Source of the DNA: Hymenolepis diminuta
Lineage: Eukaryota; Platyhelminthes; Cestoda; Cyclophyllidea; Hymenolepididae
Direction of reading: 5' to 3'
DNA length: 64,000 nucleotides
Assembly (NCBI GenBank): GCA_900708905.1
Contig: CAADRB010000083.1
Location: forward strand, 124,001-188,000
Part shown: piece after piece, positions 1-64,000 of the stretch
Position numbering within the stretch: position 1 is the first letter of the stretch
Layout of the letters: every line of letters begins with the position of its first letter
Translations under genes and position numbers: made by a program
Notes under the pieces: generated by a model
The model's input: only the letters and a program-made list of their open reading frames with translations
Databases searched by the model: none
Told to the model about the DNA's origin: nothing

Positions 1-3000
1 ATGATGAGTATGAAATAAAAGGATTATTTTAAGAAAAATATAGTTTTCTTCAACAGAACAATAATCAAAGCACTTTCCGCTAGAAGAGTGTAAATACTCC
101 TTAAAGGAAATAACACAAAATGTCATCAATACGTTAATTATCAAAACGTTACCGAAATTAGAATTTTATTTCGCACCACTTCTTTCTTAATATATGAAAG
201 GGAATGAAGTGGCATAAATAACAGTAAATTTCCAGAAAATTATTTGTAATGTTAAATTTAATGCGTGTAAAATGAAAATGTTGTTACTTAAAGTAAGTGA
301 ATCGACTAAATATTTTGCAGTATCTATTAGCACACGTTATTATGTAATTAATTTATCCAAAATGTACGTCAAAGTTTGTTTCCTTGTATATGAATATTAT
401 TTCCATTGGTATTTGCAAATTCATGCATTGTCATATGGGAAAATAGATGCCAGGGTTATGTTATCTTTGTCTAAATCTGTTTAAGAAATAAATCCATTTT
501 AAACTATTAAACTGACTTCCCGACTCGAAAACCTTTCCCTATTGCTAGGATAATTAATTTTATTAATGTCAAATAGATCAATTCAAATGCTGAATATTTT
601 CATAAAAATAGCAATAAAATGAAGGATTAACTTTGGTGGGTGCTGATGTCTTTTATTTAGCTTAATAGATCCGCAATTTAATGAAAATATAAATAAAGAG
701 TTATTATAACTTGTATATACCTTTTCGATAACTTTTGCAATTTGATGGGTTGAAAATTATTGTAAACTTTTTATTCTTTTAAAGGAAGGTCAAAGTAACG
801 ATTGCGCTTAGAAAGTAGTTAAATATCGTGAAACTTAACATCTACTGAAGAGAGTAAAGAATCGAGTTGGGAACCATCGCCGTTTGGTAATGGTTTCTAA
901 GTAGAACTAAATGCGGTAAGCATTTTCCTGTCCTTAAAATTTAATTTCTGAGATTTTTAAGTTCGAATGATTAAAGCACATCTTTCAAGTCTTATAATCG
1001 AAAATTATAACGAATGTTGATTTTCCATAGCATGGGCTTTGCATTCATCTATATGTACATTCTCACATTTTGGAATCCAATTTGAATTGTTCCGGCAACT
1101 AATATTTACAATTGGTTGTTATAAGGTTGAGAAACTTATTCCTAACTTGATTTTGACTGCATTTGTTGGCTTTTGTTTGCCAGCAATCCAATAAAACTCC
1201 AGTTGAATTGTTTAATAAAAACAGCTTTATTATTAAATTTTACATTTTTGGCCATAAATCAATCCTTCTCCCAAATGAAAATAGAAACAATAAGGCAGAT
1301 TCTGTTCCATCAGTATATTTAATAACGATAATTAAGTTTTTCAGTAATATAATATGTAATAATTATTTTAAATAGGTGTGTGTCCGCGTTTTATTTAACC
1401 TTACAGTAAAATTATTTATATTTAAAAATAAAAAGCGAATTAATTAGAAGGGTTTTAGATAAGGTAATTAAAGAGAGTAGTTGGCATGTTTGTGATGAAA
1501 AAAAGTTAAAAAGTTACACTTTAGCACCTATATTAGGCTTTTCCAGATCATATGGCTTTTAATTTGATTAAATTATTGACAGATTTAAACAGATGAAGAT
1601 GTCAGATATGACAGAAGTGACCTTCATCAACTCCCATTGGAAAGGAGTCTTTTTATCTCTCGCAAGTATCACAAAAAAGGTGAAAAAGTACAAGTACGCA
1701 ACTACAAGGTAACCCGTGGCGTCAACACTCAATGGCAAAGGTAGGTTTTGCTGAAATTGTGAAGCAAAGTTTTGTTTCAAACGGGCACTTAGTTAGACTG
1801 CACATCAAAAATCTCATTTTATTCTGAGTTCACACTTAGTTTTAATTCAAAATGTTATCATATCTTAACTGATCTTTTTAATTCAAAAATACCTACTGTA
1901 AAGAATTTTGTGATAATAGTAATGAACTTTGAACAGATTAATTAAATATCAATAACTCTACCTTTTCTCAGATTGGATTAGACCTTAAAAAACATTCTAC
2001 GTCTTTATCAGAACAAGAATACTTGTTTTCTTAATTTTAATACCTAGGTTTGGTTTGTAATATAATACTAAACAGATCACAAACAGAGTTGAAATTAAAT
2101 GACGTCGATTTGAGAGACACTGACTCACAAAAGAATAATATCAATACAAACAGCATTGAAACAATGTGGGTCATGATTATTTACAAGAGGCAAATAATAT
2201 TACGTTGACAAAAATTAACACGAAATACTAGCTATCTGTTCACCAAAAATCCGATGAAAGCAATCATGACTTTGAATGTCTTAAATAATTGCTTATTAAA
2301 ATCGATACTGGAAAATGGAATATAACAACATTTCGGCTAAACGAAATTTTTAAGTACATCAAAAAACATTGTCATTATAGTAAGAACTGTGAGTTTGTAA
2401 AGTCACTTAAAGAATCTAGCATAACTGGTTGTTATTGTCAATGCGCATTCACTATGTACATAATGAATGATTTTGTAAGACTTGATACTTTAAAAAATAG
2501 ACAGAGTTGGCAAATTGCTTAACAGAATAGAGAGAAGAAACTCATTCCAATAAAATAATATCAGAACCTAAACATATGTACATAGAGTTGTATTAAATTT
2601 AGAAAAATTAAAGATTGACCGATGTGTGACAGTTATGTCAGCAGTGACCTTTATTAAATCCTTCAAACATCAGTAGTCTTATCTTTCACAAAAATCGTAC
2701 TTGCTTTAGCTAAGGAACCAAAAAGTCCAGAGCGCAAAGCTGGATGGGAAAGCCTATAGGAAATTTTCTTTTTTGAATTCTCCGCGGCATCAATAATTTG
2801 TAACAGGAGAATATCTTGACATCATTATATTAGGGGTTAAATTATCCAATAAGAGAAAGTTGGTTAAATTTCTGTTAAGAAAATGGCTAATCCCGTTATC
2901 AATTACTCCGTTTTTTTGTTAATTAATCGTAAGCATAAAAGAATACTTGACACAAAGTCTGAAAACACCGAAGATCCAGACAAGCAAAAAATCGCCCATC

Positions 3001-6000
3001 AAAAACGGTGCAATGAAAAAGGGTGGTTTATTTAAGTTCAAATATGGCAAAATATTTCAATATGAAGGTAATTTTAATCTGTAATTTCATCCTTTATCTT
3101 CGGGATTTTTCTTTCTGCCAGAATACTTATTCATGGGTTTTACTTTGACGAATTTAATCTTATCTTAACCTTTGTAAAAGAGCGCTTTAAAATACGTTAA
3201 GAGCAGTTTTACACAAACTAGAATTCGGTCGGTGATTGAATTCGTCAAAATAGGCTCTTACTGATGTGAAATATCTGGTATCAGCAAAATATCAAGACAT
3301 ACACAAAATCAGCATGCTAAAATTGAAATTGAAGTTGGTTTTGATATAATTTTTCGTCGAGTTTTTGCTTTCGCTTTATCAATATGGTATTAAATGTGCA
3401 GACTCCTCCATATGTGTCCGCCGTATGACTTTCTGCTTTTATTTGGTTTTTGACGTCCTAACCGGATAATTCTATAATTTTGAGCCTTTGAATGAGCCTT
3501 TATTGTTTTTATCATGATGATATCTGCTTAAACGTATTTTTCCACTCTGTAAATCATTTTCTTTGATTAAGGGTATTCCAAAATGTAATGAAAATTAAAT
3601 AAGTAGTATTTAGAGCTGCGCTTTTTCTTACTGAAATTCACCCTGAAAGAGTTCTAAGGAACTCTCAAAAGTTTAAAATAAAGTAAGTCCGTATTATTCT
3701 GCCAATGTTCTGGCAAGTAGAAAAAATTACAATGAAATATTATGATTCGTGTTTATGACCCAGTGCATAAGGTAATTAACTTACCAATAGGTGGTAAATA
3801 TAGAGGACATTAACTTACTCAGCACTCTAGTGAGGAAATCTAGAAGTTTGAATTATTGAACAGTCTACTAGGTATTTAGTGAAACATTGTAATCCAAAGA
3901 TGATATGTAATAATATTCTTTTCATACAGTTGACTTTATGTAAATTTTCTACTCTATCGATTTAACATCCATCCAGTTAAGTACTTTTTCAGGAAGAAAA
4001 TTTGTTTTTGCTTGAAATTTTGTAATAAAATAACTATACACGTTAAAAAAAGTCCTTATAACTTCACATTGGTTTAAATATTAAAGAGATTTAGAAATTA
4101 AATTAGACAAGACTTTAGAAAAATGAACGAATACAAAATATATTTACTAATGAAAAAGACTAAAAGTGGTTGAAAATGATTAACGAGTTCATAAAATCGC
4201 TCTCAGTAACAATGGTATAACACATGTTGGCCTTTCAAAAATCATGAAATTCCTTATATAACCTTCAAAGGGCAACATTTAAAAAATTTTTTCTTCAACC
4301 TTAACTATCCACAATCCGAAGTTATTCCTTGAAATAAATTAAAAATACTTAGATTTTAGTTTGAAACAATAAGAACAAAACAAGTCCTGTTAAAAAATTA
4401 CGACTCGAGGCACACGCGGTTTAATGAAAATTTTTTGTGGAAAAAGTCTGCCATAATATTTTCCATCAACCAGACAAAATTGACTGAAATTTAACAGCTG
4501 CGCATAACTTAACTTAGTCCACATAGTAAAAAGGGAATATAATTGCAGACTGATTTGCAAAGGACAAAGTTAAAGAATATTAATTTTACAAACAGAAAAA
4601 ATTTAATAAATAAAAAAGGTACAAAAACCCATTTGTGTGAACACTAAATCAGGAAAAATTTTTAAATTCGCATTTTTTTCAGCTTAAAATTGACAGAGTA
4701 TATTATATTGCATCCAAAGAATGCTGATATTACCAACACAATTATTTATAAATTTAATTTGATGTCACATTTTTTACAATAAATCTCTTCATAAATACTT
4801 GCAATTAAGATATTCTCAATTAAAGAGGCGCTAGGCAATATATTAACATTTTTCAGGCATAGAAACATTTTATTAACCATATTAAATAAATGAATTTAAA
4901 TAGTCAATTAAAATGAAAAAATAAAATCTATTAATCAGTATTATTTTTCTAAAATACAACAAGGTAAAACATTGATGATTTTTAATTTCAAAAACGAGAC
5001 TGAAATCTGTTAATTATAAGACCAGTAAATGAATTACAAAAAAAAGAAAATCAGAGGGAAAAACGAAGTAACAGTGTTAACTTTAACTCCATTGATTTCT
5101 GGATAAAATTTTTACCTAAGGATTAGTTCACGCTCCAAAATTCAGTGCTTAGTGATCAGGGAGCAGAACGATCATGCATCATGTTAAGTAGCTTTTGTGA
5201 TCTTAGCATAGTGGAGCCACGATTGTCTAGAGTGTTTATTCAGCAGTATGCAATTTTCATTGAATAATTACGATGATGTTTATTTGCCACACCTTACTAT
5301 GAATTAAACCAATTAGCTCTCTCTTGTAGTATCATTTATCCAACCAACACATTGAGTTAACATGACCAAACATTCGATTTCACTAGTCTGATCATTAAAT
5401 TCTAAAAATCTCGGACTCGAGGTCACTAAGGAATATATGGTTTCAAATATCAAAATATGCTTATTATTGTATGACAAGTGATAGTGATTGTAAGCATTAG
5501 GTGAAATTTGACAATGCAATAAAGCTGAGTGACAAAAAATGTAATTTCTACTTCTAATTCAGTTCGTGCTGGGGTTATTTTTCATTGATCTTCGTTTGAA
5601 ACTTTTTTCATATCTAAATTTGTGAATATATTTGATCCTTTGTAATTTATAATATTGAAACGCAGTCCGTTCTTTGATAAAATTAGGAAATTTTCCAAAT
5701 ATAATATTCCCTTGGTATACCCTAAACTGTATGTTATGCCATTGCAATATCTTGAATACTGAGGATCTGGAAGGTAAGATAAAATGGTTTATCAAAATAA
5801 ATATTAAAAAATCAGTGGTGTGCACATCTCCCTAAAGAGATGACGTCATCTAACAAATTACCCGATTTAGGGAAAGAAACTTATTTACCATTGTAAAAAA
5901 TTTAAAACACGATAATATAATATCCAATATTATGTATTCAAATATTTTTAAGATATGATATTCCTAGACAGTAATTTAGTAGAAATAAAACTAGAAACAA

Positions 6001-9000
6001 TGTATTAAACTGTAAACAAACAAAAATTTATGTAAATTATTCTTACAATTAAAATCCATTAAGCCTTTATTTTAACTTTTATTTCTTTTTGAAGAACAAA
6101 AATATTAATATATGAATTTTTTGCTGAACTTTAGGTTTGGCATTTTCGAAGAAAAGACCATCAAGTGAATTTCTATTATTATTATTGTGGAATTTGACAT
6201 TTATTCTGGATGATCAGATTGTTTATTCTTCACTGTATATATATTTGAAATATCTAGAAATGTCAATACTAAGTTGTATTAAAATGAATGGCGCTTAGAT
6301 GGGAAGTCATTATTATACATTAATATGTTCAATGAAATGATTGCAAAACTTAGTCAGCCATGTTTCAGCTGATTCTTACTAACCAGTGCGTGTAGTCATT
6401 TTCATATAAGAATTTCAAGCAGAGGAAAATTACGTCTGTTGAATCAATTTAAACAACCTATGATATGAAATTTACTGAAGCTTTGTTCTCACATAAAACT
6501 GCTAATTATTCATAAAAATAATTGGATTATTAGCGATAGAGGACCGTAGTGGACTCCGGTATGTGTAAAAAATTTTGCTCGTAGTTGTGCATAAGTACAA
6601 ATAAATCAAAAGGGCGTGATATAATATTAAATAATATCAGTCAATCACTAAGCCCTTGCTGTTTATTTGGTTGTGCTGCATATCTAGGAGCTATCAAACA
6701 ATTAAAATCTTGTCATACTGTTTTTTTGTTTTGTTAGGGAGATAAATATTGTTATTATTTATAATTTTATTACACGCGGGGTAGCAGAAATAAATAACCA
6801 TTTACTTAGGTTCTTCTGTTGATAATTAATGCCTAGAGGTGCAAAAGCATAGTTAGAATTTTTTAATTTTGAATATTTACTATTAACTGATTCACTTCTG
6901 CCAAATGTAATAAAATTATGATGTACGTGACGGAGACAAAGTCTTCAAAAATGTATTATTAGTTAGAAATATATTTCTGTCAGAGAAATAAGTGCAAGGT
7001 AAAATTACTGTGAATTCCAGCCCCAGCTAACATTTTGCAATGCATTTTTAACTTTTCCGAATCCTTCCAGAAGTAATATTCAGGTAATTTTAAGCAAAAT
7101 GAAAGTCCAAAGAATTTTTATCGCAAATTTGGAGTTAAAATTGATTTAAAAATTTTGACTTGATTGTAATTAATTCTATAATTCATAAATTGATATAGAT
7201 AAATAATTAGATGAATGTTAAAATGTAAGCAGAACTTTTTACTGTATGACCTAAGGAGAATGTGAATAACTGATTCGAAGTTGTGTTTCTGAATGTCAGA
7301 TATCACTTTAATATTAATCAAATACTACTTTTGAAGATCAATAAATTGGCTACTTAAAAAAAACAAAGAAAAAACGGAAGTGAAGCAGCAGCAATGCTGA
7401 ACTTGTTGAAGAAAATAATATGTTTATCCCTATCATTCACTGCGCTGCGAAAACGCAGTTGTTTCTCTAAATGCGATAGAGCTTTATTAATAAGTGTTAA
7501 TACTACTTTTCTAAACGTGGCAGGCGATACTTTTGCCTAGATTAATGACATTACATATTAATATGTATGGATAGGAAATTGAACGAGTCAATTTTAAAGA
7601 CAAATTGAGAGACGTCTGTAATCAACTCTAAGGCAACACGTTTTAATTTATCCGAAAAGATATAAAACTTTTTCCAAATTTTTTAAGTGTCAGGCTATCA
7701 GTATTTGAAGTCGAAAAAGAGTAAAACGATAATCATCACAGAAGAATAAATAAACTATAATATAACTTATTTCAAATCCTCCTGCTTAATAAGGAATGCG
7801 AACTTTTACATGTTTATTTAAGATCCAAAGAAAATTACGTTGTTTCTTGCAATGATGAACATTGGAAAATGGCCTTGGTTTGCATTCTTTATTAAAAATA
7901 CATCTGGCTCTCCCCACTCCCCTCCCATTAGGGAAAGAATCACAATGATAGGCAGTTACACCTGTCCTAATAAAATCTCCGATATCACCACTTGTTTCAA
8001 TGAAAGGAACATTAAAGTGAGCTCAATTTTGAAGGATATAATTAAAAATTGAAAAAAATGGTAATTTTGTTAAAGATTACATTCCCTATTATTAAAAATA
8101 ATGATTCTTCATAAAACTCACTTAAGTATATATGTCCTCAAGTAATATATATCCGCAAAAATTGGCACCTTAATTGCCCAACTATCTAAAACGTAAATAA
8201 AACCAAAATGAAATTATTTCGTTATGACAGTTAGTAAGACAAAAGGATTAAATTATTCATTGATTGAAAGTCTCAGTACATGTAAAACGTAAAAGCAGCT
8301 TAATATGGTCATTGGTTTCAGAATCTAAGCTTTTTAATTCGCAAGTATTGTCCACTGCTTCATCTTCAATCATTAAAAATGTAAAATTTTCTCCTATATT
8401 TTAGTGAGGTCAAATAATAAGTAATTTTTAAGTTTTTTGATATATAATTCGCGTTATCTAGAGTTTTCTGATATTTTTACTAAATTAGGTTCAGAATGGA
8501 ATGAAGATTATTTTTCAGCATTGAAAATATTCGGTCGATTCTTCAAGTAGTTAATGATTATTCATGACTGTTTTATTGAAAGGAATTATTTGAAAACATT
8601 TTTCTTACAGAGGCAAACGCAAAACATGTAAAAAATTTGCATTCGTCTGGATCTATATTTTTAGGTCCATTTTATTTTATATTTTTCCTTAAAATAAGTT
8701 AATAATTCATAATATTTTATAAAATATGCCGTATGTACATGAAATTAAGGCCTAAAGAAAATTAAATTTGTAATATTCTTAATAAATTCAATTTCTTTCA
8801 TTTCCATGAAGATGCCGATTCATAATTCTATTTTCCATTAACCGGAGCAAGCGGCACTTTGTCTAAATCATCTAAACACATGTAAATTAAACATGAAGGA
8901 CCATTTCCCATGTAAAAATATAAACGAAATTTCTCACCTCTCCAATTGTCGATATTAAGGAAAATATTGAAATAAGCGCGAATAGATAAAATTAATCCAT

Positions 9001-10627
9001 ACACGTCAGTCATAGATTAGTAAAGACCGATCTAAAATGAATGTGCGGCGTTCATAAATTGGGGTAGCAGAAGGCTACCCAATACAGCACATATACATAG
9101 ACAACACAAGGCAGGTACGCACGAATTCGATAAAGTGACCAATGGGAAAATAGCCAATGAGCGTCTCATGTGTGGTCAACTACCAGCAGAACACTCTCAT
9201 TGGCTCTCCCTCGCTTATTGTAGACAATTTATCCCAGGTTAACACAACCTTCTTATTTGCATAACCTTACTTCTGCGATATATTCCAAATGTAAATCAAT
9301 ATGCTATATATTATTTGGATCATTTCAAATAGATCAATATGTTTATCAGATATTTATATAAGGATCACATGAAGGAATTATTCTTTTAAGAAGTTTATAT
9401 ATGCAGAATTAAAGTGAAGTCATTAAGGCTTACATAAAATATAGCTGGACTTTCAATGTGTTTAATTTAAATTGCATGCTTTAAAGGGTTGTCACTATTC
9501 TATTATCCTTTTAGCTAAAAATATTCGGATTTCATAAAAGCTTTATTATCGTAAGCATAATCCCCCCATATGCCTGAAAATTCAGTTTCTCATATGAAGA
9601 ATGATTTCTTCAAAAATATACCCTTTTGCAGTTAAAACTTTTGCTAGAATAACCTAGACTTCTGGGTGTGGTATGATGTCAGAGTTTGTTGACTAGCCGA
9701 TTCAATTTAATGGTAAGTCATTCAAATTTAATTCGTTTAATTCTTCTTATGACCATAAGCCGAAGGAAGTGAATTGCAAACGCGTTTTATATTTGTAAGA
9801 ACAGTTATTAATAGAAATAATAAATAAAAGCGGCTTCAGTCACCTCAAATATATTCAAGATTGGTGGCCATAAAGTAGCTATATAATGTTCATTAATGTT
9901 TTAAAACAAAATCTATTTTTGCGGTCCACTAATATGCTTGGATGCAATAATCGGCTACGTAAGTGCCTAAATTGTACAAAATATAGCATCAGTGAGTAGA
10001 AAATTTGAGTAAATCTATATTTTAAATTTATAAAGTAAATTTAGGTGAAATATAGCCAAAAAACTGAATTTTGCTTTCTCCAAACCGAGCGTATTTCTAA
10101 GATAGGTTTTGACATTTTTGGTAAAACTGCTTCTTTTACATTTTTTATATCTTCATAAAATTTTCAAATCGACATCCACGTTCACACAGAAATAAACAAA
10201 ATACTTTGAGGAAGGCACTCTATTCCGTGTTTTTATCACGGAACCATTAACCATTAAACTTTACTGCAAACGAATGCAAGTCTTAAAGTTTCAGATACCT
10301 GATTACTTTACTTTGTATGTTTCACTCAAAATTTCGGTATTTTAAAAATATTTAGAATGAATATAGGAAATGACATCCTTGTTGGATCAAACACACATAT
10401 TACGTTCCGTACATCGAATATTGAAGAATTTTAGACCCTTTGAATCTCATTGATTTATTTAAAAAGCTTAAATAAAACTCAGGACAGTGTTTTTACTCGT
10501 CGGTGTCATTAATTAATTATTAAATATCCTATCTAACAGGAGACTTTGTATTATTATTATCAAGGGTAATATAAAGAAAATTGTGCAATTTTTAATTGTT
10601 GGAGGCACCCGACATCTAATGACAGAA
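1..10627. other. AT-rich stretch, no gene seen
   Basis: Very AT-rich with only short chance open frames (longest 88 codons, minus strand, 5559-5825) and no recognisable domain, tRNA or rRNA. The only distinct item is the island at 9061-9245. Confidence 0.7.
9061..9245. repeat. GC-rich island starting with a perfect hairpin
   Basis: gggtagc (9062-9068), a 5-base loop, then gctaccc (9074-9080) form a perfect stem. The next 160 bases are GC-richer than the flanks and carry two CCAAT-type words on + (gaccaatggg, agccaatgag) and one on - (from ctcattggct). It could be the edge of an LTR or other mobile element; no partner copy is clear. Confidence 0.4.
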
Positions 10628-10960
10628 TCCAACAATGGTGAAAGGGTGGGGATCAAAAGGTAAGGATGGCAACGTCAACGCATCAAAGAATCTAACTTCA
10701 TTTGATTTTTCGACTCTAGCTGTGCAACAGTTACTAAAGGGGCAATTCACGTTCCAAAATTCAAATTTCACTATTTGTCTTTTGGATTGCAGCCAGTGCT
10801 TGTCAACAATGTTCAGTGCTTATTGGCAGGTGTTTTTTCCAACGGCTGAGAATGCAAATCATTTTGCAGTTTAGTCTTAACGTAGCAGAGATGAGATAGT
10901 TGAAAATTTTACGTTAGCAGGGTACCGTGAGCTGTGCTCACTCAAGGTGAACAAGAAAAA
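10628..10960 (+). repeat. Dispersed repeat family R2, copy 1
   Basis: Shares ordered blocks with 31400-31740: aattcacgttccaaaatt / aattcacattccaaaattt, ggctgagaatgcaaat / ggctgagaaagcaaat, tagtcttaac…gatgagatag, and ctcactcaaggtga / attcactcaaagtga. A 79-codon open frame (10635-10874) lies inside it but is not kept in the other copies, so it is not called as a gene. Confidence 0.75.
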
Positions 10961-11408
10961 TAATTGGCTAAATCTTAAGTTTGCGTAAAAGGGTCAATTC
11001 TAGCAAATAGTTTATGTGGAAAATTATATTCCTAACGTTAAAAATGACAAAATTTTTTACGTCTATGATATTTCTCGAAGTTTTATTTTGCATATTTATA
11101 AAGTGGACATGGATTAAATGTTATTCAACTCAGTCGCAGAAATATTTCAAACCCTGGAAGTAAAATTATTGAAATAAATCAAGTGGAAATTCATTCGCAG
11201 ATCCATATAAGACTTGACCGTTCCAGTCTAAGTATCATCTGGTATTTTCGATAATCGAGCAGTATAAAACCAATCTCGACAAAGGCTTCAAAGTGACAGT
11301 AAAATAACCGTTTGCAGTTCTAGTTAAGTTTTCAGAGTATATGATTTTCTGTTTTGACTGTTAACTTTGTCTTTAACAGCATTAGGCTATTAATAATAAA
11401 TCCTGAGA

Positions 11409-11667
11409 TAGTTATAACCCATCTCCGAGTCCCATAACGACCAACTTAACCTAATATACCCGGTCCATGTAGTTATAGTGTGAATTGTGTTTCTTGGGAA
11501 TTCATGATTGTAAGAATTAAAAGAGATTAAGTATTTTACATCAGAATGAATTAGATATAGCAATATGGAAGAAGGATCACGAAATCACTTACTTAAATGT
11601 CAAATTGAACTTAAATATAGTCTGCTTCTCGAGGCATTAAAGGTCAACCTGTAATAGTTTTAAAAAA
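11409..11667 (+). repeat. 259-bp repeat unit, copy 1 (order X-Y)
   Basis: Block X is 11409-11503 (begins tagttataaccc, ends cttgggaattc) and block Y is 11504-11667 (begins atgattgtaag, ends gttttaaaaaa). Both recur on the opposite strand at 16826-17085, but there the forward-strand order of the unit is Y then X. Block X differs at about 7 of 95 positions and block Y at about 1 of 164. Confidence 0.9.
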
Positions 11668-14600
11668 ATTAAAGGCTTAGAATGATTAGCGTCTTCTTAA
11701 AAGATGATATCATATTAATAGGCAATCTGTACTTACTGTAAATCGCAGCTTATGTCAGCCAGTATCTCAGTAATTCAAAAGGTAGGAGTGGCACCACCAC
11801 TCAATCTTCAAAACCGTGTCAATTTTACACTCAAATGAAACAATGTGGGATTGAAAAAAACGCAGACAAATACAGACCTTTACTTCTAATTATGAATAAT
11901 TTAAATGACATTAGGCACATTATGGCTCAAATTTGATTGAATGAAACACTCCCAAATACGCAAGTAATGAAGGCCTTAAAATCAGCATAGGTTATATTGA
12001 AGTAGTTGATTAACAGATAAAATTCTCAAAAACCACTTCTCTTTAAATAGTAAATGCGTTTAAATCCATAATTACAGTCCAAATCGTATCTCTGATATGA
12101 TCATTTGATTTAATGGACTAAGAACGAATTCACTCTTACTCTGAAGAAAAAGCCTTGGATTAAATAAGATTTGACGTCTAATTACCATTCCAATATCAAA
12201 TCATTCAACCATTTGTGGGGTCACTTATTTAAAAAATACTTCTCTCAGAAATTTTAATAGAATTATTAAAACTTTTTTGTAAAAATTTAGCAAAATGTAG
12301 AGTTACTTGAAAATCACATTTTTTAAAAAATTTCCTCGCTACTTATACTTAAGTGCAACTTAATACTGGTTTCTACTGAGATTAATTTAACCCAAGATTT
12401 CTTTCATTTTTCTCTTGCTCTTTTCATTTTTTTCCACTCTAGAAAGCAGAAAGAAAATACTCTTAGGATCGCACGTGTTAATTTGATTTATTTTTTCCAT
12501 GTATGCTTAATGTCACTTGTGGGGATGCTTCAGGTATTTAATTTACTGAATTGATTCGCAATAGTGTTCATTAATGAACGAATTCGTCAAATGAAGGCCG
12601 ATTTTATATCTTCATCCTGTATAAAGTTAGGAACATTGGTAAATACAATACTAGTTCTTGTGAAAACTCTGATTCTTATATTTTGAACACACATATTCTT
12701 ACCATCGAATGATTCCAAATTTGCTGCATGTGAGTCTATCTTTTAACTGGTCTGTTTATGTCGTATAGCCATGCCGGATGACAGCACTACCGCTTATTGC
12801 CTAGAGACAAAATAGTAAGATTGTGATAGTTTGCAGTTATCCAATGAGGTAGTCTTGTTTTGTTGTAGCTCATCATAACTTTGTTAATGTCAGTTTTTTT
12901 TAAATTTTCTTTTACTGTAGTATTTCTTCATATTATCTTTAGATTAAACACTTATTTTAAAAAGGAAAACAGTTGATTGCATTTATTTTAACAGTTTTGA
13001 AGTATTTTGTAAGTAAGACTTTGCTATCAATAAAAACGACACAAGTTTGAACTGATTTATTTGAACTTTGAATTCGAACACTTTTTATTATATTCTATTC
13101 ATATATTTAAACCGCAGAGTAAACCTTTCTTCTCTCCAAACCGATTATTAGACTCTAGCCCGATAAAAATTACCAGCAGGAAATTAATTTTACAACTCCG
13201 GTAACAAAGCAAATTTCAAAGACAAATACATTGAGATCAGCAGCATTCTAAAATAGACATTTAGACGTCGCAATGCATGCAGACACCCATGTATTGCATT
13301 TGTGGTAATAAATATGTTCGGTAAATTTAGCAATTTATAAGTTTAGCTTTGGGAATTGATAACCAAATCCTTTCAACGATAAGTGTGATTCAATCTCTAA
13401 ATTTGAATTTTTAGATCATCTTTACTAATCTGCGAAATGGCCAACATTTCTTAGTGAAATAATAAAAAAAAGCCTCTAAATATGCCTTTTAAATTATATA
13501 ATATTTTCAGTCTCAATTAATGTTTGACTAAACATTTCCGAGTTTATATGAATATAACGCTGACCTCAGACTCAACGTCAGTCTGTTCCAAAGATCTTTA
13601 AAAACTAACAGAATTTATTCTTCTAAGCTGAAGAGTGAAGAATTCAAAAAATCCAGAATTCCATGTATCAAATCTCTTTACCCTTTTCCCAGTTTATTTT
13701 CTCTATTCTATAGTTATGATTAAAAATAGTCTTATTTATATATTTTATACTTTCTTCATTGATAAACAAAAATATTTTCATTTAATTTTCTGTAAGACAC
13801 AGTTGCGCTCTTCTTTGTGAATCATGTCCCTATATTTGGTATAAAGACAAACATACTATTCATCATTTCAGATAATACAACGAACTAATCAAAAATAATT
13901 TTTAAATACACTTGTAAATTTGTCACTTGAATTGAATATTTAAGCTAAATGTCGGACTTCATTTTGTATTCGTAATTTTTGTCATTGAGAACAAGAAATA
14001 ATGTAAACTCTACTTCACATAATTATTGTGAAGTGGTAATTTAATGCACCTAACTTAATATTTTCCGATCGAAATAAGGGAGTAAAAAATAACCAGACAA
14101 AAGACTGCTTAATGTTCGTACAAATCACAAATGAAATTCTGGCTATATGTACGTTAAAAATATAATGTCAGGTTATTCATATTTATTGCGTGTAAATGGG
14201 TATGTTAGCGCCAAAGACGTTGGTACCGGAAAATTCAGAACAGCTTAAGCTAACAGCCAGTAATCTAGTAAGGAATCGTGCAAGCCACTAAGAGGACTAA
14301 CATGAGCGCAGTGTGTAGATCAATAATGAAGAACGGTGGTCAATGACTGGAACATGAGCTAGATAATTGACTTGATTGCTGAAATCCTATGATGTCTGAT
14401 AGACAAATGTAGCGGTTGTTGCAGGATGATCATTTCCTTTCACGCTTTTACTCCTTCGTGCTTCCGGGCCCATCTTTCTATCTTCCATGCTCTTATAAAT
14501 CTTTATGTCCTTCCTTATTATCGAGTCTTTATATAATTTGTTCTATGTAAATATTTTAGAATACACTTCCTACAGACGATTATGGAGAAGCTTCACCATT

Positions 14601-16825
14601 TTCAAACCTGAATCTTAACTTCTAAAGAAAAAATTTACGCCAATTCCACTGAGTGCGTTTTATTTAAATTAAATTATATTCTTAGAAGAAGGGAAAATTT
14701 CCATGTTACTGCTACATGTCAACATCCGAAAACGTCAGCCATAGGACACAATAAGAACGCAAGCGTTTGTATGGTGCCCATTTTTTTTCTACTGAACTTT
14801 AACAGAAGGCAGTGAAACAATAGTTGCAGTTATAAATATATTGGATATTCTTAACTGCAATTTTTAAAATATTTCATACCATTTAATGACCAAAACTCAT
14901 TAAACTTTACATCTCGCACAGATCAATATTTCTGGAAATGCGCCACGCAATGCATGAAATAAAAGGTGAGGGTAAAATAGGAGTAAATAATGAAGACGTG
15001 ACATAAAGAATCTCAGAAGGGTTATAATTCACTTTGTTATACGCTTATGTATCATAGCCCAATTTTAATGATTTGATCCCTGATTATCTGGTCGAGGTCA
15101 CTTTCCCGTTATCCAGAGCTTAATGATCAGTTAATTTATTATTAATCATGCTAATTTGATTTATTTGTATCTTCTAGCTATGAGCAGAGCCGACTAAATT
15201 GTGCTCCTATACTATTATATTAAAGCCTATCAATGTGGAATTCTACTCACATAACCAATCGGCAAATGATAATAAATGAGCAATAATTTGCAATAATTTG
15301 GTCTTCATAAAAATTTTAAGTCCATTTTTGTAATGAAGTTAGGATAAAGGCTCAAATATGCTCCTTTTATCAGTAGATAGTTAAAATTTCGTTTTCATCG
15401 CCCAATCGACAGGCAAATAGCTGGTAAAATGTTATTAATTCAATTTGAATTAGAGATACGAACGGACGTCATGACTAAATTTAAAATTAGAAATCCTTTT
15501 AAGTAAATATTACATGATGCACTTTAGACATTTTCATAGTAGGACTTATTAACCGACAGAGATATTTTTGCTTAAAACAATGGTTGGAGGAGAATTTTAA
15601 ATCCAATGATACCAATAATAACTAGAAAAAGCCTATGCAATGACACGTTAGAAACAAATCAAATAAAACACCAAATGAAGTCATAACGTAAAGTCCCAAG
15701 TGATAAAAATATCGTTCTCCAAAACGCCAAATCCGATCTAAAAGAAAGTCGAGAAAGAAGTGCAGATCTACTGATTAATTGGAAATTTTAACGGAAACAA
15801 TAATACTACTTTTGTTTGATGGGCGAATGTTTCACAAATATATCAATTAATAACAAATTCACGTGCCAAATTTTCGGTTGCTCTAAGCCTTAAGAAAGAC
15901 AGGGGTGATCAAAATGTAATATATTAGAATGCCATCAACAATAAATTCAAGAGGAGTTTCAAAAAAGAACTTTTGGATGAAAAACGGCTACAAACTATTT
16001 TTTTCAGACAAGCAGTAAAAAAATTAATATCGACCTACTAGTAAGACAAGTTATCCTCACCCTTTCTTCAAATTATATCCCTACATCTAACCATTCACCT
16101 GATCAGTTAACATAAAATACTATTTTTAAATGTTAATAAAGTAAGATAAGCAGGTGGGCATATATTTATTTTCCAAATTTTTCCTGACGTATTTCTTTAA
16201 CCTCGAAGTTCTTGTTGTTTTTTAAGTTTGTGCAAAGCTGAAAGCCCCAGGTAAAAAATTGTTTCATAATTTAATTACACGTTGCCTATAAAGTACACGC
16301 ATTATAAAGAGGATGAGTTAATTTGCTGTTCCATAAAAAAATCTACAGATAGGCAAAATTATTTACACACTTTGAAGTTCGGATGCGAATTGTTTGAGTA
16401 CACTTATTTTTATGGATAATAGCAGATGCAGATCAAAACATCAATACAGTGATGCAATTTAAGAACCATTATGTAAAACATGAGCATCCAGTTTTACTGT
16501 ATATTCTCAAGTGGTCCTAGATACCGGTTATGCACATTTGGAATTCAAACTAAATGATCACTTTTTATGCTTTTCTTATATTCATTTAAAAAGTGATTAA
16601 CAAACAAATGATTTGATTTTAAAATTCTTAAGTCGTTGAGGTCAGATTTAGTCTGTAGCTAGGGGAATTGTAAACTTTGATACATACTCTGAAATGCCAT
16701 TTACTACATTTGTGGCGGTCTCTCAAACCGATAAGATCTTAGTATCCGGTCCTAAACTCAGCATTCAAAGTATGCTCTAGATAATTCCCTATTGTTAATC
16801 ACCTGCTCTTTAAATTATAGCAAAC
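11668..16825. other. AT-rich interval between the two 259-bp units, no gene seen
   Basis: 5.2 kb without a recognisable gene. A slightly GC-richer patch at about 14200-14490 (gcgccaaagacgttggtacc region, then cttccgggcccatc) may be an old repeat. No transposase or reverse transcriptase frame was seen, so the flanking repeats cannot be tied to an autonomous element. Confidence 0.65.
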
Positions 16826-17085
16826 GAATTCCCAAGAAACACTATTCAAACTATAACTATATGGACCGGGTATATTTGGTTAAGTTGGTCTTTATGGAAC
16901 TCGAAGATGGGTTATAACTACTTTTTTAAAACTATTACAGGTTGACCTTTAATGCCTCGAGAAGCAGACTATATTTAAGTTCAATTTGACATTTAAGTAA
17001 GTGATTTCGTGATCCTTCTTCCATATTGCTATATTTAATTCATTCTGATGTAAAATACTTAATCTCTTTTAATTCTTACAATCAT
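16826..17085 (-). repeat. 259-bp repeat unit, copy 2 (inverted, order Y-X)
   Basis: Block X is 16826-16920 and Y is 16922-17085, both in reverse orientation to copy 1. Read on the minus strand the order is Y then X, joined by a single extra base, so it is a circular permutation of copy 1. No open frame or known family is recognised. Confidence 0.9.
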
Positions 17086-20000
17086 TTTAAAAGCACTACG
17101 CTGAAAAGGACCATAATCAATTTTCTTGGTAAAGTATTGTAATGCACACTCTCATTTTTTTTAAATTTGCTAAAAAGCATAAACTCATATAATTTTATTT
17201 TAAATTGTATATGAAAATAAAATGCACATAATCTCAAAAATATGTCTTCTTAATGTACCTTTTTTAAGATCAATTATCTAGAACATTTGATGATCGATTT
17301 CTATTTTTGAAACCGTTTGCAGGTTAAGTCATAAATCGGAAAATTTGTCAAATAAAGTTCTTAAATTGGTTCAATGAGTGTCTCTCATCCAATTATACTT
17401 GAACCTTCTAATGAATAAGGAGCCTCTTTTATCTATCATTTGATATATAGTATTCCCTAAGTGAACTCAATCTATCAGCTAAAGATCCGTGAAATCTGCA
17501 AAAAAACGCATTCTGTTTGTCTTTAGACTTATATGTGAGGTATATATGGAGTTGATGGTTGGAGAGTTCTAGTATGAACTCAATTCCTATCGGTTAGCAG
17601 CTTAATCAGCAGAAGAAAGCACTTACCCTAGGGCCTAATAGTTTTCTGCTCAGCGTTGTGGCGAATTATAGAAGTATACTTTTGAAGATTTTCCTGGACT
17701 ACTTGGGTATTTTTCCAATCGCTCGATTAAAGTAATTTCATGATATTCCGATTTCATTAACTAATTTGGCAGATCCTCTTATAAGTTTTTTGCCTTGCCT
17801 TGGGCAACAGCAATAACCAGCACTAGTGTTATCGGTTCCTCAGTTCTTTCCTCCCGCATAACTATATGTTTTCTTCTGAGATTATACTAAATAAGCAGGG
17901 AGGCACATGGATTATTCACAAAATATTCATAAACTACTTCAAAACCTTATTATCATTTTTAAGATTTTCATTGAAACGAAATTTAAATTGGACCGTACAA
18001 CCTAAACTGTGAGTCACCAAAGTATTGCGGCACACTGCAACATTGTTAATAAATCTGCACTTGGCCGGACATATTACGTATTCCCGACAAAGACAAATAT
18101 CCCGTAATATTTGTACCAGAGATGGTTCACATGCCACCATAAAAATGAATGCATAAAGAAGGCGGTTTATGGAGCAAATAAAAACAAATAAAATTTATTA
18201 GGACTTGGACATTCACTAGATATATAAATACATTGTCTAATTTTACTAACTTTTAGATATTTTCTTAGATTACTTGTGGAACGCTTTTCATATCAGGAGT
18301 TTCATCGGAAAATTTATTAATATATTATTTTTATGGTCTCAGGCTTAGTGTTTTCTAGGAGATAAATGCCGCAATTAAATATATTTCTAATGGCTCTTTC
18401 CCATTTTGTCTTCAAAAGCTAAACAGGTCACCTTTAAGTTATGAAAAAGATATGTCTACTTTACTGTCAATTAGCTATTAGAGGTGTCAAAACTATCGAA
18501 TGTACACAACCGACCATTTTAACCAATCAACGAGCTCTGAATATCTCGGGTATTTATTCACTCAGGCATCTAGAGGTCAAATCCCAAATCTTTTATTATC
18601 AAATATTCCACACCTGCTTTAATATTTGGTTGAAAACAGAGGAAGAAGAGCATTTAAAATTCGAAAAGATTAAAGACTGAGTAGCGGCACCATTCCATTT
18701 TTTTTCAGATTCAGAGTGATTAGCTAGCAGTAACGCTGGTTTACATCTTTCAAATACTGGTTTTAGTTGCCTGTCCTGTAAAAGAAGACTAAAATGTTTC
18801 TTGGTTTAATGAAGAAGAATAGTGTAATAGCAAAGAGAAGAAAGGGAAAAAAACTTCCGTTGTTAAATGATTCGTTAAAACTCCTGCATTTCCTTTCCTG
18901 TCTTACAATAATTTATCAAGTCACGTGTAAGTATTTTCATCGTCTTTCGGAAGCAACAGCTTCACCCATCCCCTTCCTTTACTAGTTAACTATATAAGAT
19001 GCCCAATTACTGTTTTCGGAAATGTAAAACAGAGACACTTAAAAGCATCCAACAGGCGAACTGTTCTATCTTAGAATAAAAATTGATTAACGTGTGGTTG
19101 GTAGGACATTCCTAATTACTGTGTTGTTTTTCTCAGTGAATCCAGTTATAATGTACTTGATGTTATTAACGTTATTTCCGAACTGGAACTGAAATGCAAT
19201 ACTTTTGCTAATTTACACCTTGTATCATCCTATTCTTCTATTGGATTACTATCTGTCAAACTCTATTCATTTTTGCATAACTTACTCCTAATGATTGAAA
19301 GAATTGAAGTAACAACCGTCCTTTTTATTTTCAAGGCCGTTGTGTCAGTCTGACAAGTAGGTGCATACCTTTAAAAATGTAGCTTTCAGCAGAGGGAAAG
19401 GGGATTTGATCTAGAGTATTTGGGGTTTTCACCTGCTGAACAGTAAGTTCGGTTTGAGGAACATGTACTGACATTAGCAAAAGTTAAAACTGATTGTGTA
19501 ATTTCAAAATTCCTTTTCAGATAGGCAAACATCGTATGGGGATGATGTTTTACAAATTAGGGTCTAACGATCCTTCTGAACAACTTTAAACATGTGACTT
19601 CGTTTTTGCAACAGTAATTACTTCAAATATGTAAAATACACAGCAAATCTCATTTAACTGTTGTTGCATGAATTTTCTTGATGTAAAGTTCCACAGTTTG
19701 AGATAATGGGAACTAATTTTTTGGATGTTCCACTGTGATTGTTTGATCGGACAAAAAAATCGCGCTGACCTGATAGATTTTTAACGGATCATCTTCTCCT
19801 ATTCTTGAATTATATGCTACAAATGAACCGGACAGATTTGGAGCCCAAAAATTTTCATTAATCTTGTGAAAATACGCCTTTCCTGATTAAATTCAATTAT
19901 CCTAAGTTTTGCGAAAACATTCTTAATCTTCTGTCCTCTCATAAATATAGTAAAATGCAAACACAAAATAAAGAGTACTCTACATATTTGGTATTTATTT

Positions 20001-23000
20001 TTAGGTCTTTTAAGAACATTAGTTCAGCCAATTACTCCCAGCCCTTCTCGAAGGGGGAAAGATCATAGCGAGTGGAATCGGTCTTTTATAAGGTTCCTTT
20101 TGAATACGCTTTCATTTAGGCTATTATGAGTACCTGGTGGGTCGAAAATTTTTCCATGGAAGAGAACTAGTTAGACATTTAATATCGACCCAAAGGCGAA
20201 GTCTTCATGGTTTCAACTTGGCGACAGAATTTTTCAGAGCAATCACCTGAATAATACGTTTAGTTAATCTCCTGTGAGACCTCAATTGTAATATTAGCAT
20301 TCAGGATTGTTTTAAACCTCCCGGCATCCGAAACTCTTTGTCCTATTATGGAAACTCCATCATAGATTATTGGCTCCATGCATTCAATTAAGTTTCGCTT
20401 TTATCTTAAAAGATATTTATAAACTATTGAAAAATCTAATAAAGATATTTTTAGGAAAGGTGTCTCGTATTCTCCATCGTCAGCAAACCTTAACAAAGCC
20501 GAGGAACCACAAATTTCTATTACATTTCATTTAACCCCATATTTGTATTGCGAATAACAATAAATAACGGTGAAAGAAAATTCTCGGAAGGTGAAACTTG
20601 TAAAAGCAGAAAATCACGCACATTGGCGGTGCATATGTACCCAGGGGTAATACAACTGCAGTGGTGCATTATAACGGATTTAGACCAAATGCTCGGTGCA
20701 TCTATTATGGAGTTCCGTTAATGATCCAAAATTTGCTTTTTTCCGGTTATTCGAACTGTAATAATTTTGAGATTTGTTCGCATCTAAGTACCGAATTTAC
20801 CCAGTTTTCTCCTTCCTTCACTCCTTTCTGTGAACGACTTATCCCTAGACCGTCAGTGATTTTCAACCCTTATCCAACACTTTTTGAGTTTGCTCTGAAA
20901 ACCTAGATAGACCCTCCGTACACCGAGTTACGACGCTGCCTTCATCCCTACCCTCTTATTTAATTAATAGGATGCCGGCAAAACAAATGTCGTAGCGAGG
21001 TACTTTCCGTTTTGTCCAAGAATTATCAATTCTTACAGTTTGCCTCCAGGTAGCTCATCACTATTAATATGCAGGCGCACATCGTGCCTGACAGCTTGAC
21101 AGTTATTTGGGGCTAAAACTGATATTAGTCTGGAAGTGTCTTGATCTCCTAATATAAGCAGTATGGAGGCAACGTATAAAGCCTTAGTTTAGTTAATACA
21201 GTATCTTGGAGTAACTGCCTTACGTTTTATGTCACCAATCTGAGCCAACTGTAGCTTAACGATATCAAGTTGTCCCATATGTCATGGTGGCCAAAATTAC
21301 ACTTCTTAGCATTGTAACGACATAAAGAAGATTTGCATTGTAAAATTATTTCGGCATAGAACCTATCTCCTTCTTCTCATATGCGTTATTGAAGTTCGCA
21401 AGGATGGGAAGAGCAATATATGAATTAATTTTCCCCGCTTACATTCGCATCACTCTGAGCTAGAGTCTCGCATGCATTACTGATAAGCTCTTCATAGATA
21501 TTGGAAATTGAGCTGCTTAAAATGAATAGAGCTACCCATTTAAACGTCAAATTAATGTCTTCATATATAACTCTAAAATTTCGTACTGAGTCAGCCTAAC
21601 CTTACCATTCAGTTCATCACCTGAGTCTCGGTGCCACTAATGACCTGCAATCAACAAACCTGAGGTGCTCCCAAATATGGGAAATTCGGCGTCGTCCATT
21701 CGATAAATCAGTGCGTCCAGACTGATCGCCTGAGTCGATCTTCAATCCCAAAATATTTAGCCTCACTTCACAAAGCCCCAAATTTTACTACCGCGTTTAT
21801 TGCATCTGTCCTCCGTTGCACATATGATAAGCACTAGTAACTACAAGTCACTCTGTTTCTCCTAGCCTCCATTCTCATCAAGTAGATTGCTATTGTTAAG
21901 ATACCTTGAGAGTTGCAACTGTCTTGTTTCTTTAATCTATTGCTGTAATGAAGATTGGTAGAAGATAGGAGGCATGGCCTGAAGAATAGCTATGAACAAA
22001 TACCAGACACCTAGCTAGCAATATATCCCAAATATTTTTGCTAGTATTATTTGTTTGTTTTAGATATTGGGAAAAAAACAAATGAATCAGGATAGTATGA
22101 CTGACCAATTTAATCGACCTGCTGATAAGCCCTGAACATTCTGGTCGGGATCCTATGGGTTAAATAAAGACCCTCCCCCCCTCCACACTCAAACGCCATA
22201 GACAATCGAACAGCTTCAATCCGTTTAAGCTAGGACTGAACGATAAGTAAGCAAGTCAGTGATCTAGAAGTCGGATCCGTGGAAAAAAATAAATACAATT
22301 ACGGATATGTGGATCAAAAAAGTTAATCATCGCCATCGTCAGACAGCCCATCAATTTCATCTTCGTCCAATTTCATGGCTCTCCAAAATCGAACAGTCAA
22401 CTAAAATGAAGAAATCAGGTAAAATTTACCATTAATCATATTTTCAGTAGTATTTTAATCGAAAAATCTTTTTCTTGTAATTTTTGCAGAGACGGTACTT
22501 GATATCGCTCTTTGAACTATCTATTAAAACTGCGGTATATATGACCTAAAATACAGTCTCGTTCTTATACTTCTTATTCCAATAAGAGGCACCCAAATAT
22601 TCTCCCTAATTCTAAATTTGGGGTATATTTGGACTGATTATTTTACGGCTCTGGGATGGAGTTTACAGGAATTACAATTAGCAGCCTGATAAAATGTGGA
22701 AATCCCAGTTTTCAGCAAAGTTGCCAACCATGTGCGACTTCAGAAGTGTTAGCAACACCTTAACTGGGTAGAGGAAAGATGTTCTTGTTTCAGTAAGAAA
22801 TCAAAGTTCACCTACCACTTTTTTGACTAGATTTTGCCTGTGTGGTTAACCATTCTCATCATTGGACTGACCAGAATACAATCATATTACAGGTTTGTAT
22901 CAAAGGTTGGACTTATTTGCAAGCAAATTCTACAACCTAAAAACAAATGGCTATATGATTATGTCTGAATTTTCTCTACCGTTTTCTGAAGGCCAAGGGT

Positions 23001-26000
23001 AAAGATTTATATACGATTGCATTTAGCACTCACGCATTTCACAGACGAGTAACAAATGTCAATAGCAAAAGAAACCATAAAATATAACCAACGAAGTTTA
23101 AAAGGGTAGATAGCTACCCCAGTCTCATTTTAGAGTTAAATTGTCGAAAATATTTTAACTACAGAGTAAGCGACGCTGATAAACTAAACTTTTAGATATA
23201 CTAAGATAATACGAACAATTTCACACTCCAAGATTATTGAGAAACAGTGAAAATTAGAATTTCTACTGTCAACCTCAATCAGACATGTCATTTTCACAAT
23301 TAACTCTGACAAAAGCAATTGAAAGTTTCGGTATAATTGAACCAAAATTATCACTCCCATTATTATGTCTGGTAATGATCGACGATTATATGCATTTCGT
23401 AAGCATCAAATTGGCGAAATGTGAGCCCAAGATTCATCAAATATGACAGGTATATCTCATCCTTCTAAGAGGCGAAATAGTATTATTGGCTGTGAGCCCT
23501 GCTAAAATTATTCATGGTCATACTGTTTTCTCACCTTTGAAAGAGAAAATGAACTCAAATGGTAAAACCGACCATTCAAATCATAAAAATGGTCAATAGG
23601 CACTGGAGATTGTGCATAAAAATTTGAAAAATAGTCCAGAGGACGAATTATGACATTGAAATTTCGGAACGTGAGGCGGTGAACTGTCCGCCAAGCGAAT
23701 ATACTCCGAACGAATCCGAAAATCAAATGAAGTAATTCTTTTGACACTCTCTTTCAGATTCCCTCCCCTTATTCTTTATTGAACTTGACTTAGTCCATTT
23801 CCCACAATGAAAAATTGTAATTTGTTCTCCGCATTGTCGTGGGTTAAAATAATTTTTTGCTACTATGTTCTAAAGAGAAGCATCTTCTATAACCACCGCG
23901 GTTCTAAAGACTCGTCCAGACCCAAATGAAGAAAGCAGAAATTACAACTGCCTATATATGGCTTCGGATTACGTAATCGATTGAATGTGTCGCTCTTTTT
24001 ATTTTCGATGACCTCCCGGCGCATCAAGTGAATTTGATAGGGTGTAAAGTCTATAAGATTTATGAGAGATGAAAATAAGGACCAAGTAGCATAAAGATTT
24101 CGAGTGGTGAGAACAGAACCTCATGTCCGCCTAGCTCCCCCAAGAGCGACAGTGATGGGTGACTATGTAGTCTGATCTAATCAACGGCCATAATGAGTTC
24201 CCAAATCGGCTCCTCCGTTCGTCCACTCTGCGTTTAGATGTATGCTTCAGTTTGGTCCAGCAAGGTTGCAAACTCATTTCTAATACGTTTGGGGATTATA
24301 TTATCTCAAACTTAAGACAGAGAGTATGTTCCCGAAAATCCCCATTGTCTGTGTCTATTCCCTTTATGCGAAACGGAACACCAAAACAGAGCCCCTTTTG
24401 AATGAACAGACACATTTATTTCCTTTCAAGTCTTCTGACTACGGGGGTTCAATGGGGCTAACGGATTAGAGACCTGAGATGACGGGTTTCAAGCATCCTT
24501 AGGATTCACTGGGAATATCCTAAAAGCAGTCGAAAGTTTTAATCATGTGCAGCGACAAATATCTGGTTGGTCAATACTGGCAGAATTCAATTTTTAAGCA
24601 CAAGCGTGCCAAACGAATAACCGATAATTCAGCACACAATAAACGAAGTCTGTTCTAATGCTTCACTAATAATCTTCCTTACTATTACTACAATCATGTC
24701 TAAGCATTAGCTTATGTCTATCATTGTGACGTGAAAATTTAAAAGATTTCCCTTTTAGGAAATATACGAAATCATACAATATTTACGGATAAGGATAAAA
24801 GTTCAACCTAATAAATATCGTTTGGAAAACAGTATGAGGAAGCAAAAACTTACAGAAAACATGATAAATACGCGTTATATAAGCATCAAAATCCAAGCTC
24901 CAATTTTCATGTTGCTATGCGCCTAACATTAATTTCGTTGGAGGACTAATTAACTTGGACAGTCGCAGAGATTATCGTCTAAGTGCAAATTGTTCCCATG
25001 TTAAAATGTGCAGAGTCCAGGGGTGGCTAAAATCCTTTTACAACATTTGGATTCTTTCCTAAAAACAGAACAGGGAAGATCACAAATACTTGTAGGCACT
25101 TGCAGAAAAATCTAGGAAATTTATTCACTCCACAAGTTGAATCGCATTCTTGTAAAGAACTAAGAATCATACAGCAACTAAAGTACCGAATTTCGATTAA
25201 AAAATGATTCGCTCACAAGATACAAAACTTGCATTTTCGATTCGAAGATAGCAAGCATTAGAGGATATAAATTTGTAAACCGATTAGAACACATCTAACC
25301 ATTGAAATAATCAACCGTACTGAACGGTCTTAGACAACAGAATGATATAGAGAACCCGTAATGTCTGCTTTCTCTCATTTGCCTTCTCTATGCGTTATTT
25401 TGATGCATATTTATGCGATTGTTGGTTGGAGTTATAACACTCAGGTAGAGCGAAATCATCTGGGAGCATCTTTGATTGACATACCAACATTCCGTCATTA
25501 TTCGATTGATCAAAATTGAACTGTATGGAAGGTGTTACATCAAAATAAGTTCTAAGACAGATTCATAAAGCATTGTTTATTTCGCTCTACTGAAATTTCA
25601 ATTAATGAAATCATCAATAAAGGATTTCCACTTATAATCTAAATCTAATAACGTAGTTATTAGGGGTAAAGGGCAGGTAATACTTCACCTACCGCGGCTA
25701 AGACACCAAAAATTTGGTTCTCAACTCTAAAAGTGTAGAACCCCCAACTCGAATTAAATGGCGCATGAACAGTGAAATGCAACGTTACCAAATGTATCTG
25801 AATAATTGCAGAAGGCAATGCTTTTATGTTATTGATAAGTGTCCGATTCCAGGGTGCTTTAAAACTTATAATAGACAGGAGTGGTTATAATAACAAAATG
25901 CTACCTACATTGCGGACATTATATACAATGCGAGTCCCTGCAAAGAATATTTCACTAACGAAAGCAGCAAAACTAACTCCCCATACTCTTCGAAGCTGAG

Positions 26001-28732
26001 TAATGACGAAGGAGTCCCAAACTCTCCTAAAAATTGTCATAGAAAGACTAAACATTCGCATATCTGCACAGGATAATCCATACTCGCTTCATAAAAGGAT
26101 GATTATCATTTAAAGATATTTTTCGAAGAGTATGAACAACAAGAACAATTGCTTTTCGAGATACACAAAGTGTATTAGAAAAAGAGAATCTCCGACTTAA
26201 CCGTCTCGCTATTCTTATAGAAGATAAATAACTTTCCTTTCACAGGGAACTTGTTCCAATAGTACACTTTCTCCTGAAAAATGGAATAACATATAACTTC
26301 CTATTGTTCTACGTCTGGCCCTAAAGACAATATCTGCATCCGCAAAAAAATGATTTTATAGAACATCGATCATGGGAAGAATTTGGAGTTCTGAGCATAT
26401 TACGCAAATTCCTTTCGTAACTAGAGGGGATGAAAATGTATTTCCGTATTCACAAATAAGTGATATGGAAATTGGTATTCAGACTAGCCAGATAGGAAAG
26501 CAGGACACATAAGAAATGTCAATAGCAAGGATATAAATAGGTTTATTTGTTTTATAAAGGTTAGAATTTGACCCAAATTTACTAAGCGAACATTAAACAC
26601 TACCTTAATACTTAACTATTCCATTGCCAAAGAAAAATTTATTATTAGCATCTTCGATTCGAATGAAACTGCTGACTAATGGTATATGGAATAACATTAA
26701 AAGAAAAATAACCTTAGAGACGGGAGTGGTGTCGTCATCCAATCTTTTACATTTGATCGATTCAAAATGATGTACGTTTCCTTCAGCACTATGGCAAATT
26801 TGAACTGGATGGGATTAAGAAAATGCAAATGAATGGAAACCTCCGCTTTTAGGAACCAATATCTGCGAAACTTTTTACCCACTTCCATAAAAAGCCTATT
26901 TGCAATCGGAGGACCGGGAGGTCTAAACCACAACTGGAGCTGCGTAGAAATCTTTGGCAGGGAATAAAACCTCAAATTTTATCTTTCTTCCCTCAGTAAA
27001 TGCTGTGTTGAAAGGTGTATCGTATCCCAAACACAATCTTTTGTTTTCTTTCTTCAAAATTAGTTAGAAATATTCCAAAAGCAAAACCATGGCTTTCTGA
27101 GAAATCCAAGGGAAATAAGATATAAACATTTCTTGTCTGCCGTGCCGAACACCCCGAGACTATTTGATATGCATAGTGAACTAGACGCAGAGATGAATAT
27201 AGATCAACATGAGGAGTAGTAAAATGCGAGCTTCTCATCACAAATGAGTTAGAATACTATAGCCACGCTCAAGGTGAGTGCCAAAATACTATTCTTATGG
27301 TAAGGGGAATTATCATGCAAAGTATATCAGAAATAAGATTGAGTTCTAGCGACCTAGGTTGTGTTAAAATATCTTCTACCGGCTACCTGATCTTGGCTAT
27401 TAGAAGAGATAACTGTATCGAGTTTTATGTATGTATTTGCTCATTAAAGTTAATCAATTGGTCAGTAAGTTCTGATCGTCAAACAAATGAAATCTTGCTC
27501 AGGAACCAAGGCGTAAAATTCAATTAATTTAAGCGTTTTAACACTACAACATGACACAGTGAACTATATCAATTACAGTTGTAATCGATGCAATATACTG
27601 AGATGTGATCTAGCCATTACATTGTTTTTCTATGGCTGTCAAGGTGAAAATGTAATTACGATTAATTATTAAATACTTTCCCCTGACGAAATTAATATTT
27701 TGGTCTATGTTTTCTTCGCATTATCATTGAAATAACAATTAACCCTTCAATTTTTTAAGTGAACTACTATATTCACAGTTCAAGTTGAACTTTAAGAAGT
27801 TTTCACCACAACAATGAGGACCTGTGTTTTCCTTCTTCCTCACTGGGATATGGCTTGTAGATAATAAAAATAGCTTCCTGGTTCTTTGCACGTAGTTCCC
27901 AATGTGTGAAACTAATATAGTCAGAATTAAAAATGATATATGAATCATTTAATTCTAAACAGCTGCATGTTCACCCCTGCACCCCCTATTGGATTATTCG
28001 ACTGTTTCTTAAGTTCAGATGCTTCCATATGATTGAAAATTGCAAAATATTTTGTTTCGCCATAAGTAATAATAAATATATGATAATAGAAATATGATCA
28101 CCTGGCGAATCCACGTTTCCTTATTAAATGTTGCACCTGAAAATTGGTTGAATGTCAAGAATACGAGTAAAAAGCGTCTTACAACGTGGTCACTCGTTTA
28201 TTTAATATGGAGACATAAAAGAAAGATAAAGGAAGACTCTAGTCATGATTGAGCTTTCTATCACAGTTAGTGGAAATTTTCCTTTCTACTAGAATACTTT
28301 CTCCACAATTTAGAAGCAAGTCCCCTCCCCATCAATTAGAACTAACTATACCAAACGACCCCTTGTATGCTCCCATTCTTCCACAGTCTGCATTTTGAAT
28401 CAAGGGAAAAGGGAGAAATTAAGGCTGATTCCGTAAACGTCTTCTCCCTTACTATCAAACCATTCTCTTAAAAAATTGACAAATTAGCACATTTAACATA
28501 AATTTTTGCAGAGATTTAACAATATTTTACCAAAGGGAAGTTTTGCTGACATAACTAGATTTCAAATGCATGGAAATGAAATGGAATTTTGAAAGGAACA
28601 CCTCCAGCTCAGAAGACGCCAAAGATGGAGAAAATTAATTAAGCTATTGCACGAACTCCCTTATCATTAAGATAGGAATGAGACAGAGTCGGTAACAGAA
28701 AATTCTTACTAGGAAAGAACATAAAAAGGTAG
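17086..28732. other. Likely decayed mobile DNA, no assignable gene
   Basis: From about 18.4 kb the sequence becomes moderately richer in GC and poorer in simple A/T runs than the first 18 kb. It has many short open frames on both strands (for example minus 26697-26975, 26993-27241 and 23508-23747) but none with a domain I can name. Old transposon remains are the simplest reading. Confidence 0.45.
20985..21190 (-). other. Short coding-like stretch in decayed region
   Basis: On the minus strand from about 21185 to 21045 there is an open stretch reading …LYVASILLILGDQDTSRLI, then SVLAPNNCQAVRHDVRLHI and NSDELPGGKL before a stop. The composition looks more protein-like than the surroundings. I do not recognise the family. 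It may be an exon of an unseen gene or a decayed mobile-element ORF. Confidence 0.2.
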
Positions 28733-29065
28733 TGTAATAACGTTAGATCTATCGGGGCCACATCGATCGAATATTTGGAATAAGTCAAGCCACTCATTTC
28801 GCCGGATCAGTTCGGAGGTGGCAGGCAAGCCACCCCAATTAATTAATAAGTAAATTAGGTTTATATACAAAACATTTCTTCGTTAGACATCAGTCATGTC
28901 TCGTCGTCGGTGTCTCGGAATGATGATTGACATCTGTTTAGGTATATATGTACAAACACGCAAACACAGTGGGACCGCCTGTGGACACTACAGTGGAGAC
29001 CTTATCGCCAGTCAATCATTCCTAATCGCTAGGTGATGACAGACATCTGTTGTCTATAGGAGGTA
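28733..29065 (+). repeat. Dispersed repeat family R1, copy 1
   Basis: About 335 bp, repeated in the same orientation at 59338-59674. The core includes taaattaggtttatatacaa, gtacaaacacgca, cctgtggacacta and cttatcgccagtcaatcat. GC is higher than the flanks. It could be a non-autonomous element or an LTR piece; no coding sequence is recognised. Confidence 0.85.
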
Positions 29066-29532
29066 GCAACCTTGTAACCAACAAGCCGACATTGTGATTC
29101 TCATAACGAAGGAGTGAGAAGGCGAGTGAAGTCGTCAAACTGTTTAAAGGCCGGGAAAAGAGCCACATGCATTCAAATATAGGAAAGTTGGATAAAAATC
29201 AATAAGTGAATCACTATAACAGTCTTAATGCTGGTTGATCCTGATCAAAAAGAGAGTTGGGTGCAATGCGAGCGGAACCTATATAAGAATTCCTCATTCC
29301 CGATTATTTCTCGAGAGATTGCTAAAGGATACCGTGCATCTATACAAAATATGAGTTGTGAATGCCATTTTTAATAGGCAAGGGAAGTCGATAATCCTTT
29401 TCATTAATACCTTAACACTACCCAATTCTGCGGTTTATTGCGACGCAAATTCAGTATCTCTACTAGTTATCCGTACTTTATTTCGGATACTAATTTTCAT
29501 GCGCCTCATTTAAAAGTGGATATAATCATAAA

Positions 29533-29548
29533 ATTATTATTATTATTA
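29533..29548 (+). repeat. (ATT)n microsatellite
   Basis: Five units of ATT. A similar run is at 33992-34007, in the presumed last intron or 3' flank of AAGAB. Confidence 0.8.
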
Positions 29549-31399
29549 ACATTAACCGTGAGAACCCTCGGGTTAGTACTCTAACCTCCATTATAAAAAT
29601 TTGCTAATCAGACTCTCATTACTTCATTCTATAAAAAAATAGGCATCACAAAATTCATATGAAAAATACAAGTTAGGCAAGGAGGTGTGCCATGGATATA
29701 ACACCTACTGAAAGGAGAAAGCGGAATTTGACAATTTGTTCACAAATTATAAAGATTTTTTTCGATTTTCCTATCCCTAATATGGGGCGTTCAAGAGCTT
29801 AGCTTGTAATTATTTATTGTAACTATCTACTATCATATCAATGGTTATCCAATGAAGTACACCTACAGCTAAATTTATATTAAGAAGGGAGAAGACATAC
29901 AGGTCAAAATACGGTTTTCTAAGAAATTTGACCCCCTAACCACTAACGTTCATTTGATCATGTTAGCAAAAGAATAAAAGAGAACCAACGTGACATAGCC
30001 AACAACTCAATCAAATAAACACCTCAGCAAACCCCAAATACGCGAACATGAACTCATTTAAAAACCCAGGAATCAAGTTGAAACACTTATGTATTAAGAG
30101 GTGAATTATACTCCTTACGAGAAAGTGGACAACTCGATGCTTACAGAATTTAAATAAAGAAAAACTCTTAAAATATTATACCTTCATTACATCTTACTAA
30201 TTTGACCCCCGGCTCGCCTCTTACTGTATTAATTTGCTGTTCCAGGTGTGTGTAGATGTTACCAATGATTAAAAAATACAAAAATTTTGCACTGATATGG
30301 ACAATGATTACGGATTTAGAACAGATATATAAACGTCCATTGCACCACCAGCATACACATGCACGTCCACCCCCCTTTATAATAACCATAACTTATAGCC
30401 AATAGTGGGAAGAGGATCCGCAAAGTTTCTGTAACAGCTGTTGTGATCATCAGAGATAAATACAAGAAAAAGAAAAAGCGATGGGATCCGAAAAGGAAGC
30501 AACTTGTCAGTGGACCTGCGCACAGATGGTTAATAATCGCCCAAGGTCATGAATTCAAAGAGAATGTACTGACTGGTTGGGTACCTTGATTAATCACACC
30601 AAGGGATGGAAATGATGAGATTAGGATATTACATGGCGCATATAATTTATGAGTTCCTTTATTAACATAGTATGGATCACCACATAAATACAAACCCTAA
30701 GAAATTATTTTAAAGAATATCATATTAAATGGTCTCTATGTTACCAAACCCTTATCTCAGGTTTCGATTAACAAGTAAGAGCATTCACTTAAGCCTCATT
30801 AGATGGGCAAACGAATTCTATGTCATTATCGAGAAACTCAAATTTAGAAGTAAATAACTTTTTAAGCATTGGTCTTTCGCCCAACTTCCAAAAACTTCGC
30901 CATAAATAAGGCAAAAAGAAGACAGACTGTAGCTCAAAAAAATTAAATTAGGAGAGAATAAAGATCCTTTTCTGATAGCTCGTTAATTGAAGTAGATACT
31001 GATAGAACAGAGAGCAGCTTGATATATATTGACTAAATTCATTTGACTATACTATGAGACAGGCGTATCGAGACAGCATGATCAACACTCAATTTGGCTC
31101 ACACGTCGAAAATTCTAAACATCACATAGATTAACTCATCCCGGAGCTTTGAGATCAGATGCCGACATTTGAACTTCGACTACGTGGACTGTACGCATAA
31201 ATGACAAATGATAGATCAAGAGTTCAAATAAAGTGAGGCTTTCATAATGCCCTAACTTGATTCTTTAACCCTCTACCCTTTACTTCTTATTGAACTGTTT
31301 TGTTTTCCTGTATTTATTGTTATTACCCACAGTAATTAAAAATTGCTTTTTTTAATTGTGGAAATTGAAATTGATTAACGGAAAGTCCGACAAATAATA

Positions 31400-31740
31400 A
31401 AGGGAACGGGCTCAAAAAGATATAGAGAACAACGTCAAGATATCAAGGAGTCTTACTTCATTCGATTTTTGGATTCATGTTCAATATTAACTAAAAGGAT
31501 AATTCACATTCCAAAATTTACGAGCCATCCCCTAGATTGGAACAAATGCTTATCTATAATGCCCAGTGTTTGTTGACCGATTTTTATCAAGAAGGCCGGT
31601 TTACTTTTTTTCAATGGCTGAGAAAGCAAATGAAATTATTTAAAATTCATCAGCTAATAGTCTTAACACGGCAAAGATGAGATAGCTAAAACTTTAAATT
31701 AACAGAATTCCCTAAGCCATATTCACTCAAAGTGAAATTA
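31400..31740 (+). repeat. Dispersed repeat family R2, copy 2
   Basis: Same block order and orientation as 10628-10960; diverged, with small indels. No open frame is conserved. Confidence 0.75.
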
Positions 31741-33067
31741 ATAAGCCTGTGTCAAGATGCTTTTCCATGATTAAAGCCTTACCATTTTCTCTACATATAC
31801 GGCCAATTCAGAGTTTCATTACTACTACTGCTGACAATAATTCGACCAAAAATGGACATCAATTTCCTTTCCCTTATAATTTTTTACTACATTCGTATTC
31901 AAAATGGGTGGCAATTGTGCGTCAGAGAATTCGATTTTCCATGAGCGTTTTGTATTTCTCACTTTGCAATATACTTTCTTGTTTATTAAATACCAGGTCA
32001 CTTTGACAATTGTTTTGGAAATGGGGGGAGACACTTTATTACTGCTCATTACGGTTTGCCATTAAGGAAAAATATGCGAGTGACGTAAGAAAACAAATAA
32101 CAAAAAAGACATGAGAAAGTACCATGAACGATTAAAAAACATCAACAATAAACGATTAGAAAATATAATGTAAAACTAACTCCTCAAGATTTCCAAAGTT
32201 GTCCAATCCCATTTAAATAGTTGAAACTGCCTCGAATTTAATTTTACGATGAATTAAGTTGGCAGATTATCGGTGCATGAGAGAATCCAGATTGGAAACC
32301 ACCAAGATAAGATAAAGAAAACTCGCCAACTTGATGCCTGTTAAATCTTTATGAAATTCACAGCCATGTGATAGAGACTCTTGAAATACTGATATTCTAA
32401 GAGTGAAATTCGTTGATCTCCACTGTGTTAAAACCACGTTAACTCTTGTCAAAGTGCTGGTACCTTAGTAACTAGAAAAAACCAAGTGACAATAATCAAC
32501 TCGTCAATAAGCTTTGGATTTCGTGGATATGAAATTATTAAGGAAATGGGAGTCAAACCTAGAAATTTGAACATTAGGAGGCAATGGACTATATCTAAAA
32601 AGTATACAATCTCCATTCAAAGATCAACCGTTGGAAAGATTTTTTGACATCATGGCTTCACTTTTTGCCTCTACTTGATCACCTTCCCTTACCATACTAA
32701 CCTGCATTTTAATTTCCCTTTCAAATGTTTGACCATGATGAAAAATGTTAATTATTTTGCAATACCGTGGGTAATAAACAGAGGAGAATATAGAGAAAAT
32801 GGCAGCTTTGTATCCAGTAAGTCGAGAAAGTAGAGAAGAGTCCACCAAAAAATGCAGGTGTTAGATACGGAGTGAAAATAGACAAAGATACGCAACGAAG
32901 TTCACGACAAATGAGTTAATGCGATATTTAGATAAAATGCAGTTAACGTTTGCAAAAACAAGCTACAGTGATATAACAAGACTGAAAGTGATAACATCTG
33001 AAACAAAAAGGATATTTAGAGATGCACAGATCACTGGAAATAGAGGGACACTAGCACTAACATCTTT

Positions 33068-33325
33068 AACTATAACTCTTGAGTCCATTTAGGAAAGCAT
33101 TTTTTTAATATACCCAGAAGGGTAGTATCACATAGCTCCTTCATCTGAGAAACATGAATTCTGTCAAACTCCTTATGAACAAAACTTAAACAATGTGGTT
33201 AACCAATCTACGCGGTGAATATGCACCGATGGTCATTGAATTTATGACCTTGGATTTAGCGGACGGGTAGATTAACTACCGGTTAACAACGGATTAAAGG
33301 ATACTGGATTCGAATCTTGGCATGC
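33068..33325 (+). repeat. SINE-like sequence with tRNA-type box B
   Basis: The first part (ctcttgagtccatttaggaaagc) matches 54283-54310 and, more weakly, 63887-63945. Further on, 33285-33320 has a box-B-like word ggattcgaatct after a tRNA-like stretch. It may be a tRNA-derived SINE or two nested pieces; diverged. Confidence 0.5.
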
Positions 33326-33659
33326 TCACAAAAGTCAGTCGATCACAATGCCAATATTAAATAAGTAAGCGAAATGATCTTCAACAAAGCACCCATCTTC
33401 TTGTTTTCTCCAAGATCGGATTAAAACTATGGCCTTATTATATAGCAGAGCTAAGGAGAAGTCGTAAATGTGTCTAAACGTCTAAATGGTGTAGTTAAGA
33501 ACAAAGGTGTTAATTAGACAACAATGAAACACTGGCCAACTAGATGTATACAATTCAGGAGACTGAAAATGGATCAGTCATTTTGAATCCCAAAATATCT
33601 ACTTCACTGCATTTAATTTCAAAAGGATATTAATGTTAGCAACTGGAATAGATTAACAG

Positions 33660-33985
33660 TAGATCCAATAAATGATAAAGAGGAGGGAATCGAAAAAAAT
33701 GTCGAGACTAAGATCACCAAAGTGAAAATAGTCTTAAATTAATTAAATTTTGGTATCTGGTTATACAGTATTTACCTAATGAATAATTCGTGTTCCAAAG
33801 CTCGAATTTCAAGATTCGTCATCTGGATTATTTGGACTAAGTCTTATGCACGACAGCTATAATTGTTTAATTATGATGATCAACAATGCACTTAACTTCA
33901 TATTTTCTTCCAAAGATTGAGAAAGCATGATTACTTCACAATACATTAAGTACCTTACACAATTTTAGCATAACAGAACTGAAGT
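33660..33985 (+). repeat. Dispersed repeat family R2, copy 3
   Basis: Contains tctggttatacagtatttacctaatg, nearly the same as in 46060-46340, then gtgttccaaagctcgaattt and gattgagaaagca, which link it to the two other R2 copies. It ends close to the 3' side of the AAGAB gene. Confidence 0.65.
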
Positions 33986-34108
33986 GGCCAAATTATTATT
34001 ATTATTAAGAAAATGACTTTAAATTGATAGCAAAAAAAACCCACAAAATACTGGCAGATAAATTTGGCAGAAGTAAAAAAAACAGATGAAAATTAAAACT
34101 AGTATTAC

Positions 34109-34971
34109 CTTTTCGGCCATTTTACGACGCTTATCTAAATCCAAACAAGAGGCTTTTGATCGCACTTCCATGAGTTTTGGAAAGAGTTCACTGAAGGCTT
34201 TATCGTCAAATTCCTCATCGATGGACCCCTCCACTTCCTTGTTATTTGCATCTGAGAGTTTGACCTCAGCGACTCTGACTGGGACATCAGGCTCTTGATG
34301 AGTAATTGTCTTCTGTGGCTCGGTTCTGGAGTCTGTAAGATAACACTTTACTTAACAGATTTCAGTAGGGGGTCTCAATCCTTATGCATTTGGCCTACCC
34401 TTTATGGTCAAATTTGACCATTCATGAGCAGTCATTGCGGACAAGATCCTGTTAACGCCATATTCCTCATCTTAAAGACGCCGATAATAAAGAAAGATAG
34501 CTCACCAACCTTCTTCAATTTCATCTGGATTTGGTGAAAGCTGGATAACTTCGAAGTGGTTGGAGGTAGCTATCTTGAAAATATAAGTGGCGATTGCACT
34601 GGCTGGAAGGGTTTCACAGACTAACAATCTGATCGGAATATTCTCATCTTTATCAACTTCCAGCCATTCAGATGCTAGCTTTAAACTCTCTAACTGAAAA
34701 ATGATAATAAATTGCCATAAATTACCTTATTTGGATCAAAGCAAACTATTATGCCTTCAGCATCATCAATTGACGACTTGGATTCAGACTCACTGATTTT
34801 CTTCAATTGAATGGAAGCGGTGTAGTATTTACAATCAATATACAAGCAATCTTGAGCTTTGCTTGTTTTTGTAAGACCTAGAGAAAATAACGACAAGAAA
34901 TTCGTACCTTCATACACAGTTTCAGCAACGTCTTTAGCAGAAATATCAATAAGCAAAGCAAATGAAGACAT
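34109..34971 (-). CDS. AAGAB: Alpha- and gamma-adaptin-binding protein p34 homologue (last exon not found)
   Basis: Four minus-strand exons: 34971-34908 (start ATG), 34877-34726, 34693-34510 and 34332-34109, 208 codons. Introns are 30 nt (34907-34878), 32 nt (34725-34694) and 177 nt (34509-34333). The N-terminus MSSFALLIDIS, then DCKYYTASIQL and IIVCFDPNK, match the Rab-like fold of human p34 (DNKYYSADINL, FVVYFDS). Exon 3 has NHFEVIQLSPNPDE, matching GFELVELSPEE. Exon 4 holds the conserved tail ELFPKLMEVRSKAS…KRRKMAEK, matching the p34 segment RLFSKLKEMKDKA…QRKVHAEK. In the family this protein binds adaptor subunits and acts as an assembly chaperone for AP-1 and AP-2 in clathrin trafficking. 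The expected closing block (AFWMAIGGD-like) should be in a further exon below 34109. Reading on into the putative intron adds 30 mostly hydrophobic residues before a stop at 34019, which is less likely. The linker is shorter than in human p34 (315 aa). Confidence 0.85.
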
Positions 34972-36034
34972 TTGAAACTGAATTTATAAAAATAACTAAG
35001 TTATCAGCAGTTAAACCAAAATGAATTTCTGTTAATAAGGGCTGTGCATATATTATGAATATCTTAATTAGCAAAGCATATATTAAATCCATACGGTATA
35101 AGGAACATTTCTGAAACTTTGATATTTCAATAATCTGTTATATAAAGTAGAAAAACATGGATGTCTGTTTGCAACAGTACCCTTCTAGTTGTCTAATTGA
35201 TTGCGAAAATTGATTATGTACATTTGGGTTAAGGGAAGTAAGCTCGAGGTCGTAAACTATTGTCTGGCAAACATTGTGCCCGAATTTAGTTAATTTGATC
35301 CACTCATCAAAACTTATCATTTGAATTGCTAATGTTTCAAAAATTGAAATTATTGGTGTAACGAAAATTTTAATGTTGGCGTTGTGGAAATTTTAATTTT
35401 GTTGCTCTCTAATCACAGTCAAGATCCTTTTTATTTCTTTGATTCTTCAGTTTGCACAAGATTGTCAAATCCATTTCCTCAATTTTTTATATATGATTTT
35501 ACGCAAGTACGCATATTTATTTCAGAATCACAAGCTTCTTGACAGAAAATACAATTATGCTTGCCACTTCCTCTATTTTATTTTAAGACTGTCTCCATTT
35601 AATCATTATTCTTAAACTTTTCTAGATTGAGCGGATTGGTGATAATTTACTCAAATTTCTCTGTAATCGCTGAAAAACAAAGTTGTTGGAATGGTAGGAC
35701 AGCCCATTGGTAGCCGAGAATGGCACTTTTGTTTATCGACTAAAAGAAAAGAACGATTATTATTACTATTATCCATGGAGCTCTGTCATCCATAAATCAT
35801 CACTGAAATTTATAACAGTTGAAGAACGGCTACCTTATATTATTAGTCTCAGGGAATTTCTAGGCGTGCCACAATCAAATAAATCATAACTCCAACGTCG
35901 ACGAGATTTGTTAGCAGTTGAAATACATGACTGCTGATTAATATCTTAAAACCTGCTGCTTATATTAAGTTCCTAACCAAATATCTCCCAAGCCCAATTA
36001 TTTTGGCGCTTTAAAACTTTACTCATGGATATGG
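34972..36034. other. Upstream flank of AAGAB, no gene seen
   Basis: About 1 kb containing the presumed promoter of AAGAB (minus strand). Short frames at 35138-35320 and 35707-35889 show no recognisable domain. No TATA or other promoter word can be argued for in such AT-rich sequence. Confidence 0.5.
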
Positions 36035-36205
36035 GGTATCATAATGGAGCCTCCCCAGCGAGAAAATCAGATTCTGCCACTTTTATTAGCCAGACTTACT
36101 CAGTGCTGCCGACCATTCGACTCACGGCGATGATCATCGAACCCGTGGTATTTGAAATCGTAGGCAAACACTTGACCAGTTTGCCACCAGTGTACTTCTT
36201 AATTA
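36035..36205 (-). repeat. tRNA-derived SINE fragment
   Basis: On the minus strand, ggtggcaaactggtcaagtg resembles a pol III box A, and gggttcgatgatc follows about 30 bases later as box B. The GC is above its surroundings. This spacing is typical of tRNA-headed SINEs. It is not a functional tRNA: no paired acceptor stem was seen. Confidence 0.5.
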
Positions 36206-36802
36206 AATCAACTATCATAAATTTTAGCACATATTTTCAGTGAACTGGAGCTAATGGTAGATCACTTTAGTAGCCAAAACGCAATGAAATCAACGGAAAA
36301 AAACATACTCTGGCAACATCAAACGCTTTTCATTTGATCTCTCCAAGATACCTACTATCAAATCAACCTCTTACCCTGCCACATCCTAGGCGCAGTTAAT
36401 AATCTAGTCTAATGAAATCAGAGAAGTGCAGACATTTTGCACAACGATCTATCACTTCGACACATTCGAATGTAACTTAAAGGAATGACATACATCAGGT
36501 TCAGAGGAATGAGGTAAATTTCATATTATAATAACTTCAAAAATTCACTTTTTCTTTTTTTCATAATTTCAAGCACGGAAATATCTGGGGATAATAATAC
36601 TGGAAAAAATTACAGCATCAAGAACACAACCTAACACAAATCTGTGAAAGCTGAGATTTGTTGCAACATGCAAATAAAGCTTTCTTCCACAATATTAAGC
36701 CGCAGGGCATGAAAAATAGGATGGCAAACACTTAACTGTCCAATCGTTTCAATCCACAAAAATTTTTAAAACGAGAGGGTAACTGAATGCATCTTATTGG
36801 GA

Positions 36803-37250
36803 TGTTGGGGTTGTGACAACAAATAACGGCTGACAGCTAACACCAATTCTAGAGTAGAAGACCAATAACTGATTTTGGCTAAAATGTATTGATCAAGCCA
36901 TAGAGGATTCAAGCGAGTAGAGGAGAGATAAGGAACAAAGGCGATGAGTGGGCAGCGAAGGCGCAGATGTTTGACTAGCATATGTCTACCCATATATCTC
37001 AGTGGAAATACCAATACAATTTATGAGTCACTTGGGAAAGGACGCGCGTGAGGTGTGAGTGCAAATGTACTATCGAATGAAGTGAGACAATTGTAGAAAA
37101 AGGAGAAGTGGTTAACTTGTCTAGATATGAAAGATAAAGATTTGAGTTATGCGGACATAAAGATGTCACTGTGGCCTCATAGGCGAGAAACCTAAGTATT
37201 TGTAAAGAGGATGGGAATAAAGAGTAATTTTGGGGATGCATAAAGGCTTA
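36803..37250 (-). repeat. LTR kept by the gypsy element (3' side)
   Basis: About 450 bp. It aligns over its whole length with 50192-50706. Shared blocks include gtgacaacaaataacgg / atgacaactaacgg, cacttgggaaagg / catttgggtaaag and gaataaagagtaat / gaataaagaataaat. The inner edge follows a pyrimidine-rich run at 37251-37275 (a polypurine tract on the element strand). Element-strand ends look like T(G/A)…CCCCAACA. Confidence 0.75.
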
Positions 37251-37739
37251 CCCTTTAGCCTCCTCCCACCCTTGAGGTACGTAAAGGCAGCACAAACTTC
37301 CCTCTGTGATTTGGTCCGAGTATAACTGTCCTGTTCAAGCCAAATGCCTTACTGTTCGGGAGGCCGTAGGAATTAGATGAGGGAACCGAAGCTTGCAAGT
37401 TACGGTAGAATAAAATATTGCAAGAATGGTAAGCACAAAAATAAACTGAAACGGAGGACGCAGGATACTTAATCTAAATATTACGAACAACAAGAAAATG
37501 GGATATACGGGAATTAAAATGAAGGAGTTATTATAAAATTATGTAGAGTAGGTAATCAAGGGTGAGTGGAAAAAATATGAATTTGAAGAGAAGCATAATG
37601 GATAACCATTTTCAAGTCGTGTATCGATATGAGAAACGTACATGCCCACCATTACGAGTAACTGGCTCTGATTTTTCCGTTTTTTGATTCGAGGGTCTGG
37701 ATGAAACGCTGATGTAGCGTTTTCAGTCAAAAGCTTATC

Positions 37740-37916
37740 AAGATAGGCAGGTTTTACGCAATTCATAGAAACAACAGATTCCTTGTCATTTTGAAGGAAA
37801 GTGAAAGTCTTTTCTCCTCTTTGAAGGACTGCAAAAGGGCCATTATAAATCGGCTGGAGAGGTTTACAGACAGCATCATGGTGAAGAAAAATGAGGGGAA
37901 CAAGATTTTTATTCAA
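37740..37916 (-). pseudogene. Integrase C-terminal domain remnant
   Basis: DAVCKPLQPIYNGPFAVLQR and VSMNCVKPAYLDK match the gypsy integrase C-terminal 'GPF/Y' module (PLQP.YDGPF.V, V..D.LKPA). The open frame runs on to 37539 but carries no recognised domain after this module. Confidence 0.8.
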
Positions 37917-37949
37917 TGGGAATAAAAATGGGGTAGGAGACAGGGCGGG

Positions 37950-38760
37950 TCAGGAGGGCTTACAGATTTTGCATGTGGGAACGCAGACGTTCAACATAAT
38001 TGACGGGGTTTGGCCAAAGGGAATCGTTAGAAGGGGATAGAAACTGGCCAGGGAGTTTGAGAGGGACTCCAAAAACCATTTCTGCAGCGTAACAATTAAG
38101 GTCATCTTTGACTGATGTTCGAATACCAGGGAGGACCAAAGGAAGGACTTCTGTCCTTCTTTCAGGTGCACAATGGGCAGTATGGGCTGCTTTCACTTAA
38201 CAGTGGAAACGCTCGATTAAACTGTTAGCTTGTGGATGATACGCAGCCGTACGGATCTGATTTGTACCAAGCAGATTATTTAGCTCAGAAAAGAACTGAG
38301 ACTCAGATTGTGTTCCGCAATTTGTGGTTATGACAGAAGGCACTCCAAATGTAGTGACCTATCTCCCTCTGAAGGTTTTGATGACGATCTCAGCAGCTAA
38401 GTGTCTTGCCATCGAGAGAAACGGTCGACACAAGGTAGAATATAGGATAAACAATTAGAGAGTGGGAGGGGACGAACAGTATCAATATGAACGTGATCAA
38501 ATCTGAAATCTGATAGTGGAAATGTTCTGAGTGGGCCTTTAGTGTGTTTATCAACTTTCGCTCGCTGGCACGCTTTACAGATTTTCGTCCAATTTCCGAT
38601 GTTCTTGTTACAAGATGATCAAACAAAACGATCGGTGACGAGTTTTGCTGTTGCCCGTGTGCCGGAGTGTGAGAGATTGTTTAGAGTTTCGGAAACCTGG
38701 CATCGGAAAGCTTTTGGACTTGGACTTGATAAACCTGTTGAAACGTCGCATGTTATCAAA
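37950..38760 (-). pseudogene. Integrase remnant
   Basis: The zinc-binding part is readable on the minus strand from about 38710 (NNLSHSGTRATAKLV, CKACQRAKVDKHTKGPL). The first His of the HHCC set appears changed to Asn. The core follows (FDHVHIDTVRPLPLS, ILPCVDRFSRW) and is then broken by a stop near 38405. The later core reads AYHPQANSLIERFHC, then PLVLPGIRTSVKDDLNCYAAE. Several stops make it a pseudogene. Confidence 0.85.
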
Positions 38761-38821
38761 ACCGGAGTTTTGGCTATTGAACATCTTTTAATTGAAGAGA
38801 AGTTGAGCGATTTGGTAACTC

Positions 38822-39330
38822 TTAGAGCTTGGAGTCAGTCTTCTGAGCTTCAGAGATGGAACTAAAACCAACGACTTTTGTTACTGCTTTGACATCGGCT
38901 CGAGGAAGACAATCAGTAACGATATTGTTCGTGCCTTTAACAGATCCGATGTCGTTGGTGAACTGTAGAATGAAATCGAGGAGCTGGGTTTCAAGTGGAG
39001 AATAATGGTCAGAACTGGCTTGGCGAGCATATGTCAATAGCTTGTGATTGATGAGGAACGTGAATTTCCGACCTTCTAGGAGATATCGGAAATGTGTCAC
39101 CGCCTTGTAGATCGCCAAAAGCTCTCTCTTGAAAGTCCTGTAACGTGTTTAAGTGGGCGTTAATTTGGTGGAGAAAAAGGGCAAGGGGCTCTATCACATC
39201 TCCTTTCCTTTGTTCTAGTACTGCACCAGCAGCAACCTGTGAAGCGTCTGTGGATAGTGTTAGGGTTACTTCTGGTTCTTGATATGCAAGCGCTGAGCAA
39301 TCTGTTAACAGGATTTTAACTTTTTCGATG
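38822..39330 (-). pseudogene. RNase H remnant
   Basis: TLTLSTDASQVAAGAVLEQ (near 39270-39210) matches the RNase H start 'TDAS..A.GAVL.Q'. The later part has shifted frame (39118-38822: FTFLINHKLLTYA, ETQLLDFILQFTNDI, GTNNIVTDCLPRA), matching FT..TDHKPLTFA and G..N.VADALSR. A frameshift lies between 39118 and 39009. Confidence 0.85.
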
Positions 39331-39399
39331 GTTGTTACAGCTGCAGTGGGGAAGGAGAAATTGGTCTTCGAGGACTTTGATAGTTCTGTGAGCAGAAAA

Positions 39400-40115
39400 A
39401 TCACGGGTGCAGAATTGGGAAGAAAACGATGGTAAATATTTATCATGTCTAAGAACCGATAGTATTGGTTAAGGGATTTCGGTAGTGGAAACCATCGAAT
39501 CTCTTTTACTTTTTCAGCAGTTGGTCGGAAACCTTTGTAAAATAGAGTATGACCAAGAAAAAATAGGTTATTTTGCTCGATTTTACGTTTGGAGAGATTT
39601 TTGATGAGTCCATGAAAATTCAGTGGTTCAAAAACAATGTTCTTATGTTCTTTTTTATTTTCGCTAGCCATCAGGATGTCATCGACATTGACAAACATAA
39701 AAGCTAGACTATGCAACACTCCATCAGTAAAATCTTGGAAGGTTTGGGCTGCGTTATGTAAACCAAATGGCATTCGAAGGAATTCAAACAGACCAAATAA
39801 GTTGACAATGACGGTTTTGAGAATATCTGCTTTGACCATAGGAATCTGGTCATAAACTCAGACACGGTTGACTTTGGAGAAGATCTTCTTATTCCGAAGA
39901 TTAGATAAGAAAACTTATGCATTGGGTATGGGGTAATTGTCTGGGACCGCGATCGAACTGAGTTCACGGTTGTCGCCACAAGGACGCCAATCATCAGATT
40001 TCTTGGGGACCATATGGAGCAATACCAAGATCAAGCATGTGTTCGAATTCATCCTTAATGATCTAATGGTGGGTGGGTGAAAGACGACGGACTCGGGCTT
40101 TGATAGAGTTTCCAT
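39400..40115 (-). pseudogene. Reverse transcriptase remnant
   Basis: The start of RT is in one frame (40115-39915: [29 protein letters not shown]). The palm is in another (39839 downward: FEFLRMPFGLHNAAQTFQ, FVNVDDILMAS, FFLGHTLFYKGFRPTAEKV). The catalytic box reads VNVDDIL in place of the usual VYLDDIL/YVDDIL. The switch between frames near 39900 shows at least one indel. Confidence 0.9.
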
Positions 40116-40207
40116 GGGTAATAATATAATGGGTAAGAGAGTGATTTACAAATTTGTTACCACAAACAGGATTGGTGAGGTCAAGGACTCAGGAGATTGA
40201 ATATGGG

Positions 40208-40489
40208 TTATAGAACAAGAGGTGGGACAGAGGCATTCGACACACTTGGAATAGAGGTTTTTAGGGAGTTAAGTAACTTCTTCCTGCAGAGATCAAGAAG
40301 GAGACCGAGCTGACATGGGAAATCAGCACCTATTATTGGTTTGGAGGCGTCAGCAATGATGAAAATCCAGCGGAATGTTCTGCGTAGTCCAACTCTCAGA
40401 GTGGCAGGCTTCCGACCATATGTCAAGATGGGAGAATCGTTTGTGACTGCTAGTATAGGTGAGTGACCTGAAGAAGTTCGGTCAAGCAA
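40208..40489 (-). pseudogene. Aspartic protease (retropepsin) remnant
   Basis: LTYGRKPATLRVGLRR and ADASKPIIGADFPCQLGLLL match the second half of gypsy proteases (…LADV..PLIGADFL...GLLVD). The catalytic D-T/S-G segment expected just upstream is not recognisable, so the enzyme is dead or truncated. Confidence 0.75.
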
Positions 40490-40599
40490 CCATTATCTTC
40501 ACTACCTTCACGTCTTCTGGACTTTGAAATATGTCTTTATCGTGAACGTCTGCGTCGATGAATGGGCGACTAAGTAGTTGATTTTTCTGTTGAGTTAAA

Positions 40600-40985
40600 G
40601 CATTAATTTTTGATTCCAGTCTTAACATGCGCCTCTCCCAAGCTGCTGCTGGTTTGTTTTTCTCACGTTAGGGTGTCGGGTATGAGGAATCTCCCCAATT
40701 CTTGGGAGTCCGGCATTTTCGATTTTATTGTCAGCCATTTCTGCCTGCGATTCTATCGCTTTGGTTTTGAGTACATCCGCTGAGATGGGCTGTATGTATG
40801 ATGGAAGTTCTTTAAAATAATAATAGCTTTCGAAATTCTGTATCAAACGATTCTCCAGGTGCGAGCAGTTTCATCCTATTATGCAGTGAAGTCGGCCTCA
40901 AATCTCCAACGCACTCCTGTTGAAGTGACTTCTGTACTCGGTCAGCTGCGGATGGTTGGGTATGTTGTATGATATTAATTTAGTT
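40600..40985 (-). pseudogene. gag remnant of the gypsy element
   Basis: The minus-strand frame at 40846-40622 includes ELPSYIQPISADV and ESQAEMADNKIE, typical of the C-terminal capsid part of flatworm gypsy Gag (LP..I.P..A…LAEMADKI). Just upstream, around 40985-40850, another stretch reads SAADRVQKSLQQE and MKLLAPGESFDTEF. Frame continuity with the protease region is lost. Confidence 0.65.
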
Positions 40986-41373
40986 TTCCATTATCAAAAC
41001 CTCATTCGCAATATAAGTTCTGTGTAATCAACTACAGATCTTAATTACATTACACTATCCTTTAGGAATATAACTTAATCAAAGACTGTTTTAATAGCCT
41101 ACTTATCGTTTATGCTATCTCAATCACTTTATAAGCATCTATAGAGTATCCAGTCTTTATCGATAATCGCAGTCAATCCAACTGTAATAGTCAAAGGTCA
41201 CTCTGAAAACTTTTACCTATTGGAGTTAATGATAGAAAAAAAGTATTCAATTTATTATTGCACATGGCAATACAACAACTGTCACCAGTTTTGACTATAG
41301 GAACGCGTCTGAAGAAACGAAATAGCAAAATATTTCAGTGTAGGATGGAAGGGGTGAGGTTAAATAGGAGTCA

Positions 41374-41757
41374 ATGATTAAAATTAATTTAGGTACCATT
41401 CAGGCTTCACTTTCTCATAAATGGCATTTCAATCCAATTCCATTCCGAATTTCTTTAAAATTAGCCAAGTTAGAAAATTTCAAATGTGGTATTAAATTAT
41501 TAAAAACAGAAATTCCATTGAAAAATAATATTATTTTTCTATTTGGTACATGTATCTGCGTGTCAGCAGAATTAGCTAAGGATACAGCATTTCAAATGAA
41601 ACATTTAATTATCAGAACTTATAAGTTTTTCGCGGAATTTTATTTTGGTGTTCTGTTTTATTTTGATACTGGTTTATTTTGCCAGTTGTCATGCCGTCTA
41701 ATGATGGCCAGGTGTATGCAACATAAGCCAACCAATAGGGCGAGAGAAGGGATTTAG
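41374..41757 (+). CDS. Uncharacterised 127-codon open frame, doubtful
   Basis: The longest single-exon open frame outside the recognised genes and the gypsy element. It runs MIKINLGTIQASLSHKWHFN… to …KPTNRAREGI. It has a hydrophobic middle (NNIIFLFGTCICVSAELA; FYFGVLFYFDTGLF) but no family I recognise. It lies about 400 bases beyond the truncated end of the gypsy element. Its 3' end overlaps a GC-rich patch with CCAAT words (41715-41765). It may be chance or a mobile-element remnant. Confidence 0.2.
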   Translation: MIKINLGTIQASLSHKWHFNPIPFRISLKLAKLENFKCGIKLLKTEIPLKNNIIFLFGTCICVSAELAKDTAFQMKHLIIRTYKFFAEFYFGVLFYFDTGLFCQLSCRLMMARCMQHKPTNRAREGI

Positions 41758-44700
41758 CCAATAGAATGTATGTATCGTTTATCGACTAGCTGCTGCTTTC
41801 TCCTAAAATACTCTAAAATAAACGTTTGATTATGGTTGATGCTTTTCATGAATGAATCAAAACAATGATAAAACAAAAAATCACGTTTTAAATTGCAGAA
41901 ATGTAAGGCATCAGTATGTTATTGTTGATTGAAGTAGTCTTTTAAAATGCATTACAGAATGGATTTGTGGTACGCAGCGATAGAAAGGGAGTTTGTGTGT
42001 CATTACTTTAAAAATTCTTTCTTGCACTCTTTGGTTTTCTTCATGGTAATTACTAAGTTTACATCCTTCTGACAGTCAAGTTTAGTCCGAATTTTGTGAG
42101 AAGAGGTTCACCTATTACTTACACAGGATGCAAATTTTAGATATGGATAAAGTGCCTTGTGGACTATTGGGATCACTCAAACTATTAAAATATATTCTTA
42201 ACTTTCCGACTCTGCTTTGAAATAAAATAAACTACTATCATTCCGCTCTTACGGCCATCAGAAGAATTAATTTATAGCTCTGTTACTTTACAAATTTGAA
42301 TTACCCCAATGCGTAATTTTAAATATTTTGGTCAACATTTGTCTTTAATTGGAGAGATTTGAACTGGATGGGAGTAGAAAAAGAAAACCAACAACTAATT
42401 CATGTTTAAGCACTTAACTTGGAAGCTAAGTTCGCATAAACCCTCTCAAAAACCTCAATTAATTCGTTTTGATGGTCAAATAGACAAATCCCTGACTTGA
42501 AGTGCATAAAAATATTGGTTTCGTGACAGAAATCTAAAATTTGTCCCCTTCTCAGGATGTATTGTATTGTATCTGTTCCACAAGTTTTTCAGGTAAGAAA
42601 TTTGTCGCTATATGGATTAAGTTTAAGGCTTAATTATATCAATGCCAGAAAATAGCATGGTAGATCGATCCCTATCGATGGAAATTAGGAAATGGGAATG
42701 ACAAAGATAATGGTTAACACTGTCAAAAGAGATGATAGGATGTAGGCTTCCCGTCTGAGCGAATACAAGATTATTTCCTTTAATAAAATAAACGCTGGAA
42801 CCCCCATTCCTCAATGGATAATGATGGCTGCATCTGAAGACCTTCTAATTCGGAGGAATGAGTAGTAAATTTGTATTGCTGGATTAGCAACTAATTTGCT
42901 ATCTTGTATTTTATTAGTTAATGTCTTGAGATTGAACAATACCCAATTTTTTTAATCAGGTTTGTATATGGAATAATTCACTTCAGTTTGTCAAATTGTA
43001 CTCATTTTATTAAAGCAGTCATAGAGAACACATAGAAATGCAAATGAACTTTTGCTCAGTCCACATGGTTTCCGTTACAGTATTACCATATTTTAAATAT
43101 GCCCGACCAATATATCAACAGTTCAGCTGATTTGTAGATGATTTATTTAAGCTGAATAGAATGAGGTTAGGAGAAATTGATTCAGAGTAGTAAATTAAAT
43201 AAAATTTGACTTCTGATTGGTTAACTGCTGCCTTCAACACCTATAAAGACTGATGCTATGCCAAATACAGTTAGCCATTCAAAATGCACACCGGCTCAAT
43301 CCGTACGTAAACTATTTAACTGCTTTGTTTATCCTTTACCTTTGGTTATCCACCCAATTCGATGAATTATTTTATGATGTGTAATAGATTTAAAGTCAAA
43401 AATTTATGATATGATGGTGTTATTGTGGGTATTATAATTTTAATATAGTGAGCATTATTATATTACTAATAAATTGTCATTAAAAAATTTTGATGTAACT
43501 TTTTACTTTGAATGAAAATATTTCGGCATTAATTTAAATAAAGCATTTACATTGTATTCTTTTAATTTGCATGAATTAAAAGTTAAGAAATTTGTCCTTC
43601 TGTCAAACATTTTGAAATATGGTAATTATATAATTAATGTTAAACATTATGTAATCTTATTAAAACAAAATCGCTTACCAAACCCTAAAACTCAAATAAA
43701 ATTCAAAGATAGTATTAAAGGGCCACAAAAGCCTTATTTTATTTACTGAATATCATATTTCTAATTAAATATCGAACAATCTTTACTATTTCATAGATCA
43801 ATTATTAAATATAATGAAAATGTGTATTTAATATCATTCTTCACGCTTTAATTTGGAATAATGATAACGCTGTTATACGTTGAAAAATATTTTCTGAGAT
43901 ATCATTTTAACATAAATAAAATTATTCTTAATAATCGTACTTATTCGTAATAAACACTTCAATTTACTAACAAATTTATGAGTATCGTTAAGCAGACATT
44001 TTTGCCAACCTTGCTAAACTAAAAACTCGCCAAACATTCTCCTCCAAAGTGAAACCGAAATAAATAACCATAGCTTTCTCGATAAATATAACAGCGTTAT
44101 TTCCACAATCGTACATTTAAGTATTTATAAGTGAAATGAAAGGTATATTTTGGGACTCTCCTGAATTACAGGACATTTTCTTTGAACCAAAATTCATTGC
44201 CCTTCATTTCTCGTATACGTTATATCTCCTTTGAAGGATTTAAACTAACGGATTGGAAGTAATCATGTTATTTTAAAAAAATAATGCGTTTTTCTTCGAT
44301 GAAAATGACTAAAGTTCATATTAGAGGAAGACGATTAAAAACAAAACTCGCACTTTTTATAGTGAAAAAGATATTAGGGTTTAAAGGGATAATTTTCTAT
44401 AAAATAAATTGAAATTATTCTATGAAATAGAATAGCAGTTATCTAACTTAGACTAGAATAAGCGCTAAAGCTATTAAATATTGCTAAACGAATTAATGAA
44501 ACTTCCTATCAGAAAGTCAGTGCTAACTATTTTAGTGCCTTAGGCACGTTCAACTTACCTTTCTTGTGCATTATTATGGCTGGGAGTAATATTCGATAGT
44601 GAAACTGACAGATGACTCTATGAACTCACAATTAATGTCCACAAAATTTTGTTAATCGAAGTAAAAATAATCTGCTTCGCTGAACTATACTAAGTAGAGG

Positions 44701-46059
44701 GAAGTGATTTCATAGTACGTCAGATCCGCCCTGTTCGTAATAACATTGAAGTGATCGTTTAGCTGCAGTATACCTGGATAACGAAGTGAAGTAAGGCAAG
44801 ACACGGTATCTGTTCAGAACATACAAAGAATATTAGTAATCCTATATGGAAAATCATCTGTATTCTTTTTTGCCTTTAGAAAATATCAGCTACTTTTTTG
44901 CTTAAAGAAGTCGGTGGAAAATTCAGTTATTCATAACCATTAATTTAACTCCTCTAATCAAAAATTAAATTCAGTAATTTTTGTTTGTTAATATTTTATG
45001 AAGTATTGCACTGAATTGATGAACGACAGAAAGAAGGAGATTTTTCACTCATATTAAATAATATTCTCCTTTGGTTTTAGAAATATTTTAAAACTGACGC
45101 CATGATTAAGTTTTCACAATCAAATTTTCCGACGTACAGTCTGTATTTACCTTTCTTCAGCAAATATAAACATTTCGAGATGTTTATAACTTTGTTATAA
45201 AAACATTTCTCAATTTTTAATCCACCATTATTCGCCAACAGTACATTTATTCCGAAATCAAACAGGAAATTTACAAAAAATTTAAACTTTTCTAACAAAT
45301 TTTACTGACAAGAATAAGCTTATAATTAATTCCTTACAAGTAACGTTGATATTTTGTCCATTTAAACTATGTACAAACTTCAAGAATTTTATTAAAAGGA
45401 TTGCTAACCCTTCAATGTTAAACGTATTTGAAAGAGAGAGAAGTGAAATAATAAATGACAATCCCAAAAATGTAGTATTTTTTAAATTTTTATCATTACT
45501 ATCTCGACTTGTATTATTGGGCACTTTCAGTTTGGTTAGATATGAGCTCTGAAAGTCTTTAAGTAAAAATTGCGCTTAGGTCGTTTTTAACGAAGAAGAA
45601 ATGAAGGTTTCACAAATTAGTTGTAATTTCTAAATAACAAAGGAGAGGACATATATGTTCCTGCGCAGTGTTGCTTATTTCCCTATCGTAGCTTTGGTCT
45701 GACTTTTTTAGGTCTGGCATTTTTATAATACATAAAAATCCTTTTATTTTTTTATTTGTCTAATGGATATATAAATTTTTAGCCCAAGGTTCAAGAGTGG
45801 AATTTTCTGCGAAATTTTGGATTTAATCTTGACTACGCTGTTTCCGTTCCCTGAGCTTCTGTGCCGGTTTTTTATCATAATTTTTAAAGGACCCTTGTTA
45901 GATGAAATTTCATCAAATCAACTGTTAGTGCCTTAATTTTATTTTATAACTCACATCCAAGCAAATAAATGCCACAATTTTTCATCAACATTAGGCCTAA
46001 TAAAATGATAAAGAGGAAGCAACCAAAATAATTTGTGAATAACAACCGAATATCAATGC
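41758..46059. other. AT-rich stretch upstream of NRPS, no gene seen
   Basis: Only chance-like frames (65-80 codons). A first NRPS exon and promoter may lie here, but none could be identified because the N-terminal residues are not conserved. Confidence 0.55.
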
Positions 46060-46340
46060 GACTTAATTTATTTACTTTTGGATTCTGGTTATACAATATT
46101 TACCTAATGCGTGTCTCATATTCCAAATTCTTCTTCCACTATATTCAATTCCTGGTGACCGGTTGTTTGATTATTGTAATCGGTCAATTTATTGTTTTTA
46201 TTCATAAGGTTTAGAAAGCAGAATGATCTTTCATAATCCTAACATGGCAGAACTGACAAAGCTAAAATTATAAGCTAGGTAGCCCTGATCAAGCCATTTT
46301 TCTTCAGGAGACCAAGACAAAGTTAGCTACGATTAGTTGC
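46060..46340 (+). repeat. Dispersed repeat family R2, copy 4
   Basis: Contains ctggttatacaatatttacc, tcatattccaaattc and catggcagaactgacaaagc, matching the other R2 copies. It lies about 150 bases before the first NRPS exon seen, so it may overlap the promoter or an upstream intron. Confidence 0.6.
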
Positions 46341-46461
46341 TCCTTATATCAGCGAAAAAGTTTGCGTATGATAGAAGGAATTTATGTCCAGATTTGAAAT
46401 ATCGAGCACAATTTTCTTAGGCGCTTCTAGAAATTAGTTAACCTTTGTTTTCAAAGTCTTT

Positions 46462-49400
46462 ATGGTCTTTTATTTTCAATTAGATCCTGATGTTAGTATC
46501 ATAACAGGTCATCTAACAGAAACATTCGGCAAATCACAAGATGGAATTTTTAAGGATATTCAGCTTGGGGACTGTCTTTCTAGTATTGCGAAAGGAAGTG
46601 CCGCCTCTAACACCGCTGTAATCTCCTTTAAACCCGTGGAAGGGGATGTTGAGACGATTGAAGAGATCTCATTTGCAGAACTACATTCGAGAGTTATGAA
46701 ATTGGCGTCCGTATTGAAAGAAAGTTTATCTCTAGGTCTTAAACAAAGAAAGGCAGATGTAAACACAGTGGATGCACAAAGCAAAACAAATGTGGCCACT
46801 TATCTTAATGCTGGAATCAATCGGGTATACATTCAGGTACGCAAATGCTATCATAAAATTTTTATTAATATTTATCATTTTCTCTTGTTAAATAATCTTT
46901 CATGCCCTATTTATCCTTATTTAAAGATAAACTTCCACTCGTAGAGAAAATAAAGTCTTCAAAGTGGCGTTAATCTCAAATAAAGTTGCTTTCATAATCT
47001 AAATGCTATATTACCTGTCTCTTTCATAGGATAAATATATTTAAAAGATGCCCTAAAATCATTTACGGTTGAAAAAGAAATATACAGCATTAGGTGTTTT
47101 GGTTTATTTGCTACTTTATTAAAAATTTGCTGCCATTCTATTTGATACCTCGCTGTTTTTATTATATTCATCCTGACGTTATTAAATTTATAGAAACCGT
47201 AAATGTCGTACAACAAAAAATTTATGATAGTGGTAGGAAAATAAATTATTATGTCTTTATTGATAATCATAATCTAAGTTTATCTCTAAATCTTATAGTG
47301 GTGTTGACTGATTAGTCATAGTAGTGGCTGATAGCAAACACCGGGTTTAGACATCTTCTTAATTAGGATAAATAAGACCTTTGCATAAGAATTTAAATTT
47401 AATTTAATTAGTGTAATTTAATTCAGTAACTTCTTCATTTGATATGCAGCAGTAGTACTTATATGGATATCATCTAACAGACTGATCATTTCTGGTTCAC
47501 TTGCGATGAATTGCGGGATTATAAATAATTCTCTTTTATTTCAAAGGCGCTTCGCCCCTAGTCTTAAATGAGACCGTGCAATAAGGGGATGCCTTAGGTT
47601 CAGATAATGACAAGATGAGACAAAGGAAACTCTTTCTCTTTCCAATACAGCTTTCACAAGACAGGAATGAGGCAGAATCGGTGACAGAGTATCTTTAGAG
47701 TAGATCATTGGTAAGACAACAACTTTGTAGCCAATAGACTCCAACCGTATTAAAGTAGAGGAGCGGAATGCACACCGTAGGTGGCAGGAGGAAATCAATA
47801 AACCACACACAATTATGCGAGGCAGGCAATAAGCTGAATAAACTTGATAAGCGTATTAAGATAATAGACAAGACATGTCTAGAGTAAGATCACTTTAGTT
47901 CTTTTTTATTCATTTACAGTCAAACTCCACTTATTCAATCGATAATCAAGCAGCTATATGAGCAGCATAAATAGAAGGTTAATCAGACGAGGATTTATAA
48001 TAAAGGATTTGTGACTTTGAATATTCAAAAAGTCAAGTTAGGAAAGGATCACCCGGATCATTATTTTTATTTAAGAAATTAACATAGGATGTAGTAATCA
48101 AGTAGCACCCCCACCATCAAATCTTCTCCTGTTGTTGGATCTATACACTTTCATCCAGTTTAGTAAGCACAATTTTCACGGTTCCCTGCGCCCCTCCCCA
48201 ATCAAAGAATTCACAAAATATTCTACCTTTATTCTACCCTGCTTATGGTGAAGCATGCAAGTAACTTGTTAAGAGATATTAAGACAGTGTGCTATTGTTA
48301 CTATTCTAGTTGCTTAATCAGTCATAATATTAAGTTAGTTGGCCAACAAGATCTGAATATTACGACCGTTACTTTATCCTGATACTCAAGAATCAAATCA
48401 TGAAGAGCACGCTTTGGAACATGCTGAATATTTCAAAGTGAAATATAACCCACTGGACGTTCTGATTTCATTATATACACCTATTTGATCCTCCCCCTCC
48501 CACCCCATTACATCTTTTGCTGGTCTGTTTACCTATTTCGCTTGTTCAGATGTTCTGTAATTTAAAATTTCAAACATTTTCCACATTGCAATAAGTATTA
48601 ATAATTCAAATCTGGAATCAGAGCATCAGATGCTTTATTGCCAAAAAATTCATCTTGGGTTACTATATAAAACATTAAAAAATTCGAAGAGCACTTAAAT
48701 TAAATACGTCTTTAATGTTTTAGCTTGCCTGTATGTATTTGCGTCTGACTTATATTCCCATGGACAGCAATCTTCCAAAAGATCGTATAAATCTTATTTT
48801 CAACTCCTTCGAACCCATTGCTTTTATAACCGATGATACTAACGTCAAGATTGAAGATATCGAAACTTTAACATTCACCGTTGATGAGCTATTAAAAAAA
48901 GCAAATGCAGCTGACATACCAGCAGAAGAACCCCTATTCAAGGGAATGGAAAATCCCCTCATACTGCTCCTTTTCACTTCTGGGAGCACATCTCCGATCC
49001 CAAAGGGCGTTCCCCTTCGAAACAGCCAATTGGCAAATCGTCTTTCTTGGCAGTGGAGTACAGAATCACCACTAGCAGGAATAACAGGACCTAGCTTGAT
49101 TAAAACATCCTGCCTTTTTGTTGACAGCTTCACTGAAATGTTTGGACCGCTGCTAGGTGGTAGACCCATCATTGTTTCAGGGACTTCAGAAATTACTAGT
49201 GAACGCCTAGTTACAGATATTGAGATTCTTAAACGCCTTATCAGTCAATATCAAATAACTCAGATAACAAGTGTTCCAACTCAACTCGAGTTGTGGATGA
49301 ACCAGATGGCTGGTGATGGAACGGCTTTCAAGTCATTGAGAGTGATTGTATCTAGCGGACAAATGTTGCCTTATACTTTGGCGTTGAAGATCTTTGCGGT

Positions 49401-52400
49401 GTTTGGAAGCGGAAATTTGAGATTGCTCAATCTTTACGGCAGTACTGAAGTTGCTGGTGATGTCACGGCCATCAGTTTTGATAGTAAGGAGGAAGTCTCC
49501 AAGGCAGCGATACAACTGTCTACTGGAAGTCTTGTCTTGCCAGTAGGTAAACCCATTAGCAATACCGAAATTTACGTTGTTGAAGGTGGAACGGGCAGCT
49601 CTAGTAAAGTTGCGCCAATGGGTTTGGAAGGTGAGGTTTTAACCTCTGGGGCAGGCATTTTGATCGAAGAACCAATTCTAACCTTATCAGACAAAAAGTA
49701 AGTAAATGCAATATTCTTTCCGCAAATTAGTTTATTACTTTAACTAGTAAAAACATTTGATTCCATATTAGATGAAGAATTTACCACATCAGAGCAAACA
49801 AATACATAAATGCCAGGTCAATTAGCGAGGAATTCTTGATGAAAATTAATTTCCGCGGCAGAGAACATTAGTCTATTGGCAATCTTATGATTTATATGAT
49901 TAGATTTAATTTCGTAATTAGAGAAAAAGTAATTCATTTTGACCTTAAAATGGAAAAGTGAATATTTTATAATCTAGGCGAATAATCAGCTCATTAAGCT
50001 TAAGAAATTGTAGATCGCTAATTAATGAATAAATAGGACATTAATAAAAAAATGCATCACTGGAAAAACTATTACCCTTATGATAAATATCTCTCCTAAA
50101 TCTTACATTCCCCCATGTTTAGTAGGTCCAAATATCTGTTTTAAATGTTAATACATAATAACATTTTTATGTTTTAGCACTAAATCTGGTTTATTGGGGG
50201 TTAAGATGACAACTAACGGTTGGCAGCTGACAACTAGCAACAGCAACAATAATCACCAATTCGTAGTTGTTTGAGTAAGAGCTAACAACTGCAGAGCAGA
50301 AAACCAAGAGCTGATTAGACCAAAATATATTCAAGGAAGCCACAACGAAGATTGAAGCGAGTAAGAGGGAGTGAATGAGAGGGGGAGAGACCTGAGGGAC
50401 AGAATAGATGAAGGAAGCTTAGGAGTTGATATCTGACATGTGTACATCATGTTTTGAGTGGGAAAACAAAAATTGTTTTATCTAAGTCATTTGGGTAAAG
50501 CCACACGAGAACATGAGGGCTGATGCACTGTTAAGTGAATCGAGACGGTTACTAAAAAGGTGAATCGATAGGCGCATTTAGACATGACAAATAGGGGTTT
50601 TGCGTCATAGGGACATAAGACGTTATTGCGGCTTCGCGGACGAAAAACTGAATTTTTGTCATAGAGAATGCGAATAAAGAATAAATTCTAGAAATACATA
50701 GAGTCACCCGTCAAATTAAGACCAGCTAAAGCGATTTCTGACATCTAATAAATTAGAACTATGTAGTTAGGAAGACGTAGACGAATACAGATCTTTGCTT
50801 TTGAATGCCAACGTCTAGTTTTATTGCCTATCAATCGTCTTGGCAACTAATCTCTAGCTTTAATTCCCTAAAGGTTTAAAAGACAAATGGGAGCCAATTA
50901 CAATTTCAGCACCTGAGAAATAAATTAAATTGGCATAAAATAAATAAATGACTGTATTGTTCTAATGTGTATATTTATATTAGAGATTTCAAAACATATT
51001 TCTTCCTCTGCCCTGGATAACCTTATTGAACACGGTCTTGATAAGACTGCTCAAGTATTGAGAAAATCAACGCTTTTCTTAGATCAACAACGTTGAGAGC
51101 TGACCCATCTTAGCCATCACTCACGATTTGAATTATTTTCCTTACAGCAAGGATTGCCTATTCACTATATCCTTCGGAACGAAATTCATATTGGATGTTT
51201 CATAATATGGAAATTCAGCCTTTCAAAGAGCAGTGAGAGAAAAAATTTTAAGAAGATACTTCTATAATTAGCAGGCTCTATTTTAACTTCCTTACCTATG
51301 TAAATGCCGACTACTTCAGCATCCATTCAGAATGATCTTCTTGCGAACAATTAATAAAGCATTTTAGAAAGTAAGGATCCAATAACGATCCTTCCTAATT
51401 GAGTGGTTCAGATAGCAAACCATTATGGTCAGGACTTTTTGGGGATTTTCACTGGCATTTAGGTAATTGAAGTTCGTAAGGAATCCGATGTATTTATACT
51501 TTCCTAGGAAGCCACAGCCCGGAATTTAAATAATTCTGTGTAGTGGTTGGCAAAAGATCTGGGATCACCTAAATCTTGTTTCATTTTAAAGTTATTCATG
51601 TCTGGATGTAATTATGCAATATCTTTCTCATCATCTCGTAGGCTTTCCTGCGTTAATTAAAGCTATCAGCTTTGGAAATTCCTCCACTTCAGTCGACCTG
51701 ATGATTCTGGAGCTCAAATGAAGTAGGACTTTCCTGATTCCCTAATTCTCGCTTCTATTGTCTAAGCACCCACTCTTAAAATTAGATATACTTCTTGTTT
51801 ATGAACTTTTACTTCCTAAATGTTTTGATATTTCTCGATGATGAAAATTTTTTAAATCTTCTTGCCCTCCCAAGCAAATAAATGTATAATCACCCTTGGG
51901 AAATATGCCTCACATTTAATAACTCCAGTTAAAAATACAGGAATGATTTGAATTCAATATAACAAACAGGAGTATTTTTAATAGCCTTACCTCAACTTAA
52001 ATCTACTACTGCTTTTATCCACCGCCGTGTTTTCCCCACGATCCATCTCTTTTCACTCAAGTAGTTTATCAATTGGTCTTTGATATTTCATTAAGTGGTT
52101 ATAAATAGGTCTTTATTAGGAAGCATCTAATAGCTGAGAAAAGTTTATATGAAAGGGCATAAAGATCAACAAGAGCAGGATAAATGATAGACCAAGAAGG
52201 ACTATTGTGTACAAAAGTGTGAGAAAATGATCATCTCGCTCTAATGCCAACTAACCTCTCCTCAGTGTAGGACTGTATGACTGACTAGATCTGGGATTTA
52301 AGCATCTCTACGTGCTGGCGTATGTGATTCGTTTAAGATAGAGAAGTTGCTACTGTAGTAATTTTAAGTCAGCGAATCATTACTAACTTAAACACAAATT

Positions 52401-55400
52401 TCCCTTCATTCTAATTTCATTCATGTGTGTAGACAGTCACCCATATTCCATATTGCCCTCCTCCACCTGTAATATAAAATCCCTATAAGAATCCCTGTGT
52501 ATTTTTTAATAATACAAAATTACCCCTATAGGTTGTAAAGAAATAGATCGGCTACCTATAATCCTACCCCATATTAAAATATGTTAGCTCTTATCATTTG
52601 CTATTATTTTGAATTTCTGAAGATATATGTATCAGCAGAGGTTAACCACCTATACAAACTAATAATATTGTCAGTATGCATCGGCAGCGCACTGATCATC
52701 GTGCGCTTCTACTGTTCGATCCCCATCGGAGCACAGCTGGTGAGCGGAATGTCCAATCACATGTGCTATATTTGGCTACGAAGGTGTAGAATTAAAGTCT
52801 CTCATCAGGGGGTCCCATGTTGTCACTCTTTACCCAAGATTGGTGTTGGGAGGCTGTTATAATCTGCCCTCCTCTGTAGGATACCGTAACCGACTCTTAG
52901 ATTCCCCAAGACACTGCACTAATTACAGATACGACCTGACAATACCATAATGCAAGAGACCAAAACCACTATATCCAAACAAGACGTTTTCGTTTCGATA
53001 GGTCGGTCTATATTATTCGCCATTTACAACCGCAATATAAATAAATTCGTTCGAATAAAAGGGAATTAAAAGAAGCAAGAATCAAAAGGTGGAAAATAAA
53101 GAACCTTACATGAAAGAATTGTTTTGGGAAAAATATTATTTTCTTATATGTAACAGAAACACTTTTCTAGTTGGGCTTGGAATGACATTGCATTTCTAAA
53201 TTCACTCTGCCTCATGAATATTTCAAAATACTAAGGGCTACTTACAATTCTTCAGTAACAACGAGCTTGATGAGTTGCATTATTTTACTCCTATATTTTG
53301 AGAGTTTGAATCTGTTCTTCTTTACCACTTATAAACTTTGAATTTCGGTTATGTTCTAGTAAAATTATCCACCCAGTCCCTGTTGTTTTTATATCTTAAT
53401 GACTAAATAAAGAGAATTTTAAGGATACAACAAGTGAGCGTGTTTTGTTTCTATCCTACTTTGTTTGATCCTAAATTTTAATTCCCTGCGATTTATTTTG
53501 AAGCCAAAAAGACAAAAATGTGAAATAGCTCCACAAATCGGATATCATTTAAAATTTTTTCTTGCTTGACAAAACTTGCACGCTGAAAATTTAAATGTTA
53601 TAGTAGCGCTAATATATCCATTTTATCCTTTTTTCAAATTATACTTTTAACTTGTTATAGGCTGGCGCCAACATTATCGAGAAATTACTTGATGAAGTCG
53701 CCCTGTTTCCCTCGATTATTTCAAACAGGAGATATTGGTTTTGTATGTTCAAAGAGTGAAAATCTCTATATCACTGGAAGAGTGGATGATGTGGTTAAAG
53801 TGAATGGAGTAAAAATTTCCGTTGGAAACGTTGACCAAATTTTGGCCGGACTTGATAGAAGTAGTGGCAAATTTGCTAGTCTGGGAGCCACAATAACTCT
53901 CGCCCTGGAAAAGGGTGAAACGAGTTCTCAATTGGTTTGCTTTTATCAAACTTCTGGCAACAAAACATTTACGGATAGGGACCTGGCTGCTATTGTGAAA
54001 ACTCATCTCATGTCATTTCTGCATGTTATTTTCGTCGAAGTAAGTTATTATTGCTTATCATTTCTTCCTTATTTACTACTGTAAGTTAATTAGAAGCAAT
54101 GCTGTTTCTTATCAGAAGATCCAAGCACACATTAAATTATTTTATTCTGGCGATGGTGATTTAACTCACTGTCATAAACATTAATTTATCTCATAATTTG
54201 TTTTTCTTATAAAAATATTTAAATGAGGTTTTATTTGAAATTTGAATTTTACTTAAGCATTAGTTAGGTTATTAATAATTATAACTCTCAAGTCCATTTA
54301 GAAAAGTGCTTTTTCCAACACTCATCTTGGGTAGAGGAGTGGCCTCATAAAGCTTTCCGATTAGGAAGCTCGAATTCTGCCGCCCTCTTTAAAAGCCGGA
54401 TTTAACCAGTTTGATTGACCGTTCGTCCCACCTCGAGAACACTGATGGGCACCGGGCACGTAAAACAATACACCTCTGATGCTTATTAATCCTCTTACAG
54501 TTCCTTAAAAGCTTCTAGATTCCATGGTCTACGGTCATTAATCTTACATTTACGGTCTTTCCCAGAGTTTGAGCATGTAATTTTATGATGATTTTCACTA
54601 TCCTTTCAATTAAATCTCTGATTTTCAAACCTCATATACACAACCTGAGAAAACTTCAAGACGAATAAGTATTTATTTGACCATGGGGTATCATTTTGTG
54701 CAAGTTACGACTGTGCAGGGACAAATACAATCCTCATAGGGCTATGTGAGGCCAAGGGTTTACTTTTACTCTGAATTCAGGTGTCTGGACATCGCATTTC
54801 AAATAACCACTTTCCTAACTGAAAGGTATGTAATTTATGAGCGCTTCTAATCCTGTTTATTTTCCCTCTCCTTCTCTTTATTCTTCCTTTATGCATGAAG
54901 CTCCAAATAATACGTACTTCGGTGTGGCAATCTTGAATAGATACGTTGTCCAGATTAATTTGTTTCTGAGTAATAATATCTTCATGCTTCGTTGTCCGCC
55001 CTTAATACAGTCAAATCGAAAATGGGAAAATAATATTCTCCAAGTTCTACAATTTCCTGAGAACCTGTGTACTTATAATTTTGAAAAATCGAATATAACA
55101 AAATCGAGGAGAGAGTGCTCATGAATGTTTGAGGTGACCAGGTCTGAGGTCTATTCTACATTCAAAAAGACAATATTAATATACAAGATAGGGAAGGGAC
55201 AGTTGTCATTGAATTTTTGAAAAAAAATAACCACTGAAATGTTTGCTATTTGATTAGTGGAGGAAGCCAGACAAGCAACAGACACTAGTTTTGAGAAAAG
55301 TCAGCGACTGAAAATCGCTGGTCAATGTAGAGAAGTCAATTGAATAGATTAGCAAAACTGCATAAATATAAGTTAGATAAACTACGCCCTGTTGCATCCC

Positions 55401-57670
55401 ACCAATATGACTACACGAACGCATCATAAACCGATCCTAAAAAGAGCCTGGTAATTAATCAGAAGAGATTTCACGATATTATTAATTGTCTCCTTCTTTC
55501 TCAATTTTAATTAATTCTAAAATAAACTTTAGCCTTCTTTTCCTTCCTCAAATAGGTGCCAACATTTCCTATCTTGAAACATTCTGGAAAAATTGATAAA
55601 GTGAAATTGGGACAAAATTACAAAACTGGGGCCTATGAAAAACGCAGTATAGTCACCAGCGCTACGAAACGGGAAACAAGCGATGAGCGAGAGGTCATTC
55701 GAAGGATATTTGCAAGAAATCTTGCATTATCGGAAATTGCTGTGGAAAATGGTGAGCCTGATGATAACGCGGATTTCTTTCTCATTGGAGGGGATTCGAT
55801 TTTGGTAAGCAATCAATTAGTGAAATGATAAATTTTATTATTTAGGAGTTATCCTGACGCTCTAACTATTCCACCATTTATCAAATGATTTACCCGTCTA
55901 TTTATAAAAGTAGCACGCATTATATTATTCGGACAAGAGGAGGAATCTCTGTTAGTATTAAATTTCAGAAATGTATAAGGAGATTCGATTCATGGAATTT
56001 GGATTTTATTTCGTCATTACCTATCTTACAAAAGCGTGCTACCAAGTTTTTTTATTTATCAAGAGGTCCTTTGAAATGGCCATTTCAGTCAATGCTGTTC
56101 ACGAAGCCTGTTACATCAAAGACTTTCTTGTTGTCTTGGTTAATTTGCCTTAGCCATGACTTTATTTGACCTTTCTTTCTAGTTCTCCTCGTACCTGATA
56201 ACTTGAAAGACGTTTTAGATTAAGTAAATTAAGATAGACGTTACAAATTGACCTACAAACTTAGCCACAGAATTTTCCAGAAGATTCCACTTTCTAAACG
56301 TTATAGCTTTGCTAAAGCGCAATCTCTAGATTAGCCTTCTCACAGTGTTCGGGGTGTTGCTGAATGACTCCCTTACTACCATTGTGAAAAGACTGCAATA
56401 GACTATTGACTTTAAGGACGTTGCCGGTTACGGAATCCGTCACTGTTCCTTATACACTAATCGGTGATTCTAAATCGACTAAAGAAGTTTTCGAAACTCT
56501 CGAATTCAGTTGCCTATTTAATTAGGACCGATAAATATTAATATTCATCAACAACCCTAGATAATGAACAAGGTTACTTTTGAATTCCGCTGTTTCCAAC
56601 ACGTAGCCAATCTATTTTTGTGTATTCATCAACATACGTACATTCATGGCCATCTGCAAACTATACTTAGCTAGAGCCAACATTTTGCCAGTTATTTTGC
56701 ATTTTCCTGCACAAGTTAAAAAGTAGGTGTCGTTCTATTTAAGCAGTTATGTTTTGCACTTTGGGAGAATTATTTTGAATGATTTTTTTCTTATTTTAGG
56801 CGGCAGTTGTTATCTCAGAACTGCGAAAAAAAGGCTACAAGGTAAATATGAACCTTTTTACAGAGAATCAAAAAATCGGAGACCTCTTAGACGCCCTTAC
56901 TAACGTGGCTAATCCCATTGCACAATCTTCCTTAAATGGGAGTAAAGTCCCATTTATTCGAGAATTCCAACCGGGAAAAACTTTTGCTTCTGACTCAGCA
57001 CTCGACGCACAATGGAGAAATCTAATTGCCAATATACTAGCGGATTCGTTTGTGGAATTCGAACCCATGGCGATTGCGATTAATTTGAATAGGGAAACCG
57101 TCTATCAGATCGCTATCGGTAGAATGAAACAATTCGAGGTAATGCCAGGACTTCTTTTTGTCGCCGGTTTCACTTTATCTGATCCGAACGGTCCCCTGAA
57201 TGACCTCTTTCCAGAGGTTTCTGCTGTAACGTTGGGATATCCTTTACTAACTCCAGAATCGCCTGGTGTATCTGATCCTCTGTACCAAAAAATTGAAGAA
57301 GCTTTTGAGATCTGTAATTCCCGAGCCGAGAAATTAGAGGATCCTTCCAAATGCTTTAGCTCAGCAATGCTTGGAGCAAGAAGGTTAAATGCTGGAAATG
57401 ATATAATCCAACTTCTGATACTCATAGAGGAATCTCTTATCAATGGTGCTAAAAGATTGGGCTTTAATGCTATCCGATCCATAAATACATCGGTTGTAAC
57501 TAGGGTAATTGTGTACTTTTTCATTCTATATCACTTCCTAGATTATGTCTGACGAATTGGGCTATGTTCACAATTGCACTGTCAATATCGCGGAGGTATT
57601 CGGAGAAATTGGAGTGAAAACCAATCAAACGGAAATTCTAGTTGATGTGGTGACCAAAAAACTCGACTAA
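46462..57670 (+). CDS. nrps: Ebony-like nonribosomal peptide synthetase (A-T-amine-selecting), multi-exon
   Basis: Six coding exons are readable: 46484-46836, 48724-49697, 53661-54039, 55556-55804, 56800-57504 and 57542-57670. All have GT-AG borders and consistent phases, giving about 929 codons (insect Ebony is near 880). Order: adenylation (A) domain in exons 1-4, carrier (T) domain with GGDS in exon 4 into 5, and an Ebony-type C-terminal amine-selecting domain in exons 5-6. Ebony-like signatures include NRLSWQWST, FVDSFTEMFGPL, YGSTEVAGDVT and PISNTEIYVV. By family knowledge the A domain activates beta-alanine with ATP, loads it on the phosphopantetheinylated T domain, and the C-terminal domain joins it to an amine. 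Schistosome NRPS makes beta-alanyl-tryptamine; insect Ebony makes beta-alanyl-dopamine and -histamine. The amine used here is not known. The start is uncertain: 46462 is an in-frame ATG, but a strong acceptor (ttttcaattag) at 46483 suggests an upstream exon. Motif A2 is missing between exons 1 and 2. An alternative is AASDH, but the Ebony-type core motifs and C-terminus fit better. Confidence 0.88.
46484..46836 (+). CDS. nrps: NRPS exon 1 of those seen: N-terminus of adenylation domain
   Basis: Acceptor tag ends at 46483 and the donor gtacgc starts at 46837. The exon enters with two bases of a codon and ends in phase 0 (…RVYIQ). It carries the usual start of an adenylation domain: NTAVISF followed by EEISFAELHSRVMKLASVL, matching the 'Y.QMNERANRAARLL' region of Ebony. 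The residues before this are not conserved. If the 46462 ATG is used without an intron, the protein starts MVFYFQLDPDVS; otherwise a first exon lies upstream and was not identified. Confidence 0.75.
48724..49697 (+). CDS. nrps: NRPS exon 2: adenylation core (motifs A3-A5)
   Basis: Acceptor ttttag ends at 48723; donor AAAAA/gtaagt is at 49698 (exit phase 2). It opens in phase 0 with a stretch ending TYIPMDSNLPKDRI, matching Ebony's AYLPIDPSFPANRI. The A3 loop is at 48976-49011 (TSGSTSPIPKGV, one residue longer than TSGSTGxPKGV). The A4 region FVDSFTE has its Asp, expected to hold the substrate amino group, at codon 49123-49125. A5 is YGSTEVAGD at 49435-49461. This exon gives the strongest link to Ebony rather than to other acyl-adenylate enzymes. 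Confidence 0.92.
50192..50706 (-). mobile_element. Solo LTR inside NRPS intron 2
   Basis: It matches the gypsy LTR at 36803-37250 from end to end with many substitutions and some extra sequence. On the element strand it begins TGACTCTATG and ends near CCCCCAATA. No gag or pol sequence adjoins it, so it is most simply a solo LTR left by LTR-LTR recombination. It lies in the intron between NRPS exons 2 and 3 (49698-53660), antisense to the gene. Confidence 0.7.
52675..52900 (+). repeat. tRNA-like SINE fragment in NRPS intron 2
   Basis: gcatcggcagcgcactgatc followed by ctgttcgatccccatcgg gives box-A-like and box-B-like words at tRNA spacing, in a GC-rich island inside the intron. A 93-codon open frame (52581-52862) crosses it and is taken as chance. 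Confidence 0.5.
53661..54039 (+). CDS. nrps: NRPS exon 3: adenylation motifs A7-A8
   Basis: Acceptor ttatag ends at 53660; donor gtaagt is at 54040. The first base completes a Lys codon begun in exon 2. Exon 3 holds TGDIGF (from 53725, motif A7, hinge Asp) and GRVDDVVKVNG (53776-53808, motif A8), then the small C-terminal subdomain, ending …HVIFVE in phase 0. The A8 tail, usually RIELGEIE, reads VKISVGNVD, so its acidic positions are not kept. Confidence 0.9.
54281..54480 (+). repeat. SINE-like copy in NRPS intron 3
   Basis: It starts ataactctcaagtccattta, shared with 33070-33100 and 63887-63920. It continues with gaggagtggcctcataaagc and agctcgaattctgccgcc, which read like box A and box B of a tRNA-type promoter. 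GC-rich against its flanks. Confidence 0.55.
55556..55804 (+). CDS. nrps: NRPS exon 4: catalytic A10 lysine and carrier-domain serine
   Basis: Acceptor aaatag ends at 55555; donor gtaagc is at 55805; both phases are 0. It begins VPTFPILKHSGKIDK, matching Ebony VPLLVNGKVDR; the A10 lysine codon is 55589-55591. The carrier domain follows, with DNADFFLIGGDSIL. The phosphopantetheine-attachment serine is codon 55796-55798 (GGDS; Ebony has GGNS). One exon therefore joins the end of the A domain to the T-domain active site. Confidence 0.92.
56800..57504 (+). CDS. nrps: NRPS exon 5: end of carrier domain and amine-selecting domain
   Basis: Acceptor attttag ends at 56799; donor gtaatt is at 57505. 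It opens AAVVISELRKKGYKV, matching 'TVTLLREKGYNI' of Ebony (last helix of the T domain). About 200 residues follow that align only loosely with the GNAT-like C-terminal domain of Ebony that recruits the amine. Visible points are the block with ALDAQWRNLIANILADSF near 56992-57045 and a helical block with EEAFEICNSRAEKLEDPSK. Low conservation here is expected because this domain sets amine choice. Confidence 0.85.
57542..57670 (+). CDS. nrps: NRPS exon 6: C-terminal end
   Basis: After a 37-nt intron (57505-57541) the frame resumes IMSDELGYVHNCTVNIAEVF and ends …VTKKLD with TAA at 57668-57670. The pattern fits the final residues of Ebony (QQLADVYHYKTLLNFQVNEY), so the reading frame is complete at its 3' end. 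It is the only short intron in this gene; the others are 1.0-4.0 kb. Confidence 0.85.
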   Translation: MMSDELGYVHNCTVNIAEVFGEIGVKTNQTEILVDVVTKKLD

Positions 57671-57770
57671 ACAAATGATTCTATTTATTTTATTCTGGAC
57701 CAAATGATAATAATTTCTATCTGATCTGTATTATTGAACTCAAATTGCATTTTCCAAACCAATTTAACAC

Positions 57771-57776
57771 AATAAA
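57771..57776 (+). terminator. Likely polyadenylation signal of the NRPS gene
   Basis: AATAAA lies 100 bases after the NRPS stop codon, in AT-rich sequence. It is the first canonical signal on that strand after the stop. Position and sequence support it; cleavage is not shown. Confidence 0.55.
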
Positions 57777-58205
57777 TTCTACTTACAAACCATACTAAAT
57801 GCTGTAATCGTTATTGAAACTTGAACCCTCTATTGCAATTTTAAATAATAAATATGGCTAACTTAATAACATAACATTTTGAACGCTTAAATGTTATTAA
57901 GTAGTACTAATGCCTTATTTAGATCATCGAAATAATTATAACCTACGCTCAGACTCATTAATTTTGATTAACTTTATATAGCGATGTAGTATTTTCTGCC
58001 TTCGTGGTATGAATCTTTGTAACCGCACGCACTTCGTAAGCTCTAGGTAATATTATGACCGCGGTTCTGGTCTCCCAGTGTCGGAACACACGATAACCTC
58101 CATTTCCCCTGTCATCATGTGCATCTAATTTGTCTGTCTAATCAGATGTAATTAACATAGCATAATTTGATGTAATCTCGCTATGACGTGTTCTCATTGC
58201 ATTCT

Positions 58206-58889
58206 NNNNNNNNNNNNNNNNNNNNNNNNNNNNNNNNNNNNNNNNNNNNNNNNNNNNNNNNNNNNNNNNNNNNNNNNNNNNNNNNNNNNNNNNNNNNNNN
58301 NNNNNNNNNNNNNNNNNNNNNNNNNNNNNNNNNNNNNNNNNNNNNNNNNNNNNNNNNNNNNNNNNNNNNNNNNNNNNNNNNNNNNNNNNNNNNNNNNNNN
58401 NNNNNNNNNNNNNNNNNNNNNNNNNNNNNNNNNNNNNNNNNNNNNNNNNNNNNNNNNNNNNNNNNNNNNNNNNNNNNNNNNNNNNNNNNNNNNNNNNNNN
58501 NNNNNNNNNNNNNNNNNNNNNNNNNNNNNNNNNNNNNNNNNNNNNNNNNNNNNNNNNNNNNNNNNNNNNNNNNNNNNNNNNNNNNNNNNNNNNNNNNNNN
58601 NNNNNNNNNNNNNNNNNNNNNNNNNNNNNNNNNNNNNNNNNNNNNNNNNNNNNNNNNNNNNNNNNNNNNNNNNNNNNNNNNNNNNNNNNNNNNNNNNNNN
58701 NNNNNNNNNNNNNNNNNNNNNNNNNNNNNNNNNNNNNNNNNNNNNNNNNNNNNNNNNNNNNNNNNNNNNNNNNNNNNNNNNNNNNNNNNNNNNNNNNNNN
58801 NNNNNNNNNNNNNNNNNNNNNNNNNNNNNNNNNNNNNNNNNNNNNNNNNNNNNNNNNNNNNNNNNNNNNNNNNNNNNNNNNNNNNNNNN
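58206..58889. other. Assembly gap (684 N)
   Basis: Unresolved bases between the NRPS gene and the R1 repeat. Long open frames that cross it are artefacts of the Ns. Confidence 1.
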
Positions 58890-59337
58890 CCTTTTCCGAG
58901 CGATCCAATTTACATTACAGCCGTAAATATAGTATAAATCGACCTATCAATTCGAAAATCTGAGAACAGCCGAGTGTTAACAGGGGGTTTTATTGCGATA
59001 GGGTGGTTAGGGTAGTTAATCGTGGGCTAGCTTGAGATAACAGTTAAAGTTGGGCTTGTGCACGTAGACAAATAGTGATTATGGAGGCCGAGTATCGAGG
59101 GAGTAAGTCATGCTAAGCTAGCACCCTGGTTTCTAGCCTATTCTAATCGTTCAGGCCTTTTTTCACTTTTTCACGGGTTGGCATCCCATTGGCTGATTGT
59201 TCCTCGATAGCCTTCGTTGGTTCTATCCGTGGAGTGGCTTGTAATTGGTATATGAAAAGAGAGGGGAAGATGATAGTTACTTTGTATTTAGTTTCGGTGT
59301 ACCTTACAAAATGTGAGTCTTATTTTGATATGGTGAT

Positions 59338-59674
59338 TTTATAATAACGTTGAGTCTATCGTTGCCATAACGATCGAATAGATAGAATAAGTTAAGTCCC
59401 TCATGTCGTCAGATCAGTTCGGAGTTGACAGGCAAGCCATCCTAATTTATTAATAAGTAAATTAGGTTTATATACAAAACATTCCTTTGTTAGAAGTCAG
59501 TCATGTCTCATTGTTGGTGTCTCGACGTGATGATCAACTTCTGCTTAGGTATCTATGTACAAACACGCAGGCAAACATCGGGACCACCTGTGGACACTAT
59601 AGTGGAGATCTTATCGCCAGTCAATCATTTCTATTCGCCAGATGTTGATAGACATCTGCTGGCTATAGCAGGTT
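59338..59674 (+). repeat. Dispersed repeat family R1, copy 2
   Basis: Aligns along its length with 28733-29065 at roughly 85% by eye. The preceding 250 bases (59090-59337) are also GC-richer than usual and carry CCAAT-type words (cccattggctgattg), so the full element may begin upstream, towards the assembly gap. Confidence 0.85.
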
Positions 59675-61484
59675 TGGGTCATTTTGTATTGTGGTATTGT
59701 TAGGTTGTATTTGTAACTAGTGCAATTTCTTAGCGTCGATTACGGTATCCTACAGAGAAGAACAGATCATAACGATAAACATAGCTGAGAGAAATAAGTT
59801 GGGTCCGGTCAATCCAGACTTAAGTTCAACTTACTCAGCAACTGATTTGTTTTTATTCGAAGAAATTAAAGTAAAGACTTTAAGTATTTATTAATTATAT
59901 TATTTTTTTAAGTTTTACACAATTGCTAAAATACAGTAAAATTGTGGGTCGTTGATTGGCATAATTTGGAGTAAATAGAGAAAGTTTGCTTATGCCTATA
60001 GCAAAAATGAAATAAATTATTCTCTGAAATAAATTTAATGGAGGTTTGATTAAAAGTTGCAATTGAAATGGCGCGATAAAACTGAACCGCCACTATTCTG
60101 AGTTGAGAGTGACTTAAATAAGCCCTTATTAAGACCCATGGTACAAATATTTCTAGATGATGTAAAAAGGGATTGTATTAGTCCTTTACAGGGTAGCCAA
60201 TTTGTTGTGGCAGAGTCGCCAGGTTGTAGAGGGCCACCAGATTGTTGAGGGTCACCAGTATGTAGCGGCAGATGGCTAACAGTAAATGAAAGAAAAAGAA
60301 CACCAAGGATTACATTGACCAGATTGTATTGAACAAAACTCGGTACAGAGTCTCAAGGAAAAATAGAGAACTGGAGGAGAAAGCTTGAGCTATGGAAGAG
60401 GCGTTGGACGAGCTAGGGTCCCTTGGTGTTTGTCCGTTTGTGTATCTGATGGAGGCCATTTATAATCGACATTACTATAAAGACAAGATAATCAAATTTA
60501 GTGATGATTAGAGAGTATGTAAGATAAATATTATGGAGAAGAAAGATTCATCCTGAAGGATTAAGGTCCACAGATGGACCAAAACAATAATGAGTATGAC
60601 GATGAGAGGAAGAGACCATCTTGCCACAATGGCCACTAACCCCTCACATTAATCTGAATGACCTATTTGATTTAATGCTGGCCACTTATATTCCAACCAT
60701 AACCTACTTCCAATTCTGCAATAGCATATATATGCTGCCCCACAAAGTGGAAAAATCAAGAAAGTCACATAACTGCATCTCTAATATTTTGGCAGAAATT
60801 TTCAGTTTTCAGATAAGCTTAAAGGCAAAAAAATATCTTCAATAAAGTACAGATAATTATTAGTAATGCTTTATTTCCTAAAATTTTATTTTACGAACTA
60901 TAGAGCAATGCCAAATGAGCAAAGGACAAATGTAATAATCAAATTTTAGTCTGATCAGTTTTGTAGTAGAATATGTTTGAAAGTGTTCATATGAATTTTC
61001 TTTAAAGAAAACGATAAATCAGAATATTAGGTTAGGGAGAATTTTTTCTGTTACGTACACAATCTAGATAGAGGTAAATGAAGATTACAAAAGACAAAAA
61101 TTCTCTCAACCTTAAGAGTTATTCAGCGGATTAAATTTTTAGCGGAAACAAAACACAAGCACTACAATGAATAAGAAAAAGCATTCTCTAAAATTGAAAT
61201 TTTGGACGTAATTTTTGACTTAATAAGTTATACTTACTGATTCAAGAGTAAAGGCCTAATTGTTTCACTATCAATCATATAAAATAAAAAAATTTTGGCT
61301 ATATTATATTCAGAGTCTCTTTATTTTATGTTTGTTAATTAACCTTTATTTTATTTTAATTGACCGGATATCTCTTCCCACGTTTGAAATTTCAGGTTCT
61401 ACAAAAATATTTTGTTGATGTTTTTTTCTTTGTGTATTACGCAGCTGTATTTTGACTAAACTTTATTTTACTTAATATTAAAAC
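59675..61484. other. Intergenic region before COPS4
   Basis: Holds the tandem units at 60197-60275 and a purine-rich patch (60280-60420). The last 600 bases are AT-rich and include the presumed COPS4 promoter. No gene seen. Confidence 0.6.
60197..60275 (+). repeat. Four short imperfect tandem units
   Basis: Units begin at 60197, 60219, 60237 and 60255 (22, 18, 18 and 21 bases). The two middle ones are ccaggttgtagagggcca and ccagattgttgagggtca. No open frame is kept through the array. Confidence 0.7.
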
Positions 61485-63132
61485 ATGATTGTTGATACTG
61501 AAATTGAGATTCGAATGGTTGAAATTTTGAACTCTAAAGAAGTCAATGAAGCTCTCGATAGGTAGCTATATATTGTTCTCCAGCTAGCTTTTGTTCTCAG
61601 TTTTAACGTTGTTCTTGCTCAAATATCTGATCTGCCACCTAATTACTTTACTGAGGTTGCAGCAACCTTTGCTGATATGAGTAGGTTTATTTGTTTTTTA
61701 TTTTGCAATAGTTTCTCAGGGTTCTGTAACTCTCGTTGTCTCTCGAAGAATTGGTAGAAGATTGACTGAATTTGTTGACAGCTTTTCTGACGATAATTTA
61801 GTAATTGAAACTCTTCAGGAAATGCTCTATCGTCTGCAACCCCGTGCCATTGCTTTTGAATATGAGGTATTCCTTAACGGAATTTTTGTTAATAATCTCT
61901 TTAGTTGGCATATTTAAGGGATCGACTTGCTCAGCGGCTAATGAAAGTTGGCAAAGTGAAGGAGGCCGTCGAGATGTTACGTGCTATTCCCGTTGACAGT
62001 CATGCTCGGTAATGTTCTTGACGTGTTTTTTTTTTCATTTATCGATTAGTGGTTATTCAGATGAGTACAAGCTCCAAATCTGTGCTCGCTTAACTGAGTG
62101 TCTAACTATACTAAAGGATTTTGAGTGCATCGAAAACGTTCTTAATCAGGTTTCTAAAATGCTACCTAGCTGTACAGATGAAGACCTAAAGATGAAATTC
62201 AAGGTTTGTTTGTTTCTAAGGTTGATAAATTTAATATTTCTTTCTCCTTTTAGATTGCTCAGGCTTTACTTTTAGATTCAAAGCAAAAGTTTCTAGAAGC
62301 TGGACAGAGATATATAGAGCTGTCCATTCGCTTCCGAGGTGTTTCAACGGAAACTCAGAGGACAGAATTCCTTGAACATGCTCTAATCTCCACCATTTTA
62401 GGTGGAGCAAGTCAACAACGAGCGCGACTTTTAACATTTCTTTACAGAGATGATCGTTGTCGTGCCCTTAAGGCTTACCCTGTCCTCGAGAAAATGTAAG
62501 AATGTGATGTAAGGTGATTGTTTTCACTAGGTATAATCAGAGGTTAATTAGTCGTGAATGTATAGGGAGTCTGCGACCTCTAATTATTCAATACTACGCT
62601 GATTTGTTCGGTGGTGAAAATGGGCAAAAATTGGATGCTGTTTTAGAGCGGGTTGTTGTTGAGCACAATATGATTGCTGCCAGCAAAGTTTACTGCAATA
62701 TTACCCTGAAGAATCTTGCGGAATTATTGGAAATTGAAACAGATCAAGTAAGCTGTGCTTGTTAGATGCGTGTATGTTTATGCTTTAATATATTTTTTTC
62801 CCATGTGTACTCACTTCAGGCTGAATCGATTGCTGCCCAAATGATCGAAGAGGAAAGATTGGATGCTCTTATCGATCAAATTGATGGACTGATTTTCTTT
62901 GAGAGTAGGTGTTTTTAAAATAACCTCTTGTTTCTCCATCCTTGTATACCACAAGTACATCGTTTTTTTCTCTCATTTTACTTTAGGAGATAATGTGAAT
63001 ACAGTGACGTCGAGTATTCGAACCCAGAATTTGTGGACTTCATTAAATCAGATTCTGGAGAATATTGAAGCTGATCATCCCAAATGGATTGCTGAAAGAA
63101 CCGAAAATGGTCGTGTTAGAGAGAACTGTTAG
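61485..63132 (+). CDS. COPS4: COP9 signalosome subunit 4, complete, nine exons
   Basis: Exons: 61485-61561, 61601-61680, 61712-61866, 61905-62008, 62050-62203, 62254-62495, 62531-62747, 62820-62904 and 62987-63132. They total 1260 nt, 419 residues plus stop (human CSN4 is 406). All introns are GT-AG and tiny: 39, 31, 38, 41, 50, 35, 72 and 82 nt. Matches run from end to end: GSVTLVVSRR, LQPRAIAFEYE, LEKMYNQRLI, RVVVEHNMIAASKVYCNIT, LAELLEI and IDQIDGLIFFE all match CSN4. The N-terminal half is helical-repeat; the PCI/winged-helix part covers roughly the last 200 residues. CSN4 is a scaffold subunit of the COP9 signalosome, which removes NEDD8 from cullins and regulates cullin-RING ubiquitin ligases in nucleus and cytoplasm. 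The start ATG gives an N-terminus collinear with human. It lies about 3.8 kb after the NRPS gene on the same strand; no functional link is implied. Confidence 0.95.
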
Positions 63133-63564
63133 CTCATATAATTTGTGTTTGAAATTTGTACAATCTCATGTTGCTTTTGAGTTCATAATAACTTGTTTTG
63201 GCTTTAAGATCTATTATCAGGTATGTTTTACGTTTGGAGGAAAATGTCTTTCAGTATTTTTCTCTAATAGAAGAAAGAAGTTACAGTTGCAGAGAGAAAC
63301 TAATTAGCAATTAGTTAAATAAGAATGATCCTCATCATTGGAAAATTTTACTGTTAACCGCGTCTGGATGCTTTCCTACGATAAAAAAATTATTATTCAA
63401 TCTAAGCAGTCTGTCAAGTTAAGAATGTTAGCTCTTACCTCTGTCATTCTGCTTTCTTAGCCTTTGGAAGAAAGCAAAATGACTCAGGTGGCAAGACATC
63501 CTCATAATTGAGGAAGACGCGATTAAGCACTGTGAATCGTTGGCAAGAATTTGCTCAGTAATTC

Positions 63565-63570
63565 AATAAA
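63565..63570 (+). terminator. Possible polyadenylation signal of COPS4
   Basis: AATAAA 433 bases after the COPS4 stop; no nearer canonical signal was noticed. The distance makes this tentative. Confidence 0.3.
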
Positions 63571-63886
63571 TGAATATATCCATTTAAAATTTGGGATGCA
63601 AACTATTCGTAACACCTTAAGGACTCTAAAAGCAACAGAAGGTACGTAGAAATCTTAGTCTCAAGGCGGAATTTACCTTTTTTTTTCCCCTCATTATATA
63701 TTCAAATGTCTGTGCTTCACCTTCCCAAATCCAAAACACATGCGTTTAAAAGTAGGAAATAAATATCAAAATCTGTGGAACTACATATTGACTAGGTTGA
63801 GAAAAACTGCCATTCCGAATGTGATTATCAAATATACGTAATCATTTCTAGGGTAGCCCAAGAATCACTTTATTGTCTTCAATAAA

Positions 63887-63945
63887 TCAGTTCCTTTAGA
63901 AAAGTGATTTCCAATGTTCATCCTATGTAGAGAGTGTCATTCGTT
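63887..63945 (+). repeat. Short copy of the same SINE-like family
   Basis: The words cctttagaaaagtgatttcc, aatgttcatcctatgtagag follow the same order as in 54292-54345. Only about 60 bases are recognisable. Confidence 0.45.
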
Positions 63946-64000
63946 AACTATTCTATTTAATTAGTCCCAAAGATAAAAGACAACGATAAGGTTACATCAT

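Follow-up and report, generated by a model that had tools for sequence, protein, structure and literature searches.

The window, a stretch of 64,000 nucleotides of the Hymenolepis diminuta genome, harbours on its plus strand a gene whose product is supported, by sequence comparison and structure modelling, as a single-module Ebony-type NRPS with an adenylation (A) domain, a carrier domain and a condensing domain of predicted GNAT fold. On balance we favour the view that beta-alanine would be activated by this enzyme and probably coupled to tryptamine, with beta-alanyl-tryptamine as a likely reproductive cue of the tapeworm. This reading is based on the position of the tapeworm among the flatworms, in which both described cases employ this product for reproductive signalling, and on the presence of the needed enzyme types.

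Related systems have been described in the passages of PMC11214079 used here. In the fly, dopamine and histamine are inactivated through conjugation with beta-alanine by Ebony. In schistosomes, beta-alanyl-tryptamine is the product of the NRPS in neurons of the male and brings the female to maturity. The hermaphroditic planarians make beta-alanyl-tryptamine through nrps and aadc in somatic cells of the gonad; it acts as niche signal in these animals and was the sole conjugate detected of those possible. The tapeworm is hermaphroditic, unlike the schistosomes with their separate sexes and their signal from male neurons, and resembles Schmidtea mediterranea, another hermaphroditic flatworm with nrps and aadc (PMC11214079). 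For the planarian, the same source reports product, expression and phenotype, whereas those of H. diminuta are predicted from its genes. The original prediction regarded the use of such a signal in a hermaphrodite as new; because the hermaphroditic use has been published for planarians, this claim is weakened and the argument fails as written.

Gene model and family membership

The gene consists of six plus-strand exons between 46484 and 57670, which join in frame across introns that are all of the GT-AG type and give a product of 929 amino acids. With the first codon completed by base 46483, this product equals residues 3-931 of P0001, an H. diminuta protein record of 931 amino acids that is flagged partial; the 100% match also confirms the flatworm origin of the DNA that had been proposed from its letters. 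The exon 46484..46836 encodes the N-terminus (..DPDVSIITG..) and the start of the A domain, with the acceptor TTTTCAATTAG before and the donor GTACGC after it. The bulk of the A domain is found on exon 48724..49697 (Pfam AMP-binding, E 2.5e-37 for the whole protein) and its C-terminal part with LFQTGDIGF and GRVDDVVKVNG on exon 53661..54039. The A10 motif SGKIDK and the carrier domain up to GGDSIL follow on 55556..55804 (PP-binding, E 3.4e-9), the end of the carrier domain and the bulk of the GNAT-like amine-condensing domain on 56800..57504, and the terminal exon 57542..57670 ends with the stop codon TAA. At E<=1, AMP-binding and PP-binding are the only Pfam domains of the protein, without PQQ-like repeats. 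A single match in the own genome (assembly of 170.6 Mb, 203 contigs) was obtained for the A-domain exon and likewise for the C-terminal one, and the nrps gene ranked first among the Pfam AMP-binding loci with 114.7 bits, followed by 77.7 bits (16 scored of 30 candidates).

Protein searches, in which the approximately 8,000 candidates with most shared words were scored, returned 19 tapeworm proteins under 15 tapeworm names: H. diminuta, H. microstoma, R. nana, Anoplocephala, Echinococcus, three Taenia, Hydatigera, Mesocestoides, Sparganum, two Spirometra entries, Dibothriocephalus and Schistocephalus. The H. microstoma relative is 76% identical over the full length. More than one protein was found in Sparganum (P0012, P0109, P0111), Spirometra sp. 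Aus1 (P0013, P0110) and Mesocestoides (P0010, P0011); the NRPS locus names of Spirometra run consecutively, and those of Sparganum lie close together. An additional search with an Ebony-specific stretch yielded 16 proteins, namely ten of the known tapeworm ones, one from a monogenean, one from a crab and four others. A schistosome or planarian NRPS was not among the proteins returned by any of these searches, and the monogenean relative was used as stand-in for the schistosome NRPS, which makes the link to an established beta-alanyl-tryptamine synthase an indirect one. The schistosome enzyme, Sm-nrps of Schistosoma mansoni, for which PMC11214079 gives the accession A0A3Q0KR05, is also a flatworm NRPS similar to Ebony according to the consulted parts of PMC11214079 and PMC10252128. 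Among the literature matches listed and in the main texts considered, no tapeworm nrps was met with, although an earlier listing is possible. The study of Suring 2023 included Platyhelminthes, and only schistosomes are named in the passages considered.

The phylogenetic tree was calculated from 46 rows, comprising 13 tapeworm, 7 Ebony-like (including the monogenean, the crab and P0017), 12 AASDH-like and 14 bacterial-type sequences; six of the 19 tapeworm proteins were left out as near-duplicates, fragments or one long fused model. Rows and group labels were chosen by the author, the AASDH label being based on PQQ-like domains. All tapeworm rows form one clade (support 100/99) with the monogenean Cichlidogyrus protein P0114 as sister (100/100), and together they fall inside a 20-row Ebony-like group (98/89), with the AASDH-like and bacterial rows across that branch. 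Both limits of support are reached by 21 of the 43 inner branches, 10 are open, and one fork within the Ebony-like group has 90/50. The tree includes two very long branches in the Ebony-like group and 18 rows with unusual letter make-up, and the AASDH-like rows do not form one clade. The group is anchored by P0017, which carries the source name ebony-like and whose C-terminus matches the Ebony structure PDB 6dym (E 2.5e-24); Drosophila Ebony itself is not among the rows.

AASDH and ACSF4-U26 are single-module A-T enzymes as is the tapeworm protein, and ACSF4-U26 has been reported to activate beta-alanine in the cited passages of Suring 2023. The AASDH-like rows possess PQQ-like repeats (PF13360/PF13570), which the tapeworm protein does not have, and it is placed outside their part of the tree. 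It is therefore highly improbable that the gene codes for AASDH, stems from a bacterial contaminant or is a functionless, decaying copy, although the tapeworm proteins P0007 and P0008 are misleadingly labelled 'Linear gramicidin synthase subunit A' in public records: the 98/89 branch separates the AASDH-like and bacterial rows, all six coding exons are free of stops and frame breaks, and the identity to the H. microstoma protein extends over the full length. Besides the introns, animal-like neighbours make a contaminant scaffold unlikely. These are exons with a PCI-domain match at 61900-63130 on the plus strand (E 2.7e-13; by eye COP9 signalosome subunit 4) and an exon at 34019-34351 on the minus strand with a sub-threshold match to the alpha/gamma adaptin-binding protein p34 (22.9 bits, cut-off 32). 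The proposed A-T-C-terminal architecture of an Ebony-like NRPS is borne out by the in-frame exon join, the two Pfam domains and the tree group, which also held against the AASDH and contaminant readings that had been named as tests.

Substrate pocket and condensing domain

The residues of the A domain were compared in 21 rows, in which ten pocket positions were placed via motif anchors. The pocket code of the H. diminuta enzyme reads VDTTVSLGDK and is close to that of the other Ebony-like rows. Compared with VDxVISxxDK, which we take to be the A-domain code for beta-alanine (a literature search on these letters gave no match), V235, D236, S301, D331 and K517 agree, V299 is conservative and T278 differs. 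The Asp at code position 236 (D254 of P0001, 49123..49125, plus strand), which presumably would hold the amino group of beta-alanine, is found in 20/20 rows with this stretch among the 21 examined, and the Asp at position 331 (D366, 49459..49461, plus strand) as well as Lys517 are present in 21/21 rows. Val235 occurs in 18/20 rows, with Ile in two Taenia, and Ser301 in 19/20, while at position 278 Thr in 12/14 tapeworm rows stands against Val in 4/5 other Ebony-like rows, the monogenean excluded. The features NRLSWQWST, FVDSFTE and YGSTEVAGDVT, which had been named at the outset, are all present, as are the A10 lysine (K583 of P0001, codon 55589-55591; K in 21/21 rows) and the carrier serine of the GGDS motif (S652, 55796..55798, plus strand), the predicted phosphopantetheine site according to sequence and row comparison. 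Distinct from the other Ebony-like rows is the A3 ATP-binding loop TSGSTSPIPK (48976..49005, plus strand), which is one residue longer. The longer loop with its Gly to Ser change is found in 14/14 tapeworm rows having the stretch, and the monogenean also has the longer loop, whereas the five other Ebony-like rows (one of them from the crab) show TSGS[TS]G-xPKG.

The tapeworm NRPS does not contain a canonical condensation domain but a predicted GNAT-fold C-terminal domain related to that of Ebony. The A-T-condensing architecture is common to Drosophila Ebony and the tapeworm enzyme, and the two were compared in this C-terminal domain (6dym). The Ebony-like C-terminus had first been judged by eye; it is now backed by the profile comparison with hhalign of tapeworm against Ebony-like C-termini (Prob 95.8, E 7.3e-9; controls: best of 30 column shuffles 0.49, reversed 0.19) and by structure modelling. 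Since bacterial A domains took up all 50 rows shown when the full-length model was compared with PDB, the C-terminal exon was modelled separately. The best match of this model among solved structures is 6dym, with 18% identity over 163 aligned residues, and it also resembles insect dopamine/arylalkylamine N-acyltransferases. Glu at 57427..57429 (E864 of P0001, plus strand) is conserved in 18/18 rows with the stretch (3 of 21 gapped) and is a candidate active-site residue. Asn at 57484..57486 (N883, plus strand) is likewise N in 18/18 rows with the stretch and lies in the motif INTS..T[QR], which resembles TNTS..TQ of Drosophila Ebony.

With the Ebony-like rows P0016 and P0017, the C-terminal domain shares only 16-18% identity, and it has no evident counterpart of their NEP-like stretch. 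Together with the altered A3 loop, this divergence suggests that the amine may differ or that the activity may have changed. That the tapeworm enzyme yields a different beta-alanyl conjugate, serving a separate function, is nevertheless rather improbable in our opinion. In comparison to Sparganum, the C-terminal domain of the H. diminuta protein is indeed more diverged (23% identity) than the A core (43%), which would fit a changed amine as would the rebuilt loop and the several copies in Sparganum, Spirometra sp. Aus1 and Mesocestoides, but towards H. microstoma both parts are alike (75% and 76%). Moreover, the beta-alanine pocket is kept at the majority of its positions, as is the E864/N883 pair, and the divergence may just reflect a long flatworm branch.

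Amine supply and the proposed signal

The preferred reading, the synthesis of beta-alanyl-tryptamine, needs a source of tryptamine. The decarboxylase family PF00282 gave 12 exon matches in the H. diminuta genome, five on contig C191, six on C169 and one on C63. The match on C63 was set aside as tryptamine source, because its WLHVEG stretch is PDXDC1-like. The exon pieces on C191 and C169 best match DOPA/aromatic-amino-acid decarboxylase structures (E 2.9e-82 and 4.1e-77), and their histidine decarboxylase matches rank behind (E 5.3e-75 and 5.5e-74). Both AADC-family genes retain the lysine of the PLP site, in NPHKW (C191) and NPRKW (C169), and differ at a putative Gly/Ser site, which reads WQLSFGRKF in C191 and WQLSFSRKS in C169. 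In the parts of PMC10252128 considered, a single residue, Gly or Ser, distinguishes the schistosome DOPA from the tyrosine decarboxylase, S. mansoni possesses two genes annotated as DOPA decarboxylase, one Gly-type and one Ser-type, and SmDDC-1 is suggested as possible tryptamine source. We infer that the WQ..G/S site corresponds to this residue, in which case the two tapeworm genes would parallel the schistosome pair. An AADC-type decarboxylase is predicted as the tryptamine supply, as two such genes are present in the own genome. The two loci (L010 on C191, L011 on C169) also differ in HVDAAYAG versus HVDADYAG. Regarding the activation of the carrier domain, PF22624 (AASDHPPT_N) gave one match in the genome (E 1.6e-12) that could represent the carrier-activating enzyme; the three stop codons in its read frame may be introns. 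PF01648 (PPTase) had no match in the genome.

These decarboxylases could also provide dopamine or serotonin. It is conceivable, although unlikely, that the tapeworm enzyme inactivates monoamines such as dopamine, serotonin or histamine in the nervous system instead of making a reproductive signal, as insect Ebony does according to the summary in PMC11214079, and the resemblance of the C-terminal model to insect N-acyltransferases would fit such a role. However, both flatworms treated in that paper make beta-alanyl-tryptamine as a signal, and no other conjugate was detected in planarians. Furthermore, the exon-by-exon search with prokaryotic controls gave no match for a Tan-type recycling hydrolase (PF03417), a weak argument because of these controls and because introns are able to hide a gene.

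Returning to beta-alanyl-tryptamine as reproductive cue, the A domain would make beta-alanyl-AMP, from which beta-alanine would be loaded onto the phosphopantetheine arm at S652. The C-terminal domain would then let the amine attack the thioester and release the beta-alanyl amine. As amine, tryptamine would come from one of the decarboxylases, probably the one encoded by the glycine-type gene of C191. The product might be released by neurons or by support cells of the reproductive system and thereby promote maturation of gonads or vitellaria in serial segments. A wider scenario, which we propose tentatively and with less than even confidence, is that gonads and yolk glands are switched on in one segment after another along the strobila by beta-alanyl-tryptamine of local origin or by a beta-alanyl amine specific to tapeworms. 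In this case, schistosomes would have redeployed an ancestral self-signal of flatworms at a late stage as their male pheromone.

In this regard, the Discussion of PMC11214079 asks whether the changed signal source in schistosomes is tied to parasitism or to separate sexes, and in the part considered urges a broader sampling of nrps in free-living and parasitic flatworms. Being both parasitic and hermaphroditic, the tapeworm would tell these two factors apart: if nrps is expressed in support cells of the gonads, separate sexes would be indicated as the cause, and if it is expressed in neurons, parasitism. As related genes exist in Echinococcus and Taenia, the answer would also be relevant to how worms of medical importance produce their eggs. 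For H. diminuta, which serves as a laboratory model, the cited passages describe RNAi (PMC12582415) and in situ hybridisation (PMC11886792).

Start of the gene and adjoining sequence

Upstream of 46484, a pyrimidine-rich stretch with terminal AG resembles a splice acceptor and contains an ATG at 46462. Translation could possibly start at this ATG, which is in the same frame; the acceptor-like stretch right before 46484 suggests instead that a short first exon may exist upstream. The H. microstoma relative P0002 starts with MHDSAIPPSGSIITG. None of the 146 candidates in the scanned upstream stretch was convincing. The one with the top donor score, at 40428-40458, lies near retroelement fragments and is unlike the H. 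microstoma start, and it is not claimed. An extra small exon between 46836 and 48724 had been suspected, since residues seemed to be missing before LACMYLRL. A scan of this interval for segments of 18-72 bases bounded by AG and GT gave no suitable candidate, and the alignment revealed that the exons 46484-46836 and 48724-49697 are colinear with the relatives, hence no extra exon is needed.

The retroelement fragments mentioned are Ty3/gypsy-like and situated on the minus strand at 38822-39857 and 37539-37949; reverse transcriptase and RNase H matches fall in the frame 39009-39857 (minus strand), and the adjoining frames were assigned by eye. Approximately 540 bases past the nrps stop codon, a run of N extends from 58206 to 58889, which represents an assembly gap or a withheld stretch.
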